From the NCBI GenBank assembly GCA_903866255.1, contig CAIPMW010000084.1, forward strand, positions 1 to 64,000: DNA of 64,000 bases, given 5' to 3'. Positions 1-64,000 of this stretch are shown in pieces. Position 1 is the first letter of the stretch, and the number at the start of each line of letters is the position of its first letter. The notes under the pieces are model-generated. The model saw only the letters and a program-made list of their open reading frames with translations, was not told where the DNA came from and searched no databases. The translations under genes and the position numbers were made by a program. This stretch comes from an uncultured Chlorobiaceae bacterium (GTDB lineage: Bacteria; Bacteroidota; Chlorobiia; Chlorobiales; Chlorobiaceae).

Positions 1-2
1 AG

Positions 3-122
3 ACACTTACCAAGGTGACCTATACTGGCAAGTATGGACACATTCTCACCGAGCTTACCAAAGCACAAAGAGAGATTCTCAAGGAGCTCAAAATTGAGCT
101 GCCGGACATGGCATCGTCATAA
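3..122 (+). CDS. C-terminal end of a probable transposase (partial)
   Basis: An open frame enters from the left edge and stops with TAA at 120-122, giving 39 residues. The tail contains LTELTKAQREILKELKIELP, which resembles the C-terminal ends of DDE transposases of the IS1634/IS4 type, where a short LTxxQ..L..L helix closes the protein. No terminal inverted repeat is visible in the following 35 bases, and the catalytic part lies outside the window. The assignment rests on this short stretch only; any other protein with an amphipathic C-terminal helix is possible. Confidence 0.35.
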   Translation, partial: TLTKVTYTGKYGHILTELTKAQREILKELKIELPDMASS

Positions 123-157
123 TTTGCTCGGGAAATTAGGTTGTAAAGCCCATAATC

Positions 158-1093
158 ATGACAAACACCAGCACACTCTACGGCGATCTTTCGGGTGTTG
201 AATTTCGCTCACTCTTTTCAAACGGCAAGATGGATGGATGTCTTGTTACACAACCCAATACCCTGACCACCCCTTATGGCTCCCTTGTGCCACAATACGA
301 AGCAGAGGATATGGGACGACGCACTGTCAAGCCGATCTACTTTTACAAGGATGGTTCGCTCAAATCCATTGCGCTGCAGTCGCAAACCATGCTTGATACA
401 CCGGTTGGCTCTGTGCCTGCCGAACTGGTCACCTTCCATAAAAGCGGATCCATCAAACGGGTATTTCCCCTTGATGGTAAACTCAGTGGCTTCTGGGGCT
501 GGAAAAACGAGTTTGCCCTTGCTACCGAACTCACCTTCCAGTCGCCTCTTGGAACAATGAGCGCCAAGGTGATTGGCCTTCAGTTTTATGAAAGCGGTGC
601 GCTGAAAAGCATAACATTGTGGCCTGGCCAGACACTTACCATACCGACACCAATGGGTGAAATTTCAATACGCAAAGGGTTGGCATTCTATGAGTCCGGT
701 GCCATAAGATCATTTGAGCCTCTTACAAAAATTGATATCCAGACCCCTTTAGGCACCATAACCTCTTACGATAACGAACCGAATGGCATTCACGGCGACA
801 TCAACTCTGTCCAGCTTTCGGAAGATGGCTCCATCGAAGCGCTCAGTACCGTCGACCATGCTGTGGAGGTATCATTATCAGGGGCGAATAGTGAGCTTTT
901 CCGTCCGGGAGTTAAAAATAACGTCTGTGGCGATGAGCGCAAGGTGAGCGTCCCGATGAAGGTACGCTTCGACAAAAGAGTGGTAATGTTTCACGATAAC
1001 CCGAAGTTCTCTTTCGACATGGAGCATTACCGGTTTGCCGTGATGAAAATGGATAAGACAACAAAAGAACCGCTCTACTCCTGCGCAGAGTAG
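158..1093 (+). CDS. Repeat protein of unknown function (MORN-variant-like)
   Basis: A 311-residue protein with no signal peptide or membrane segment. Two short motifs alternate along it: a turn of the form FYxSGxLKS (FYKDGSLKSIAL, FHKSGSIKRVFPL, FYESGALKSITL, FYESGAIRSF and a weaker LSEDGSIEAL), and a TPxGxx motif (TTPYGSL, DTPVGSV, QSPLGTM, PTPMGEI, QTPLGTI). The first resembles the YYxNGxLK turn of MORN-variant (YwqK-type) repeats, which stack as beta hairpins. The C-terminal 70 residues lack the repeat. The gene lies just after a transposase-like tail, and its last 19 bases overlap the end of the convergent flavoprotein gene. The function is unknown; the beta-repeat fold is an inference from periodicity. 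Confidence 0.75.
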   Translation: MTNTSTLYGDLSGVEFRSLFSNGKMDGCLVTQPNTLTTPYGSLVPQYEAEDMGRRTVKPIYFYKDGSLKSIALQSQTMLDTPVGSVPAELVTFHKSGSIKRVFPLDGKLSGFWGWKNEFALATELTFQSPLGTMSAKVIGLQFYESGALKSITLWPGQTLTIPTPMGEISIRKGLAFYESGAIRSFEPLTKIDIQTPLGTITSYDNEPNGIHGDINSVQLSEDGSIEALSTVDHAVEVSLSGANSELFRPGVKNNVCGDERKVSVPMKVRFDKRVVMFHDNPKFSFDMEHYRFAVMKMDKTTKEPLYSCAE

Positions 1094-2436
1094 AGCGCAT
1101 GACTACCAGCCAGCCAGCCGGTGGAAAATGCTGCCTGCAAGTTAAAGCCGCCAATTTCACCGGCGTAGTCGAGGAGTTCACCGCAGAGAAAGAGTCCTGG
1201 CACAATCCTCGATTCCATACTTTTGGGGTTTACCTCGCTGAGCGCCACCCCACCTGCGGATACTTCACCCTGATCAAGAGGCACTTCCCGAACACGCCCA
1301 AGCGGAAATCCTTTGAGCACAGCAAGCAGTGACTGCCTTTTCTCTCTGGCAAGAGTGCTCCAGGTGACATCTGGCTCAAGGGCAGCTTCCCGCATGAGAA
1401 ATGGAACAAGAGCTGTCGGAATGGTGCCATAAGCAGCCAGAGCAAAACCGCCGTGCAGAGGTGCCATGGGGCAACTCTGCAAAAACTTTCGTACCATCTG
1501 GGCACCGTTTTTGCGCCCATGCCGCAGAAGGTGCTCCTCAAGCTCAGCCACCCCATGCTCCGGAAAGAGATCAGCAAAAAGCAGAGCGCTGCCAAACCGG
1601 GAACAAAGCTCGGCAATATCACGCGACAGTGAGAGTACCGCAGGGCCACTATAGCCTCTGTGGGTGAAAAGAATATCCCCCCGACGGTCAACACGATTTC
1701 CCTCGGCAACTGCTGCAAATCCTGCTGAGCGGAGGGAGAGACCTGAAAGGGGGGCTGGAGGAGCCTTTACGGTGTACACCGGAGACAACGCTGCCGAAGA
1801 GTCTTTGAGTGAGTGACCAAAGGAACGAGCAATCGCCAGACCATCACCTGTTGTGCCAGTTCGGGAGTACGAAACACCACCGGTAGCAAGAATAACAACA
1901 TCTGCGGTGAAAGATGCCTCATCTGTTGTAACATAAAACAGCTTCCCCTTTCGCTCAACACGCCGAACCCGTCCGGAAAAGAGCTGCTGCACCGACGAAG
2001 CTCGCAACAGTGCTTCAAAAGCAACAGCAACTGAGGAAGCATCACCACTCAAGGGAAAAATCTTTCCGTCGGCCCTTTCAAGAGTCTCAACTCCTTGTGA
2101 GAGAAGCAGGGTAAGAAGATCGCTGTTTGAAAAAACATAAAGAGCGTGACGCAGAAACCTCCGTTCATTCAACCGAAAAAACCCTTTTTCAAGGAGTTCC
2201 GACGGCGTACCCCGATGAGTCACATTGCATTTCCCGCCACCGGAAATTCTGATTTTCGTGCCAGGACGAGCATTCCGCTCCAGCAGGGTTATTGAGCAAC
2301 TCCTACCTGAACACGCTGCACTTCGTCCGGCAGCGATGGCCGCCGACATGCCTGCCGCACCCGCACCAACGACAAGAATAGTCCTGTACTGCACCCTGGT
2401 GTTCATCCCACCCTCAGCATAGTAGACTGTGCTCAT
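1075..2436 (-). CDS. HI0933/YhiN (BaiN-like) family FAD-dependent oxidoreductase
   Basis: A 453-residue flavoprotein. The dinucleotide-binding motif VVGAGAAGMSAAIAAG is near residue 23, followed by the family hallmark RISGGGKCNVTH. The C-terminal GEVSAGGVALSEV and GLFLCGELLDYAGEIGGFN motifs are typical of the HI0933 family, which is cytosolic, binds FAD and mostly has no known substrate. Two starts are plausible: ATG at 2436 (AGGAAAAA upstream) and ATG at 2406 (GAGGGTGGG directly upstream), the second giving a cleaner N-terminus at MNTRVQYR. It is the last gene of a run prc - methyltransferase - flavoprotein with gaps of 24 and 15 bases, so it is probably co-transcribed. The family assignment is firm; the reaction is not known. 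Confidence 0.9.
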   Translation of the reverse strand: MSTVYYAEGGMNTRVQYRTILVVGAGAAGMSAAIAAGRSAACSGRSCSITLLERNARPGTKIRISGGGKCNVTHRGTPSELLEKGFFRLNERRFLRHALYVFSNSDLLTLLLSQGVETLERADGKIFPLSGDASSVAVAFEALLRASSVQQLFSGRVRRVERKGKLFYVTTDEASFTADVVILATGGVSYSRTGTTGDGLAIARSFGHSLKDSSAALSPVYTVKAPPAPLSGLSLRSAGFAAVAEGNRVDRRGDILFTHRGYSGPAVLSLSRDIAELCSRFGSALLFADLFPEHGVAELEEHLLRHGRKNGAQMVRKFLQSCPMAPLHGGFALAAYGTIPTALVPFLMREAALEPDVTWSTLAREKRQSLLAVLKGFPLGRVREVPLDQGEVSAGGVALSEVNPKSMESRIVPGLFLCGELLDYAGEIGGFNLQAAFSTGWLAGSHALYSAQE

Positions 2437-2451
2437 TTTTTCCTGGAGAGT

Positions 2452-2970
2452 TCAGGAATAGACCCAGACAGAGGCTGGAGGAATATTTTTCACCACAAAC
2501 CTTTTGCGCGCCTTACTCTGAAAATTAACCTCCCCAAGCGGATCATTGAAGCCGTAGGTGTACATGACACACCATTGCAGAAGACCTCTGCTGTAAAGGG
2601 ATTCAATAATGGGAATAAATGATGTTTTGAATGGATTGTTGATAAGCGGAATTGACAGCACAAGCCCAAACCGCTCGTGAACCCGCTCCAACTGCTCAAG
2701 CGCACAACCATTAATCGTGGTCAAATGCGGATAATTCTGGCGGAGAAGAGCACAAAATTCCTTGTCAATTTCCACCAACAGAGGGTTAAGGCTTGAGATA
2801 TGCTTGGTTATTGCGCCGGTTCCTGCTCCGATCTCAATAATATTGACTTTATCAAGCTCTTTAATTGAAGTAAACATCGCCTTGGCCAGAAACTCCGAAG
2901 AGGGTATGACGGAACCGATACTTTGAGGGTCTTGTAAATATTTTTTTAAAAAAAGAATCTTTTTACGCAT
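2452..2970 (-). CDS. Phospholipid N-methyltransferase-like SAM methyltransferase
   Basis: A 172-residue protein. The SAM-binding motif IIEIGAGTGAITKHI is near residues 44-58, followed by the acidic strand VEIDKEF. The N-terminal LKKYLQDPQSIGSVIPSSEFLAKAM matches the opening of bacterial PmtA/KsgA-like methyltransferases that modify phosphatidylethanolamine or are annotated as rRNA-adenine-methylase-like. No membrane segment is seen. It lies 24 bases after prc and 15 bases before the flavoprotein gene on the same strand, so the three probably share a transcript. At about 170 residues it is slightly shorter than characterised PmtA enzymes. The substrate is inferred from family only; the methyltransferase fold is well supported. 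Confidence 0.8.
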   Translation of the reverse strand: MRKKILFLKKYLQDPQSIGSVIPSSEFLAKAMFTSIKELDKVNIIEIGAGTGAITKHISSLNPLLVEIDKEFCALLRQNYPHLTTINGCALEQLERVHERFGLVLSIPLINNPFKTSFIPIIESLYSRGLLQWCVMYTYGFNDPLGEVNFQSKARKRFVVKNIPPASVWVYS

Positions 2971-2994
2971 CTACTTGTCTGAATAATTAAGTTT

Positions 2995-5061
2995 TTAGTT
3001 CAACGAGGGCAACAGTCTGGTGATCGTTTGCCGTTGTACCGTTTTGATCTCTGCCAGATCAGAAACAACTGCAGCCGTCTGGTGGAGAAGTACGTCTTTG
3101 TTAATATTTTTTGTGGAGTCCTGATCTTGCACCCACAACCCCTCAATCTTTTTTATTGTCTCCATTTCAGATTTGAAGGAGGAGTCCTGAAGCAATACCA
3201 CTTTCTTCTTGCGAATCTGGTTAAGGGTATTCAGATCAGCAAGATAGGATTGGTATTGCCGATTCTTTGACGATCTTTCCTGCTGTTTCTGGCGAAGCAG
3301 GGCAATATCTTCTGGACTCACCTCGGCCGTGGGGCGATAAAACGACCGGGATATGGTGCTCCATGGAAGACTGCTGGTATAGGTATCCTCACCGACTGCA
3401 GAGGTGTCAATCATTGAGGGCATGACAATATCCGGCATCACCCCTTTATGTTGGGTACTTCCGCCAGAAATCCGGTAAAACTTGGCAATAGTAAGCTTCA
3501 ACTGACCAAACTCCGGTTTTTTCCCAAAAAAAGAAAACGGTCTGTCAAGTTTAATAATACTTTGAACAGTCCCTTTGCCAAACGTTCTCTCCCCCATGAT
3601 CACCCCACGTCCAAAATCCTGGATTGCCGCTGCAAAAATTTCAGAGGCTGATGCACTGTACCGATTGACGAGCACAGCAAGGGGACCACTGTACAGTACC
3701 TGCCGATCCTCGTCTCTCAGTACCACTTTACCACCTGATGCATCGCTTATCTGTACAACCGGACCTGATGAAATAAAAAGTCCGGTGACATTAACCGCCT
3801 CTTCAAGCGATCCCCCACCATTGTCGCGAAGATCAATAACAATACCATCAACACGGTCAGCATTCAGTTCGTTCAGAATCCTGGTAACGTCCCGAGTGGT
3901 ACTGGTATAATTACCCGTATTCTGCTGTTGCCCCTCAAAATCAAGATAAAATGAGGGAATGGTGATAACACCAATTTTCTGACCATTCTGCTGGATAATA
4001 CTTTTCTTCGCTGCCTGCTCCTCAAGATCAATTTTTTCGCGCTGAAGCTGAACTATTTTTGCCGGCCCCCTGCCACTCTGGCTGGCAGGATAAATTTTAA
4101 GGCGAACAATAGTGCCCTTCTTGCCACGAATAAGTTTTACCACATCATTGATCCTTAGCCCTGAAACATCAACCATTTCAGTAGTTTTGCCCTGACCAAC
4201 AGCGATTATTTTATCCCCTTTCTTCAGCAAGCTACTCTTGAAGGCAGGACCTCCGGGAATAATCTCATTAACCACAGTGAACTCACCTTCCGTCTGAAGT
4301 TTGGCGCCAATTCCCTCAAGCGAACGACTCATATCGATCTGAAAGTTTTGAAACTCCGCAGGAGAAAAATAACTGGTGTGAGGATCAAACGATGTGGTCA
4401 AGGCATAAGTATATGCCTGAAAAGCATCATCCGATTTCTGTCGATTCAGAAGATTCAGCCTGTTCGTGAAGCTTTTCGCAAGCGATTCCCTTATCGTTTT
4501 CCTCTTTTCTCCAGAATATTTGAGATTCAGCCATTGGTATTTCAGCTCTTTTCTCCAGAGATCACTGAGCTGATGCCTGTCTGCAGGCCAGGGATCGGAC
4601 TTGCGATCAAGATCAAGAACCTCTTGCGTTGCAAAATTAAACTGCACAGTATCGACGGTCGCTTTCATAAAGCGCATTTTTTCCTTTGCCCGTTTCAAAA
4701 AGAAGTTGTAAATGGCAAAACCGGACGTTGATTTACCTGCCAGAAACTCATCATCAAGACGATTTCCATAAATTTTGCGAAGACTTTCCACCTCACTGGC
4801 TACAAAATAGCTTTTGGTAGCATCAAGATTGTCGATGTAGCGATTAAGTATCTGCTGGGAAAGTGAGTCATTCACCGATATCTTTCTGTAGTGGTTCTGC
4901 CGGAGCGACTGAGTTATGTACTTCCCCGCTTCCTCCTGAAGTGCCGTTGGCACAAGCGTTACCACTGCCTCCGGTTGAGAAGATTTTTCTGCGTTTTTGG
5001 CATACACCAAAACAGTGCTGCCCATGAGCACGACAATGAAAAGCAGACTTTTTATATACAT
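2995..5061 (-). CDS. prc: Carboxy-terminal processing protease Prc/Tsp (S41A)
   Basis: A 688-residue periplasmic protease. A signal peptide (hydrophobic run residues 5-20, cleavage near VYA) is followed by an N-terminal helical domain, a PDZ domain at about 245-330 (SLEGIGAKLQ through KKGDKIIAVG) and the S41 core. Ser471 (in NRYSASASE), Asp482 and Lys496 (TFGKGTVQ) have the same spacing as the Ser/Asp/Lys set of E. coli Tsp. The C-terminal 130 residues, with a charged helix, correspond to the Tsp C-terminal domain. Tsp-type proteases trim or degrade periplasmic proteins from their C-terminus. The gene is transcribed away from fba across a 146-base divergent region and heads a three-gene run. 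Confidence 0.95.
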   Translation of the reverse strand: MYIKSLLFIVVLMGSTVLVYAKNAEKSSQPEAVVTLVPTALQEEAGKYITQSLRQNHYRKISVNDSLSQQILNRYIDNLDATKSYFVASEVESLRKIYGNRLDDEFLAGKSTSGFAIYNFFLKRAKEKMRFMKATVDTVQFNFATQEVLDLDRKSDPWPADRHQLSDLWRKELKYQWLNLKYSGEKRKTIRESLAKSFTNRLNLLNRQKSDDAFQAYTYALTTSFDPHTSYFSPAEFQNFQIDMSRSLEGIGAKLQTEGEFTVVNEIIPGGPAFKSSLLKKGDKIIAVGQGKTTEMVDVSGLRINDVVKLIRGKKGTIVRLKIYPASQSGRGPAKIVQLQREKIDLEEQAAKKSIIQQNGQKIGVITIPSFYLDFEGQQQNTGNYTSTTRDVTRILNELNADRVDGIVIDLRDNGGGSLEEAVNVTGLFISSGPVVQISDASGGKVVLRDEDRQVLYSGPLAVLVNRYSASASEIFAAAIQDFGRGVIMGERTFGKGTVQSIIKLDRPFSFFGKKPEFGQLKLTIAKFYRISGGSTQHKGVMPDIVMPSMIDTSAVGEDTYTSSLPWSTISRSFYRPTAEVSPEDIALLRQKQQERSSKNRQYQSYLADLNTLNQIRKKKVVLLQDSSFKSEMETIKKIEGLWVQDQDSTKNINKDVLLHQTAAVVSDLAEIKTVQRQTITRLLPSLN

Positions 5062-5207
5062 AGGAGGTTTTAAACGCTGATATTGAACGCTGTTCTTGAA
5101 CGAGAAAACAAATAATACTATATTTGGCGGATAGATGATAATTCAAAAGGTGTCTGGTATTCCTGAAAAATCAGGTCGAATAATAACAATAAACGGAGAG
5201 CTTTTCA

Positions 5208-6182
5208 ATGCCAAAGAAAAAAATCGATTATAAAGAACTCGGCCTTGTCAACAGCCGCGAACTTTTCAGTAAAGCTGTCTCGGGGGGTTATGCTATTCCT
5301 GCTTACAATTTCAATAATCTTGAGCAGATGCAGGCAATCGTACAAGCTTGTGTTGAGACCAAATCTCCCGTTATTCTCCAGGTTTCAAAAGGAGCAAGAA
5401 GCTATGCCAACGAAACCCTGCTCCGCTTTCTTGCCCAGGGCGCTGTTGCTTACGCCGCTGAACTCGGTTCACCAATCCCGATTGTCCTTCACCTTGACCA
5501 CGGCGACAGTTTCGAACTCTGTGTCGACTGCATTGAGTCTGGCTTCTCCTCAGTGATGATCGATGGTTCTCATCTCCCTTACGAAGAGAACATTGCTCTG
5601 ACCAAAAAAGTTGTAGAGTATGCCCACCAATTTGATGTCACCGTTGAGGGAGAGCTCGGTGTGCTTGCCGGGATTGAAGATGAAGTTTCTGCCGCCCACC
5701 ACACCTACACACAGCCTGAAGAGGTTGAGGATTTTGTCGCTAAAACAGGTGTCGACAGCCTTGCCATCTCCATTGGCACCTCGCATGGTGCCTTCAAGTT
5801 CAAACCCGGCGAAGATCCAAAAATCCGCCTTGATATTCTGACCGAAATTGAAAAGCGCATCCCCGGATTTCCTATTGTGCTGCACGGCTCATCTTCCGTA
5901 CCCCAAGAGCTGGTAAAGATGATCAATGAACATGGTGGAAAATTGAAAGATGCTATAGGAATCAGTGAAGATCAGCTTCGTCTTGCCGCCAAGTCTGCTG
6001 TTTGTAAAATCAATATTGATTCCGATGGTCGCCTCGCAATGACCGCCGCAATCCGCAAAGTCTTTGACGACAAACCTGAAGAGTTTGATCCAAGAAAATA
6101 TCTTGGTCCAGCCCGTGATGCTCTGAAAAAGCTCTATGCCCACAAGATCATCAACGTGCTCGGATCTGACGGGAAGGCATGA
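5208..6182 (+). CDS. fba: Class II fructose-bisphosphate aldolase
   Basis: A 324-residue zinc-dependent aldolase that interconverts fructose 1,6-bisphosphate with dihydroxyacetone phosphate and glyceraldehyde 3-phosphate in glycolysis and gluconeogenesis. Visible landmarks are HLDHGD (His98, zinc ligand), VEGELG at 146-151, GTSHGAFK (His193) and VLHGSSS (His226), the expected metal and phosphate-binding residues. The ATG is preceded by CGGAGAG eight bases upstream, which supports the start. The gene stands alone, diverging from prc and convergent with the tpsA gene. A hairpin at 6189-6214 follows seven bases after the stop. Confidence 0.96.
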   Translation: MPKKKIDYKELGLVNSRELFSKAVSGGYAIPAYNFNNLEQMQAIVQACVETKSPVILQVSKGARSYANETLLRFLAQGAVAYAAELGSPIPIVLHLDHGDSFELCVDCIESGFSSVMIDGSHLPYEENIALTKKVVEYAHQFDVTVEGELGVLAGIEDEVSAAHHTYTQPEEVEDFVAKTGVDSLAISIGTSHGAFKFKPGEDPKIRLDILTEIEKRIPGFPIVLHGSSSVPQELVKMINEHGGKLKDAIGISEDQLRLAAKSAVCKINIDSDGRLAMTAAIRKVFDDKPEEFDPRKYLGPARDALKKLYAHKIINVLGSDGKA

Positions 6183-6188
6183 TTTTAC

Positions 6189-6214
6189 CAGGGAGGTGCC
6201 AAGGCATCTCCCTG
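6189..6214 (+). terminator. Hairpin after fba
   Basis: CAGGGAGGTGCC and GGCATCTCCCTG form a 12-bp stem with one G-U pair and almost no loop. It begins seven bases after the fba stop. No run of T follows on either strand, so it may be a factor-dependent terminator or a 3' stabilising hairpin rather than a classic intrinsic terminator. Confidence 0.5.
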
Positions 6215-6347
6215 CAATATTCCATTCTTGACAAATACTCCTACTGGCATCAACCTGACCCGGATTCATTGAACAGGTATCTCTGTTGTCCTGAAACTGA
6301 TTGTTAAGTGTGAGGTCGATATGCACGAGGGCCTATCGGTTATCGGG

Positions 6348-9300
6348 TTAGCTCTTTTTATACATGGAGAACAGATATATGGTTAAATACCCCAACGTTC
6401 CAAAGGTACCAAAGGCGATGGGGTCAGGAGGCGCATCGCTTCTATTCGTTTTCTTTGTTTTCTTTGAAACGCCATTGCGCGGCTGTCTCCCAGAGACCGG
6501 AGTTCCACTTGAGAATGAAACTTTATCGGGGCTGGAAACGACTTCCGCAATGCTGCTTTCGGTGAAACTTGTGCCTGTAGTAAGGCTGTTCGCCGCAAAA
6601 CTTCCAGCCGCAATGGCATTATCCATTACCTGATCGGGCGGTCTGAAATTGAGTCCTGAGCCTGACATCGCACCTTGCAAACCAGGTTTCGCTGATCCGG
6701 CAGCCATTCTCGCTCTGTTGGCTGCGGCATTTAAACCTGCTTTACTACCAGTACCAGAAGGGGTACCCGCAGTTGTTGCTGTGCTTGCAGGGCTGCCCTC
6801 TCCTGCTGCTGCAGTTGTTGTCGAACTGCTGGCCGCCGGGCTCTCTCCCGATCCTGCCGTTGAGGTGGTGGCCGAGCTGCTCTCGGCGGCTCCTGTTGTT
6901 GCTGTTGTCGAACTGCTCTCTCCGTTGACAGTACCGGCACTGGTTTGGGGGGCGCTGGAATTAGCTGCACCATCAGGAGCACTTTGTTTTATTGCCGTCA
7001 CCTCCAGTGGAACTGTCACTGCAAGTGGAACTGTCGTAGCCGCCATTGGGAGAGGCTTGATTATCACAGGAACGTTACTGCTGTTCAGTGCAGGCAATTG
7101 GTAATTGCTCGCCAGGCCTGAACCATCAGCAAGTGTGATTGTACTGATGAATGTATTCACTGTGGCAGCATTGGCATCAGTCGCCTGCGCATTCGTGTAT
7201 GTCAAGGTCTCACTGCCAACACCGGTCACAATGGTCACCGCACCCTCCAGACTTGTTGTGCCATCATAATTTTTTTTTGCTGATAGCGTTACCACCTTCG
7301 GGGTAATAATCACAGGAGCGGTGGCAACGCTCAGCTTCGGAAGTTGGTAGTTGCTTGCCACACCACCATGAGTTCCATCAGCAAGCGTTATCGTGCTGAT
7401 GAATTTGTTCGCTGTGGCAACATTGGCATCACTCGCAGCGGCATGGCTGTAACTCAGGGTCTCACTACCAACGCCAGTCTCAATCGTCACCGCACCGGTC
7501 AACTCTTTTGTGCTGTCATAGGTTTTATTTGCCGAGAGCGTCACTGTTTTCGGGGATATAGTCACAGGCGCAGCAACACTGCCCAGCACAGGCAACTGGT
7601 AGTTGCCTGCCTGTCCTGAACCATCAGCAAGCGTTATTGAACTGATGAATTTGTTCGCTGTGGCAACATTGGCATCGCTTGCAAAAGCATTGGTGTAAGT
7701 TAGCGTCTCACTGCCAACCCCAGTCACAACCGTCACCGCACCGGCCAGACCCGTTGTGCCATCATAGGACTTACTTGCTGAGAGCCTCACCGTCTTTGGG
7801 GTAATCGAAAAAACATTATTGTCGCTGGTGAAGGTAATCAAATAGTTGCTCGCCTTACTGCCATTGCCGAGAGCAATATCATAGGTTCCAACAGTTGATC
7901 CTGCCTGGCGGCTCAACATGCCGGTTACATCACTCAACGCATCATTTACTGTCGCACTGCCCAGCGTCCCGCTACTCACGCTCACCGATAATGATGGATC
8001 TGCTGCTCCGTATACCTTGCTGCCTGCTGTCGCGCTCAGGGTTATCGGACGCGCATTGACCGTCAGGTTCGATGCCATATAGTTGATACTATAGTTGCTG
8101 TTGCCGACCGTACCCAAATTTATGGCGTAAGGGCCACCCTGAACTGTTTCGCCCGATGCACGACTCAAGCTGCCGGTAAAGAGGTCACCACTCACCAGAC
8201 CTCGCCCTGAACCCGGAGGTTCTATCGTGCAGGTCAACACGGGATCCAAATCACCGTACGTCTTGACCTTCGGTTCTGCTGTGATGGTTATCGGACGCTG
8301 GCTGACCGTAAGCTCTTTTGAAATTGAAATATTATCAGTAAAGCCATACCCAAGGCTGCTTGCAAGTCCGCTGCTATAGGTTACATCATAACTTCCTGCT
8401 GAGTAAAGAGTTGCTGGTGTATTTCCATTTATCAACCACGTTGCCGTTCCAGTAACTGTTGTTCCCGAAAAAGTGTCGCCGTTTTTATAACCAGTCACCA
8501 TCGTCGGTGTAAAGGTCGGAGTTACGTCTCCGTAGGTGATCGTCTGACTTTCAGCCTTGACTTCCAGCGATGGCTGCTCGCGATAAACTGCGTTCAGACC
8601 GGCGGTGAGAGAAGAGGTGTAATGAGTCGATGTTGCCGTGCTGCTGTAACGAAATCGTCCGGAACCCGGGCTCAGTCCGCTTAATGAAGTCAAATTGGTG
8701 CTGCCGCTGACGGTTCCGGTATAGAGTGTCGCAAAGCCGCCTTCTCCCGTAGTGATGGTCGGTGCCGGATTGCTGATGACAATATTCCCCCCCGTCGAAT
8801 TTATTCTTATAGCGCTGCTGGTGGTATTCGTATTGGTGATGTTTCCGGATATGGATATGTCACCGGCTGCAGTCAGCGTGATTGTATTTGCACCTCCTGT
8901 CAATGCACCATTGACGGTGATAGAGCCACCGCTGATCAATGAGAAATTATCCCTGAGTGTGATATTGCCACCGATGGTTACATTACCTGCTGTGGCATTG
9001 CCGAGGGTAATATCGGAAAATCCGCGAGCGAAATTGGACGAAAAATAGCCTGAGGGCAATGCCAATGTTCCACTCCCTCCTGCAAGACCAATCGTCATAC
9101 CTGAAGTTGCAGGAGTTATGGCAAGCGATCCGGCGCTGGACAGGGTAGCTGTACCAGAGAGTGTAAGTGTATTGGCTGAGATTGTAATGGCACCGCCTGA
9201 AGAGCTGAAAACCGATTTGGTATCGGCAAGGGTTATGGCATCTCCCGTCAGCGAAACCGCTCCGGTTTGAGTTCCGGCACTCTGGTTGATTGACAGAAGA

Positions 9301-11582
9301 CCACCGGCATTAAAAGTTAATTGTGCGCCGGTTGTGGACATTGCCTTGTCAATAATTACGGATCCACCTGTCCCGCCAGCCTGCAGAATGATTGAACTTG
9401 TAAATGATCTCGGCGTTTCTGGCAATAACCCACCAAAAGTTACCTTTCCGGTACCATCCGCACTTCCAAAAGTGACGGAGGAGAACCCTGTGATTTGAGA
9501 AAGTGCAGTATCAATGTTCCCGCCTGTACCGATAGTCATGTTACTGGAAACGCTGTACGGCTTCAGCGTGATCTGCTGGGTGCCGTTTCCTGTTACATTA
9601 CCGGTAAACAAAAAGTCGCTGGCCTGAAGAATGATGTTAGAACTGGCTGCCGGAGTTATTGGACTGCCGAACGTCAACAGTCCGTTACAGGAGATCGACG
9701 GGCTGCCGCTGAGAGTTAGCGGCTGATCGAAGACAAGACCTGCACCGGTGGCAGTGATGGCACTGGCAATGGTATAAGCTCCAGTACCTGCTTCGGTGAC
9801 AAACGAAACAGAGCCACTGTTCAACGTAATCGGCGACGTAACGCTGATATAGTTATAAACAGCAGTACTGGTTCCCGAGATTTTAAGCGCAAGATTGCCC
9901 GAACCTGTTATGGAGATTGGACCATTTACAGTAAATCTATCTTTAACTCTCAGGGTAATATCACCTGTAGCAGTTACCCCTTCTGGCGTAATATAAATAT
10001 GATCTTTATTTTCATAGAGATTTATCGAACCAACAACATTTGCTGTGAAATCATCAAAATCACTGATATCACGAGGATCAGCGATATCACCTTTATAATC
10101 AAGATTAAAGTCACCTGTTCCGTATAATTCGAGCAAACCGTAAGCCTCAATTTTCGCATGAGATTGAACTCCTCCGGTACTTGTGATTTTCAGTTTTCCG
10201 CCACCAAGTGAAATAGGGCTGTTGATGGTAACAGCCTTGTTGACAGCACCATTTGTGCCGCTTTGAAGTACAAGCTGCCCGGAACCCCCGGTACCCGAAA
10301 TACCGGCATTGATTGTCACCGCGCCATCAGCCAGAAGTGAAAGAGTTTGAAAGGATATATTGACGGGGCTGTTGACCAGAATATCCCCATTTCCGTCAGT
10401 TGAAGGATCCGTGGCAATAGTGACGTTTGTGGTTGATAAACTATTGGAAAGTGTCGTGGCTCCGATGCCGTTGACAGTCTGTGCTCCTGAGCCTGCGCTG
10501 ACCGTGAAATCAACCGGGTCAATAAGCCATGTGCCTGCATTACCAAAGGGCGCCAGAGTGGTGATTGTGGCTCCATCGAAAACGGTGAGTTCTCTACCGG
10601 AGGTTTCAATAAAACCGCCATTGCCTCCGTAAGGAGCTGAAGCATCAAGAGTGCCATTGACAGTTGTCTTACCAGTATCCATATCGGAGACAAGCATGAT
10701 GCGCCCACCCTTTTTCTGGATGGTGCGGGCCTCAATGACACCGGTATTGCTGGCAGTTGCCATCCGCAGGGCATCGGCGGCTTTTGCGGTCATCACAACC
10801 ACTCCACCATCGGCCTTGATAAGCCCCTTGTTCTCCACAAGGGCATCTACAGCTCCCCGATCGACTGTGTAGCTGATGAGCCCGTCACCTTTGAAGTCGA
10901 GCGAAACCTGGTCCGCAGCGGCAAAGAGAGCATTGCCGCTGTTGGCTGTAATGCTCCCCGCATTCGTGACCCTGGGAGCCATGAGGGCAACCACTCCACC
11001 GTCAGCGATAGCGATTATTCCCTGATTGAGGATGGAACCTGCACTTCCCTCGTTTGTGAACCTGTATTTCGCAGCAAGAAAGTCACTGTCGAACATGTTG
11101 AGCGACGAGGCGACAAGCCCGCCAACATTAACCGTTGCTGTTTTGCCGAAAATAATTCCGGCCTGATTGAGCAAAAACACCTGACCGTTGGCCGAAAGCG
11201 AACCCATGATCTGCGAAGGATTCTGGTCGTTGATTCGGTTCAGTGATGCGGCGACACTGTTGGGCTGATTGAAATGGACTGATGCATTTTCTCCAATATT
11301 GAAACTCTGCCAGTTGGCGATCATTTTCTGGCTGAACTGGTTCACCGTCATCCGGGTACCAGTAGTGGCAATAGTGGCAATGCCTGCGGTTATCTGGCCT
11401 CCAACTGGAAGAGAAGCAGGATCTAGAGCATAAACTGGCCCTCCAGAGGCAAACATCGAAGCAAGAACAGCCAGGCACCGTAGCGGCGATGAGGGAACCT
11501 TTCCGTTACCCGTTACCTTTTCTGAAACAACAATCCACCTCTCCTTTGTGTTGGACCAGATGAAGTTGAATAGCCTGTTCAT
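6348..11582 (-). CDS. Two-partner secretion exoprotein (filamentous-haemagglutinin-like, TpsA)
   Basis: A protein of about 1744 residues. The start is placed at ATG 11582 because it begins an extended signal peptide: MNRLFNFIWSNTKERW then VVSEKV, followed by a hydrophobic core ending at GPVYA. The frame stays open upstream to 11654, but those codons overlap the tpsB stop and would spoil the signal. Residues about 55-300 form the TPS secretion domain (NQFSQKMIANWQSFNIG, NPSQIMGSL, NQAGIIFG, NVGGLVAS). A long Gly/Ser/Thr beta-helix-like region follows, then three MBG-type domains (TYGD, KTYGDLDP, KVYGAADP) and three YDG repeats. A Ser/Thr/Ala-rich linker and a hydrophobic tail ending MYKKS close the protein. 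The partner transporter tpsB lies 68 bases upstream. It is probably surface-exposed or released; an adhesin role is inferred. Confidence 0.9.
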   Translation of the reverse strand: MNRLFNFIWSNTKERWIVVSEKVTGNGKVPSSPLRCLAVLASMFASGGPVYALDPASLPVGGQITAGIATIATTGTRMTVNQFSQKMIANWQSFNIGENASVHFNQPNSVAASLNRINDQNPSQIMGSLSANGQVFLLNQAGIIFGKTATVNVGGLVASSLNMFDSDFLAAKYRFTNEGSAGSILNQGIIAIADGGVVALMAPRVTNAGSITANSGNALFAAADQVSLDFKGDGLISYTVDRGAVDALVENKGLIKADGGVVVMTAKAADALRMATASNTGVIEARTIQKKGGRIMLVSDMDTGKTTVNGTLDASAPYGGNGGFIETSGRELTVFDGATITTLAPFGNAGTWLIDPVDFTVSAGSGAQTVNGIGATTLSNSLSTTNVTIATDPSTDGNGDILVNSPVNISFQTLSLLADGAVTINAGISGTGGSGQLVLQSGTNGAVNKAVTINSPISLGGGKLKITSTGGVQSHAKIEAYGLLELYGTGDFNLDYKGDIADPRDISDFDDFTANVVGSINLYENKDHIYITPEGVTATGDITLRVKDRFTVNGPISITGSGNLALKISGTSTAVYNYISVTSPITLNSGSVSFVTEAGTGAYTIASAITATGAGLVFDQPLTLSGSPSISCNGLLTFGSPITPAASSNIILQASDFLFTGNVTGNGTQQITLKPYSVSSNMTIGTGGNIDTALSQITGFSSVTFGSADGTGKVTFGGLLPETPRSFTSSIILQAGGTGGSVIIDKAMSTTGAQLTFNAGGLLSINQSAGTQTGAVSLTGDAITLADTKSVFSSSGGAITISANTLTLSGTATLSSAGSLAITPATSGMTIGLAGGSGTLALPSGYFSSNFARGFSDITLGNATAGNVTIGGNITLRDNFSLISGGSITVNGALTGGANTITLTAAGDISISGNITNTNTTSSAIRINSTGGNIVISNPAPTITTGEGGFATLYTGTVSGSTNLTSLSGLSPGSGRFRYSSTATSTHYTSSLTAGLNAVYREQPSLEVKAESQTITYGDVTPTFTPTMVTGYKNGDTFSGTTVTGTATWLINGNTPATLYSAGSYDVTYSSGLASSLGYGFTDNISISKELTVSQRPITITAEPKVKTYGDLDPVLTCTIEPPGSGRGLVSGDLFTGSLSRASGETVQGGPYAINLGTVGNSNYSINYMASNLTVNARPITLSATAGSKVYGAADPSLSVSVSSGTLGSATVNDALSDVTGMLSRQAGSTVGTYDIALGNGSKASNYLITFTSDNNVFSITPKTVRLSASKSYDGTTGLAGAVTVVTGVGSETLTYTNAFASDANVATANKFISSITLADGSGQAGNYQLPVLGSVAAPVTISPKTVTLSANKTYDSTKELTGAVTIETGVGSETLSYSHAAASDANVATANKFISTITLADGTHGGVASNYQLPKLSVATAPVIITPKVVTLSAKKNYDGTTSLEGAVTIVTGVGSETLTYTNAQATDANAATVNTFISTITLADGSGLASNYQLPALNSSNVPVIIKPLPMAATTVPLAVTVPLEVTAIKQSAPDGAANSSAPQTSAGTVNGESSSTTATTGAAESSSATTSTAGSGESPAASSSTTTAAAGEGSPASTATTAGTPSGTGSKAGLNAAANRARMAAGSAKPGLQGAMSGSGLNFRPPDQVMDNAIAAGSFAANSLTTGTSFTESSIAEVVSSPDKVSFSSGTPVSGRQPRNGVSKKTKKTNRSDAPPDPIAFGTFGTLGYLTIYLFSMYKKS
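7072..7800 (-). repeat. Three tandem YDG-domain repeats inside tpsA
   Basis: Three consecutive units with periods of 246 and 252 bases; the plus-strand landmark GGTAGTTG or GGTAATTG begins at 7100, 7346 and 7598. Each unit encodes a YDGTT or YDSTK start, VxTGVGSETLTYTN, a DANxATxNxFIS segment and ITLADG..NYQLP. The near-identity at the nucleotide level makes this stretch a likely site of copy-number change by recombination. Confidence 0.85.
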
Positions 11583-11650
11583 AGAGCGAATTCTTGAAAT
11601 ATGGAAAAAAGCAGATACCATATTGAGGCTCCTGCATGACCCGTCATGCT

Positions 11651-13414
11651 TCAAAAAGTGAACATGGCCTGCAGCCAGAAGCGATTACGGTCACTCCTGC
11701 CATCCGAGTTTTTGCCGTAAGCGTCTCGTCCGGGGTTGTCGCCAATCACATAAGCCCAGCTTGCACGCAGAGATCCCCCACCCGCCAGGCTGCTTATCAA
11801 CCCAATCCCGCCACCCTGCAGCCAGTAATCATTGCGGCCAGTCGCATTAGAAACGTCGCCCACATATCGCTCATGATTAAGCGTGATATGACCTGCATCA
11901 TAAAATGCGCCGAGCTGGACGCTGCCCCATTTGGCGGGAAAAGGGAGCATGTAGCGAAGATCGGCACTAAAAAGCTGCCCATCGTCACCAGATGCCTCGC
12001 TGACCGGGTAGGCCCGAATACTGCCGGGGCCACCAAGCGACATCTTTTCACTGGAACTCAGATTGCTGGTTGCTGCCTGGGTTGTAGCCGAGATATTGAT
12101 GCTGACCTGTTCGGAGAGACGCTGGAATCGCGCAAGAGCGAAGTTAAAGCGGCTATACCCTCCCTCCGTGCCGGTGAGGGTTATGTCGGCAATGGATTCA
12201 TGAAGAGTTCCGATGGTGGCAGCAAGCGTGTATGTTGTGTAACCGCCGCCGAAAAACTGGTCGTACCGGTCACCACTGACACTGAACGTGGCGTTGCTGA
12301 GCTGCTTGTCAGAGATATTGATATCGGAACTGCTGTCGGTTAGCGACCTGTATCCACAGGAGAGGCTTGTCGTCATGTTGGTGGTACGGCTGCGGAGAAG
12401 CGGGTAGCTCAAGCCAGCATCAATGCTGCTGCTCTCTCCTTTCATTTGCAGAGAGGCCAACTCCCCTCCAAGTTCATAGCGCATGCCAGTGTAAGCAAGG
12501 TTTGCCCTGATGCCATTGAACATGAGGGGAACACTGTAACCGATTCGACCCTGTACAAGAGCTGAAGATTCGGTCAGCAACAGGTTAAGCTGGTCTCCAT
12601 AACGGAGCGGGTCGTTGACAGAGAGCGTAGCATTGCCTCGGCATACGCCAGTATAAAAGCTGCCCTGATTGTCGCCCCACACAGCCCCTGAAAAAATTGA
12701 TCCTTCAGCAACAGCTATCTCAACTCCACTGGTACCAGATTCTGTTCCGGAAACAAGAGAGGCTCTCGCGCTAATCCCCGGCAGATCATTCATAAGCAGG
12801 AGTGAGCGCTCAAGCTGGTGCTCGTTGACAGGCTCACCTTTTTTAACGGCCGGACTACCAATATTTATAAGAGTTTTGTCGGCGATCCTCACACTGTTGT
12901 CTCGCTTGATAACAATGCGACCATCACTCTTGACCAGTGTGACCGCGATATGGATGATGCCTGGAGTAATATCCTGAGACGGAACCCAGGCTCTTGCCTG
13001 ATAGAAACCCTTTTCTTTAAAAAGCGCCGTAATGTTATCGGCAAGAAGCTGCAACTCTCTGAACGAAAGGGTTTTGCCTACTGCGGAAGCAACTCTTTCC
13101 CTGAGTTGTGCTTCGGTTGCTACGCCCTCGTAACCACTGAAGATAAAACCTTTGATCTCAACCCGGAGACCTTCATCAACTGTAGCAAGGACTCTCTGTT
13201 TTTCTTCAGGAAGTGGCAGTTGCCGCAACTGCTCCGGAACGGGCTTTTGATCTCGAAGAATGCTGCCAGCATCTGGAACGGTCTGCGCATGAAGCGAAGA
13301 GGCAGAAAGCAGACACAAAATTGCAAGCAGTCTCGACACTCGTGTTACTATTTTCACCAACAACCTGCCTTCACGCTTTATGAGAAACTGACGTACTTCA
13401 TAAGAACTGTACAT
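11651..13414 (-). CDS. Two-partner secretion outer-membrane transporter (ShlB/FhaC family, TpsB)
   Basis: An outer-membrane pore that exports the adjacent TpsA exoprotein. The frame from 13414 gives 587 residues, but a GTG at 13357 preceded by GAAGG is a better start: it leads directly into VKIVTRVSRLLAILCLL and a cleavage site at SLHA. After the signal come POTRA-type repeats (residues about 75-230, with LRERVASAVGKTLSF and KEKGFYQARAWVPSQDI) and then a long beta-barrel with alternating aromatic strands. The barrel contains FSADLRYMLPFP and ends RFWLQAMFTF, with the terminal Phe typical of outer-membrane proteins. It lies 68 bases before the chosen tpsA start and is probably co-transcribed with it. 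Confidence 0.93.
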   Translation of the reverse strand: MYSSYEVRQFLIKREGRLLVKIVTRVSRLLAILCLLSASSLHAQTVPDAGSILRDQKPVPEQLRQLPLPEEKQRVLATVDEGLRVEIKGFIFSGYEGVATEAQLRERVASAVGKTLSFRELQLLADNITALFKEKGFYQARAWVPSQDITPGIIHIAVTLVKSDGRIVIKRDNSVRIADKTLINIGSPAVKKGEPVNEHQLERSLLLMNDLPGISARASLVSGTESGTSGVEIAVAEGSIFSGAVWGDNQGSFYTGVCRGNATLSVNDPLRYGDQLNLLLTESSALVQGRIGYSVPLMFNGIRANLAYTGMRYELGGELASLQMKGESSSIDAGLSYPLLRSRTTNMTTSLSCGYRSLTDSSSDINISDKQLSNATFSVSGDRYDQFFGGGYTTYTLAATIGTLHESIADITLTGTEGGYSRFNFALARFQRLSEQVSINISATTQAATSNLSSSEKMSLGGPGSIRAYPVSEASGDDGQLFSADLRYMLPFPAKWGSVQLGAFYDAGHITLNHERYVGDVSNATGRNDYWLQGGGIGLISSLAGGGSLRASWAYVIGDNPGRDAYGKNSDGRSDRNRFWLQAMFTF

Positions 13415-13545
13415 CGTGTTAAACTAAAAATATGTTTACAATAACAGCTACTGCCCGATGAAACTCACAAACGGCTAAACAGTTGAAAACAGCCGACATT
13501 AATTCAGGGCAACGGTTATTGCCAACAAATCGTTCTTGAAAATAA

Positions 13546-14094
13546 TCAATGCTCTTTATGTTCTTCTCTCAAGTAAGTCACCCACAGCGCTCCGGCAACA
13601 AGAATAATTCCAATACACAGATATAAAAGATCTAAAGGGGTCGCGTAGTTTGTGGATAAGGATTTTTCTAAAAAAGTAACAATCAGGATCATAAGAATAA
13701 CTTTACCGATATTACCTTTGAGATCGTCAAGAGTTTGAATATTCAACCAGTTTGGTCGAGAATCTGCCGTTCGACTTGCCGGATCGATTTTGCTGATGAA
13801 TAATTCATAAAGACCCATACTGAAAATGAGCAGCACTGTTGCAAAAAGGTAATTATCAACCGAGTTAATCAATAACGGAACAATTCGGTCAACATGATGT
13901 AGCTCGGGAGCTTGACCAAGTCTGTTTAATTGTTCAAGAAATAAATATCCCCCATCAGCAATCAAAAGTGTTCCTTTGACGAACATAATAACGGAGGACA
14001 CAAGAGAACCAACAACCGCAATCATCACAATAAATCGAAAATTAAACAGTGTATATTCAAACACACGCTCGATCATACCTCTTATCTGTTTCAC
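13546..14094 (-). CDS. UPF0114/YqhA family membrane protein
   Basis: A 182-residue inner-membrane protein with four hydrophobic segments: about 17-41 (FRFIVMIAVVGSLVSSVIMF), 80-97 (NYLFATVLLIFSMGLYEL), 128-145 (GKVILMILIVTFLEKSL) and 153-173. Lengths and features such as SVDNYLFATVLLIFSMGLYEL, FISKID and LKGNIGKVI match the UPF0114 (YqhA) family, whose function is unknown. It lies 82 bases downstream of the Cache/channel gene on the same strand and may be co-transcribed with it. Confidence 0.85.
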   Translation of the reverse strand: MKQIRGMIERVFEYTLFNFRFIVMIAVVGSLVSSVIMFVKGTLLIADGGYLFLEQLNRLGQAPELHHVDRIVPLLINSVDNYLFATVLLIFSMGLYELFISKIDPASRTADSRPNWLNIQTLDDLKGNIGKVILMILIVTFLEKSLSTNYATPLDLLYLCIGIILVAGALWVTYLREEHKEH

Positions 14095-14176
14095 GTATTT
14101 TATGATTACCAGGTTTAAAAAATGAACTTACAACAATAATTCAATCCCTTGAATATCTGCAGGAATTCTGACCTAA

Positions 14177-16345
14177 TCAATAAAAGCTGACCAGGGTAAG
14201 AATATAAAAAATGCCGGTATATAATGGCCAGTACAGATACCTGTAAAAAATGCCATGCCTGTAAGTAAAAAAATATCCGCTCTTCTTGGTAATGGCAACT
14301 ACAAAAAACACATTAATCAGCATTGCGAAATAAATCATGAAATAGATTTTTTCGATATAGAGAATACCCTGAGGTATTACCTGTATCCTGACACTCTGTA
14401 TTGTTACCACCAGGAACATCGTAAAGGCGGTTCCAATAGCTGTTGCCTCTTTGGCATCAAAGCTGAATGATTCTGCATCGTCTTCGTGAGTGATCATATA
14501 GACACCGGAAAACAGTATTACCATAATGATGAATATTGGAATCATCATGGAAATAAAGCTGTTGAGCCAGCCACGCTCAATAGTGATATTCAAACTAAGA
14601 TCTTTGACGACCGGTCGCTCCAAAAGCGTGCGTCGTCCATAATCAATATTATCTGGTTGTTCTGAAAAATTAAAATAGGTACTATTGACATTCCATCCGG
14701 AAATAGCAAATCCATCCGCCACCATAGGTTTGGCTATCGGGGAGGTAATTTTATACGATGCGATATCAGGAACAAAAATAATGGATTCGAACTTTTTGGG
14801 TTGACACATCCTGATTTTAATATTGTACCTGTCAAAAGGGTAAAGCGAACTCTTTAAATCCTGCTGGAGTCGAGTACAGAAATTCCATCCAATAACCAGA
14901 AAGCCATTTTCTTCCATTCGGTAACTTTCGTACATCTTGGTTTCAATCTGATCAGGAAACAGTATACCCCCAACTTGCTTTGCATCCATACCTGCAGGAA
15001 TCCTTTGCCACATCGTCCCATACACCTCGGCCATCTCATTTGGCTCTGAAACAGAAAGAGAATTGACTGTAATACCCGTCTGGATAAATTGTGGTGGCAA
15101 AGACTGAGTGCGCATGGCCTTGTCTGTCTGCTCTTTCTTGTACTGCTCAATTTGAGTAAATGTCGTAATACATTTATCTTCATAAGGAGACGTTGCGCCT
15201 CTTGTAATCTGGAGCGCCCATATACAGATCAGACCCGCCAGAAATATAAGACTGGCTACCCATGAATATCGCTTGAGCTGCTTGAGGAAAACGTCAGATG
15301 ATAAAGACAACAGGATAAAGTAGAGCCCTGAAAGAAGCAGGAAAACAATAAATGCTGTCAGCAACAACATCATTTGCTGTTTCAGAAATCCATCCGACAC
15401 AGTCAGTTCATCGACAAGCAGCGCGAGGCCCACAAACCATCCTGTTGATGTGACGGGTTCAAACCGGAATATGGATTTCTGACCGGTAATGATGCTTTTT
15501 TCAAAGATGCTGACACCAGCTTTAGCCTTAAATGCGTTCAGCAGGTTTTTGCTGTTGCCTGCCTCATAAGTATTTTTCGCATAATCCAGCAATTTGAAAT
15601 TGTTGACAACAAGATTTTTGTCAGGATGATCCAGCACCACTCCAGCGCCATCAACAATGAAACGATAGCCATACTGCCCCAAATTCTGATAGCCAAGCGA
15701 TTTCTGAAAATCATCAATTGAGGTGCTCGCCGAAACAGCTCCAATAAGTTTTTTTTCGCCTGAATTCGTGGTAGTATAAAGCCGCTGTTGATACTTCAGC
15801 ATAACAGCCTTGTCGCTTTTATTCCAGGCTGCCTTTTGCCACCCATCCTTCATGTCGACCAGCTCCGCAGGCGGTAATCCACCACGAGCATCGGACTTGC
15901 CGGAAACCCTCATATCCACGATACCATGAATACGGGTTCTACCAGAGACAGACAGTCTTTGGGATACTGATGAGGAGTCGGCATCAGATAAAAAGCTTAT
16001 CGAATACCGCAATGGAACACTGGAGCGCTTTTCAGAGAGAATGCCAATCAGGTTATTCTCATTAAACTCCTTCTCGCTGGCTGCAAGAGTGATATCCCTG
16101 ACCGTTCGCTCAATATTTCTGGCCATATTGTCGATTTTATGGGAATCAGCAGCAGCGGCCTTAATTGCTCTGGTGTTTATATCATCATTGCTTGAATAAA
16201 ACAGAAAAGCGAGATTGACAGAAAAAAAGAGCAGCACAGCAAAGGCAAGAGCTGTCAGCAATAACACGAGTACCTTCACCCTGTGATAGAGAGCACTGTC
16301 TTTCTTCAGTAAAGGCTTCCATTGTTCTAGCTGATCTAATGGCAT
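14177..16345 (-). CDS. Cache sensor fused to a Cys-loop-receptor-like (pentameric ligand-gated) channel
   Basis: A 722-residue membrane protein. TM1 is at 24-50. An extracytoplasmic region at 55-320 has Cache-like features: ADSHKIDNMARNIERTVRD, LIGAVSASTSIDDFQ, GYRFIVDGAGVVLDHPDK and TGWFVGLALL. Two TMs follow at 325-348 and 361-381, then a second extracytoplasmic domain of about 210 residues ending in LSLNITIERGW. Four TMs close the protein at about 595-618, 633-655, 661-686 and 700-721. The second half matches the pentameric ligand-gated channel plan: LYPFDRYNI at 501-509 stands where the Cys-loop FPFD motif lies, IERGW..FISMMIP leads into M1, and IPQGILYIEKIYF forms the M2-M3 loop. Ligand and ion selectivity cannot be told. 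Cache fusions to bacterial channels are known (DeCLIC), but the two extra TMs between domains are unusual. Confidence 0.75.
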   Translation of the reverse strand: MPLDQLEQWKPLLKKDSALYHRVKVLVLLLTALAFAVLLFFSVNLAFLFYSSNDDINTRAIKAAAADSHKIDNMARNIERTVRDITLAASEKEFNENNLIGILSEKRSSVPLRYSISFLSDADSSSVSQRLSVSGRTRIHGIVDMRVSGKSDARGGLPPAELVDMKDGWQKAAWNKSDKAVMLKYQQRLYTTTNSGEKKLIGAVSASTSIDDFQKSLGYQNLGQYGYRFIVDGAGVVLDHPDKNLVVNNFKLLDYAKNTYEAGNSKNLLNAFKAKAGVSIFEKSIITGQKSIFRFEPVTSTGWFVGLALLVDELTVSDGFLKQQMMLLLTAFIVFLLLSGLYFILLSLSSDVFLKQLKRYSWVASLIFLAGLICIWALQITRGATSPYEDKCITTFTQIEQYKKEQTDKAMRTQSLPPQFIQTGITVNSLSVSEPNEMAEVYGTMWQRIPAGMDAKQVGGILFPDQIETKMYESYRMEENGFLVIGWNFCTRLQQDLKSSLYPFDRYNIKIRMCQPKKFESIIFVPDIASYKITSPIAKPMVADGFAISGWNVNSTYFNFSEQPDNIDYGRRTLLERPVVKDLSLNITIERGWLNSFISMMIPIFIIMVILFSGVYMITHEDDAESFSFDAKEATAIGTAFTMFLVVTIQSVRIQVIPQGILYIEKIYFMIYFAMLINVFFVVAITKKSGYFFTYRHGIFYRYLYWPLYTGIFYILTLVSFY

Positions 16346-16516
16346 GATGGGGTATCAACAGAAAAAGTTCAGGAATCAATAAAACACAGCGGCAATGAAA
16401 ATACCGCTCCTTTCCCTCTCCGTATTATACTTATTTTGCATGGAAAAACTCAACTTTTTCATTTTTTTTACCAGCTCTCAAGAAAATTGTAGTGTATAAA
16501 GGTTAGTTAATATTAC

Positions 16517-17731
16517 TCAGCCACCCAAAAACCGCAGCGCAGCGTAAGCCAGCAACCCGCACCCTGTTTCAAGCGCACGCTCTTCGGGATTGAAGGTTGG
16601 AGAATGAAGAGTATTACTTTTATCGTTATCGGCCATACCCGTTCCTATCTGCCAGAACGTCCCCGAACAAACCTGGAGATAGTGGGAAAAATCCTCTGCT
16701 GTCATGATTGGATCACACTTAAGCACATTTTCTCTGCCCAGATACTCTGCACAAATACTCTCTGCCTGCTCTGTAACTGCCGGATTATTATAGAGAACAG
16801 GGTACCCCTGCCTGATCTCAAGTTCTACCTCAACGCCCAACCCCACAGCCACATGGGTAACCGTCTGGCGTAACCGCTCCTGAAGCTGTAATCGTAACTC
16901 CTCATTCATGGTTCTCATCGTGCCGGACATGATCACCTGCCTCGGGATGACATTGGTCGCATTGCCACCATGAATTGACGCTATTGAAACAACCGCAGGC
17001 TCATAAGGAGGGGCAACCCGACTGACAAGATGCTGAAGCGCTGTAATAATATGTGCCGAAGCAAGCACCGGATCTGCGGCTTTATGTGGTGCTGAAGCGT
17101 GACCTCCCTGCCCTGTTACGGTGAAATAAAGCTCATCTGCTGCCGCCATGAAACTCCCCCTGCAAAGGGCCACCTTACCACTCTCAATGTTGGGAAAGCA
17201 GTGCTGACCTAAAATGACCGATGGATGAAACATTTCGAAAAGACCAGCATCAAGAAAAGGTTTGGCTCCTCCGGGCGCTTTCTCCTCGGCTGGCTGAAAC
17301 ACAAGAAGCACGTCACCAGGAAGTTGCTCTCTCATCCCGGAAAGAATGTTTGCTGCCCCAAGAAGCATCGCTGTGTGCATGTCATGACCGCAAGCGTGCA
17401 TTTTTCCTGATTCCACTGAACAAAACCCGTGCATATTCTCTTCATTCAGTGGCAAAGCATCAATATCTGCCCGCAATGCCACAACTTTACCTGAAGTTGA
17501 TGGACGGCCTCCCCTGACAAGAGCAACAACACCAGTTTCCAGCAGCGGTTTTTCTGGAGTAATGCCAAGATCAAGCAGATAGTTGTTTATCAGCCCGGTG
17601 GTTCTCACCTCTTCATAAGAGAGTTCTGGATGAGCATGAATATCTCTCCTGAGAGCGACAACCTCCGAAAAAATTTCCGCTGCCCGACCCCGAATCTGTT
17701 CGGCTATCACTGCGGCATGTGCTGTGTTCAT
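16517..17731 (-). CDS. M20 family metal-dependent amidohydrolase (N-acyl amino acid/hippurate type)
   Basis: A 404-residue cytosolic hydrolase that removes acyl groups from amino acids or similar amides. The ATG at 17731 is chosen because GAGGTG stands just upstream and the family's N-terminal helix begins there. The frame is open to 17788, but that would overlap the CBS gene. Motifs are LRRDIHAHPELSYEE, ALRADIDALPL, MHACGHDMHTAMLLGAA (metal-binding Cys/His/Asp) and QPAEEKAPGGAKPFLDAG (catalytic Glu pair), then a dimerisation domain with GGHASAPH. It is the last gene of a five-gene run, 28 bases after the CBS gene. The exact substrate is not determinable. Confidence 0.92.
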   Translation of the reverse strand: MNTAHAAVIAEQIRGRAAEIFSEVVALRRDIHAHPELSYEEVRTTGLINNYLLDLGITPEKPLLETGVVALVRGGRPSTSGKVVALRADIDALPLNEENMHGFCSVESGKMHACGHDMHTAMLLGAANILSGMREQLPGDVLLVFQPAEEKAPGGAKPFLDAGLFEMFHPSVILGQHCFPNIESGKVALCRGSFMAAADELYFTVTGQGGHASAPHKAADPVLASAHIITALQHLVSRVAPPYEPAVVSIASIHGGNATNVIPRQVIMSGTMRTMNEELRLQLQERLRQTVTHVAVGLGVEVELEIRQGYPVLYNNPAVTEQAESICAEYLGRENVLKCDPIMTAEDFSHYLQVCSGTFWQIGTGMADNDKSNTLHSPTFNPEERALETGCGLLAYAALRFLGG

Positions 17732-17759
17732 ACTCACCTCATCGTTATTGTTCAAATCA

Positions 17760-18437
17760 TTACATCTCCATAAACCGCATAACCTCAAGCGCCTTTTCTC
17801 TCATCGACTCCTCTTTTTCCATTAAAACGGGCGACGTATAGCGGATCATGTAACCGTATTTTTCAAGATTAGTGACTACTCGAAAAAAATCATGCGTCTG
17901 AAGCCTGAAAGAGACAACCATTCCTGCGCCCTCCGGTGCAGCAGGGTAGATACCGCAGCTCAATACTGTGGCTGCATTTTTTTCAAGGGTGGCAATAACC
18001 TCCGAGAGTTTGAGATCATAAGTGGGCACATCAAGTTCAAGAGTCACGCCATCCTCGCCAAGATGAAAAACAGAAGTAATTTGGTCAAGTAAAATCCTTT
18101 TTTCTATAACACCAACATAGCGCCCATCGATCTCCGCCACAGGAATAAGGATGTATGGATATAAATCGATACGAGCAACAATATCAAAGAGATGTTCGTG
18201 CAGTCCAATGCTCTCGGCATTGTCAAGTTTCAGATCCTTCAGACGTTTTTTTGACCGCTGTTCAGGGAGAAGATCAAGAAGCGTCACAACAGCAATTACT
18301 TTCCCCTCGCGCAGCACGGGGGCACAATCAAGCGCATCCTCCTCCATGAGCTTGATAACCTCCACGACAAACTCTTCATCTGTAAACACCCGAAATGTAG
18401 TGTCAAGATTATGCTCTGCGTATTCGTTTAACAGCAT
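17760..18437 (-). CDS. CBS-domain protein with ACT-like C-terminal region
   Basis: A 225-residue soluble protein. Residues 1-130 carry two CBS-type units (VVEVIKLMEEDALDCAPVLREGKVIAVVTLLDLL, then YILIPVAEIDGRYVGVIEKRILLDQI), which usually bind adenine nucleotides. Residues 140-205 (VTLELDVPTYDLKLSEVIATLEKN, then VVSFRLQTHDFFRVVTNLEKYGY) resemble an ACT/regulatory fold. There is no catalytic domain, so a regulatory or energy-sensing role is inferred. Its start overlaps the end of rpiB by ten bases, indicating translational coupling. The partner is unknown. Confidence 0.82.
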   Translation of the reverse strand: MLLNEYAEHNLDTTFRVFTDEEFVVEVIKLMEEDALDCAPVLREGKVIAVVTLLDLLPEQRSKKRLKDLKLDNAESIGLHEHLFDIVARIDLYPYILIPVAEIDGRYVGVIEKRILLDQITSVFHLGEDGVTLELDVPTYDLKLSEVIATLEKNAATVLSCGIYPAAPEGAGMVVSFRLQTHDFFRVVTNLEKYGYMIRYTSPVLMEKEESMREKALEVMRFMEM

Positions 18438-18862
18438 GGCTCTATTTTATTCACCCTTTTTTCATGCCTGCCTCCTTCAAAATCGGTCATAAACCAGTTG
18501 TGAAGGGTCTGTTCGATAATTGATGCATCAGTAAATCGCGCAGGAAGACAGATAATATTGGCATTATTGTGCTGGCGGGCAAGTGATGCAAATTCGGGAC
18601 TGCAAGCAAGAGCCGCACGAATACCCTTGATCTTGTTTGCCGCAATTGAAACACCAATACCAGTTCCACAGAGCAACACACCTGAATCACATTGCCCTTC
18701 GGCAACAGCAATGGCAACTTTACGGGCGTAATCAGGATAGTCAACAGACTCTTCATTATAAGGACCCATATCATTGATCTCATAACCGTTGCGTTCAAGC
18801 CAGGAGAGTACTGTTTTTTTGTATTCAAACCCGGCATGATCGCTTCCAACTGCAATTTTCAT
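18428..18862 (-). CDS. rpiB: Ribose-5-phosphate isomerase B
   Basis: A 144-residue RpiB/LacAB-type isomerase interconverting ribose 5-phosphate and ribulose 5-phosphate, feeding the pentose phosphate and Calvin-type pathways. Motifs are [11 protein letters not shown] at the N-terminus, the [13 protein letters not shown] loop with catalytic Cys, and RHNNANI-like [13 protein letters not shown]. The length is typical. Its ATG overlaps the ppk stop as ATGA, and its end overlaps the CBS gene by ten bases. Confidence 0.95.
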
Positions 18863-21000
18863 AATTCAGTAACATTAAATTTTGACAAAGATTTTCTCTG
18901 GGTAGAACTGGTTAAAAAGAGTTTCTGACTGTTGACCGGAAGAGCATCATTAAAAAACCGGAAGTAGGTGCCATCAGTATTCATCTGCCAGGCCTTGACA
19001 TTATCACTCAGAATCAACTCAAGATCAGAGATGACAACCTTGACAAGCGCTTTATCAAAAACCGGAAAAAGGGTTTCAACTCTATCGTCAAGGTTTCTCG
19101 GCATGATATCGGCGCTGCCAAGATAGAGCTCTTCCTTCCCGCCGTTATGAAAGTAATATGCCCGGCTATGCTCCAGAAAACGCCCGATCACACTGATGAC
19201 CCTGATGTGCTCACTCACTCCTGGAATACCGGGTTTCAGACAGCAAATTCCCCTTACAACAAGATCAATCTGTACTCCGGCACAGGAGGCTTTGTAAAGG
19301 GACTGTATGGTTTGGGGATCCACCAGCGCATTCATTTTCATGATGATCCTTCCCTTGTTCTCACTGTAACTCCACCCTATCTCCCTTTCGATCATATCAA
19401 TGATCTTTTTTCGGGTATTGATCGGGGATACAAGCAATTTTCTGTAGGCAGTATGTTTGGAATAGCCGGTCAAGGCATTGAAAAGTTCTGCAACATCATT
19501 GGCAAGCTGTTCGTTGGCGGTAAAGAGACTGTAATCGGTATAAATTTTTCCTGTTGCCGGATTATAGTTGCCTGTGCCCAGATGGAGATACCGTTTCAGC
19601 TTCTGCTGTTCACGTCGCACAATCAGGGTAAGCTTCGCATGTGTCTTGAGGCCCGGCAATCCATACACAACATGTACCCCTACATCCTCAAGCGCCCGTG
19701 CCCAGACGATATTATTCTCTTCGTCAAATCTTGCCTTGAGTTCCACAAGAACAGCTACCTGCTTGCCCTCTTCAGCGGCATTCATCAATGCCTCAACAAT
19801 AGGTGAATTGCTCCCCACTCTGTAAAGGGTCTGTTTGATTGAAAGAACATCAGGATCGAGTGCTGCCTTGTAAATAAAATCAACCACCGGCTGAAAAGAG
19901 TCATAAGGGTGGTAAAGGAGGCGGTCTTTCAACCGTATTGCGCTGAATATATCCTGTCCAAACTCCTCTTCAATCCGGTTGCTGGGAATAAAGGGCTCAT
20001 CTTTCAACTCTGGCCGATCTATCTTCAACAGATCAATCAGGCAGCCGAGTCCAAGTGCGCCGTCTATTTCGTAGACATTTCTCTCTGTAACCTCAAGATT
20101 CTTTATAAGCAGCTTTCGGACTGACATCGGCATTGCCGGTGTGATATCGAGACGGACAACCTTTCCGTAACGGCTTGAGCGAAGCCCTTGTTCAATGGTC
20201 TTGAGCAGATCACCCGCTTCATCCTCTTCAATTTCGATATCCGCATCGCGAATCAACCGGAAAAGATGCGACTGTATAATCCTCATCTTCGGAAAGAGGT
20301 GTGCCAGATTGTTCTCAATAAGATCTTCAATCCAGATAAACCGTATGATCCCGTCATCATCATGAAAACCCTTGATATTGTTGAGTCGGAGAAGTCGGGG
20401 AAGAATACTCGGAACTTTTACACGGGCAAACTTCAGCTCCTTGCTCTCCTCATCCTGCAACTCTATGGCAAGATTCAGCGATAAATTCGACATAAAGGGA
20501 AATGGGTGGCCGGTATCAAAAGCCAACGGGGTAAGTACGGGAAAAATCTCACGACGGAAATAGTAACTCAGTGAACGTTGACGATCCACAGAGAGTTCGG
20601 CAACCCGAAGAAACTCAATCCCGGCCCGTTGCATTGCTGGAACCAGATCCTCATAAAAGCACTTATTGCGCTGGCGAAGCTGCTGTTGGACCAGCATGCG
20701 TATCTTGTCGAGCTGTTCAGCAGGAGTATGTCCATCTATTGTGCGATCCAGAATTCCTGCCGCATATTGATCCTCAATACCAGCGACGCGGATCATGAAG
20801 TATTCATCCAGATTTGAACTGAAAATCGAGATGAATTTCACCCTTTCCAGCAGTGGATGGGTTGCTGGACTGAAAGCCTCTTCAAGAACTCGCTGATTGA
20901 AATTAATCCAGCTCAGCTCCCGATTAACGTATAGCGACTGATCAATAAAATCTGGCTGAAAGACTTCATTTTCACTATACTCACACCATTTTTTTAACAT
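18859..21000 (-). CDS. ppk: Polyphosphate kinase 1
   Basis: A 713-residue PPK1 that reversibly transfers the ATP gamma-phosphate to polyphosphate. The N domain opens with [19 protein letters not shown], the head domain follows, and two phospholipase-D-like catalytic domains contain the autophosphorylated His motif [15 protein letters not shown] and [17 protein letters not shown]. The C-terminal [13 protein letters not shown] motif is also present. The length matches the family. Ppk starts 11 bases after the 5-formyl-THF cyclo-ligase stop and overlaps rpiB by four bases, so it sits within an operon. Confidence 0.97.
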
Positions 21001-21011
21001 AAGCCTCTACA

Positions 21012-21608
21012 TCAGGTAAATCGAATACAACCATTTTCATGGACAACGGCATCAAGGGGTTCGTCCCAGAGATCAACGGGAAGTTCGTCAAGCCTCTGCT
21101 GGAGGTAAGAGAGTCCTATTCGAAAGGGCTTGACTCCCCGATTACCCAGGCGCTGCAAAAAACGGTCATAGAACCCTTTCCCATACCCAAGCCGGTATCC
21201 CCTTCCATCGAAAGCAAGAAGCGGCAGCAGCACAAGATCAATATCTGACTCATCAACGGCAAAGTAAACCTCAGGTTCAGGCTGGCCAAACTGTGCCGCC
21301 CGAAGCACATCTCCCTTGTGGTAGAGTGCGGAAAAAAGATCGCCGTTTTGTACAACCGGAACCGAAAGTTGCGTCTGCTTTGCAGCAAGAACATCAATGA
21401 CAGGTGCAGTATTCACCTCAGCAAGAGCTGAAATCGAGAGATAGAGATGAATATGATGAGCAGAAAGTACCTCGGGCAACAAGGCAAGAGAGCTTGTAAT
21501 AGCCAAATCCATCTTTATACGCGAAGGTGCAGAGATAGAACACCTCCGGGCAACCATCATCGCTCTCAGGCCTGCTTTTGCATTAACTCTCTCAACATCG
21601 TGATCCAT
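21012..21608 (-). CDS. 5-formyltetrahydrofolate cyclo-ligase
   Basis: A 198-residue enzyme of the YgfA/MTHFS family that converts 5-formyl-THF to 5,10-methenyl-THF with ATP in folate recycling. The diagnostic GYGKGFYDRFL motif is near residues 137-147, preceded by LLPLLAFDGRGYRLG. Ala/Arg-rich N-terminal helices bind ATP in this family. It is the first gene of the minus-strand run ending in the M20 hydrolase and diverges from pyrC. Confidence 0.92.
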   Translation of the reverse strand: MDHDVERVNAKAGLRAMMVARRCSISAPSRIKMDLAITSSLALLPEVLSAHHIHLYLSISALAEVNTAPVIDVLAAKQTQLSVPVVQNGDLFSALYHKGDVLRAAQFGQPEPEVYFAVDESDIDLVLLPLLAFDGRGYRLGYGKGFYDRFLQRLGNRGVKPFRIGLSYLQQRLDELPVDLWDEPLDAVVHENGCIRFT

Positions 21609-21869
21609 ACAGAAACAGCAAAACTCTTAATCCAACAGATTATCCAGTCCAAAATAGTAAAATAGAGCGTTTTCTCCATATCCATGCTCTCTTTACAGTC
21701 GATAAATCATCGCAATCCTGTCAATTCCTCCCAAAGCTCTGTTTGATCAAAGAACATGAACTCCTCTCCCCGGCTTATTCATTTTTTGTCGTATCTTCGG
21801 AGATTACATTGCGGCGACCCTGATCAACTGCAGGTCAGCATTTTAAACCATCCTAATCGTACCAGAGCC

Positions 21870-23198
21870 ATGAGCTTTATATTTCAGAAGGCACACATCC
21901 TCAATCCACTTGGACATCTTGATCTTGCCGGGTCTCTGAAAGTCAACAACGACGGTATCATCGAAGCTGTTGTTTACGGCAACGAAGTTCTTGAAGCGTA
22001 CCCGGATGACAGAGTTATTGATCTTCAGGGACAGATAATTGCTCCCGGACTGTTCGATATGCACTGCCACTTCAGGGAGCCTGGACAGGAGTACAAGGAG
22101 ACTCTTGAAAGTGGAGCAAGAGCTGCAGCCGCCAGTGGTTTTACCGGTGTTGCACTCATGCCAAATACGAAACCAGTTATTGACAGCCCGCTCGGTGTTG
22201 CCTATATACGCCATCACTCAGCAACACTTCCTGTCGATCTTGAAGTGATCGGGGCGATGACGGTTGGAAGCAAAGGAGAACATTTGGCGCCTTATGGAAA
22301 ATTCAGCTCTTACGGAGTCACTGCTGTGTCGGATGATGGTTCGGCTATTCAGAACAGCCAGATTATGCGCCTCGCCTTTGAGTACGCATCAAACTTTGAC
22401 CTGCTCATCATTCAGCACTGCGAAGAGCGTTCGTTGACGATTGGCGCAGTCATGAACGAAGGGCTCTTTTCGACCAAACTTGGTCTGAAGGGCATTCCTG
22501 ACATCTCTGAAGCAATAACACTCAGCAGGGATCTGCTGCTGATGCACTATCTCGAGAAGCACAAACTGCACGACACACTCATCAGACCGCGATACCATGT
22601 CGCGCATATCAGCACCAAAGCATCGCTTGATCTGGTACGCAAAGCAAAACGGGATGGATTGCAGGTGACCTGCGAAGTGACACCTCACCACTTCACCCTC
22701 TGTGATGAAGATCTCTTTCTTGCTGAGCAGAAAAGCAACTACATCATGAAACCGCCTCTCTGCTCGCAGGAAAACAGGGAGGCTCTGCTTGAAGGAATTG
22801 CTGACGGAACTATCGACGCCATAGCCTCTGACCATGCGCCTCATGCGCCTCACGAAAAAGAGTGCCCTCCCGATCAGGCTTCATTCGGTATTATCGGCCT
22901 TGAAACCTCTCTGGGACTCACCATAACGGAGTTGGTTGACAAAAGTGTTATCTCAATGAGTCGTGCCATTGAATTGTTGTCAGTCAATCCAAGGAAAATC
23001 ATGAAGCTGAAACCTGTTCGTTTTGCTGTAGGAGAAAAGGCAAATTTTTCAATTATTGATCCAAATTTACTGTGGAACGTCACTGTAAATTCCTTAAAAT
23101 CAAGATCAGCTAACACACCGTTTCTCAATCGCTCCCTGAAAGGAAAAGCAACTGGAATATTTCATAACGGGAAATTTATTGAAGCCGGAAGCCTGTAA
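21870..23198 (+). CDS. pyrC: Dihydroorotase (class I)
   Basis: A 442-residue enzyme that cyclises carbamoyl aspartate to dihydroorotate in pyrimidine synthesis. Metal-binding motif DMHCHFREPGQEYKET, then the family's NTKPVIDSP, HCEERSLT, HVAHISTKASLDL and SDHAPHAPHEKE with the catalytic Asp. ATG 21870 is chosen because it starts exactly at the usual N-terminal strand (MSFIFQKAHILNP). The frame is open back to 21756, but the extra 38 residues look unlike the family. It is divergent from the folate gene. Confidence 0.95.
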   Translation: MSFIFQKAHILNPLGHLDLAGSLKVNNDGIIEAVVYGNEVLEAYPDDRVIDLQGQIIAPGLFDMHCHFREPGQEYKETLESGARAAAASGFTGVALMPNTKPVIDSPLGVAYIRHHSATLPVDLEVIGAMTVGSKGEHLAPYGKFSSYGVTAVSDDGSAIQNSQIMRLAFEYASNFDLLIIQHCEERSLTIGAVMNEGLFSTKLGLKGIPDISEAITLSRDLLLMHYLEKHKLHDTLIRPRYHVAHISTKASLDLVRKAKRDGLQVTCEVTPHHFTLCDEDLFLAEQKSNYIMKPPLCSQENREALLEGIADGTIDAIASDHAPHAPHEKECPPDQASFGIIGLETSLGLTITELVDKSVISMSRAIELLSVNPRKIMKLKPVRFAVGEKANFSIIDPNLLWNVTVNSLKSRSANTPFLNRSLKGKATGIFHNGKFIEAGSL

Positions 23199-23331
23199 AA
23201 ACCATCTCTTCCATCCGGTAGGATGAGCGCTTGGTTATCGGTTTTATTTTTATTACATTGCCCTGCTTTTTTATTGACTGATACGAAGAAAAGGCAGAGC
23301 GACTTAATCCAAAAGAAATACATCACAAGTC

Positions 23332-23526
23332 ATGGCAAAGAAACAAACGTTTGCAGATAAAGGCAAAAAAACCGGCACCAGTGATTTCAAGTGTGCAAAG
23401 CTTGTTTTTTCTGTAAAATCAGAAAAAACCAATGCATGGAAATTCGTTGAAAAAAACGTTCGGATCCCGAATGGAGAGAATGAGCAGACCATTCTTGCAA
23501 AAGCGATTACCGACTACATAAAATAA
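23332..23526 (+). CDS. Small basic protein, DUF4295-like
   Basis: A 64-residue lysine-rich protein starting MAKKQTF. The middle (KLVFSVKSEKTNAWKFVEKNV) resembles the MVKSPKTGAYxFKE core of DUF4295, small proteins of Bacteroidetes encoded beside ribosomal protein genes. Here it lies alone between pyrC and a methyltransferase gene. It may be ribosome-associated; that is inference from similarity to a family with no assigned function. A perfect 18-base palindrome follows 21 bases after the stop. Confidence 0.65.
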   Translation: MAKKQTFADKGKKTGTSDFKCAKLVFSVKSEKTNAWKFVEKNVRIPNGENEQTILAKAITDYIK

Positions 23527-23546
23527 GCACACAGGATACGGTCTCG

Positions 23547-23564
23547 GGGCATCGTACGATGCCC
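23547..23564 (+). terminator. Palindromic hairpin after the small basic protein gene
   Basis: An 18-base perfect palindrome (GGGCATCGTACGATGCCC) that can fold as a 7-bp stem with a four-base loop. No T-run follows, so it could be a terminator without a U tract or a protein-binding palindrome. It lies 42 bases before the next start. Confidence 0.4.
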
Positions 23565-23606
23565 TGAATCTCACACCTGCTTTGTCACCTCTGTTTCTTT
23601 GCTCGT

Positions 23607-24395
23607 ATGGCAGTGCATGAAAACTCTTCAGGAGCAGAGACATCTGTAAACTGGTTTGAGGAGTGGTTTAACCATCCACTCTACCTTCAAGCGTATAGCC
23701 ACCGTGACCATAGTGAGGCTGCACAGTGCATTCAAACCATTCTCTCTCTCTCAGCTCTGGACTTGAAAAAACCGGATTCGTTAGCAGTCCTTGATATTGC
23801 TTGTGGAGCGGGTCGGCACGCCCTGGAGCTGGCCAGACTTGGCTACAGGGTAACTGGTAACGACCTGTCACCATTTTTGCTCGAAGAGGCAAAAAAAGCG
23901 GCGCAGAAACGCAACCTGCCACTCCAACTAAGCTGTTGTGATATGAGAAAGATTCCGTTCGAGAGTGCGTACAATCTTTTAGTCCAGCTTTTTACCAGTT
24001 TCGGCTATTTCGACCTGATAGAGGATGATCAACTGGTACTAAACAAAGCGTACAAAGCCCTTCAATACGGTGGGTGGTATGTTCTTGATCTGATTAACCC
24101 TCTCCATCTGCAGCGCAATCTGATTACTCACTCCAGTCGAACTTCCGGAGAGCTTGCCATTATTGAAGATCGGATATTAACTGAAGAGAGAATTACCAAA
24201 ACCATAAACATTATCCCTCCTGATGGTCAACCCATCTCGTTCAATGAATCAGTGAGGCTTTACAGCAGGCAGGTAATTACTGCCATGCTTCAAAAAGAGG
24301 GTTTTACTGTAGCAACTATCGTCGGCAACTATGCCGGCGACCGATTCATAGAAGAAAAGTCACCCCGATTGATGATTTTTTGCCAAAAAGTGTAA
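23607..24395 (+). CDS. Class I SAM-dependent methyltransferase
   Basis: A 262-residue soluble methyltransferase. The SAM motif LDIACGAGRHALELARLGY (about residues 65-83) is followed by VTGNDLSPFLLEEA and the post-II strand LLVQLFTSFGYFD. The general layout is of the Methyltransf_25/11 class. The C-terminal ESVRLYSRQVITAMLQKEGF is a substrate cap common in small-molecule methyltransferases. No neighbour suggests the substrate. Confidence 0.88.
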   Translation: MAVHENSSGAETSVNWFEEWFNHPLYLQAYSHRDHSEAAQCIQTILSLSALDLKKPDSLAVLDIACGAGRHALELARLGYRVTGNDLSPFLLEEAKKAAQKRNLPLQLSCCDMRKIPFESAYNLLVQLFTSFGYFDLIEDDQLVLNKAYKALQYGGWYVLDLINPLHLQRNLITHSSRTSGELAIIEDRILTEERITKTINIIPPDGQPISFNESVRLYSRQVITAMLQKEGFTVATIVGNYAGDRFIEEKSPRLMIFCQKV

Positions 24396-24441
24396 ATGGA
24401 GCATCACCAACTATCGAGCGAATGACGCACAGACCAATCAT

Positions 24442-25461
24442 TTAAAGCATATTGCGGTCACGATACCACTCGTAAGCGTTCGTAATGCTGTGTTCATGGG
24501 ATTCATACCGCATATTCAACTCACGAACTGCTTTGGCTGAGTCAAAGTAGAGGAAATGCGAAGCTACCCTGAACATGGACATATTGAAGAGTTTGGAGAT
24601 ACGGTTCTTGTTTTTGTAGAGGTCAAGTGCCGATTTGAGTATTTTTGCAGTCCAGAAAGGAAGGGGGAAATTGACCTTTGGTGCCCCTGTAATCCTTGAT
24701 ATAGTATCGGCAAGTTGTTTGTAAGAGACATTTTCACCACCAAGAATATAGCGCTCACCTGTTTTTCCTCTCTCCATGGCTGAAATGATGGCCTGCGAAA
24801 CAATCTCTACATCGACCACACAAATCCCGCCAAGGGGGTAAAATGGAAGCCTTTTATTATAGATATCCTTGATAATCCGTCCGGCATTGAAATTGATGTC
24901 TCCAGCGCCAAACACAAAAGCAGGATTGACAATAACACAATCAAGCCCTTTTTTTACAGCCTCAGCAACCTCTACTTCAGAAAGGTGTTTCGTCCTCGCA
25001 TACTCAAGACTGATCGACTCAAAATTCCAGATAACAGATTCATTCACCGGTTTTTTGTCGAAGGCAATACCAACGGCTGTTATGGAGCTGACATGCACAA
25101 ACCGCTTGACCCCTGCGGATAATGATGCCCGGAGAATATTGCGAGTGCCATCTACATTGATTTTATACAGCAGGGCGTTCTTTTTATCACCCATATAGGT
25201 AAGACCCGCCGAATGATACACCAGATCTATACCCCGTAATGCCGCATCAAGAGATGCGCTGTCGGTAATATCTCCATAAACAAGGTTAACCTTCGGCAGA
25301 ACATCGGATAGTGGAGTTAAATCTGAGCTTTTTCGCACAAGAATGAAAACTTCATCTTCACCAGAAGCAAGTCGCCTTACAAGACTCGAACCAATAAAAC
25401 CGGTCGCACCAGTTACAAGGATTTTTTTATTCACCAATATTATTCTTGAATCAATTAACAA
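24442..25461 (-). CDS. NAD-dependent epimerase/dehydratase (extended SDR, dihydroflavonol-reductase-like)
   Basis: A 339-residue extended short-chain dehydrogenase. Rossmann motif ILVTGATGFIGSSLVRRL, the GDITD acidic segment, SSITAVG with the catalytic Ser, and YARTK (Tyr-x3-Lys) near residue 155. The start is uncertain: a TTG at 25461 or a GTG at 25434 (VNKKILVTG), neither with a strong ribosome-binding site. The family acts on nucleotide sugars, sterols or flavonoid-like ketones; the substrate here is unknown. Confidence 0.85.
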   Translation of the reverse strand: MLIDSRIILVNKKILVTGATGFIGSSLVRRLASGEDEVFILVRKSSDLTPLSDVLPKVNLVYGDITDSASLDAALRGIDLVYHSAGLTYMGDKKNALLYKINVDGTRNILRASLSAGVKRFVHVSSITAVGIAFDKKPVNESVIWNFESISLEYARTKHLSEVEVAEAVKKGLDCVIVNPAFVFGAGDINFNAGRIIKDIYNKRLPFYPLGGICVVDVEIVSQAIISAMERGKTGERYILGGENVSYKQLADTISRITGAPKVNFPLPFWTAKILKSALDLYKNKNRISKLFNMSMFRVASHFLYFDSAKAVRELNMRYESHEHSITNAYEWYRDRNML

Positions 25462-25522
25462 ACCACCATTAAACGCCGAACAAAAAAAAAGTGCCAGTGC
25501 TCACTTACTCATCCTGTAACCA

Positions 25523-26569
25523 CTATTGCCCAATAGTACTATCATCCACAACAATTTCTCCGGCAATTATCTTTTTGCGAATACTCTCAAGCTGATCATG
25601 GTTTTTAATCCCGACAAGCGATGCGTTTTTTTCATTATACACATAGTCTGTATAACGATCAGCAAGACCAAAAACAGCAACACGCCCCCCCTTGAAACCT
25701 CCATCAAGCACATTCTCCACAGTTTTCAGCACTGCCCTGTCAACGGCTTTCGTCATACTGGAAAGAACAAAGCCTGGCGCATCCGGCTCCTGGTCCCGAT
25801 CAGTACATATAACCAGAGCTTTACGCTCCCTCGCTGCCTCAATAACCCCCAGCCCGCTTGCTCCTGCTGCTTCGTAGACAATGTCCGCACCCCTTCCATA
25901 CTGCCCGAGAGCCAGTTCCCGCCCCCTTGAAGGGTTGGAAAATGCGCTTCCAGTCATGCCGATGTAGCCAGAAATAACTCTGATATCGGGATCTATGGCG
26001 TGCACTCCCTTGATAAAGCCGGTCTCAAATTTCTTGATAACGCTCGACTCCATCCCTCCGATGAAACCAACCGTTTTTGTTTTGGTTACAAGCCCGGCAA
26101 GAGCCCCGGCAAGATACGATCCCTTCTTCTCTTCAAACACAATTCCCTGCAGATTTGACGGGATAGTGACGTTTGGTTGAGCTGCGTAATCAATACAGAC
26201 AAATTTCTTGTCGGGAAACTCTGCTGCAATACGGGAAATATCATCACTGAACAACAGACCAACTCCTATAACAAGAGCAACATCAGGGTCTGTTGCCATC
26301 TGTCGTAGCGCCGACTCCCGATCGCCGCCCTCTCCTTGCGGCTCAAGATAAGTGTACTTGATTCCATGTTTTTTCCTGGCAAGCTCCAGACCATTATATG
26401 CGGAATCATTGAACGACTTATCTCCCCTGCCTCCAACGGAAAAAACAAGACCAACCTGCAAATGTGTCTTCAAAGATTGCCCGTTGTCTTTTTGTTCTCC
26501 TCTTTGCCCTGAACAGCCTGTAAAAATAAGCAGAGAGCAAAACAACGCAGAGACCAGAAATTTCATCAA
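25523..26569 (-). CDS. BMP/PnrA-type substrate-binding lipoprotein
   Basis: A 348-residue periplasmic binding protein of the basic membrane protein family, which in characterised cases binds purine nucleosides for an ABC importer. It starts MMKFLVSALFCSLLIFTGC, a lipoprotein signal with lipobox LIFTGC, so it is membrane-anchored. GLVFSVGGRGDKSFNDSAYNGLELA and DIVYEAAGASGLGVIEAA are the family motifs. No ABC permease or ATPase gene lies beside it, so the transporter would be encoded elsewhere or the protein acts as a receptor. Confidence 0.9.
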   Translation of the reverse strand: MMKFLVSALFCSLLIFTGCSGQRGEQKDNGQSLKTHLQVGLVFSVGGRGDKSFNDSAYNGLELARKKHGIKYTYLEPQGEGGDRESALRQMATDPDVALVIGVGLLFSDDISRIAAEFPDKKFVCIDYAAQPNVTIPSNLQGIVFEEKKGSYLAGALAGLVTKTKTVGFIGGMESSVIKKFETGFIKGVHAIDPDIRVISGYIGMTGSAFSNPSRGRELALGQYGRGADIVYEAAGASGLGVIEAARERKALVICTDRDQEPDAPGFVLSSMTKAVDRAVLKTVENVLDGGFKGGRVAVFGLADRYTDYVYNEKNASLVGIKNHDQLESIRKKIIAGEIVVDDSTIGQ

Positions 26570-26827
26570 CGGAAAAGAGATTGTTTAACTAAAACCTGTT
26601 TATAACACGGCAGCTTTCCAGAGTGTCAATTTATGAAAAACTCTTCCCAATTAAAAACATAAATCGGGAGAGAGTCTGGAACGACAGGATTTTGAAAGAA
26701 ATAAATCGGACTCAACATGGATAAAAGAGGTTTTTTTCGTGTACAATTGGGATTATTCCCTGTATGTTCTTATAATCAGAGCGACGACTCCCAAGAAAAA
26801 AGCAGGAACTGTTAATTTCCTAAAAGA

Positions 26828-27532
26828 ATGATTATGCTTTTTCACCCCAGCTTTTCCTCATTTGCCAGCATGACTCTGCCGCTGAAAAAAATCGTATCTC
26901 TCAGTCGTGCCGCACTCTTCTTCCTCGCAGTGTCAACCGTTCAACTTGCTCAACCCACACCAGCGCACTGTTTGACCGTATCAGTTTTTCAATTTGGACT
27001 ACCGGCATCCACGTCATCAAGCAGTAACCTCGGGCAACCATCAATGCTCCAGAGCGCATCGCCTTCTGTTACCTCTCGGGAAAAATCCTTTACGCATATG
27101 CGTGATTTTTTTAGTGAGGTCTCCCAATATTTCGGAACACGATACCGCTCAGGCGGGCAAACTCCTGCCGGATTCGACTGCTCAGGTTTTGTGCGTTTCA
27201 TGTTCGACAAGGCATTCAACATGAACCTTCCCCGATCATCGAAGGAGATGTCGTCCATTGGGTCACAAGTCAGCAAGAATGACCTTCGACCCGGGGATTT
27301 GGTCTTTTTCCACTCCCGGAACAAGCGTATAAACCATGTAGGAATATTTATAGGAAACGACACATTTGTCCACTCTTCCCTTACAAAGGGCATCACAGAA
27401 GACCAACTGAAACATCAGTATTACGAAAAGCGATTTGCTGGAGCGGTCAGGCTGCTTGATATTCCCGGCGAAACACCACAAAACCCTCCAGCACAGCAGG
27501 ATGCAACAAAAGGGGCGACAAAACCATCCTGA
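26828..27532 (+). CDS. NlpC/P60 family cell-wall endopeptidase
   Basis: A 234-residue secreted C40 peptidase that cuts peptidoglycan stem peptides. The signal peptide is at residues about 20-45; translation may start at the ATG 26870 (MTLPLKKIVS) rather than 26828. Catalytic Cys is in GFDCSGFVRFMF, His in INHVGIFIGN and the third residue near FVHSS. A proline/glutamine-rich tail ends the protein. It lies 58 bases before the outer-membrane protein gene, on the same strand. Confidence 0.92.
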   Translation: MIMLFHPSFSSFASMTLPLKKIVSLSRAALFFLAVSTVQLAQPTPAHCLTVSVFQFGLPASTSSSSNLGQPSMLQSASPSVTSREKSFTHMRDFFSEVSQYFGTRYRSGGQTPAGFDCSGFVRFMFDKAFNMNLPRSSKEMSSIGSQVSKNDLRPGDLVFFHSRNKRINHVGIFIGNDTFVHSSLTKGITEDQLKHQYYEKRFAGAVRLLDIPGETPQNPPAQQDATKGATKPS

Positions 27533-27590
27533 TTACAGTTATCTTCATCAAATTTTTTATCGTCTGAGCTAACCATTGATATACTTTCAA

Positions 27591-29129
27591 ATGAAAAGAA
27601 CAGTTATGCTTGCATTGATTGGCTTGTCTATACCACTCAGTTCCCAGGCAGTAGAATTTCGCACTCCAGGCACGGCATTAGGGATCGGTGGAGCAGGAGT
27701 AGCACGAAACAATGGTGGCTTGACGTCATATTGGAACCCGGCAGCGGGAGCGTTCAAAAACTCTCCGCTTGCAGTGGGTGCAGGAGCGGGTGGTGGCATA
27801 AAAGGCAGTGATGGATTGGCAGAAAATGTGGACCGGTTGTCCAATGTTGATTTTGGCAACATAAAAAGCTTCCATACGACATCGGTTGCTGATGTTGGTA
27901 ACTTTGCCAAAACAATATCAATCATTGATGATATCAGCAAACGTAGTGGCAATATTTCAATTACAGGAGAAGTACCTGTTGGCGTTGCCATCAACAGTTT
28001 TTCTTTTGGCATCTTCGGAAATATATCAGGCTATATTCTGCCAGTAGCAGACATGACAAATATCCTGCCACAGGCCACTGTCACCAATGCGATTATTGAT
28101 ACAAATGCTCTGTTTACTGCACTTGCAGGTGCTGCGTATGCTCCTTCAGGATATTTTACAACAGCTCAGTTAGCGACTCTCGCAACAGCAATCCAAAGCA
28201 ACTCTAACCCTTTGGCGCCACTTACTCCTGCACAATCCCAAAACCTGGCTAATGCCATTGACAACCAGTTACTCAACAGCTCTATTCCTGCAGATCAGGC
28301 CCTTTCCGCCTTGAAAGATACCGCACTCCCGATCCTGAAAAACAGTGGTACAGCAACATTTAACAAAAACACTACATCCGTATTAATCAAGGCAATACAG
28401 TACATTGAAGTTCCATTTTCTTACGGGTATCCGATAAAAGTCGGCACCAAAGGCACATTGGGTGTCGGTATCACCGCTAAATTGATCTCGGGAACAGTGT
28501 ACCAGAATCAGGTGCTGCTGGCTAACAGAAGCGACAATAATCTCAATGCAAATGATTTGCTTGATGAGATCACCAATAACCAAAAGCGCTCAAGCGGTTT
28601 TGGTGTGGATCTGGGAGCATTGTACAGGTATGACAACTGGCTTGGGTTAGGTCTTGTTGCCAAAAACATTAATTCGCCAAAGTTTACCGGGCCTGACTAT
28701 TTTAAACCCCAGTACAATAACTTAACAAACAAAGTTGAAGTAACTCAATGGACCCCCGGTGAAAGTGTTGAGTTAAAGCCCCAGGTTCGCGCCGGTATAG
28801 CCGCAGATGTCTTGAGCTGGGTAAATGTCGCTGCGGATCTTGATTTAACTGAAAATGAAACCATTGCTCCCGGGACCCTCATTGGAAGCTCGATCAAAAG
28901 CAAAAACTTTGGCGGTGGAGTCGAAATACATCCTGTGTCATGGCTTAAAGTGCGCGGAGGCGCATACAAAAACCTCTCCGCCTCAAACGGAGGTGGTGTA
29001 TTAACCGCAGGGTTCAAGGTTTTCTTGCTCGATGTTGATGGCGCTTTTGCTACCAATACCTTCAAGATTGATGGCAGGGAACTGCCACAAGAAGTTCAGA
29101 TTAATGCCTCGCTGAATTTTTCATTCTGA
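27591..29129 (+). CDS. TraF-like outer-membrane beta-barrel protein
   Basis: A 512-residue protein starting at ATG 27591 (MKRTVMLALIGL) with a clear signal peptide ending SSQA. The mature start VEFRTPGTALGIGGAGVARNNGG and TSYWNPAAGAF is typical of the TraF/FadL-related plasmid-transfer-operon family (PF13729). The rest is Gly- and aromatic-alternating strands ending in NASLNFSF with a terminal Phe, as expected for a barrel. Despite the family name, no conjugation genes are nearby. It is probably an outer-membrane channel or assembly factor. Confidence 0.8.
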   Translation: MKRTVMLALIGLSIPLSSQAVEFRTPGTALGIGGAGVARNNGGLTSYWNPAAGAFKNSPLAVGAGAGGGIKGSDGLAENVDRLSNVDFGNIKSFHTTSVADVGNFAKTISIIDDISKRSGNISITGEVPVGVAINSFSFGIFGNISGYILPVADMTNILPQATVTNAIIDTNALFTALAGAAYAPSGYFTTAQLATLATAIQSNSNPLAPLTPAQSQNLANAIDNQLLNSSIPADQALSALKDTALPILKNSGTATFNKNTTSVLIKAIQYIEVPFSYGYPIKVGTKGTLGVGITAKLISGTVYQNQVLLANRSDNNLNANDLLDEITNNQKRSSGFGVDLGALYRYDNWLGLGLVAKNINSPKFTGPDYFKPQYNNLTNKVEVTQWTPGESVELKPQVRAGIAADVLSWVNVAADLDLTENETIAPGTLIGSSIKSKNFGGGVEIHPVSWLKVRGGAYKNLSASNGGGVLTAGFKVFLLDVDGAFATNTFKIDGRELPQEVQINASLNFSF

Positions 29130-29153
29130 TCAACAACTGCTTATCCCTGCATA

Positions 29154-29198
29154 TCAGAAGCTCCTTTGTCTTTTGTAATAGACCTTGAGGGCTTCTGA
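29154..29198. terminator. Inverted repeat between convergent genes
   Basis: TCAGAAGC and GCTTCTGA form an 8-bp stem, extendable by G-U/C-G pairs, with a loop of about 29 bases. It lies exactly between the stops of the outer-membrane protein and the histidine kinase. It may serve both strands. There is no strong T-run. Confidence 0.35.
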
Positions 29199-29199
29199 A

Positions 29200-31260
29200 T
29201 CAATCCTGATGCGGAAACATCTTCTGCACAACGGATAGGAGTGTGTTGATTGAAAAGGGTTTCTGGATAAAGTTTGCTCTACCCTCAGTCGCCCGCCTGC
29301 ACGGCATGGTGTCGGCCGTATAGCCAGACATGAAGAGTGTTTTCATCTGTGGCCTTGCCGATGAAAGCTTCATGGAGAGGTCGCACCCATTCATCTCCGG
29401 AAGGACAACGTCGGTCAACAGCAGATGAATTTCACCACTATGGCTACTGGAAATATGGATTGCATCACCTGGCGTAGCGGCTGTAAGAACCTCATATCCA
29501 TTATTTTCAAGCATCAGCTTGCAGATATTCAGAATATCCGGCTCATCTTCAACAAGCAGTATTTTTTCTTTCCCATGAAATGAAGGAGATTCCGATTGCT
29601 GTCCCTTATCCGGCTCAGCATAACCTGAGTGCCGGGGCAGCCAGATTCGGAATGTTGTTCCCTTCCCCTTTTCACTTTGGCATTGAATACCAGCCTTGTT
29701 CTGTTTGATAATGCCATAGATAGTCGAAAGCCCCATACCTGTGCCTTTGCCTACCGCCTTTGTGGTAAAAAATGGTTCATAGATGTGCGGTAAATCCTTT
29801 TTTTCAATACCACAGCCATTATCGCTGACCGCCAGCATAACATAGTCGCCCGGTTCCTTGCACGGATGACCAGCATTGCACTCCACCTTGTCAATGAACA
29901 CACGAGAAGTTTCGATGGTAATTCTGCCTGAACCATGTATGGAATCCCGGGAATTGACACAAAGGTTACCCAGAATCAACTCGATTTGTGTTGGATCAAT
30001 CTTTACCAGAGTGCGCTGGCTCTCAGGAATCCATACCAGTGAGATATTTTCTCCGATCAACTGCCTCAGAATGGCAAGCATCCTTTCAATGATCAGGTTC
30101 AGCTCAAGCACCACCGGCAAAACCGTCTGTTTTCGAGAAAAGGCAAGAAGCTGGGTAGTAAGCCCTGCAGAGTGTTCCGCCGCTCTGAGAATTGCCTGCA
30201 AGTTCCTGATCAACGACTCATCTGCTACTTTTCTGGTAAGAGCCAGTTCAACATTACCAAGAATCACTCCCAGCATATTATTGAAATCGTGAGCAATTCC
30301 ACCAGCAAGCTGACCAACCAGCTCCATTTTCTGTGCCTGCAACAAAGCTTCCTGCATTTTCTGTTCTGAAAGTTCCGCACACTTGCGTGCAACAGTATCT
30401 GACACAATAGTGCCCAGAGCACTAACCATTCTGGAATCATCATCATCGTAATCAAAAGACTTATCCCCAAGACAGAGAATAGCAGCAGCAGAGGTACCCT
30501 GCATTAAAGGAACAACCAGCGCACGCCTCATATCCCTGCAACTGTCCGACAAACCATAAGCTTCGTAATCATTATAGGTTAATACACTATACGGTTCGCC
30601 GCCATATTGCTCTCCTTCGGGTAACAACAGGTCACTGACCATTGCGTACACTCTCTCCTCCTTTCCTTGCAAACCGGATAAACAACGTAATGAAAGTGAA
30701 ATATTATCATCAGAAACTAATTGACAAAATCCCCTGGGGCTCCCTGTCTGACACTGTGCTTCGTCAAGTGTTGCTCTCAGCAACTCCTCCACAGAGTATG
30801 TATCACCCATATTGAGAAGACGCAGACGAAAGGCATTAAGAGCTTCAAACCGCTTTCGTTCTGTAATATCAATTCCGACAGCGATCATATACGGACAGTT
30901 GTCAATCATTATCCGTCGACCAGTAATCATCCTCCATTGATACTTTGGTCCGCCGCACAAAAAAACTCTCCCTTCAGCAGTTACTTCAATACCAAGATCA
31001 AAAATATTACGCATTGAGTCGACAGCAAATGCCTTATCGTCCGGATGAAAAATATCCATCGCATCGGCATTGAGCATCTCACTTTCCGGTTTGCCGATGA
31101 TGTTATCCCGAAAATAATCGTTCCAGCACACCAGTCGGCCATGGACATCACAGATTGAGAATGAACCAGGAATGCTTTCAATAATGGCCTTGCCGAAAAC
31201 CCCTTCATATTCCATGTTCCTTTTGGTATCAGGCATAAGAATTTCGTTTTCATTAAACAA
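29200..31260 (-). CDS. Hybrid sensor histidine kinase (PAS-GAF-HisKA-HATPase-REC)
   Basis: A 686-residue cytosolic kinase with no membrane segment. PAS at about 20-135, GAF at 150-295, HisKA with His324 in GGIAHDFNNML, HATPase with Asn436, DNGCGI (N-terminus near 490) and GTGMGLSTIYGI, then a receiver at 566-682 with Asp617 and Lys667 (IQKPFS). All catalytic residues are present. The start may be TTG 31260 or ATG 31236 (MPDTKRNM). There is no DNA-binding partner next to it, so its output is probably via the receiver to an unlinked phosphorelay. A soluble PAS/GAF sensor suggests an internal signal such as redox or a small ligand. Confidence 0.93.
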   Translation of the reverse strand: MFNENEILMPDTKRNMEYEGVFGKAIIESIPGSFSICDVHGRLVCWNDYFRDNIIGKPESEMLNADAMDIFHPDDKAFAVDSMRNIFDLGIEVTAEGRVFLCGGPKYQWRMITGRRIMIDNCPYMIAVGIDITERKRFEALNAFRLRLLNMGDTYSVEELLRATLDEAQCQTGSPRGFCQLVSDDNISLSLRCLSGLQGKEERVYAMVSDLLLPEGEQYGGEPYSVLTYNDYEAYGLSDSCRDMRRALVVPLMQGTSAAAILCLGDKSFDYDDDDSRMVSALGTIVSDTVARKCAELSEQKMQEALLQAQKMELVGQLAGGIAHDFNNMLGVILGNVELALTRKVADESLIRNLQAILRAAEHSAGLTTQLLAFSRKQTVLPVVLELNLIIERMLAILRQLIGENISLVWIPESQRTLVKIDPTQIELILGNLCVNSRDSIHGSGRITIETSRVFIDKVECNAGHPCKEPGDYVMLAVSDNGCGIEKKDLPHIYEPFFTTKAVGKGTGMGLSTIYGIIKQNKAGIQCQSEKGKGTTFRIWLPRHSGYAEPDKGQQSESPSFHGKEKILLVEDEPDILNICKLMLENNGYEVLTAATPGDAIHISSSHSGEIHLLLTDVVLPEMNGCDLSMKLSSARPQMKTLFMSGYTADTMPCRRATEGRANFIQKPFSINTLLSVVQKMFPHQD

Positions 31261-31511
31261 CTACCAATGCTAATGTACATATTAAAACGATAAAACGGAT
31301 GTATTTTTTCATTAACATATCAAGGTTATGCAGATAATGAACCGAAAGATGGCTCATAACCTCCATAAAATTACTTGTAGAAAAGAATAATGATGGCTTA
31401 TCTTGCCGTACTTGAATTTTCTGCTCCAAAATCTTGTGATGAATTGAGTATTTTCAGCGACTGACACACCAAACATGGGTATTACAAGATGCCAATACAC
31501 CAATAGTATCT

Positions 31512-32102
31512 ATGAAATTCTTGTTTAAACGAGCTTTTATTTTTCTGATATGGGTCAGTGTCGCCGTTGCTCTCTCTTATTTAAGTCTCGGCATTCTGGT
31601 TTCCCACTATGCCGATACACCAGTAAAATCTGATGTCATTATTGTGCTGGGAGGCGATAATGGACTTCGAGTGTACAAGGGCGCTGAGCTGTACAAGGCA
31701 GGTTTTGCCGGTCACATCATCTTGACAGGTATTGATGAACGGTTTTACCGTCCAAATCACCCAAACTGGCGGGAACGCCGCATGAGGGACCTGGGAGTCC
31801 CAAAAGGAGTTATCATGGTTGATGCCAAATCAGGTACAAGCTGGGAAGAGGCTGTCAACACATCAAACACAATGGAGAAAAAAGGATGGAAAAGTGCGAT
31901 TATCGTAAGCGACCCTCCGCACCTGCTCCGTCTTCATCAGACATGGAGCAGGGCGTTTCATGGATCGTCAAAACAGTTTATTCTGGTACCAACAGAGCCA
32001 AAATGGTGGCACCAGATTTTGTGGTGGAGAAATGAGAAAAGCTACCAGTTTGTCATCAGTGAGATCAAAAAAAATCTCTTCTACGTCGTGGTACACTATT
32101 GA
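31512..32102 (+). CDS. YdcF/DUF218 family protein
   Basis: A 196-residue protein with an N-terminal membrane anchor (residues 8-28) and a periplasmic DUF218 domain. Motifs are DVIIVLGGDNGLRVYKGAELY, HIILTG, and SGTSWEEAVNTSNTMEKKGWKSAIIVSDPPHLLR. The family (SanA/YdcF-like) binds nucleotides or acts on cell-envelope precursors, but its function is not settled. Its stop is six bases from the stop of hcp. Confidence 0.85.
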   Translation: MKFLFKRAFIFLIWVSVAVALSYLSLGILVSHYADTPVKSDVIIVLGGDNGLRVYKGAELYKAGFAGHIILTGIDERFYRPNHPNWRERRMRDLGVPKGVIMVDAKSGTSWEEAVNTSNTMEKKGWKSAIIVSDPPHLLRLHQTWSRAFHGSSKQFILVPTEPKWWHQILWWRNEKSYQFVISEIKKNLFYVVVHY

Positions 32103-32108
32103 ATAAAA

Positions 32109-33737
32109 TTACGCACCAGCCATCATGGCTTCAACATCAGCCGCAACAGTTCCAACAGGCTTGATTCCAAACTTCTCGACCAGTGCTGCGGCGACATTTG
32201 GTGTAAGAAATTCGGGAAGTGTCGGCCCAAGGCGAATACCTTTTACTCCAAGATAGAGCAAGGCAAGCAGTACCGTCACAGCCTTCTGCTCATACCAGGC
32301 AATGTCAAAAGAGATTGGCAGATCGTTGATGTCTTCAAGAGCAAAAACCTCTTTGAGTTTCAGGGCAATCACGGCAAGCGAGTAAGAGTCATTACACTGA
32401 CCGGCATCAAGCACACGGGGAATGCCTCCGATATCGCCAAGCCCAAGCTTGTTATAGCGGTACTTGGCGCAACCAGCAGTCAGAATAATGGTATCATTGG
32501 GCAATGCCGCTGCAACATCGGTATAGTAACGGCGTGAAGCATGTCGCCCATCACAACCGGCCATCACGATAAAACGCTTGACAGCTCCAGATTTCACCGC
32601 ATCCACAACCTTGTCGGCAAGCGCAAGCACCTGATGGTGAGCAAAGCCCCCGACTATCTCTCCATTTTCAAGCTCCACCGGTGATGTACAGGTTTTGGCA
32701 AGAGCAACAAGCGCTGAAAAATCTTTCTGTCCACCTTCAGAACGAGCGGGAATATGTTTCAACCCCGGATAACCCGCCATGCCTGTGGTAAACATTCTGT
32801 TGCGATACGCTTCACGAACAGGCACAATACAGTTGGTTGTCATGAGAATCGGCCCATTGAAAGATTCAAACTCCTTGTCCTGCGACCACCATGAACCACC
32901 ATAATTGCCAACGAAATGTGAATATTTCTTGAAAGCAGGATAGTAGTGCGCCGGAAGCATTTCGCAGTGGGTATAGACATCAACACCTGTTCCCTCTGTC
33001 TGTTTCAGAAGATCCTCCAGATCACGCAGATCGTGACCTGAAATCAGGATACCGGGATTCTTTCCGACACCGGTTTTTACCATGGTAATCTCCGGGTGCC
33101 CATAGGTTTCAGTGTTAGCCTTGTCGAGCAGCGCCATTGCCTTGACAGCAACACCTCCCGTTTCCAGTACAAGGGCGGTCAGCTCGTCAACCGAAAGATC
33201 TTTGGTGAGAGCGGCAAGCCCTTTAACGTAAAAGGCATAGATGTCGTCATCGTGATAGCCGAGTACGGCGGCATGATCGGTATAGGCTGCGAGTCCCTTG
33301 ATACCGAAGAGCACAAGGCTTTTCAGGGAGCGAAGGTCTTCGTTTTCACTGAGGCTGTCGAGACCCACAGAGAGTGCTTTAGAAAGAAAATCCTCTTTCG
33401 AGCTGCCACTCCACTGAGCGGCATCATGGGCAGGTTTCTGATCCTGTGCAGAATTCAGCTCATCACGCAAGGCAAGGGTTTTCAGTATCTGCACAACAAT
33501 AGCATCTTCATCAAAGTTGGTATTGGTAACAGTGACAAAAAGCGACTCACTGATAAGCTGGCCAACTTTTCTTGATACGCCATCAGGCAGTTGTACAGCC
33601 GAAAGCGCAAGCCCTTCAGTTGCATAGACAAGTACATCCTGAAGTTTTGCGGTCAATTCATCCTTTCCGCACACCCCTCTTGCTCTGCATCCGGTGCCAT
33701 AAATGCTCTCCTGACATTGGTTACAAGACATTCCCAT
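32109..33737 (-). CDS. hcp: Hybrid cluster protein (hydroxylamine reductase / NO reductase)
   Basis: A 542-residue iron-sulfur protein that reduces NO (to N2O) or hydroxylamine. The N-terminal cluster ligands are C5-x2-C8-x8-C17-x5-C23, the class I pattern of strict anaerobes. GxCNDxYS ([17 protein letters not shown]) and [12 protein letters not shown] contribute to the hybrid cluster. The start is set at ATG 33737 because GGAGGAG lies 8 bases upstream; a second in-frame ATG at 33752 overlaps the preceding gene's stop but has no such site. It is the last gene of the Rrf2/ferredoxin/TPR/hcp run. Confidence 0.95.
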
Positions 33738-33751
33738 CGTTTTCTCCTCCA

Positions 33752-34174
33752 TTATTGATTGTTATGTTTTATATTCGGCAACAGTCGGATTGCCAATCTT
33801 CTATCCTCAAGAGCACCCACACTATCGCCTTTTTTCCCCCTCAATAAAGCCCTGTTCAGATATGCTGTGCGTAACATCCACAGGTTTTTTGGTTTCCGTT
33901 CAATGATCTCAGTGAAATCCTCAATTGCGCCATCCAGGTCACCGGTTTCAACTCTTGCCATACCACGATTACCGTAGGCATTAACCGCTTCACGAAATCG
34001 AAGACCAAGTTGAAGCGCCATCGTATAATCACTGACCGCTTCATCAAACTCCCCGCAACTTGCTCGATCATTGCCCCTGTTATACCAAGCCTCCGCATTC
34101 TCTGGATGCTCCAGAATAATCCTGCTTATCTCACAAGCTGTACCCCGATAACCACCCATCGCATCCTTCAGCAT
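33752..34174 (-). CDS. TPR-repeat protein
   Basis: About 140 residues from ATG 34174, with tetratricopeptide repeats ([28 protein letters not shown], then [24 protein letters not shown], then [19 protein letters not shown]). The frame stays open up to 34249, but that part overlaps the preceding 4Fe-4S protein gene, so the shorter start is preferred. It has no signal peptide. TPRs mediate protein contacts; a scaffold or assembly role for the Hcp unit is inferred from position only. Its stop TAA overlaps the first hcp ATG. Confidence 0.8.
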
Positions 34175-34205
34175 ATCGTCATTATTTACTTCAATTATAC
34201 AGCAT

Positions 34206-35081
34206 TTAAACCCACTCCTCCGACAAAATCGCGCCCTGCAGGCTGACAACCACCTTTTTCACCGGCACCTTGCGCTGCGCATTGCGAAGCGCCTCTGCCA
34301 CAATAGACATCAACCCGCCACAACAGGGAACCTCCATAATGGCCACCGTAATAGTATTGAGACGAGCCATATCAATCATGGCTTTAAGCTTCTCAACATA
34401 CATCTCCATATCGGAATCAAGTTTGGGGCAGGCAATCGCCAGACTTTTGCCGCGCATAAATGACCCATGGAAATCCCCGACTGCAAAAGCGGTGCAATCG
34501 GCAGCAAGCAACAGATCGGAACCCTGGAAATATGGTGCTTGCGGTGAAACGAGATGAAGCTGAATCGGCCAATGACGAAGAGCACTCTCAGCACCCACAG
34601 AAGGCGCAGCACTACTGATTCCCTTTTCACCAAAATCCATCATCCGGCTCCCCGGGCATCCCCCCTCATGATGGAGGTGACGGGGATGCGCATTTTGGGC
34701 GACAGATTGTGCACCTCCCTCCTGTTTCAGAGGATTGGCAATGGAGTTCTCTTCAAGATATTCCAGCGCCTGCTGCAAAAAATCACTTTGGCCATGATCG
34801 GCAAGATGGCGCAGATGCGCGGCAATAACATTGGTGCCACCAGGAACAATACTCTCCTGCATCACCCTTTTTTCATCATAAGGCTCAGCTTCACGACTCT
34901 CTATCGTCATCGCTCCAGTCGGACAATGACCAAGGCATGCCCCAAGGCCATCACAAAACAAATCGCTTATCAACCGGGCCTTTCCATCAATAACCTGCAA
35001 CGCACCCTCGGGACATCCCGGAATACAATCTCCACAACCTGTGCATCGTTTCTCATCTATTGTAATAATCTCTCGTTTCAT
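34206..35081 (-). CDS. 4Fe-4S dicluster-type protein of the hcp operon
   Basis: A 291-residue protein. The N-terminus holds two ferredoxin-like motifs: a complete one, C13-x2-C16-x2-C19-x3-C23P, and a second at C43, C49 and C53 in which the second Cys position is Leu46. A His-rich segment follows near 131-147 (HPRHLHHEGGCPG). The rest, with PIQLHLVSPQAPYFQGSDLL and MEVPCCGGL, resembles the iron-sulfur proteins found beside hcp in anaerobes. It may deliver electrons to Hcp. It starts six bases after the Rrf2 gene stop. Confidence 0.85.
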   Translation of the reverse strand: MKREIITIDEKRCTGCGDCIPGCPEGALQVIDGKARLISDLFCDGLGACLGHCPTGAMTIESREAEPYDEKRVMQESIVPGGTNVIAAHLRHLADHGQSDFLQQALEYLEENSIANPLKQEGGAQSVAQNAHPRHLHHEGGCPGSRMMDFGEKGISSAAPSVGAESALRHWPIQLHLVSPQAPYFQGSDLLLAADCTAFAVGDFHGSFMRGKSLAIACPKLDSDMEMYVEKLKAMIDMARLNTITVAIMEVPCCGGLMSIVAEALRNAQRKVPVKKVVVSLQGAILSEEWV

Positions 35082-35087
35082 TTTTCA

Positions 35088-35564
35088 TTACTCCTCTTTT
35101 AGTATTGTAGAGTCAGGCTTTTCTCCGTCAGTCAACGCTGGCATCAGATTACTTGCCGCATTGAGCTTCCGAAGAAGCTTCCCTATCGTTACCTGCTCAA
35201 ATTCGTCACTGACCACCTGCTCAATCCGCATGATTTCGTGACGAAGCACACATCGTGAACGATTGGCACAAAGCTGCTTACGAAACATGCACTCCGACAC
35301 TTGGACCGTCCCCTGAAAAATCTCAATCAACTGCTTGACACCAATCTCATCAGGCTCTTTTGCCAGCATAAACCCACCCTGAACACCCTCCTTCGACACA
35401 ATCAAACCGTGACGAATCATCTCCTGCAACACACCCCGGAGAAATTGGTAGGGCATATCCTGCTCAACGGCAATAGACCTGACTGAAACATAACTGCCCC
35501 GTTTAGCTCCGAGCATCAAGAGAGCCCGTATCGCGTAATCCGTTTTTTTTGTCAGTACTTTCAT
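35088..35564 (-). CDS. Rrf2-family transcriptional regulator (probable Fe-S sensor)
   Basis: A 158-residue winged-helix regulator: MKVLTKKTDYAIRALLMLG and the recognition helix YQFLRGVLQEMIRHGLI. Three Cys at 92, 99 and 105 (C-x6-C-x5-C) fit the Fe-S cluster ligands of NsrR/IscR-type members. Proteins of this family sense NO, redox state or iron-sulfur supply. It heads the operon with hcp, and an inverted repeat ends 11 bases before its start. NO-responsive self-regulation of the hcp operon is the likely role, by inference from context. Confidence 0.92.
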   Translation of the reverse strand: MKVLTKKTDYAIRALLMLGAKRGSYVSVRSIAVEQDMPYQFLRGVLQEMIRHGLIVSKEGVQGGFMLAKEPDEIGVKQLIEIFQGTVQVSECMFRKQLCANRSRCVLRHEIMRIEQVVSDEFEQVTIGKLLRKLNAASNLMPALTDGEKPDSTILKEE

Positions 35565-35574
35565 AGCTTTTCTT

Positions 35575-35599
35575 AATTGATATAAATATAGTATCAGTT
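35575..35599. promoter_or_regulatory. Candidate operator of the Rrf2-hcp operon
   Basis: On the minus strand AACTGATA and TATCAATT flank nine AT-rich bases; seven of eight arm positions are complementary. It ends 11 bases upstream of the Rrf2 start, within the expected promoter/operator position. The AT-rich centre and spacing are like NsrR/IscR-type sites, but no consensus is known for this lineage. Confidence 0.55.
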
Positions 35600-35647
35600 A
35601 GGGGCAAAAACAAAATTTATTATTGGGGGCGAGAGAAAGTTCTACGC

Positions 35648-35742
35648 CTCGATACGCGCTGCGCGCTACTCGGCGACCGGAGTACCCATGATCGGTCGCT
35701 GAGTTGGCCACAGGCCGTATCGAAGTGCTACTCGGCGACCGG
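35648..35742. repeat. Cluster of short palindromic (REP-like) units
   Basis: Three related units: CTCGATACGCGCTGCGCGCT then ACTCGGCGACCGG at 35648-35680; an inverted copy at 35691-35723 (CGGTCGCTGAGTTGG then CCACAGGCCGTATCGA); and a partial direct copy at 35720-35742. Each core is internally palindromic. The third unit supplies the last codons and stop of rmuC (PVAE, stop at 35728-35730). Confidence 0.7.
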
Positions 35743-37035
35743 GGTGTCATCACCTGCTGCCGCTTCAGCAACAACTTCTGGAGGAAGCTGGCGACTCACC
35801 TTGGCGCCAAGCTTTCGGATATCTTCAACTCTGCCGATAAGGTTTCCCCTTCCCTCCTTGATACGTTTCAGCGCTACATCAAACGAATCAGACGCGCCGG
35901 CAAGTCGTTTACGAGCCTCCATCATGGCATCGAAAATGAGCAGAACCTGATCGTAAATCTTGCCCGCTTTTTCCGCAATCAGCTCGGCATTGCGGTTCTC
36001 GTTCTCACGCCGCCAAATCTGGGCAATGAGCTTTAGGGTAATCATCAACGTCGTCGGACCGCACAGAACAACGTTTTTACCGGCAAGATTGTACATGATA
36101 TCGGGATCAGCCTGCATCACAGCCTGCCAGGCAGATTCAAGAGGAATGCAGAGAATAACAAAATCAAGGGTACTGTTACCTCCGATGCTGCTGTACTCCT
36201 TCGACTGCAATCCTGCGATATGGCGACGCACTGACTGCACATGCTCCTTGAGGGCAAGAGTGCGCTCTGCATCCTCATCAAGGCTGCAAAAGCGTTCATA
36301 AGCGGTCAGCGACACCTTGGAATCAACAATAACTGCCTTGTTACCCGGCAACATCACCATAAAGTCAGGGCGCTTCAGGAAACCATCATCCTCCCGAAAA
36401 CTCTCCTGAGCGGTATATTCACGCCCTTTTTCAAGCCCCGAAGCCTCAAAAATTCTCTCAATAATCATCTCACCCCAGTCGCCCTGCTTTTTCGAGTCAC
36501 CCTTGATGGCACGGGCAAGGGTATTTGCCTCGTCACTCACCCTGCCGCTCAGCTTCTGCAATTGACGCACCTCTTCAATGAGCTGGCCCGACAGCGCCGT
36601 GTCTGTATAATGCACCTCCTCAATTCTCTTCCGGTAAGCCTCAAGCTGCTCGCGGAAAGGCTGCAAAAGAGAGTCCATCCGTTCGCGGTTCTCCTGCCCC
36701 AGCGCCCTCCCACGCTCCACAAAAATCCTGTTGGAGAGGTTTTCAAACTCTTTTTTTAATCGCGATTCCGACTCCTGCATCAATGCAATTTTTTCGGCTG
36801 CATTGCGCTGCTCGTTACTAAGGTCAGCCTCAAGCCGGGCCTGATAAATTTTAAGATCTTCAAGTTCCCGAAATTTCGATTCCAGCCGAATTGAGAGAGA
36901 GTTGGCCTCCTCCTCAACACGCTGGAGACGCTGAAGCTCAGCCTTCAAGGGAGCATCACGAACCATGCGATATGCCACAAAAGCAAGCAAGAGAAAAAGA
37001 GCGAGAAGAATCGAAAAAGAGAGCACTTCGACCAT
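35728..37035 (-). CDS. rmuC: DNA recombination protein RmuC family
   Basis: A 435-residue protein starting at ATG 37035 with an N-terminal membrane anchor (VEVLSFSILLALFLLLAFVAY), then a long coiled coil to about residue 150, then the RmuC nuclease-like domain (GDWGEMIIERIFEASGLEKG, DFMVMLPGNKAVIVDSKVSL, LDFVILCIPLESAW). The family limits inversions and rearrangements at repeats. An upstream extension of the frame to 37170 lacks family resemblance. The C-terminal tail is encoded by a short palindromic repeat. Confidence 0.93.
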   Translation of the reverse strand: MVEVLSFSILLALFLLLAFVAYRMVRDAPLKAELQRLQRVEEEANSLSIRLESKFRELEDLKIYQARLEADLSNEQRNAAEKIALMQESESRLKKEFENLSNRIFVERGRALGQENRERMDSLLQPFREQLEAYRKRIEEVHYTDTALSGQLIEEVRQLQKLSGRVSDEANTLARAIKGDSKKQGDWGEMIIERIFEASGLEKGREYTAQESFREDDGFLKRPDFMVMLPGNKAVIVDSKVSLTAYERFCSLDEDAERTLALKEHVQSVRRHIAGLQSKEYSSIGGNSTLDFVILCIPLESAWQAVMQADPDIMYNLAGKNVVLCGPTTLMITLKLIAQIWRRENENRNAELIAEKAGKIYDQVLLIFDAMMEARKRLAGASDSFDVALKRIKEGRGNLIGRVEDIRKLGAKVSRQLPPEVVAEAAAGDDTPVAE

Positions 37036-37187
37036 GATTGACAATGATGAAATAACTGGTTCGTTGATAACTTGTTCCTGAAAAATAAAAAAGAGAGCTA
37101 ATATAAGAGAGTTTTGCCTGGTTAACATAAACGAACATTCTCCCCCAATTACAATGGTTTTGAATGACAAAACTCTACCGCACCCAC

Positions 37188-39437
37188 CTACAGCACCACC
37201 ACCTGTCTCGTTTTGCTGCGCACCTCAACTCCGGGATTCACCGCAGCAAACCGATGCAACGCCACAAGCTGGTCATGCGAAAGAAATGACCCCGGCACAA
37301 GAATACAGCGTTTTGGCATTGCGTAGTGAAGCCATGAAATAATCTGTTGCTGCTGTTTGTCACCGAAACGATAGAGCCAGAGAACTGCAATATCAGCTTT
37401 GAAGAGTTCCACCTCCTTCAGGCGGCTTGTGCCCGATACCATGAGCAGGGAGCGATTGCGGCTCCAGATTTTTACCACCTTCTCTTCGGGACGAACAATG
37501 ACCATAGAGGGAAGAGTGAGCGTCGTATCGGACTGAAGAAGATGTTTGCGAGCGGGCACCTGCGCAATAAGGGAGTCCGGAGTATAAAACTGCACAACGG
37601 CGGTTGGGGCATTGAGGCCGTATTCCTCCATCTGCTGGACAAGACGCTTCTGGTCGCGAGTCGCCTTGCCGGCATCAATCAGCACGGTTTCGGTACCTGA
37701 AGAAAAAAGTGTGGCAAGATTCTTGCCGAGATTGACGGTCAGCATAGAGGGAGCAACAGACTGGGGTTGCAGGAAAAAGGAGTACCAGAAAAGCAGGTTT
37801 GCTCCAATGAGGATTGTCACCGCAACCTTGCCCCACACTTTTCGATTGATGAAATAGAGAGTAATACCAAGCATTGTATAGTAGATCCAGACCTCTGCAG
37901 CATCAAGTTTGATCGTGATGGATGCATAGGGTATCCGGCTGAACCAAAGGGCTGACTGAAGGGTAAGCTCTGCAAGAAAAAATGAGCTCGCGGCAAAAAA
38001 TGATGCTGCATAACCGGAGACAAGGTTCACCAGCAACATCGGCACAAGGGCGTACATCAGCAGGGTAGAAAAGAGCACAACGGGAATATTGGCAAGAATG
38101 CTGATCACCGAAAAGGTGCCAAAATAGTAGGCGATGACAGGCGACACCCCGACAATGGCCGCCAGGGTAATCATGACGCTGCTGAGCAACGCTCCTGCAA
38201 CACCCTTCAGAATCCCTCCCCCTTTTTGCGGCGAAGGGACAAAAATGGGATAAATCAGAAATATTGCCAGCACGGCACCATTGGTCATTAAAAATCCTGG
38301 ATTCAAGAGGTCAAGAGGATTAGAGAGAAGAATCAGAATATCGGCAAGGGCAAGGGAATTGACGGGGTACATTTTCCTTCCGAGTACCTCCCCGCCAATC
38401 AACACCAAGGCCATAAAAGCAGCACGTTTTACTGAGGCTGAGTTGCCAGTCACGTAACAGTAGACCAGAAGGAGAAAGACAAAAAGCAAAAATGAAAGCC
38501 ACCGTCCGATGGTGGTGATTTTCATTCGCTGGAGGAGAATCTGGATAACAAGGGCAAGTAACCCTACGTTCATACCCGAGACCGCAAGGATATGAGCCGT
38601 ACCCGTCGTCTTGAAAGCTTCAAACACCTCATCAGACATCGTCTCGCGCTCTCCTGTAAGCACACCGGATGAGAGCTTTCGCTCCTGCCCCTCTGGAATC
38701 AGCTCCTCAAGGCTCTTCATAATATAATTGTAGGTGGGTTGCACAATGAACCGCTCAAACCAATTGAGCCTCGACGTGCCATCTGCCAGCACCTGCCAGG
38801 GGCCAGAACAATAGAGCTGAACCGAGATCTGTTTCATACGTGCAGCCTTGCGAGGATCATACTCTCCCCTGTTGGAAGACTCCGGAATAAGGTCGAGCTT
38901 CCCCTTCACCCGCACCATATCCCCACTCTGAACCCTGCTGGTGCCAGTCTGCCCTCCATTGCGCATGAAAACCTTCGCCCGGTCATGCAGCTTCACCGTC
39001 CTGCCATTATCAAAAACCTCTTCGACCTCCATAATCCACCCGGCGCCAGATTCGGAGAAATTTGGACGTCCGTCAATACATCCGTAAATCAACACGTTTT
39101 TACCACAAAAAGGCAATAGTCCATCACGAGGAGCATAGTCTTGCCGGTAAGCACTAAAGGTGGCAAAACAAAAAAACACGAAAAGAGTGTAGCTGAGAGC
39201 ACTGAAAAAAAGAGGAAAAGAGGAGCCGCGATGCCTGGTGTGTTCAAAGAGAAGAGTGGCAAGAAGCGCTGCAAGGGCAAAAGCCGATAAAAACATCCAC
39301 ATTTCCAGCGGAACAGAGAGGTTTACCCCGGCCACAATCCCCGGAACAACCACAACAAGCAGCCGCACCGCTGGATAAGGTGCCATCAAAAACTGCTCGG
39401 GCAGCCGCAGCTCCTTTATATTTTTTACGTTAGGCAC
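37188..39437 (-). CDS. comEC: ComEC/Rec2 family DNA-uptake membrane protein
   Basis: A 749-residue polytopic inner-membrane protein that in competent bacteria passes single-stranded DNA into the cytoplasm. The N-terminal membrane helices and DUF4131-type soluble domain (ENVLIYGCIDGRPNFSE region) precede the Competence domain with SSGVLTGERE, HILAVSGMNVGLLAL and YCYVTGNSASVKRAAFMA. The C-terminal metallo-beta-lactamase-like part is short and lacks the HxHxDH metal motif (MLTVNLGKNLATLFSSGTETVLIDAG remains), so it is probably non-catalytic. It is divergent from metF. Confidence 0.9.
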   Translation of the reverse strand: MPNVKNIKELRLPEQFLMAPYPAVRLLVVVVPGIVAGVNLSVPLEMWMFLSAFALAALLATLLFEHTRHRGSSFPLFFSALSYTLFVFFCFATFSAYRQDYAPRDGLLPFCGKNVLIYGCIDGRPNFSESGAGWIMEVEEVFDNGRTVKLHDRAKVFMRNGGQTGTSRVQSGDMVRVKGKLDLIPESSNRGEYDPRKAARMKQISVQLYCSGPWQVLADGTSRLNWFERFIVQPTYNYIMKSLEELIPEGQERKLSSGVLTGERETMSDEVFEAFKTTGTAHILAVSGMNVGLLALVIQILLQRMKITTIGRWLSFLLFVFLLLVYCYVTGNSASVKRAAFMALVLIGGEVLGRKMYPVNSLALADILILLSNPLDLLNPGFLMTNGAVLAIFLIYPIFVPSPQKGGGILKGVAGALLSSVMITLAAIVGVSPVIAYYFGTFSVISILANIPVVLFSTLLMYALVPMLLVNLVSGYAASFFAASSFFLAELTLQSALWFSRIPYASITIKLDAAEVWIYYTMLGITLYFINRKVWGKVAVTILIGANLLFWYSFFLQPQSVAPSMLTVNLGKNLATLFSSGTETVLIDAGKATRDQKRLVQQMEEYGLNAPTAVVQFYTPDSLIAQVPARKHLLQSDTTLTLPSMVIVRPEEKVVKIWSRNRSLLMVSGTSRLKEVELFKADIAVLWLYRFGDKQQQQIISWLHYAMPKRCILVPGSFLSHDQLVALHRFAAVNPGVEVRSKTRQVVVL

Positions 39438-39503
39438 ACCATTGTTTTTGTATATTCCCTTTTTTTTATCTCAAGCCTCCAAACGCTAACCGTCACTCTC
39501 TGC

Positions 39504-40373
39504 ATGCTTGTCAAAGAAATTCTGGGCTCTGCTGCCAAACCTGTCTTCAGTTTCGAGTTCTTTCCCCCGAAAAAAGATGAAGAGTGGGAGCTGCTGTTCA
39601 AAACAATCACGGCACTCTCTCCACTCAACCCCTCCTACGTCAGTGTAACCTATGGGGCAGGCGGATCAACCCGTTCGAGAACCCATGATCTGGTCACAAA
39701 GATTCAGCAGGAGACAGGACTCACCGTTGTGTCGCACCTCACCTGCATAAGTTCCGACACCGACGAGACTGGAACCATTTTGCAGAACTACCGGGAAAAC
39801 GGCATCAACAACGTCCTTGCATTGAGGGGCGACAAACCTGCCGGAATGGCCTCAATTGAAGATGCCATCAAGGATTTTCCACACGCCATTGATCTTGTCC
39901 GCTTTATTAAAACCAACTACCCCGACATCGGCGTAGGGGTGGCCGGATTTCCGGAAGGGCATCCCGAGACTCCGAACAGAATGAAGGAGATTGAGTACCT
40001 GAAAGAGAAGGTCGATGCCGGAGCTGACTATATCGTTACACAGCTCTTTTTTGATAATCGCGACTACTTCGACTTTGCAGAGCGCTGCCAGATTGCTGGT
40101 ATTACCGTACCCATTATTGCGGGGGTCATGCCCATCAACACAAAAAAAGGGATCATCAGAATGTCGGAACTTGCACTTGGAGCGAGAATTCCCGCTCCAC
40201 TTTTGCGAAAGGTGTTGGCGGCAGCAAACGATGCGGAGGTGGCCTCAATCGGCATTGAGTGGGCAACAGCGCAAGTTCAAGATCTGATTGACCATCATAT
40301 CAAGGGGGTTCACTTCTACACCCTGAACATGGCCGATGCAACACTCAAAATCTTCAGGAACCTGCACCCATAA
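39504..40373 (+). CDS. metF: 5,10-methylenetetrahydrofolate reductase
   Basis: A 289-residue FAD-dependent TIM-barrel enzyme making 5-methyl-THF for methionine synthesis. FSFEFFPPKKDEEW carries the catalytic Glu, then YVSVTYGAGGSTR, VSHLTCISSD, LRGDKP and GADYIVTQLFFDN. The length is typical of bacterial MetF without the eukaryotic regulatory domain. Its stop is 14 bases from the convergent lysA stop. Confidence 0.95.
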   Translation: MLVKEILGSAAKPVFSFEFFPPKKDEEWELLFKTITALSPLNPSYVSVTYGAGGSTRSRTHDLVTKIQQETGLTVVSHLTCISSDTDETGTILQNYRENGINNVLALRGDKPAGMASIEDAIKDFPHAIDLVRFIKTNYPDIGVGVAGFPEGHPETPNRMKEIEYLKEKVDAGADYIVTQLFFDNRDYFDFAERCQIAGITVPIIAGVMPINTKKGIIRMSELALGARIPAPLLRKVLAAANDAEVASIGIEWATAQVQDLIDHHIKGVHFYTLNMADATLKIFRNLHP

Positions 40374-40386
40374 GCCTTACCACCTG

Positions 40387-41640
40387 TCAGAATAACTCAT
40401 TCTGGACAAGCTGTTCAAAGGTTTCTCGTTTGCGAACAAGTTTCACCTCGCATCCGTTCACCATAACCTCAGCCGGGCGCAGCCTGCCATTGTAGTTGCT
40501 GCTCATGACAGCCGCATAAGCGCCGCACGACATCACCGCCAGCAGCTCACCCTCTGCAACAGCATCAATCTCCCGATGGCGGGCGAAAAAGTCGCTCGAC
40601 TCACATATCGGCCCAACAATATCGGCAACAACGGTTTCACCATGTCGGGTCACAGCCTGAACTTCATGGTGCGACTGATAGAGGGCAGGACGAATCAGCT
40701 CAGTCATACCCGCATCAACCACAAAAAACTCCTTGCCAACATGGTTACGCTTCCTGTAAAGAACCTTGGTCAGCAGCACTGAAGCATTGGCAACAAGATA
40801 GCGTCCGGGCTCAAAAATTACCGTCACCCCTGCAGGCAGCAACATCGGTATAAGCTTCCCGGCAAAAGACTCAATCGGAGTTGCCGGTTTAAGCGGGTCA
40901 TAGGTCACTGGAAAACCACCGCCGATATCAAGAAACTTGATCGCAAATCCCAGGGTTTTCGACAACTTGAAAAGAGCAAGCAGCTTTACCGTTGCTGCCA
41001 CATAATATTCAGGATCAAAGATCTGCGACCCGATGTGCATGTCCAGACCAATAAGCCGAAGGTTCGCGAACTGAGCAAACAGCGCAAAAACCTCGGGAAG
41101 CTCCGCTTCATCAATTCCGAATTTCTCCTTGCTGTCACCTGTTGTAATGTAGGGATGGGTTTCAGCAGTCACATTCGGATTGATTCGTAACGCAACAGAG
41201 GCAATTTTACCCATCTCGCCTGCAACCCGGTCAATAGCCCGAAGCTCAGACAACGATTCAGCTTTGAGCATAAGCACTCCACACTCAAGAGAATACGCAA
41301 TTTCTTCATGTTTTTTACCAACTCCCGCAAAAATAATTTTCTCAGGGGCAACGCCTGCCTGTAGTGCCCGATAAAGCTCACCAGCGGAATTGACATCGCA
41401 TCCGCACCCAAGCTCAGCAAAGGTTCTGATAACATTGAGATTAAAGTTGGCCTTGACGGAATAGCAGGTAAAATGGGGTAACGCCTCAAACGCATGTTCA
41501 AAAGCCCTGTAGCTATCGATAAGGCTTTTTGCAGAGGTCACATAGAGAGGAGTCCCAAAAGTGCTTGCAAGCTCTTCAAGACGAACCTCTTCGCAGATAA
41601 GCCTCTTGTCGGTATAATGGAAATAGTTACTGTCAAGCAC
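40387..41640 (-). CDS. lysA: Diaminopimelate decarboxylase
   Basis: A 417-residue PLP enzyme that decarboxylates meso-diaminopimelate to lysine. YSVKANFNLNV (Lys63 binds PLP), the glycine loop DIGGGFPVTY, the phosphate-binding EPGRYLVANA and CESSDFFAR with the active-site Cys are all present. The 467 bases upstream hold no gene. Confidence 0.96.
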   Translation of the reverse strand: MLDSNYFHYTDKRLICEEVRLEELASTFGTPLYVTSAKSLIDSYRAFEHAFEALPHFTCYSVKANFNLNVIRTFAELGCGCDVNSAGELYRALQAGVAPEKIIFAGVGKKHEEIAYSLECGVLMLKAESLSELRAIDRVAGEMGKIASVALRINPNVTAETHPYITTGDSKEKFGIDEAELPEVFALFAQFANLRLIGLDMHIGSQIFDPEYYVAATVKLLALFKLSKTLGFAIKFLDIGGGFPVTYDPLKPATPIESFAGKLIPMLLPAGVTVIFEPGRYLVANASVLLTKVLYRKRNHVGKEFFVVDAGMTELIRPALYQSHHEVQAVTRHGETVVADIVGPICESSDFFARHREIDAVAEGELLAVMSCGAYAAVMSSNYNGRLRPAEVMVNGCEVKLVRKRETFEQLVQNELF

Positions 41641-42107
41641 GATTCCGTAAACATTTAAACTGTTTTAAAGATGGAAAAAATAGCCTTTCTCCTCTCTTTT
41701 TCAAATAATGAGAGAATATCTTATTACAAAAATAGAAGTTACATCAACCTGAAACGATTTACATCGACATTAACTTTTACAATTCAATAATGACCCTAAA
41801 GAGAGAACCAACCCTTATGTTCTTTAAATATAAATATATAGGAACAAAGATAGAGAATCGTTTTGTTTGAAACAATAAAAATTTCTCTGTAAAACCCTTT
41901 TTTATACGAAGAAGCTTTATTTTTCAAGGAAATGAATAATTTAGTTACTTTTCTCCTGAGTAAAGATTGGTTGCAGGCTATTCGTAATGGTAATATTTTA
42001 TCAGTGGGTTGTGTTCAGTAAAAATCTGAATTAATAATCTTGTGCGCTATCCCTCAGTATTTCCTCTGATTACGTACATCAGCAAATAATAAATTAACAG
42101 ACCTGTC
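41641..42107. other. AT-rich intergenic region
   Basis: A 467-base non-coding stretch between the divergent lysA and PAS genes. It is strongly AT-rich with many short T and A runs. I see no RNA gene, terminator, long inverted repeat or coding frame of note. It presumably holds promoters for both genes. Confidence 0.7.
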
Positions 42108-42740
42108 ATGAAGAAGAGCAGAAATACTTCAGATAATTTCACAGAGATGCGCCAGCAAGCTGAAGAACATCTCAAGAGAGGGGTGAAGAGTGCTCTCAAA
42201 TTCACCGCATCACCTGAAGAGATGCAACGACTTGTCCACGAACTGGCGATTCACCAAATCGAACTTGAAATGCAGCAGGAGGAGCTGCTTCAGGCGCGGG
42301 AGGAGCTGGAGGAGGCGCTTGAACGATTCACTGAGCTTTATGACTTTGCTCCGCTTGGTTATCTGACGCTTGCACGAGATGGCACGATACTCCAGGCAAA
42401 TCTGACCGCCACAAAACTGCTTGGTGTGGAGCGCTCGTTGCTGGTGGGCGATCGCTTCGAAAGGTTTGTTGCAACTGAAGATCTTCCTTATCTTAACGCA
42501 CTGCTTGAGAGTGTGTTCAAAAGCGATGGTCATGTTTCCTGCGAGGTTAAGCTTCACAATAATGAAGTATCTCACCTTCGGACCGACAACCCTCTTTTCC
42601 AGAAGAGATGCGCCTTGCCTGATCGAATGGTTCGCATTGATGCTGTCGTCAGTTGTGATGGTCAGGAATGCCGGGCGACAGTATCGGAGATATGCAAGGT
42701 TCGTGAAGTGCTTGAAAGGGATCACGCTTTGAACACATAA
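42108..42740 (+). CDS. PAS-domain protein (first of a three-gene signalling module)
   Basis: A 210-residue soluble protein. An N-terminal helix, including HELAIHQIELEMQQEELLQA and running to about residue 75, forms a coiled-coil linker. A PAS domain at about 75-190 follows (YDFAPLGYLTLARDGTILQANL). No output domain is present. It is paralogous to the N-terminal half of the gene at 46158 (shared IELEMQQ, LYDFAPLGYLTL and VRIDxVVSxDGQEC). The next gene starts 34 bases later. It may pair with the hybrid protein as a sensory partner; this is inferred from order and shared sequence. Confidence 0.85.
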   Translation: MKKSRNTSDNFTEMRQQAEEHLKRGVKSALKFTASPEEMQRLVHELAIHQIELEMQQEELLQAREELEEALERFTELYDFAPLGYLTLARDGTILQANLTATKLLGVERSLLVGDRFERFVATEDLPYLNALLESVFKSDGHVSCEVKLHNNEVSHLRTDNPLFQKRCALPDRMVRIDAVVSCDGQECRATVSEICKVREVLERDHALNT

Positions 42741-42774
42741 AGTGAGAGATTGTGTTACCTGAAAAATTTGTCTT

Positions 42775-45700
42775 ATGAAAAGAGAGCCATCCAGCACCCG
42801 TAATACAAAAAAACCAGAGTATATCGGTGCCTTGCATGCAGCGGATCGCTCTTTCCCTGTTGTTGGTATCGGCGCTTCAGCCGGAGGGTTAGAAGCACTA
42901 GAGACTTTCCTGAAAAATGTTCCGTCTGGATGTGGGGTTGCCTTTGTGATTGTTCAGCATCTTGACCCGACCTACAAGGATATGATGGTTGAATTGCTTC
43001 AGCGGATTACCCTCATACCGATTGTTCAGGTCACCGATCGCCTGAAAATTCGACCGGGTCACGTTTATGTCATTCCTCCAAACAAGGACATGACGCTGCT
43101 GCACGGAATTTTGCATCTGCTTGATCCTGTAGAACCTCGAGGGCTGCGGCTGCCCATTGATCTCTTTTTCCGCTCGCTGGCCGACGACCTGCAACAGCAT
43201 AGCATTGGTGTTATTCTCTCAGGTATGGGTTCCGACGGCAGCCTTGGCTTGCGTGCTATCAAAGAGAAAGGTGGTGGTACTTTTGTGCAGGAGCCCTCAT
43301 CAGCCAAATTTGATGGTATGCCTCGAAGCGCCATTGACCTCTGTCCGCTTGATATCATTGCTCCTGTTGAGGAGCTTCCAGGAAAAATCCTTGCCTGGCT
43401 GAGACATATTCCTTTGGTTTTAACACAGGAACCTCCACTGGAAGAGAGACTGCTGAGCGGTTTGGAAAAAGTGATCGTTCTTTTGCGAATCCAGACCGGT
43501 CATGATTTTTCGTTCTATAAAAAAAGTACCATCTACCGCCGGATTCAACGACGTATGGGTATCCATCAGATTGAAAGGATTGCTGACTATGTCCACTTTC
43601 TGCAGGAGAATCCGCATGAAACAGTGTTGCTGTTCAAAGAACTTCTGATAGGAGTAACAAGTTTTTTTCGCGATCCGGCGGCGTGGGATGCTTTGAAACT
43701 CAGGGTGATCCCGTCACTTTTGGCCGTTCAACGGATCGGAGGGGTTCTGCGAGCCTGGTTGGCTGGCTGTTCTACGGGTGAGGAGGCCTATTCTCTTGCC
43801 ATTGTTTTCAAAGAGGTGATCGAAACGGTTAAACCCGCCGGAATTTTCAGACTGCAGATATTTGCAACAGACCTTGATTCAGATTCTATCGACAGGGCAC
43901 GTTCAGGATGTTTTCCCTTGAATATCGCTGCTGACGTTTCGCAGGAACGGCTCCAGCGATTTTTTGAACGGGATGATCATGGTTATAGAATATCAAGGGA
44001 GATTCGTGAAACGGTGGTTTTTGCGCCCCAGAATGTGATCATGGATCCACCCTTCACCAGACTCGACATTATTGTTTGTCGAAACCTGCTCATCTATCTG
44101 GAACCTGAGTTGCAGAAAAAGCTTCTGCCGCTTTTCCATTACAGCTTAAATCCCGAAGGAGTTCTTTTTCTCGGGAGTGCTGAAAGTATAGGCTCATTGA
44201 CCAAGCTTTTTAAGCCGATTGATGCTCAACTTCGGCTTTTCACCAAGCTTTACTGCAGCATTCGGGAGCCTGTCGCGCTACCTTTTTCGTTTGCTCACAC
44301 ACTTCCCGCTCTTCAGACTATTGGGAACGATCAACTAAAATCACAAACGACGACCATCAACCTGCAGACAATAACTGAGGATCTTCTCCTGCAGCATTAC
44401 ACTCCTGCAGCGGTGCTAACTAATGACCAGGGAGATATCGTCTATATCAGCGGTCATACAGGCAAGTACCTTGAACCTGCTGCTGGAAAAGCCAACTTGA
44501 ATATTTTTGCCATGGCTCGTGAGGGGCTTCGTCATGAGCTGAATCTTCTGCTCGGTAATGTACTCCAACAAAAAGGAGTTGTTACTAAACGTGGAGTGGA
44601 GATCGATTTGGATGGAGCCATCCATAGATGTAATCTGACACTTGAGTTGCTTGAAAAGCCTGATGCCTTGCGGGGTTTTGTTTTGATTGTTTTTACCGAT
44701 GCTGAAAAGGTTTTATATGGTTCGGGAGAGGGTCAACCACCAGTTGCAAAGAATGGTGGAGACCAGCAGACATCACTTGAGCAGGAGTTGAGCAAAAAGC
44801 GGGATGAGATTCTGAGTATTCGTGAAGAGATGCAGACTTCACATGAGGAGCTTAAATCCACCAATGAAGAGATGCAGTCGGCTAACGAAGAGCTGCAGAG
44901 CACCAACGAGGAGCTCACCACCTCCAAGGAGGAGATGCAGTCCATGAACGAGGAGCTGCAGACGATTAACCACGAACTGCAGTCGAAGGTGAGTGACCTG
45001 TCGCAGGTCAACAACGATATGAAAAACCTGCTGAACAGTACCAATATCGCCACCATTTTTCTTGATGATGCGCTCAACATCCGTCGCTTCACCACTCAGA
45101 CCACAACCATTTTCAAATTGATAGCCAATGATGTAGGTCGCCCCATAACCGATATTGTGACCGATTTACACTATCGCGCTTTGGCTGATGATGCCAGGGA
45201 GGTCCTTCGTTCTTTGGTATTCAGTGAAAAAGATGTATCAGCAACTGAGGGGCGCTGGTTTACTGTCAAGATCATGCCATACCGTACCAATGAAAACAGG
45301 ATTGTCGGACTGGTGATAACGTTCACCGATATCACTGTTGCAAAAAAGCTTGAAGAGAGTCTGCGGGAAAGTGAAGAGCGTTTTCGAGCTGCAATTGAAT
45401 GTTCGGATATCAATGTCGCTGCGGTTGACAAGAAACTCCGCTATACCTGGTTCTACGATTCTCATCATGAGTTCAATACGTCGGTTTCTATCGGAAAACG
45501 GGATGATGAGCTTCCTGACAGTCAGAATGCTGCCGAGCTTGTGGCGATCAAGAAAACAGTTATTACAACCGGGGAGACGGTACACAGAAATATGACAGCT
45601 TCCTGTTCAAACGGTTCTCTTCGCATGTATGATCTTGTTGCAAAACCGCAGCGAAATGCCTCGGATGAGATTGTCGGTGTGATCACGGTTGCAGTTGACA

Positions 45701-46161
45701 GCACTGAGCGCAAAAAGGCAGAGATGGCTCTGCAAGAGAGTGACGATCGTTTCAGTTTTTTGTTTGAGGCAATACCCTGTGGGGCTTTGCTTTTGGCGGT
45801 GGAAGGAAAAATTCTTATGGCAAATCAGGCGGCAGAACGTATTCTGGGGTTTTCCCGGGAAGAGATGCAGGGCAAAACATCGACTGAACTTCGTTGGAAA
45901 ACCGTTTGGGAAGATGGTTCCGATTTTTCGTTTGAAGAACATCCTGCGTTTCTTGCATTGCGTACAGACCAACCCGTCAAAGATGTTGTGATAGGTGTTT
46001 TTCAACCTGGGTATAACTGCTGCAGATGGCTCAAGATCAGTGCCAAGCCGTGGTTCCGACCCGGAATGGAGACTCCTTCTCAGGTCTGCATGACCTTTGT
46101 TGCTACCCAATCTTTCCGGGCTCATTCTGGCAATAGTATAGCGCAGAATAACCCTTTATGA
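42775..46161 (+). CDS. CheB-CheR hybrid with PAS domains
   Basis: A 1128-residue soluble protein. CheB methylesterase at about 25-215 with Ser in GIGASAGG, His in VQHLDP and Asp in GMGSDG. CheR methyltransferase at about 230-500 (LLIGVTSFFRDPAAW, WLAGCSTGEEAYSLAIV, FDPPFTRLDIIVCRNLLIY-like). A long Glu/Asn-rich coiled coil with a repeated EELxSxNEEMQS pattern lies near 655-745, followed by three PAS domains to the C-terminus. Proteins of this class usually end in a histidine kinase, and here that part is absent. There are no chemoreceptor, cheA or cheY genes in the window. It could modify an unlinked receptor or act with the flanking PAS proteins. It overlaps the next start as ATGA. Confidence 0.9.
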   Translation: MKREPSSTRNTKKPEYIGALHAADRSFPVVGIGASAGGLEALETFLKNVPSGCGVAFVIVQHLDPTYKDMMVELLQRITLIPIVQVTDRLKIRPGHVYVIPPNKDMTLLHGILHLLDPVEPRGLRLPIDLFFRSLADDLQQHSIGVILSGMGSDGSLGLRAIKEKGGGTFVQEPSSAKFDGMPRSAIDLCPLDIIAPVEELPGKILAWLRHIPLVLTQEPPLEERLLSGLEKVIVLLRIQTGHDFSFYKKSTIYRRIQRRMGIHQIERIADYVHFLQENPHETVLLFKELLIGVTSFFRDPAAWDALKLRVIPSLLAVQRIGGVLRAWLAGCSTGEEAYSLAIVFKEVIETVKPAGIFRLQIFATDLDSDSIDRARSGCFPLNIAADVSQERLQRFFERDDHGYRISREIRETVVFAPQNVIMDPPFTRLDIIVCRNLLIYLEPELQKKLLPLFHYSLNPEGVLFLGSAESIGSLTKLFKPIDAQLRLFTKLYCSIREPVALPFSFAHTLPALQTIGNDQLKSQTTTINLQTITEDLLLQHYTPAAVLTNDQGDIVYISGHTGKYLEPAAGKANLNIFAMAREGLRHELNLLLGNVLQQKGVVTKRGVEIDLDGAIHRCNLTLELLEKPDALRGFVLIVFTDAEKVLYGSGEGQPPVAKNGGDQQTSLEQELSKKRDEILSIREEMQTSHEELKSTNEEMQSANEELQSTNEELTTSKEEMQSMNEELQTINHELQSKVSDLSQVNNDMKNLLNSTNIATIFLDDALNIRRFTTQTTTIFKLIANDVGRPITDIVTDLHYRALADDAREVLRSLVFSEKDVSATEGRWFTVKIMPYRTNENRIVGLVITFTDITVAKKLEESLRESEERFRAAIECSDINVAAVDKKLRYTWFYDSHHEFNTSVSIGKRDDELPDSQNAAELVAIKKTVITTGETVHRNMTASCSNGSLRMYDLVAKPQRNASDEIVGVITVAVDSTERKKAEMALQESDDRFSFLFEAIPCGALLLAVEGKILMANQAAERILGFSREEMQGKTSTELRWKTVWEDGSDFSFEEHPAFLALRTDQPVKDVVIGVFQPGYNCCRWLKISAKPWFRPGMETPSQVCMTFVATQSFRAHSGNSIAQNNPL

Positions 46162-47129
46162 CAAAGAAAAGAACATCTTCAGCCGATTTTGCTTTATTAC
46201 GCCACCAGGCTGAAAAACATCTCGGTGCAACCCCGGAGAAACATCCAGCTTTTTCTACATCTCCTGCTGAGATGCAGAGGATTATCCACGAGCTGGCGGT
46301 TTACCAGATTGAGCTTGAAATGCAGCAAGATGAACTGCTTAAGGCAAGGGCTGAACTGGAGGAGAGTCTGGATTGCTACACCGCACTTTATGACTTTGCT
46401 CCACTTGGTTACCTGACGCTTGACCGGGAGGGAACAATACGCAAAGCAAATCTTGCTGGTTCAAGGCTGCTTTGTGTTAATCGCTCCCGTTTGAAGGGCG
46501 ATCGTTTAGCTCGATTTATTGCAGAGGAATCTCTTACTGCGTTTAATACGATGCTGGTTCGAGTGTTAAGCACCAGAGAGCATGGTTCCTGCGAGGCTGT
46601 ACTCCAGCTCGATGAAGCAGCAGCAGATCCTTTTTTATCCAGCAATGGAGCAGTATTGCAAAGCCGCACGGTTCGCATTGATACTGTCGTCAGCAATGAT
46701 GGCCAGGAGTGCCAGGTAGTCTTGTCGGACATCAGTATGCAAAAGCAGATCGAACGCGAGAATAATGCGCTTCTTGCCCGATTGATTCAGACCAGAAAGA
46801 CAGAGTCACTCGACCGGCCGGGTGGTAGCGCTTTTCGCAGCTTTAACCATCAGTTGCTGGATAAAGTTGTTCATTCGAGGATACGGTTCGCCGCTCTCTC
46901 TTACCTTTACACTGTTGAGCAGGCAAGTTTTGTCGAAATCAAAAAGCAGATCAAGACAACCGACGGGAATTTAAGCGTTCACCTGCGAATGCTTGAGTCT
47001 GCAGATTATATCAGTTGCAACAGGGATATCCAGGCAGGCAAGCCACAATCCATGTACCGTATAACGCAGAAAGGTCACCATGCCTTGATAAGTTACAAGG
47101 AGAGCCTCGCTTGTTTTCTTGGGGCATAA
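46158..47129 (+). CDS. PAS-winged-helix transcriptional regulator
   Basis: A 323-residue soluble protein. Residues 1-75 form the coiled-coil linker, 75-200 the PAS domain (YDFAPLGYLTLDREGTIRKAN), and about 235-320 a winged helix (RIRFAALSYLYTVEQASFVEIKK, then DGNLSVHLRMLESADYI) of the HTH_34/ArsR-like type. It is paralogous to the first PAS gene but carries the DNA-binding output that gene lacks. It overlaps the CheB/CheR stop by four bases (ATGA), so it is in the same transcript. It is likely the output of the module. The joining of PAS to this helix type is uncommon. Its 3' end codes the left arm of a terminator. Confidence 0.88.
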   Translation: MTKKRTSSADFALLRHQAEKHLGATPEKHPAFSTSPAEMQRIIHELAVYQIELEMQQDELLKARAELEESLDCYTALYDFAPLGYLTLDREGTIRKANLAGSRLLCVNRSRLKGDRLARFIAEESLTAFNTMLVRVLSTREHGSCEAVLQLDEAAADPFLSSNGAVLQSRTVRIDTVVSNDGQECQVVLSDISMQKQIERENNALLARLIQTRKTESLDRPGGSAFRSFNHQLLDKVVHSRIRFAALSYLYTVEQASFVEIKKQIKTTDGNLSVHLRMLESADYISCNRDIQAGKPQSMYRITQKGHHALISYKESLACFLGA

Positions 47130-47178
47130 ACCGGGAGTCCAACCCAAAAGCCCCGTGACAAGCGAGGCTTTTGGTGTG
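47103..47178 (+). terminator. Terminator overlapping the 3' end of the PAS-winged-helix gene
   Basis: AGCCTCGCTTGT (47103-47114) pairs perfectly with ACAAGCGAGGCT (47158-47169). An inner GGGGC/GCCCC pair adds a second stem. T-rich sequence follows at 47170-47178. The left arm lies inside the last codons of the preceding gene. Confidence 0.6.
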
Positions 47179-47237
47179 TTGAGAATTTTTCGCTGTTTAA
47201 AACAGAAATACACAGTATTTTTGCCTTCAAAAACGCG

Positions 47238-47510
47238 TTATCCAACCCAATACTCATATCCATGCAGTGCACCTTTAAACGGACATTCTTGCCCGTCCTG
47301 CTTGGATAAATGCGAGCAAAAACCATCTGTTTGATTGAGATTCACATTTCGATTACAGTGTTGTGTGTATACCTCATCCGAGACATCCTTCAGATTGTCA
47401 AAAGTTGATAAAAGTCCCCGGTACAAGATGTAATTTGCCACACGATCCCGAAAACCCCCGTCAGACTGAAGCATTTCTGCGATCACTTTTTTTGCTTGTT
47501 CAATCGACAT
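47238..47510 (-). CDS. Small Nif11-like protein
   Basis: About 90 residues from ATG 47510, which is preceded by GGAGGGGTT, a strong ribosome-binding site; the frame is open further upstream without such a site. The N-terminus MSIEQAKKVIAEMLQSDGGF and RDRVANYI resembles the MSxEQAxxFLxxLxxDxxFRxxV leader of the Nif11 family (peptides modified by RiPP enzymes or nitrogen-fixation-associated). There is no double-Gly cut site. Three Cys lie in the second half. No modification enzyme is nearby. It lies convergent to the terminator. Confidence 0.5.
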   Translation of the reverse strand: MSIEQAKKVIAEMLQSDGGFRDRVANYILYRGLLSTFDNLKDVSDEVYTQHCNRNVNLNQTDGFCSHLSKQDGQECPFKGALHGYEYWVG

Positions 47511-47985
47511 AACCCCTCCACAATTTGTTCGGTTATAACAACACAAGGAAATCTTGCGTTGGCACCTCCCCCATCAAAGAACGTAAAGCATAAATTCCGG
47601 TTGAAGTGAGATTATTCAAGATTCCGGTTTGTCATGGTCAGGGAATATCTATTTTTTTTAAAAAGAGCCACCAACTGATTCTTATCCCCCTTTATCTGAC
47701 ATAATACCGCCCCGCCTAAACCAACTCCTTTTCATTCTGATTCAGCTTTACCTTCCAATGTACTTTAAATAATGAAAAATAAAAAAAGTTGATTGTTCAA
47801 AGCGATTGCCAATAAAAATCAGCCCGATCATCATCTGTGACAAGAGATAAAACGGGAAAATGAAACCGCTCGGAAACAGCTTTTCTCCTGTTAAGAGAGA
47901 AAGAATAAGCCACAGCTTGCAAAATCAGCTTCTTGAACTTATATTCAGAGCTGTTTACAATTTTCACACCTGATTGAATGTTATC
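47511..47985. other. Intergenic region upstream of rpmG
   Basis: A 475-base stretch without a convincing gene; composition is AT-rich with scattered T runs. It holds the presumed promoters of the minus-strand Nif11-like frame and of rpmG. I saw no RNA motif or long inverted repeat. Confidence 0.55.
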
Positions 47986-48168
47986 ATGGCAAAAGGCAAA
48001 GAGAATAGAATCGTTATCACACTTGAGTGCACTGAAGCGAAAAAAGAGGGCAAAACTGTATCAAGGTATACAACAACAAAAAACAAAAAGAACACCACAG
48101 AGCGCCTGATCCTGAAAAAATACAATCCAAACATGCAGCGCCATACCCTGCACAAGGAGATCAAGTAG
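47986..48168 (+). CDS. rpmG: 50S ribosomal protein L33
   Basis: A 60-residue protein starting [20 protein letters not shown], then [20 protein letters not shown] and [18 protein letters not shown], a typical bL33. It lacks the paired CxxC zinc ligands, so it is the zinc-free form. The ATG at 47986 is chosen because it begins the conserved MAKG; upstream codons to 47974 are open. A tRNA-Leu follows 32 bases after the stop, so the two may be co-transcribed. Confidence 0.93.
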
Positions 48169-48200
48169 GCACTTTATATCTTGTACAGGCATAAGGTAAT

Positions 48201-48282
48201 GCCCGAATGGCGGAATTGGTAGACGCACGCGTTTCAGGGACGCGCGCCGCAAGGTGTAGGAGTTCGAGTCTCCTTTCGGGCA
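48201..48282 (+). tRNA. tRNA-Leu (CAG)
   Basis: An 82-base class II tRNA. Acceptor arms GCCCGAA (48201-48207) and TTCGGGC (48275-48281) pair, and the T-arm AGGAGTTCGAGTCTCCT is intact. Anticodon stem CGCGT/ACGCG flanks the loop TTCAGGG with anticodon CAG at 48235-48237. A long variable arm (CGCCGCAAGGTGT) is typical of Leu. No CCA is encoded; discriminator A is at 48282. Confidence 0.96.
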
Positions 48283-48388
48283 CAAATAATATTCAAGAGC
48301 GAGATGCATGGGATGAAGCTTGACAACACAAGAGCAGCAGTAGTTAGTTCAACTCAGACCAGGTTATTCACATCCAACACACAGGTAT

Positions 48389-48417
48389 GCACCTCTTCTG
48401 AAGAAGGTGCTTTTTTT
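48389..48417 (+). terminator. Rho-independent terminator after tRNA-Leu
   Basis: GCACCTCTTC and its partner GAAGAAGGTGC form a stem with one bulged A, followed by seven T. It lies about 105 bases after the tRNA and 30 bases before the next start, ending the rpmG-tRNA transcript. Confidence 0.75.
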
Positions 48418-48447
48418 ATGCTTTAATAATCCAAAATTTCTGCCGAA

Positions 48448-49248
48448 GTGGATCATACCAAAATAAACCTCCTTGTCAAGCTTCAGCACCTTGATAATCA
48501 GATAGAAAGCATAGTCAGCCTTCAAAAAGGGCTGCCTGAAGAGATTGATGCCCTTGACGAAGATCTTCTCTTTACAATCCGCCAGATTGAGTCTCGAAAA
48601 AAAATTGCAGACGAACAGTTGACGCAGCGATCGCGACTCCACGATACCATCAACGATTGCAAAATAAAGATCCTGAACTTCAAGGAGAAGCAGACGCTCG
48701 CCCGCAACAACAAGGAGTATGACGCACTCTCAAAGCAGATCGAATATGAAGAGAAGGAGATCGCCCAAGCTGAAATTCAGCTTCAGGATATTGTGCATTC
48801 CGTTCAGAAAGCTCAGGAGATCCAGAAAAAGGGGCAGCAGTTGATTACCGAAAATCGCTATGACGAGATTTCCGAGGAGATGATGCCAGATGACGTATTG
48901 CGCCAGCAACTCGAAGACCTGAAAAAACAGGTTGATCAGAAAAGGGAGGAGCTGGAGAGCATTGTTATTGAAACCGCCGAGGATGTTGATTCACTGAAGC
49001 TGAAAGTGGAAAGACAGCGCACCCATATTGAAACAGAGGCCAAACGACTGCTCGACAAGTATGACCATCTCAGAAGCGGCACCTTGCGCAACGCCGTCGT
49101 AAAGCTTAACCGGAACGCCTGCTCTGGTTGCAACACACGAGTTCCAACCAATCGTCACACCATGATTGTGCAGGGCGGCTTTTACCTCTGCGAGTCGTGC
49201 GGACGCATTGTTGTTCATGAGCGGCTTTTTGAAGAGGCCGAAGGCTGA
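48448..49248 (+). CDS. Coiled-coil protein with C4 zinc ribbon (CT398/zf-RING_7 family)
   Basis: A 266-residue soluble protein with a GTG start at 48448 (MDHTKINLL), no strong ribosome-binding site. Residues 10-190 form a long coiled coil, rich in Glu/Lys/Gln. A C-terminal zinc ribbon at 220-250 has CSGCNTRVP and CESCGRIVV. This is the architecture of the DUF164/zf-RING_7 family. Its function is uncertain; interaction with flagellar or RNA-processing factors has been proposed for relatives in other bacteria. rnpB begins 27 bases after its stop. Confidence 0.88.
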   Translation: MDHTKINLLVKLQHLDNQIESIVSLQKGLPEEIDALDEDLLFTIRQIESRKKIADEQLTQRSRLHDTINDCKIKILNFKEKQTLARNNKEYDALSKQIEYEEKEIAQAEIQLQDIVHSVQKAQEIQKKGQQLITENRYDEISEEMMPDDVLRQQLEDLKKQVDQKREELESIVIETAEDVDSLKLKVERQRTHIETEAKRLLDKYDHLRSGTLRNAVVKLNRNACSGCNTRVPTNRHTMIVQGGFYLCESCGRIVVHERLFEEAEG

Positions 49249-49275
49249 TTGTAAATACGTTACACCCGTTCTTTG

Positions 49276-49703
49276 TAAAGCTGAAATCGCAAGTGTGCAG
49301 TCGCCGTGCAGCGTCAAGGTTGCGCAGAGGAAAGTCCGAACTTCACAGGGCAGGGTGCCGGTCGAGAGCTGCAAGGCTCAAGCCCGGGGATGACGGCGCA
49401 AGCCGGTTATCACAGAGAGTGCAACAGAAAACAGACCGCCCCGAATTACCAATGGTAAAGCGGAGTAAGGGTGAAACGGCGGTGTAAGAGACCACCAGAC
49501 AGTGCAGCAATGCACTGTGCTTGGCAAACCTCCCCGAAGCAAGGCTAAATAGGAAAGCTTTCCCTCCCGGGGGAAAAGAGCGGCCCGTTCAATTCCGCAA
49601 GGAGAGTTTTCGGGTAAGCCGCATTAGATAAATGGCTGCAGCTTTACCCGGTTTTTCGGGTAATCCACAGAATTCGGCTTATAGCTTTCGGTTTCAGCTT
49701 TTT
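49276..49703 (+). ncRNA. rnpB: RNase P RNA (class A)
   Basis: The catalytic RNA that cuts tRNA 5' leaders. Conserved core elements are present: AGTCGCCG near 49301, GAGGAAAGTCCGAACTTC then CAGGGCAGGGTGCCGG at about 49327-49365, ACAGAAAACAGACCGCC near 49425, and the 3' AGATAAATGGCTGC, ACAGAATTCGGCTTATAG. Helix P1 is AAAGCTGAAATCG (from 49277) with CGGTTTCAGCTTT (ending 49702), followed by a T-run that acts as terminator. Confidence 0.95.
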
Positions 49704-49721
49704 TATATCCGGCGGAAAACG

Positions 49722-52700
49722 TTAAAAACTCACCGCACTTGCCCTTGTAACTTGCTTCCGCATCAGCTCCATCCAACCAGCACCAGAAATTTTTTCCGCC
49801 AGCGCAACCACAACATGCTGTGGCACAACGGCAAGATCAGGATTTCTTCCAAGCCCCTGCACACACGAAGGACAGTTCGTCAAGATGACCGCCCCACTCC
49901 TTCCCTGCATCGCCTCTGTTATCGCATCCCGTTTGCGGTGAAGCATGGAATCGGTTATGTCCGGTCGCGAAAGCGCCAGCGTTCCTGCCTCCGAACAGCA
50001 GTGTAACACTGCGGTCACCCGTCCAAACCCGCCAATATGGTGAAGTGTCTCCCGAGCCTTGCCCGAAAGAGAATCGTGACAGGGAGCGTGGTAGAGATAA
50101 TCACCATCGCCATTGAGTTTCAGCCCTTTTTCAAGAGCATAAGCTGAAATATCCGTGATCTTTCCGCCAAACAGCTTGCCGGTCTCAATAGCATCGAGCC
50201 CCTCCATACAGGTACCACAGCTCACCACACAGCCTTCAAAATCGAGGTAGGAGAACATCTCCCTGATCTGGCTGAAAAGCACGGTATTAAGCAGTACAAT
50301 GCTCGAATACTGATCAGTTTTGGCATTGACATGCGCCGGAAAGCCGCAGCAAAGGAACGGGGGTGGAAGCACTACTCTCGTGCCAAGCTCAAGCAGAACA
50401 TGAAGTGCCGCCATCGAAATAGTCGAGTTCATCCGCTCGGAACCACATCCCGGAAAATAGAAAACATTGCCTGTCACCTCTCGGGAAGGTTCGAACACCA
50501 GTACCTGATCCGGGCCACACTCCGGCAGCAGATCGCGAAGCGTCTCTTCAGGCACCGGCGGCACCGGGGAGCGCAGCAGGCGAAGCGGATAGAATCGCGA
50601 TGGATCATTTTCAGGCTGCAACGGAGACGAAAGCTTGTTGCCTGCCCGCTGGGCAGCACCGCCCATCCTGAGCACTGCCTTTCGGAAAAGCGCATTGAAG
50701 GCAGGCGAACGACTGTCGAGATAGCGCAATGTCAATTCCGTGACTGGCGACGAGTGCTTGAAGCCCCACTCCGAAAGGATTTCACGCTCAAGCACCGAAA
50801 CCTCACCGGTATCAATATCAACCGGGCAAGGTTTGAGACATTTATGGCAGATCGTGCAGTGGTCGGCCACCTCTTCAAGCCACTGCAGGAGGGCAAAATC
50901 GGTGGTACGCTCGCGCTGGGCATCAAAAAGAAGCGCCTCAATCAGCGATCCGATGGCAAGATTCTTGTTCCGTGGATGGTAAAACATTCCTCTCGCTGGA
51001 TAATAAACGCAGCAATCGGTCTTGCATTTGCCGCACCGGATACAGTAGTCAACCTTTTTCGAGAGCACCTCAATCTGGGCTCGCTTGAGAATATGCGCCT
51101 CAAGTTCAAGCAGATTGAATGATGGTGTAAAAATATGATTAAGCGCATCATAATCATCAAGCTTGCCGGGATTCATGATCCCCTTCGGATCAACTTTGCG
51201 CCGATAGCGGGAAAGCTCTTCAACAATGGCCGGATCAAGATATTTCAGCTTGGTGACACCGATCCCATGCTCGCCAGACACCACTCCGCCAAGAGTGACA
51301 ACCTTCTCCATAACATGGTCGATCACCTTGTCGGCACGCTCAAGCATCGGACGGTCATTCGAGAGAACCGGCACGTTGACATGCACGTTGCCATCACCCG
51401 CATGCATGTGCGTCGCCAGCACAATGCGCCGGTCGCGAACATAATGATAAGCGCCCTCCAGTGCTGCCTCCATCTCGGGATAGCCCTGCACCAGTTCACC
51501 CAGCTCTCTGGCCAGCTCCTGCACCACAGCGAGAGAACGAAGAGAGTCGTACGGCTCCGCTACAATTCTCTCTTCAAACTTATGGCAAAGTTCAAGCCCG
51601 GCAGGAATCTTGGAGGTAAACTGGCCGCCATCCCCTTTCACTTTTGCTGTCGAAAGAATATCCCCTGCACGATGCACAAATCGACGCTGAGCATAGCGCT
51701 CCTCATCAATATTCAGCTTGTCGATAAAACGGGCAAACTCGGCAAGAGCCTCAAGCGGAATGACAATATCCTCGTTCAGCTTGAAGGCATTGGTTCTGCG
51801 GGCAATCGCGCCAAGCTTTTTACGGTCAGCCCAAAAGCGGACTCCCTCCGCATTATCCCTGGCCAGAAACATCAGCGTATTCGGATGCGGCTCAAGCAGA
51901 CGCTCCACTCGCTCCACACCACTCTGCACCTCCGCCACACTGTGGCCAGCAATATCAATCAGCAGCACCGCTTTCGGCGTCTGGGCACGGGGTGCCTTCA
52001 CCTTATAATCAATAGCCCGTATATACTCATCATCAAAATGCTCAAGCGCCAGCAGCGCCTCGCGATTTTCAGAAAGGAGCGGGAAAATTTTTGAAAGCTC
52101 AAGAATCACCCGACTTGCCTCGTCCATATCGGGCCCAAAAAACTCAAGACAGAGGGTACTCTTTTCAGGATACTTCGGATAGAGCACAAAAGTGGCTGAA
52201 GTTATGACTCCGTCAGTCCCCTCCTTCTGAAGACCCGGCACTCCCCCGAGCGCTTTATTGGTAATATCCTTCCAGAGCCCTTTTTTCCGAATATCGGTGC
52301 CAAGCAGCTCAATGCGATCAATCCTCTTGCCCGACTCACTCCACACCTCAAAGGTGACCGTATCCTCATGCAGAATTTTACGCAACCGGTGATCAACCCG
52401 CTTCACAATCCAGTTCTCCCCGGAGGGCATCGCCATGCGCCACTCAAGCAGGTTGTCGATGCAGGTTCCCCAGCGCACGGCCATCTTTCCACCGGCATTT
52501 TCAGCAATATTGCCCCCAACCGTGCAAGACCACTCACTTGTCGGATCAGTAGCAAACACAAGCCCATGCTCATCAGCCTCCTCCATCGCGCTCTCCGTCA
52601 CCACACCCGCCTCAACAGCAATCACTGAGGCCTGCGCTATCTGCCCATTGTCGAGCTGAAATTCACGCACCGAAATACCACGACTGCGGTTCAGCTTCTC

Positions 52701-53351
52701 CATATTGATAATCACACACTTAGACCTCAGAGGCACCGCCCCGCCAGTCAACCCGGTGCCAGCGCCACGAGGAATAACATGCAGCCCGAGCGCAGCTATT
52801 GCGGTAATCAGCGGCGCAACCTGACACTCCTCATCGGGTGTCACCACCGCCGATGGGAGATGAAGTCTCCAGTCCGTAGCATCAGTGGCGTGTGCCGCAA
52901 GAGAAAAGGGATCAAAAAGCACATTTTTGGCGCCGACCACCGCACCAAGTTCACGCTTCAAGCGACGGCGAAGTTCTGGTGTCTTTTCGACTGCTGACCG
53001 AAATCGCTCGAGCTGCTCACGCACAGCGCCAACAATGGTCGAGACCCTCGTTTCGCCATTAGCCGTTTCAGCAATAGTGTCAAGCTCATGAAAAGCCCTC
53101 TCAAACAGGCGACGTCGTCGGGCGAAAGAGTTCACCAGCTCCTGAAAAAGATAAGGGTTCCGGCGATGAATGAGAATCTCACCGATAATTCCCATAAGCA
53201 GCCGCGATGACCTTCCGGTAACCCGCAACTCGCGAAGCTCTTCAAGCATCTGCACAATATCGGCTCCAAGCAGAAACGATATTGCCTGCCTGTCGCCAGC
53301 AGAGGTATAGTTAAAAGGGATCTCACGCGGAACAATCGTGGCTGGTTTCAC
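49722..53351 (-). CDS. FAD-binding oxidoreductase fused to iron-sulfur (CCG-domain) subunit
   Basis: About 1209 residues from a GTG at 53351 (VKPATIVPREIPFNYTS), chosen because upstream codons to 53525 look non-homologous; the start is uncertain. FAD-binding domain with VIPRGAGTGLTGGAVPL, FAD-oxidase C domain ending VVSGEHGIGVTKLKYLDP, two 4Fe-4S motifs (YCIRCGKCKTDCC and HCTICHKCLKPCP), then two CCG domains (FYFPGCGSERMNS, and VVSCGTCMEGLD). This combines GlcD/DLD- and GlpC/LldE-like parts in one chain, as in fused D-lactate/glycolate-type dehydrogenases. The substrate is unknown. It is cytoplasmic, convergent with rnpB. Confidence 0.9.
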   Translation of the reverse strand: MKPATIVPREIPFNYTSAGDRQAISFLLGADIVQMLEELRELRVTGRSSRLLMGIIGEILIHRRNPYLFQELVNSFARRRRLFERAFHELDTIAETANGETRVSTIVGAVREQLERFRSAVEKTPELRRRLKRELGAVVGAKNVLFDPFSLAAHATDATDWRLHLPSAVVTPDEECQVAPLITAIAALGLHVIPRGAGTGLTGGAVPLRSKCVIINMEKLNRSRGISVREFQLDNGQIAQASVIAVEAGVVTESAMEEADEHGLVFATDPTSEWSCTVGGNIAENAGGKMAVRWGTCIDNLLEWRMAMPSGENWIVKRVDHRLRKILHEDTVTFEVWSESGKRIDRIELLGTDIRKKGLWKDITNKALGGVPGLQKEGTDGVITSATFVLYPKYPEKSTLCLEFFGPDMDEASRVILELSKIFPLLSENREALLALEHFDDEYIRAIDYKVKAPRAQTPKAVLLIDIAGHSVAEVQSGVERVERLLEPHPNTLMFLARDNAEGVRFWADRKKLGAIARRTNAFKLNEDIVIPLEALAEFARFIDKLNIDEERYAQRRFVHRAGDILSTAKVKGDGGQFTSKIPAGLELCHKFEERIVAEPYDSLRSLAVVQELARELGELVQGYPEMEAALEGAYHYVRDRRIVLATHMHAGDGNVHVNVPVLSNDRPMLERADKVIDHVMEKVVTLGGVVSGEHGIGVTKLKYLDPAIVEELSRYRRKVDPKGIMNPGKLDDYDALNHIFTPSFNLLELEAHILKRAQIEVLSKKVDYCIRCGKCKTDCCVYYPARGMFYHPRNKNLAIGSLIEALLFDAQRERTTDFALLQWLEEVADHCTICHKCLKPCPVDIDTGEVSVLEREILSEWGFKHSSPVTELTLRYLDSRSPAFNALFRKAVLRMGGAAQRAGNKLSSPLQPENDPSRFYPLRLLRSPVPPVPEETLRDLLPECGPDQVLVFEPSREVTGNVFYFPGCGSERMNSTISMAALHVLLELGTRVVLPPPFLCCGFPAHVNAKTDQYSSIVLLNTVLFSQIREMFSYLDFEGCVVSCGTCMEGLDAIETGKLFGGKITDISAYALEKGLKLNGDGDYLYHAPCHDSLSGKARETLHHIGGFGRVTAVLHCCSEAGTLALSRPDITDSMLHRKRDAITEAMQGRSGAVILTNCPSCVQGLGRNPDLAVVPQHVVVALAEKISGAGWMELMRKQVTRASAVSF

Positions 53352-53800
53352 CGTATCTTGACCTGTTTTTTTAATACAAAGCTTTATTTTTATGAACACA
53401 AAGTAACAAACCATAAGCAAAGGTTGATGATATTGGGGAAAAAAGGGAGAATGGAGCTGATGGAGGTACCGGGGTATCAATGATATACCTTGAGAGATAC
53501 CGTCATTCGATGTATACTGAAGCAATTATTTATTAGAGAATAGTTGAACGACTGTACGACCGATTTTCCAAATAGATCCCAAAGGGTATCAATCATCCCC
53601 CCCAACAGCCACTATGCAGAAATCTCGAATATTTTGCATAAAATTAATGAGGGTGAGCGCTGTTTGGCTGTGGCCCAAGAAGTTCTGCCCCTCTGTGACC
53701 AAGCGCAGCTTGCGGGTAAGAAATGTGCAGTCAACAGCAATATATTTCCGGGAATTGAAAAGAGGGTAAGTCATTCCGTAACCAATAACCATCAACAACC
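53352..53800. other. Intergenic region upstream of the SDR gene
   Basis: About 450 bases between divergent genes. A minus-strand frame at 53589-53798 encodes 69 residues (VDCTFLTRKLRLVTEGQNFL) with no family I recognise, and a plus-strand frame at 53544 overlaps it; neither has a good start or site. It could be the remnant of a lost gene or mobile element. Promoters of both flanking genes are expected here. Confidence 0.45.
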
Positions 53801-54559
53801 ATGCGGCTTTTTGAGAAAACAGCGCTCATCACCGGAGCGGCGGGAGGAATTGGAAGGGCTGTGGCACTCTGTTTTGCTGGGGAGGGAGCCACAGTGATAG
53901 CCAGCGACATCAATGGAACTGGATGCGCTGAAACTCTGGTGCTTCTTGAGCAAAGCGGGGGGAGTGGCATCTCGGTGCCGGTTGATGTCACCAAAGAGGT
54001 GGAGATTCGGGAGCTCTACCGCCACATCAGGGAACGATACGGGAGGCTTGATATTGTGGTGAACATTGCCGGTGGCGACTGTGAACCCTCTGCCGAAGTT
54101 GAGGAGATTGATTATTTGAACATGAGCGCCAATCTTGATCTGAATCTCAAATCCTGTATCATCTCCTGCCGGGAAGCTGCACGGTTGATGAAGCCACAAG
54201 GTTTTGGCAAAATTGTCAACATGAGCTCGCTGGTCTATCGCGGGAGTCCCAACCAGTTTTCATACTCAGCCGCCAAAGGGGGGATTTACGCCTTTACCCG
54301 ATCCCTTGCCCTTTCGCTCGGTCGCTACGGTATCACCGCCAATGCCCTTGCTCCAGCACTGGTTGAGGTACCAGCCTTTGTGGCAGCATTGGGTGCTGAA
54401 CGGTGGGAGATGCTCCGCAAGGAGTGCTCACAACGCTACCCGCTTGGCCGGGTCGCAACGCCGGAGGATGTTGCCCGCTGCGCCCTTTTTCTTGCCTCCG
54501 ATGATGCCGCCTTTATTACCGGCCAGATTCTGGAGATTTCGGGAGGTGCGAGGCTTTGA
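53801..54559 (+). CDS. Classical short-chain dehydrogenase (SDR, FabG-like)
   Basis: A 252-residue NAD(P)-dependent oxidoreductase. TGAAGGIGRAVALCF binds the cofactor, NIAGGD, NMSSLVY holds the catalytic Ser, YSAAKGG the Tyr-Lys pair, and ITGQILEISGGARL closes the fold. Similar proteins act as 3-oxoacyl or sugar dehydrogenases; the substrate is not identified. The next SDR gene is 89 bases downstream on the same strand. Confidence 0.92.
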   Translation: MRLFEKTALITGAAGGIGRAVALCFAGEGATVIASDINGTGCAETLVLLEQSGGSGISVPVDVTKEVEIRELYRHIRERYGRLDIVVNIAGGDCEPSAEVEEIDYLNMSANLDLNLKSCIISCREAARLMKPQGFGKIVNMSSLVYRGSPNQFSYSAAKGGIYAFTRSLALSLGRYGITANALAPALVEVPAFVAALGAERWEMLRKECSQRYPLGRVATPEDVARCALFLASDDAAFITGQILEISGGARL

Positions 54560-54648
54560 TGGTTACGTCCGGCTTGGCCTTAAAACAAGAGACGCGGGAA
54601 CATTCTTCGGGCATAAACCACAATACAAAAAAACAATAAGGAGCATGT

Positions 54649-55536
54649 ATGACCTCAACAAAAACAGTGCTGATTGCCGGAGCATCAGGATATCTCGGCA
54701 GATATGCCGTCAGGGAATTCAAGGAGAGGGGCTACCATGTCAGAGCTCTTGTGCGTGATCCTGAAAAAGTGAAAACAGTTGGTGCGCACGGAGAACCGGC
54801 AGTTCATAACATCATTGATGAATTTGTCATTGGCGATGTGACCGCACCAGAAAGCATCAAGGGGATATGCAAAGGCGTTGATATTGTCTTTTCGGCGCTT
54901 GGTCTGACAGCTCCTCACCCAACATTCACCAGCAATGATGTGGATTACCTTGGTAACAAACGAATACTTGATCAGGCAGTCAGCGAAAAAGTCTCACGGT
55001 TTATCTATGTCTCCGTCTTCAACCAGGATAAAATGGCGGAGATTCCATCAATCAAGGCACATGAGCGTTTTGCTGCTGATCTGAAACAATCGGGCATCTC
55101 ATGGGCGGTTATACGACCCAATGGATATTTTTCTGACATGGGACGTTTTTTCTCAATGGCTCAAAGTGGTCATATCTTCATGATCGGTGAAGGGGAGAAA
55201 AAAATCAATCCGGTTCATGGCGCTGATCTCGCAAAAGTCTGCGTCGATGCTGTGGAGGGCGAATCCCGTGAAATTCCTGTCGGAGGCCCGGATGTCTACA
55301 CTTTCAGAGAGACTATGGAGTTGGCCTTCCATGCCTGCGGCAAAACGCCGTGGATAACATCGCTCCCCTTCTGGCTGGCCGAAGGTGGCCTCAATGTCAC
55401 AGCCATTTTCAACCGGAATCTGGCCGATCTCTTCTCATTTGCCATTGAAGCGCTCAAATTCGACCATATTGCCCCTGCTCATGGCACAAGACATCTGAAA
55501 GATTTTTTTGCTGAACTTGCCACAAAAACTCACTGA
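54649..55536 (+). CDS. Atypical SDR (NmrA-like NAD(P)-binding protein)
   Basis: A 295-residue protein. The Rossmann motif IAGASGYLGRYAVREFKERGY is followed by VRALVRDPEKV, GDVTAPESI, and SVFNQDKMAEIP. There is no catalytic Tyr-x3-Lys, as in NmrA/atypical SDRs that bind NADP as a sensor or reduce pigments and isoflavone-like substrates. C-terminal DUF-like end is PFWLAEGG. It could belong to the reductases of bacteriochlorophyll synthesis, but nothing here proves it. It lies before the hairpin upstream of secA. Confidence 0.82.
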   Translation: MTSTKTVLIAGASGYLGRYAVREFKERGYHVRALVRDPEKVKTVGAHGEPAVHNIIDEFVIGDVTAPESIKGICKGVDIVFSALGLTAPHPTFTSNDVDYLGNKRILDQAVSEKVSRFIYVSVFNQDKMAEIPSIKAHERFAADLKQSGISWAVIRPNGYFSDMGRFFSMAQSGHIFMIGEGEKKINPVHGADLAKVCVDAVEGESREIPVGGPDVYTFRETMELAFHACGKTPWITSLPFWLAEGGLNVTAIFNRNLADLFSFAIEALKFDHIAPAHGTRHLKDFFAELATKTH

Positions 55537-55658
55537 CAGCCAAAACTGTCATGGCATCATTCACCAGAGAGAGGTTACGCAGCTCGCCCTCCTCTCTTTT
55601 TTTAAGCGTTTACCGCTTTTTTCTAACTATCTAATTCAATACCTTGGGAATCGATTGG

Positions 55659-55695
55659 AAAGAGCGAAGAGAGAGAGGACTTCGCTCTTTTTCAA
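55659..55695 (+). terminator. Terminator hairpin in front of secA
   Basis: AAAGAGCGAAG and CTTCGCTCTTT form a perfect 11-bp stem with a ten-base purine loop, followed by TTTC. It ends about 30 bases before the secA ATG. It probably ends the SDR transcript, although its nearness to secA leaves little room for a secA promoter after it. Confidence 0.65.
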
Positions 55696-55725
55696 TAAAC
55701 TGAAATTTTAGCGTTTACAGTTTCC

Positions 55726-58700
55726 ATGTTGAAAATTTTTGAAAAGATCTTCGGATCAAAGCACGACAAGGATATCAAGAAAATCCAGCCCGTTATCCAG
55801 CGCATCAACGAGTTACAGGGTGCCTTGTTATCGCTCAGTAACGATCAGTTGAGGCTAAAGGGCCAGGAGTTAAAACAAAAAGTCCGCAATGTTCTGGAGC
55901 CTCTTGAGCAAGAGAAAAAAAGTCTCCTGCTCAAACTTGATAATCCTGATATCAATCTTGATGAGGTTGAAACCATAAATACAAGACTTGATGCTCTGGC
56001 TGAAGAGTATGAAGCAACAACACGCAGTGTACTTGACGACCTTCTCCCCGAAACATTTGCACTGGTCAAAGAGACATGCGTTCGTCTGAAAGGGCACACC
56101 TACCAGGTCATGGGAAGAGAGATGGTATGGAACATGGTGCCTTATGATGTTCAGCTTATCGGCGGGATGGTTCTCCACTCAGGAAAAATTTCCGAAATGG
56201 CCACCGGTGAGGGAAAGACCCTTGTCTCTACCCTGCCGGTATTTCTCAATGCTCTGACCGGAAGAGGTGTCCATGTCGTCACCGTTAATGACTACCTTGC
56301 ACAGAGAGACAAAGAGTGGATGAACCCCGTCTTTGAATTTCACAATGTCTCCGTAGGTGTTATTCTCAACAGCATGATACCAGAGGAACGTCGCGAGGAG
56401 TACCAATGCGATGTCACGTATGGCACCAACAATGAGCTGGGCTTCGACTATCTGCGCGACAATATGGCCAACACCCCGGAAGAGATGGTGCAACGAAATT
56501 TCTATTACGCCATTGTTGATGAGGTGGATAGTGTACTGATTGATGAAGCAAGAACTCCACTGATTATTTCAGGACCGGTGCCCAATGCCGACAACAGCAA
56601 ATTCCAGGAGATCAAACCCTGGATTGAGCAGTTGGTACGCGCCCAGCAACAACTGGTTGCATCGTACCTCACTGAGGCGGAAAAACTGATGAAAACGAAG
56701 CCCGGTGATGCCGTGGCAGGCCTTGCCCTGCTCCGTGTCAAACGGGGACAGCCAAAAAATACACGCTACATCAAAATGCTCTCCCAGCAAGGAGTTGCAA
56801 AACTGGTACAAAGCACTGAACACGAGTACCTCAAAGATAACTCCAGCCAGATGCACGAGGTTGACGATGCGCTCTACTACGCCGTTGACGAAAAGGGGGC
56901 CACCATTGATTTGACCGACAAGGGGCGCGAGTTCCTCAGCAAACTGAGCCACCAGGACAGCGATATCTTTATGCTCCCCGATGTTGGCTCCGAAGTGGCC
57001 ATTATTGAAAGTGACACATCAGTTGCAGTGGCCGACAAGGTTCAGAAAAAAGATGCTGTCTATCGCCTCTTTGCCGACCGTTCCGAGCGACTGCACAATA
57101 TCAGTCAACTTCTGAAAGCATACTCCCTTTTTGAGCGCGACGATGAATATGTTGTACAGAACGGTCAAGTGATGATTGTCGATGAATTTACGGGCCGGAT
57201 TCTTCCGGGTCGCCGTTACAGTGACGGCCTGCACCAGGCTATCGAAGCCAAGGAGAACGTCAAGATTGAGGGTGAAACGCAGACCATGGCAACCGTCACC
57301 ATCCAGAACTTTTTCCGCCTCTACAAAAAGCTCGCTGGAATGACAGGCACTGCTGAAACAGAGGCCTCGGAGTTTTATGAAATTTACAAACTTGACGTCG
57401 TTGTCATTCCCACGAACGCCAGCATTGTTCGCAATGACAGAGAAGATCTTGTCTACAAGACTCGCCGTGAAAAGTACAATGCCGTTGCCTTGAAGGTTGA
57501 GGAGCTGCAGAAAAAGGGGCAGCCAGTGCTGGTCGGCACAACAAGTGTCGAGGTCTCGGAAACTCTGTCGAGAATGCTTCGGGCAAGAAAGATTGCCCAC
57601 AATGTGCTGAACGCCAAACAGAACGACCGTGAAGCTGAAATTGTGGCTGAAGCAGGCCAGAAAGGGGCGGTGACCATTGCCACCAACATGGCGGGACGCG
57701 GCACGGATATCAAGCTTGGCCCTGGTGTGCGCGAACTGGGAGGACTCTTTATTCTTGGGTCTGAACGCCACGAGTCACGCCGTATTGACCGCCAGCTTCG
57801 TGGTCGTGCGGGTCGTCAGGGTGATCCCGGTGAATCGGTATTTTTTGTCTCTCTCGAAGATGAGCTGATGCGCCTCTTCGGCTCTGACCGTGTTATCTCG
57901 GTTATGGATCGTCTCGGCCACGAGGAGGGTGATGTGATTGAGCACTCCATGATTACCAAGTCGATCGAACGGGCACAGAAAAAAGTTGAAGAACAGAACT
58001 TTTCAATCCGTAAACGATTGCTTGAATATGACGATGTGCTGAACCAGCAACGCGAGGTGATCTACTCCCGCCGCCGAAACGGTCTCATCAAGGAGCGCCT
58101 CACCAGCGACATTCTCGACCTTCTGAAAGATTACAGCGACACGGTGATCAAAAAATTCCACAAGGAGTTTGATGTTGATGGTATAGAGGAGCAGGTGATG
58201 CGTGAGCTCTCCATCGAATTCAAACCTGATCGCCCGACTTTTGAACGTGAAGGAGTTGATGTTACAGCGGAGAAACTCTACGACACTGCCCTTGCTTTCT
58301 ATCGCCGAAAAGAGGCTGCTGTGCCGGAGGAGATAATGGCGCAGATTGAAAAATATGCCGTCCTGAGCATTATTGACCTTCGCTGGAGAGAGCACCTCCG
58401 CGAAATAGACTCACTTCGTGAAGGCATCAACCTGCGTGCTTATGGCCAGAAAGATCCCCTGCTTGAGTACAAACAGGAGGCTTTCCGCCTTTTTATTGAT
58501 CTATTGCGCGACATTGAACTCGAAACACTCTCTCTTGCCTTCAAGCTTTTTCCTGTCGATGCCGAAGAGGCGGATGAGATGGAAGAGCGGCAACGGAAAG
58601 CCGCTGTTCGGCAAGAGAGGCTGGTAGCTCAGCACGCCCCCGTCAGCAGTGTTTACTCTATCGTCGAAGAGGAGGAGGAGAGTCAAGAACCCCCGCAACA

Positions 58701-58794
58701 ACCAATTATTGCTGAAAAAAAGCCTGGACGTAATGACCTTTGTTCCTGTGGAAGCGGGAAGAAGTATAAAAACTGTTGTGGACAGCAACTCTGA
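55726..58794 (+). CDS. secA: Protein translocase subunit SecA
   Basis: A 1022-residue ATPase motor of the Sec export channel. DEAD-motor motifs [14 protein letters not shown] (Walker A), VNDYLAQRD and [16 protein letters not shown], then the second motor with [22 protein letters not shown]-terminal zinc motif ([18 protein letters not shown]) binds SecB/ribosome. It carries an insertion of about 130 residues between motor motifs ([15 protein letters not shown] to [13 protein letters not shown]) that is normal in Bacteroidetes/Chlorobi. Length exceeds E. coli SecA (901). purL follows 38 bases later. Confidence 0.98.
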
Positions 58795-58832
58795 GCCATC
58801 GAATGAATCACTGAAATGTTTACCGGTAGATA

Positions 58833-61115
58833 ATGAAACATAAAGAAGTTGAAGTGACACCAGCCCTTGCGGCAGAGCATGGTCTGAGCGCTGAAGAGTA
58901 CGGCAGGATATGCGACATTCTCGGAAGAACCCCCTCATTTACCGAGATCGGTGTCTTCTCCGTCATGTGGTCTGAGCACTGCAGTTATAAAAATTCCATT
59001 GCCGTGCTTAAAACCCTTCCTCGCGAAGGGGCCGCCCTGCTCACCTCGGCAGGCGAGGAGAACGCAGGCTTGGTCGATATTGGCGACAACCTTGCCGTGG
59101 CTTTCAAGATTGAATCACACAACCACCCCTCTGCCGTTGAGCCCTATCAGGGTGCGGCAACCGGAGTTGGCGGTATTCACCGCGATATCTTCACCATGGG
59201 TGCCCGTCCGGTTGCCTCGCTCAACTCGCTTCGATTTGGTTCGCCGAAAGATCCCCGTGTCCGCTATCTGGTTGATGGCGTGGTGCGTGGTATAGGCGAT
59301 TATGGTAACTCCTTCGGTGTCCCCACGGTTGGTGGCGAAATCTATTTTGAAGAGGGATATACCGGCAACCCGCTGGTCAACGCCATGTCCGTCGGCATTG
59401 TCGAACACCACAAAACTGTCAGCGCCACCGCGCTCGGTAAAGGCAATCCTGTGCTGATTGTCGGTTCCTCCACGGGACGGGACGGCATTCACGGCGCGAC
59501 ATTCGCTTCGGAGGATCTCAGCGAAGCCTCGGAGGACAAACGCCCCAGCGTTCAGGTTGGCGATCCCTTTGCCGAAAAGCTGCTGCTTGAGGCCACCCTT
59601 GAGGCCATTGCCACCGGCTATGTGGTCGGCCTGCAGGATATGGGCGCCGCTGGCATCACCAGCTCAACCTCCGAAATGAGCGCCAGAGGCATTGAGAAAA
59701 CCGGCTCGGGCGGCATAGAGATTGACCTTGATCTGGTGCCGATTCGTGAAGCGGGCATGAGCGCCTATGAGATCATGCTCTCCGAATCGCAGGAACGGAT
59801 GCTTATTGTCGCCAAAAAGGGATTTGAGGGAAAAATTATTGAGGTGTACGAAAAATGGGACGTCCTGGCGGTCACCATCGGACGCGTCACCGACGACAAC
59901 TGCCTGCGAGTGCTGCACCATGGTGCCGTTGTTGCCGAAATTCCGGCAGAATCGCTCGTGCTTGGTGGTGGAGCACCGGTCTATATCCGTGAAGCGATAG
60001 AAAAAAAGCCTGTTACCCCAGTGGCAGAGCTTGTTGACGACGACACCCTCGACTTCAACACCCTCGCGCTCGACCTGCTCTCACGCCCCAATATTGCCAG
60101 CAAACAGTGGGTCTACCATCAGTATGATTCAATGGTGCAGACCAACACGGTAACGCCAACCGGCCACACCGATGCCGCCGTCATCCGCATCAAGGGGACG
60201 AAAAAAGGGCTTGCCATGAAAACCGACTGCAATGCCCGTTACGTCTATCTCAACCCGCTGGCGGGGGGCAAAATTGCGGTGGCCGAATGCGCCCGAAACA
60301 TCGCCTGCTCCGGCGCAAAACCGCTGGCCATCACCAACTGCCTCAATTTTGGCAACCCCCTCAAACCGGAGGTATATTTTCAGTTCAAAGAGTCGGTCAG
60401 AGGCATGGGCGAAGCGTGCCGGGCCTTCAACACTCCGGTTACCGGCGGCAACGTCAGCTTCTACAACGAAACCTTCATCGGCGGCGTTCGTACCGCCATC
60501 TATCCAACCCCGACCATCGGTATGATCGGGCTGCTTGACGATATCGATAATCTTGTCGGCTCAACCTTCACCACGTCCGGTGATCTTATTCTGTTGGCTG
60601 GCGATCCCGAGCTGACGCTTGACGGTTCGGAGTACCTTGTCATGCAGTATGGCACCCCCGGCCAGGACTCCCCTTCTGTCGATCTTGAGCACGAAACCAA
60701 TCTCCAGCGATTTCTGGTCTCAGTTGCTGAACAAAAGCTTCTCCATTCTGCCCACGACATCTCTGATGGAGGTCTTTTTGTCGCATTGGCTGAAAAGGGG
60801 ATCATGAATGCCGAGGCTCCGCTTGGCTTCATCGTTACTCTGGAGGATACAGAGAGTTCTCCCATCCGTATGCAGCAGCAGCTCTTTTCTGAAGCACAAG
60901 GTCGGGTGCTCCTGAGCGTTTCGCCCGACAAGATTAAGGCACTTGCTGCTACGGCGGCTGAAAACAACATCCCTCTTCAGGCTATCGGCACCGTCATGGA
61001 ACGGGCTGCATCAATCTCCATTAATGGCAAGGAGATTGTGAACTTCACCATCGATGAGCTTGCGGAGGCCTACTACCATTCACTGGAACACGCTCTGCAC
61101 CTTGACGAACTGTAA
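58833..61115 (+). CDS. purL: Phosphoribosylformylglycinamidine synthase subunit PurL
   Basis: A 760-residue small-type PurL, the ATP-dependent amidine synthase of purine synthesis that works with separate PurQ and PurS. Motifs are [66 protein letters not shown], and [14 protein letters not shown]. There is no glutaminase domain, consistent with the small form. Start ATG 58833; the nnr gene follows 33 bases later. Confidence 0.97.
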
Positions 61116-61148
61116 GCTTTCCTGATAAAAAAAGAGAGGAGAACAATT

Positions 61149-62726
61149 ATGTTGCCTGTTGTCACTGCTCCAGAGATGCAAAGAGCCGACAAGGCGGCGA
61201 TTGAGCAGCTCCTTATGGGCGAAACCCGTCTGATGGAGCTGGCTGGAGGCGAAGCTTTTCGGATACTCAACGAGAGCATCGACAAAAATATTGCCGATAC
61301 CACCTCTCTTATCCTCTGCGGCAAAGGCAACAACGGCGGAGATGGTTTTGTGCTTGCCCGTCATCTGCTTAATCATGAGGCTTCGGTTGATCTTGTGCTG
61401 CTCTACCCGGAGAGTGTTCTGCAAGGGGTGAATCGCGAGGGGCTGGCCATTTTGCAGGCTTATGAAGAGCATCTGACCAATCTGCGCATTTTTGCCAGCC
61501 TTGATCAAGCTCTGCCATTTATTGAGGAGAGCCACTACGATATCCTGGTTGATGCCATGACCGGCACCGGCCTTCGCCTTGGCAAACCCGGCATGGAGCT
61601 TGCCTCTCCCCTGTGCGACGGCATTGAACTGCTCAATACACTTCGTGACGAGAGAGGTGCCATGACCATCGCCCTCGATATTCCCTCGGGCCTTGATGCC
61701 TCTACCGGCAGCACATCCACTCCCGCCATTCAGGCTGATGTGACCATCACCATGGCCTTTTTGAAGCGGGGCTTTTATCTGAATGAGGGGCCAAACTGCT
61801 GTGGTGAGGTTCGCGTGGCGGAGATCTCCATTCCCCGTTTTCTGGTTGAGCCATCCTCATGCCTGCTGATTGACCAGGAGTTTGCCGCCGAACAGTTTAT
61901 TTTGCGCGAACCATCAAGCGCCAAACATACCAATGGCAAGCTGCTGATCATTGCCGGATCGCAAACCGCCCACTCTTCGATGGCAGGAGCTGCAATCCTT
62001 GCCGCCAAAGCTGCTGTAAAAACCGGCACCGGATACGTCTGCCTCTCTGTGCCGATTTCGCTGGCCAACACCATGCATCTGGCCGTGCCGGAAGCGGTGG
62101 TCATCGGCAGAGATGTCGCTGCCATGCTCGAAAAAGCCCGCTGGGCGGATGTTATCCTGATTGGATGCGGCCTCGGGCGCGACGAGGAGACTATTTCGCT
62201 GCTGAAAGAGCTTCTCGTCAGTTCGGACATCGCCGAAAAAACGCTGATTCTGGATGCCGATGCACTCTACGCCCTTTCAGCCATCGGACTCCCGGATGCC
62301 CTCGCCTCATGCAACAACGTGCTGCTTACCCCGCATTATGGAGAGTTCAGCCGTCTCACCAACATTCCCGCTGAAGTGATCGCTTCAGACCCGATTGAAA
62401 CCGCCCAACTCTTTGCCCGTCAGCATGGAGTAACCGTGCTGCTGAAAGGCAACCCCACCGTCATTGCCTCCGCAGACGGCCCGACACTACTCAACACCAG
62501 CGGTACCGAAGCGCTGGCCACCGCAGGATCCGGCGACGCGCTCTCCGGCATGATTGCCGCCCTTGCCGCCAAAGGTGCCGACCTCGTCAATGCCGCCGCC
62601 GCCGGCGCATGGTTCCATGGCCGCGCCGGCGACCTGGCCAGCGATGTCGCCAGCCTCGTGTCGTCGGGCATGGTCGTTGACGCGATTCCACAGGCAATCG
62701 GGAAGATTTTTGAGGTGGACCCTTGA
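61149..62726 (+). CDS. Bifunctional NAD(P)HX epimerase/dehydratase (Nnr)
   Basis: A 525-residue metabolite repair enzyme. The N-terminal half (to about 215) is the YjeF_N epimerase, with LCGKGNNGGDGFVLARHL and VDAMTGTGLRLGKPG. The C-terminal half is the ADP-dependent dehydratase with the GLGRDEET loop, TPHYGEFSRL and GSGDALSGMIAAL. It converts damaged hydrated NAD(P)H back to the active cofactor. The ATG is preceded by AGAGAGGAGAAC, a good site. The fusion of both activities is common in bacteria. Confidence 0.96.
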   Translation: MLPVVTAPEMQRADKAAIEQLLMGETRLMELAGGEAFRILNESIDKNIADTTSLILCGKGNNGGDGFVLARHLLNHEASVDLVLLYPESVLQGVNREGLAILQAYEEHLTNLRIFASLDQALPFIEESHYDILVDAMTGTGLRLGKPGMELASPLCDGIELLNTLRDERGAMTIALDIPSGLDASTGSTSTPAIQADVTITMAFLKRGFYLNEGPNCCGEVRVAEISIPRFLVEPSSCLLIDQEFAAEQFILREPSSAKHTNGKLLIIAGSQTAHSSMAGAAILAAKAAVKTGTGYVCLSVPISLANTMHLAVPEAVVIGRDVAAMLEKARWADVILIGCGLGRDEETISLLKELLVSSDIAEKTLILDADALYALSAIGLPDALASCNNVLLTPHYGEFSRLTNIPAEVIASDPIETAQLFARQHGVTVLLKGNPTVIASADGPTLLNTSGTEALATAGSGDALSGMIAALAAKGADLVNAAAAGAWFHGRAGDLASDVASLVSSGMVVDAIPQAIGKIFEVDP

Positions 62727-62760
62727 TGTTTATTCAACATGTGCTAATGGCCTGTAACCG

Positions 62761-63546
62761 ATGAGCTTCATCCTTCCCATCAACATTGAAAACCTTCTCT
62801 CTTGCAGTGGTGTTGAATCGGCACGTATAGAGTTCAAGGGCCGTTGGGATGAAAAGACGACAGCTCCGCAGGTTTTAAAAACTATTGCAGCCTTTGCCTA
62901 CGACCTGCAAAACCTTAATGGCGGCTATATCATCATTGGTGTCAATGAAAATAAAGGGTGTGCCGTCTTGCCTCCCTGTGGAATTGCCCCGGAAAAAATT
63001 GATACTATCCAAAAATGGATACGTGGAAATTGCAATCACATTGATCCTGAATATCAGCCTGTCTTTTCGCCCGAAATGGTAAACGGTAAACACATTCTTG
63101 TACTTTGGGTGCCTGGCAGTGATATTCGTCCTCACAGCCCCCCTGACGGGGAAAAAGAACAGATGTCCAATATTATTCAAGACCAACCAGAAGACAGCTC
63201 CTATGAGGAAATTCTGAAAGAATTGGCCTTTGCGCTCATGATTGATCGCGGGATGGCAAGCATAAACTGGGCAGCGGAAGGTGAACGATGGCTTAATGAG
63301 ATTTATACGTATATTTTCCGGGAGATTCCTGCAACAACCGTCAAAGTAGTAGAGGCGATTTACAGCAAAGTGGACTTGTTGAAGACATTTCCCTATCTTG
63401 GCTCTCGGTATGATCCTGAATCCGAGGATGACATCCGGATCTTGTTGTATGGACATTATCGGATTGCGTATCTCGTCAAATCCTATCAGCAGATTGATAT
63501 TTTGGGTTTTTTTCATACTGCACTGAAGATCGAACAGTATCTCTAA
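62761..63546 (+). CDS. AlbA_2 domain fused to antitoxin fragment and ParE/RelE toxin
   Basis: A single 261-residue frame made of three parts. Residues 1-134 form a truncated AlbA_2/Schlafen-type domain (ESARIEFKGRWDEKTTAPQV, NGGYIIIGVNENKG) that in complete homologs continues past the RPHSPPDGEK point. Residues 135-164 (SSYEEILKELAFALMIDRGM) match the first half of a small antitoxin. Residues 165-261 are a full ParE/RelE-like toxin (ASINWAAEGERWLNEIYTYI, then DDIRILLYGHYRIAYLV and DILGFFHTALKIEQYL). Internal ATGs at 63163 and 63253 could restart translation at the antitoxin and toxin parts. The toxin looks complete; the antitoxin lacks its C-terminal toxin-binding half. This is probably a deletion fusion. 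It may also be an annotated pseudogene; a working fused protein is not excluded. Confidence 0.7.
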   Translation: MSFILPINIENLLSCSGVESARIEFKGRWDEKTTAPQVLKTIAAFAYDLQNLNGGYIIIGVNENKGCAVLPPCGIAPEKIDTIQKWIRGNCNHIDPEYQPVFSPEMVNGKHILVLWVPGSDIRPHSPPDGEKEQMSNIIQDQPEDSSYEEILKELAFALMIDRGMASINWAAEGERWLNEIYTYIFREIPATTVKVVEAIYSKVDLLKTFPYLGSRYDPESEDDIRILLYGHYRIAYLVKSYQQIDILGFFHTALKIEQYL

Positions 63547-63571
63547 TGTGGTGACAAGGAAGGAGGCCAGC

Positions 63572-63715
63572 ATGAGGAAAACCAAAATTACGGTCAATCG
63601 GAACAGTGCGAAAAGCCGCGCAGGCACCTCAACTCCACGTTGGTCGTCCAAAAATTTATTGCATTTTCAAAAGAAATTTCTTAACATTGTACAATTGTAC
63701 ATGATTTTAGATTGA
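63572..63715 (+). CDS. Short frame upstream of the PIN gene, possible antitoxin remnant
   Basis: A 47-residue frame starting MRKTKITVNRNSAKSRA and ending ahead of the PIN-domain gene. AAGGAGG lies seven bases before its ATG, an excellent ribosome-binding site. It does not resemble a VapB antitoxin I know, but position (one base before vapC) and signal fit the antitoxin slot. It may be a leftover N-terminal part joined to shifted sequence. Its last third covers the palindrome at 63688. Confidence 0.4.
   Translation: MRKTKITVNRNSAKSRAGTSTPRWSSKNLLHFQKKFLNIVQLYMILD
63688..63701. promoter_or_regulatory. Perfect 14-base palindrome ahead of the PIN gene
   Basis: TGTACAATTGTACA is perfectly self-complementary and lies 15 bases before the PIN-domain ATG, as toxin-antitoxin operators often do. 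It also falls within the short frame upstream, which argues that frame is not simply coding. Confidence 0.45.
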
Positions 63716-63716
63716 T

Positions 63717-64000
63717 ATGAAAATTGTAATTGATACATCCATTGTAATAGCAGTTATTACAAATGAAAAGCATAAGCCAGTTTTAATTAATAAAACCAGG
63801 GCAGCTCATTTGCTTGCTCCCTCTTCGCTTCCTTTTGAGATTGGCAACGCCATCTCGGCAATGTTTAAAAGAAATCGCATATCTCTGGCTCAAGCACTTT
63901 ATGCACTTGAGGCCTTCGAAAAAATTCCTGTTCAGCTTTGTGATGTCAACCTGAACAAATCTGTGGAATTAGCTCAACTCTTGGGAATATATGCATATGA
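63717..64000 (+). CDS. PIN-domain toxin, VapC-like (partial)
   Basis: The first 94 residues of a ribonuclease-type toxin, cut by the window end. MKIVIDTSIVIAVITNE carries the first catalytic Asp, and FEIGNAISAMFKRNRISLAQAL holds the conserved Glu. The family cleaves specific RNA and is neutralised by VapB. The remaining catalytic Asp would lie beyond the edge. The gene starts one base after the end of the short upstream frame. Confidence 0.88.
   Translation, partial: MKIVIDTSIVIAVITNEKHKPVLINKTRAAHLLAPSSLPFEIGNAISAMFKRNRISLAQALYALEAFEKIPVQLCDVNLNKSVELAQLLGIYAY

Follow-up and report, generated by a model that had tools for sequence, protein, structure and literature searches.

What kind of protein is encoded at positions 14177 to 16345 (minus strand) of the window, and how might the sensor at one end of it act on the channel at the other? 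The window, the whole 64,000-nucleotide stretch of DNA analyzed here, comes from an uncultured Chlorobiaceae bacterium. The original prediction described at this position a Cache sensor, two intervening transmembrane (TM) helices, and the plan of a pentameric ligand-gated ion channel (pLGIC), and hhalign comparisons, hidden Markov models (HMMs), and AlphaFold2 (AF2) folds bear out this fusion of dCache, TM, TM, and pLGIC. ORF calling and translation confirmed a real open reading frame of 722 amino acids. Full-length relatives without internal stops are present in 12 other genomes of the same genus (38 to 81% identity), and we therefore regard the channel ORF as a maintained gene, of which the source genome carries one copy. 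Contigs in public databases assign this genus to Chlorobium/Chlorobiaceae. A weak second match, in G201, proved to be a histidine kinase frame. Plasmid searches for relatives returned just those from Vibrio and Acaryochloris plus one Azospirillum MCP, and viral contigs searched for relatives of the 722-amino-acid protein yielded none.

To place the C-terminal half, we compared it with established channels. Searches of Pfam, NCBIfam, and the PDB with the protein or its 12-member family returned weak Cache matches and no channel domain, and a PDB sequence search with the family profile gave no match. As a reference, we took 12 prokaryotic pLGICs recognized by Pfam PF02931 and aligned 11 of them (A3); this set is sound, since it matched GLIC in the PDB at an E value of 1e-67. 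An hhalign comparison of A3 with 16 C-terminal modules of the family (A4) gave a probability of 98.5% and an E value of 3.2e-15, in register from the extracellular domain (ECD) through M3, with YPFD aligned to FPFD and the pre-M1 arginines of the two sets aligned to each other. The pLGIC HMM made from A3 matched the window protein at an E value of 4.4e-6 (with search size set to 100,000), along with most family members. In reverse, the family HMM matched stand-alone pLGICs with E values up to 8.8e-14 and PBP-fused pLGICs up to 1.6e-14, while reversed sequences gave no match with either HMM. The profile search proposed in the original prediction thus fails with Pfam alone but succeeds with the custom HMM and hhalign, and the missing Pfam and PDB channel match was a limit of sensitivity, not evidence against a pLGIC. 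PF02931 likewise misses the PBP-fused relatives L101, L117, and L119, and inventories built on Pfam overlook an entire clade of prokaryotic pLGICs. L117 (positions 1 to 3459, minus strand) is a cyanobacterial protein of 1,153 amino acids in which a pLGIC module missed by Pfam lies between a PBP-I domain at the N terminus and an SBP_bac_1 domain at the C terminus; the same contig has another matching ORF of similar length.

Structure prediction was based on alignments of just 25 to 27 sequences. The full-length AF2 model (25 sequences) has a pLDDT of 75, mostly 77 to 94 in the ECD and low, at 40 to 55, in the channel TM domain, which reaches about 55 to 70 in a module-only model. A Foldseek search of the PDB with the full-length model placed GLIC first (E value, 9.6e-10; probability, 1.00), pLGICs occupied the leading places, and VIA-align superimposed GLIC on approximately residues 414 to 722 with a Z score of about 15. 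With the module-only model, Foldseek matched GLIC at an E value of 4.0e-13 and VIA-align at a Z score of 16.1 over module residues 27 to 338, nearly the whole module; GluCl, GlyR, and DeCLIC scored just behind. Sequence and predicted fold together identify the C-terminal half as a pLGIC. Its beta-rich ECD sandwich is modeled at residues 419 to 591 (positions 14573 to 15091; this and all other features of the protein lie on the minus strand), where Foldseek, VIA-align, and hhalign all support it. The TM domain follows at residues 593 to 721 (positions 14183 to 14569), with helices M1 (593 to 620), M2 (631 to 654), M3 (663 to 685), and M4 (706 to 721), the four-helix end that had been predicted; the pLGIC HMM extends through M3 and the GLIC superposition covers the full module. 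In addition to this full-length homology, the protein has the superfamily's Pro-loop proline and acidic residue, the basic residue before M1, and, in the M2 register inferred from hhalign, small residues at 2' and 6' and a hydrophobic one at 9'.

The short motifs pointed out originally are all present, LYPFDRYNI with YPFD at residues 502 to 505, IERGW at 589 to 593, and IPQGILYIEKIYF from residue 657. In an alignment of 37 family channel modules, the Pro-loop residue P503 is invariant (37/37), D505 is shared by 31, and the pre-M1 arginine R591 by 36. The loop itself (residues 495 to 509, positions 14819 to 14863) is Cys-less: the two cysteines, 13 residues apart, that frame the loop in Cys-loop receptors are replaced at the canonical positions (P503-8 and P503+6) by Q495 and I509, a polar and a hydrophobic residue as reported for prokaryotes (PMC4795631). 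The cysteines at 490 and 514 are not the classical pair, in line with the earlier description. They occur in 3 and 1 of the 37 modules, respectively, and are common only to the closest relatives of the window protein; we rejected the idea that they form a displaced Cys-loop for want of conservation.

In the N-terminal half, hydropathy places the first TM segment at about residues 25 to 43, followed by two more at 327 to 345 and 363 to 381 and by those of the channel at 597 to 615, 634 to 652, and 667 to 685. AF2 models helices at 17 to 90, 318 to 345, and 350 to 382. TM1 (residues 20 to 45, positions 16211 to 16288) is the start of the first of these, which continues into the N-terminal helix of the Cache domain. 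We identify residues 44 to 318 (positions 15392 to 16216) as a dCache domain, in which tandem PAS-like subdomains follow a long N-terminal helix and fill the region between two TM segments. VIA-align matched the model to 3lib_H (Z score, 18.1; residues 53 to 318, 238 residues) and to TlpC (5wbf; Z score, 17.5). On the window protein, Pfam dCache_1 and dCache_2 are weak, below the cut-off (E value of about 0.01), and see only residues 195 to 314; dCache_1 is above the cut-off in the distant homologues L045, L048, and L088. Because the distal Cache pocket is degenerate in Chlorobium members, putative ligand binding by their Cache may be lost. Many genomes of the genus also carry ORFs of 655 to 677 amino acids with a Cache match, and one Chlorobium relative of the Cache part (L014, positions 946 to 2925) is a dCache-HAMP-SpoIIE phosphatase.

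Between sensor and channel lie TM2 (residues 318 to 345, positions 15311 to 15394), a short, positively charged loop predicted to be cytoplasmic (residues 346 to 361, positions 15263 to 15310; three K+R and one D+E), TM3 (residues 362 to 382, positions 15200 to 15262), and a linker with the N-terminal helix of the ECD (residues 383 to 418, positions 15092 to 15199; AF2 helix at 396 to 412). The domain order shown by sequence and fold is dCache between TM1 and TM2, a TM2-TM3 hairpin, and an ECD with M1 to M4 and a Cys-less Pro-loop. Hydropathy finds two TM segments directly before the ECD in 36 of the 37 members surveyed, the exception being a plasmid copy from Acaryochloris that keeps one. The loop between them measures 4 to 21 residues, and its K+R count exceeds D+E in 32/36, consistent with a cytoplasmic turn. 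The three PBP-fused pLGICs, which the same profile retrieved, have no TM segment between PBP and ECD. In a maximum likelihood tree that also included 24 stand-alone and PBP-fused channels, the modules of all 37 hairpin-group proteins, counting the single-TM Acaryochloris copy, form one group separate from those channels (UFBoot/SH-aLRT, 100/100). The group spans Chlorobiota, Cyanobacteriota, Bacillota, Thermodesulfobacteriota, Bacteroidota, and one Vibrio. The architecture recurs beyond the source genome, both in the 12 same-genus genomes and in other phyla, and it is not a Chlorobiales curiosity.

We consider it probable that this gene encodes one subunit of a Pro-loop receptor channel, most likely a homopentamer, which carries a dCache module covalently on every subunit and is gated by relay. 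The pentamer, the putative Cache ligand, the ion, and the TM2-TM3 relay step are what we infer here. The complex would sit in the inner membrane, where a small periplasmic ligand would bind the Cache domain and shift its C-terminal helix, moving TM2. The tight hairpin would hand this movement to TM3, and TM3 with the linker-helix (383 to 418) would pull on the top of the channel ECD or let it go. The interface of ECD, Pro-loop, and pre-M1 arginine could then rotate M2 and open the gate at 9' (M643, a position where most relatives have Phe). On its way to the pore, the sensor signal would traverse the membrane twice, down TM2 and up TM3. The channel ECD may retain a ligand site of its own, which would make gating a two-input process. 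Cache receptors are commonly described as dimeric, a symmetry that does not match five subunits. We expect the output to be ion flux or membrane potential and not chemotaxis, since the source genome has no MCPsignal domain, a domain present in seven of the control genomes; the chemotaxis receptor role proposed in 2004 for bacterial pLGICs is for the same reason unlikely here.

An alternative that we consider unlikely, though the strongest of those weighed, keeps the pLGIC fold but assigns gating chiefly to the channel's own ECD, or to protons, calcium, or lipids, with the Cache-hairpin part serving as an anchor or assembly module or persisting as a vestigial sensor. GLIC and ELIC function without accessory domains, and the degenerate distal pocket of the Chlorobium members fits this reading, as does the persistence of the channel in 10 of the 37 sampled members in which the Cache domain is shortened or absent. 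In five of the cyanobacterial members the Cache domain is shortened; five members from Cytophagales contain three TM segments and, in place of the Cache domain, only a loop of about 40 to 50 residues. With a tree that does not place the root of the hairpin group, loss of the Cache domain is the simplest reading of the Cache-less members. However, a useless Cache would be easily lost, yet most lineages retain it: dCache is kept in 26/37 members across several phyla, including the three homologues that Pfam recognizes. Because the Cache-less Cytophagales members retain the hairpin, this element has some role without a sensor.

The M2 helix (residues 631 to 659, positions 14369 to 14455) was numbered in the hhalign register, which gives E633 at -1', A636 at 2', A640 at 6', M643 at 9', V647 at 13', and R653 at 19'. 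This register, with P658 at 24', is preferred because it results in the usual small 6' and hydrophobic 9' residues; numbering with P658 at 23' was dropped, as it assigned the bulky F641 to 6' and, in cyanobacterial members, an Asp to 13'. With the preferred numbering, 9' is F, I, L, or M in all 37 modules and 19' is Arg in 35. We think it very unlikely that the pLGIC module is instead a signaling or scaffold pentamer whose pore is blocked by large hydrophobic residues. M2 is mostly hydrophobic, 9' is Phe in 29/37, and the M1-M2 linker is long in most members, as such a receptor might have it; against this, 6' is small (G, A, T, or S) in 37/37 and 2' is G, S, or A in 29/37, a hydrophobic gate at 9' is nothing unusual, and conducting members typically have charged rings at -1' and 19'. 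Phe is found at 9' in 13% of known pLGICs (PMC4795631), which also counts against a blocked pore. Ion selectivity probably varies across the family, because the -1' residue differs among members (E or D in 18/37, Gly in 11/37, and Arg in 4/37 in the same register); for the window subunit, E633 at -1' and the acidic M1-M2 linker weakly predict selectivity for cations. Finally, the idea that the C-terminal half belongs to an unrelated kind of membrane protein, with a beta-sandwich and motifs that resemble those of pLGICs by chance, is extremely improbable and refuted by both fold and homology, for although the family alone has no Pfam Neur_chan or PDB sequence match, the reciprocal HMM matches, the hhalign E value, the Foldseek probability, and the clean reversed controls all oppose it.

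What appears to be new is the topology, a TM2-TM3 hairpin between sensor and ECD. We suggest only tentatively that the hairpin proteins form a separate class of pLGIC, with an obligate extra TM pair in each subunit as a built-in transducer, sensors that are interchangeable or absent, and a signal that would pass from the periplasm to the cytoplasmic side and back before gating; such subunits would have six TM segments without TM1 and seven with it. Bacterial Pro-loop channels are members of the superfamily that includes the animal neurotransmitter channels. The multi-phylum set, with its natural variants (full Cache, half Cache, Cache-less with hairpin, and single TM), makes it possible to test directly if a TM hairpin can relay a ligand signal to a pLGIC and how a Cache receptor module fits into a five-fold channel.

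Downstream of the channel gene on the same strand, after a gap of 82 bp, lies a gene for a UPF0114/YqhA-type membrane protein (positions 13546 to 14094, minus strand), which is also near the channel in L034, L038, L040, and L041. It stands between the channel and a two-partner secretion (TPS) pair (positions 6348 to 13414, minus strand) consisting of a ShlB/FhaC-type transporter and a TPS/MBG_2 exoprotein of 1,768 amino acids. TPS genes also lie downstream of the channel in 7 of the 12 Chlorobiaceae loci compared (the transporter in six and the exoprotein in one; L033, L034, L036 to L039, and L041), a neighborhood that may be inherited synteny only. In Vibrio sp. THAF191d (L032, positions 1514 to 5762), the channel gene comes right after genes for an SBP_bac_3 solute-binding protein and an unknown protein of 207 amino acids, with ends touching; the solute-binding protein is a possible periplasmic partner of the Cache-pLGIC. 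Just upstream of four cyanobacterial channel genes is a gene for a DUF4231/SLATT_3-like 2TM protein (L045, positions 3870 to 4802; L046, 3782 to 4639; L047, 1559 to 2494; L051, 3742 to 4710), and in L044 (positions 3921 to 4697) a Bestrophin-like channel protein is encoded directly upstream of the Cache-pLGIC gene. Two tandem channel paralogues are found in the cyanobacterial L047, L048, L053, and L054 and may form heteropentamers.

Fusions of MCP-N and Cache domains to prokaryotic pLGICs were reported by Tasneem et al. in 2004 from Methanosarcina, Cytophaga, and Microbulbifer (PMC549065); DeCLIC, the example given in the original prediction, does not fit. Like the window protein, the 2004 fusions, scattered among prokaryotes, have a Cache-type sensor N-terminal to the pLGIC module; compared by text only, they are described as having a signal peptide, extra domains, a ligand-binding domain, and four TM segments, with no mention of an intervening TM pair (PMC549065). 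We found no description of the dCache-TM-TM-pLGIC architecture in the open-access literature. PF02931 matched none of 14 control genomes, M. acetivorans included; because of this, and because Cytophagales members with dCache (L088 and L089) fall within the hairpin clade, the 2004 proteins may belong to it too. If they carry the same hairpin, the window protein joins their group and the hairpin went unremarked in the 2004 text.

GLIC from Gloeobacter shares with the window module the fold of ECD and M1 to M4, the Cys-less Pro-loop, and an acidic residue at the inner end of M2, at about 15% identity, but has no N-terminal sensor or extra TM segments; most family members have a longer M1-M2 linker, and near 19' the family has Arg where GLIC has Glu. 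DeCLIC, matched by both Foldseek and VIA-align, is likewise a prokaryotic pLGIC with an accessory N-terminal domain and, as of 2022, the only such structure (PMC9897478). That domain consists of two jelly-roll lobes packed on the ECD with no intervening membrane segment (PMC9897478), whereas the window protein has dCache and two TM helices and thus falls outside the DeCLIC type. In the available parts of their survey, Upadhyay et al. state that extracellular Cache domains transmit signals solely via the C-terminal TM helix and do not name pLGICs among Cache outputs (PMC4822843). The dCache chemoreceptors and sensor kinases (mmHK1S-Z3 [3lib], TlpC, and PctA) hold the same dCache fold between TM1 and TM2, but there TM2 connects to an output in the cytoplasm (HAMP, MCP, or kinase), whereas TM2 of the window protein would turn around and, via TM3, reach a channel domain outside the cytoplasm.
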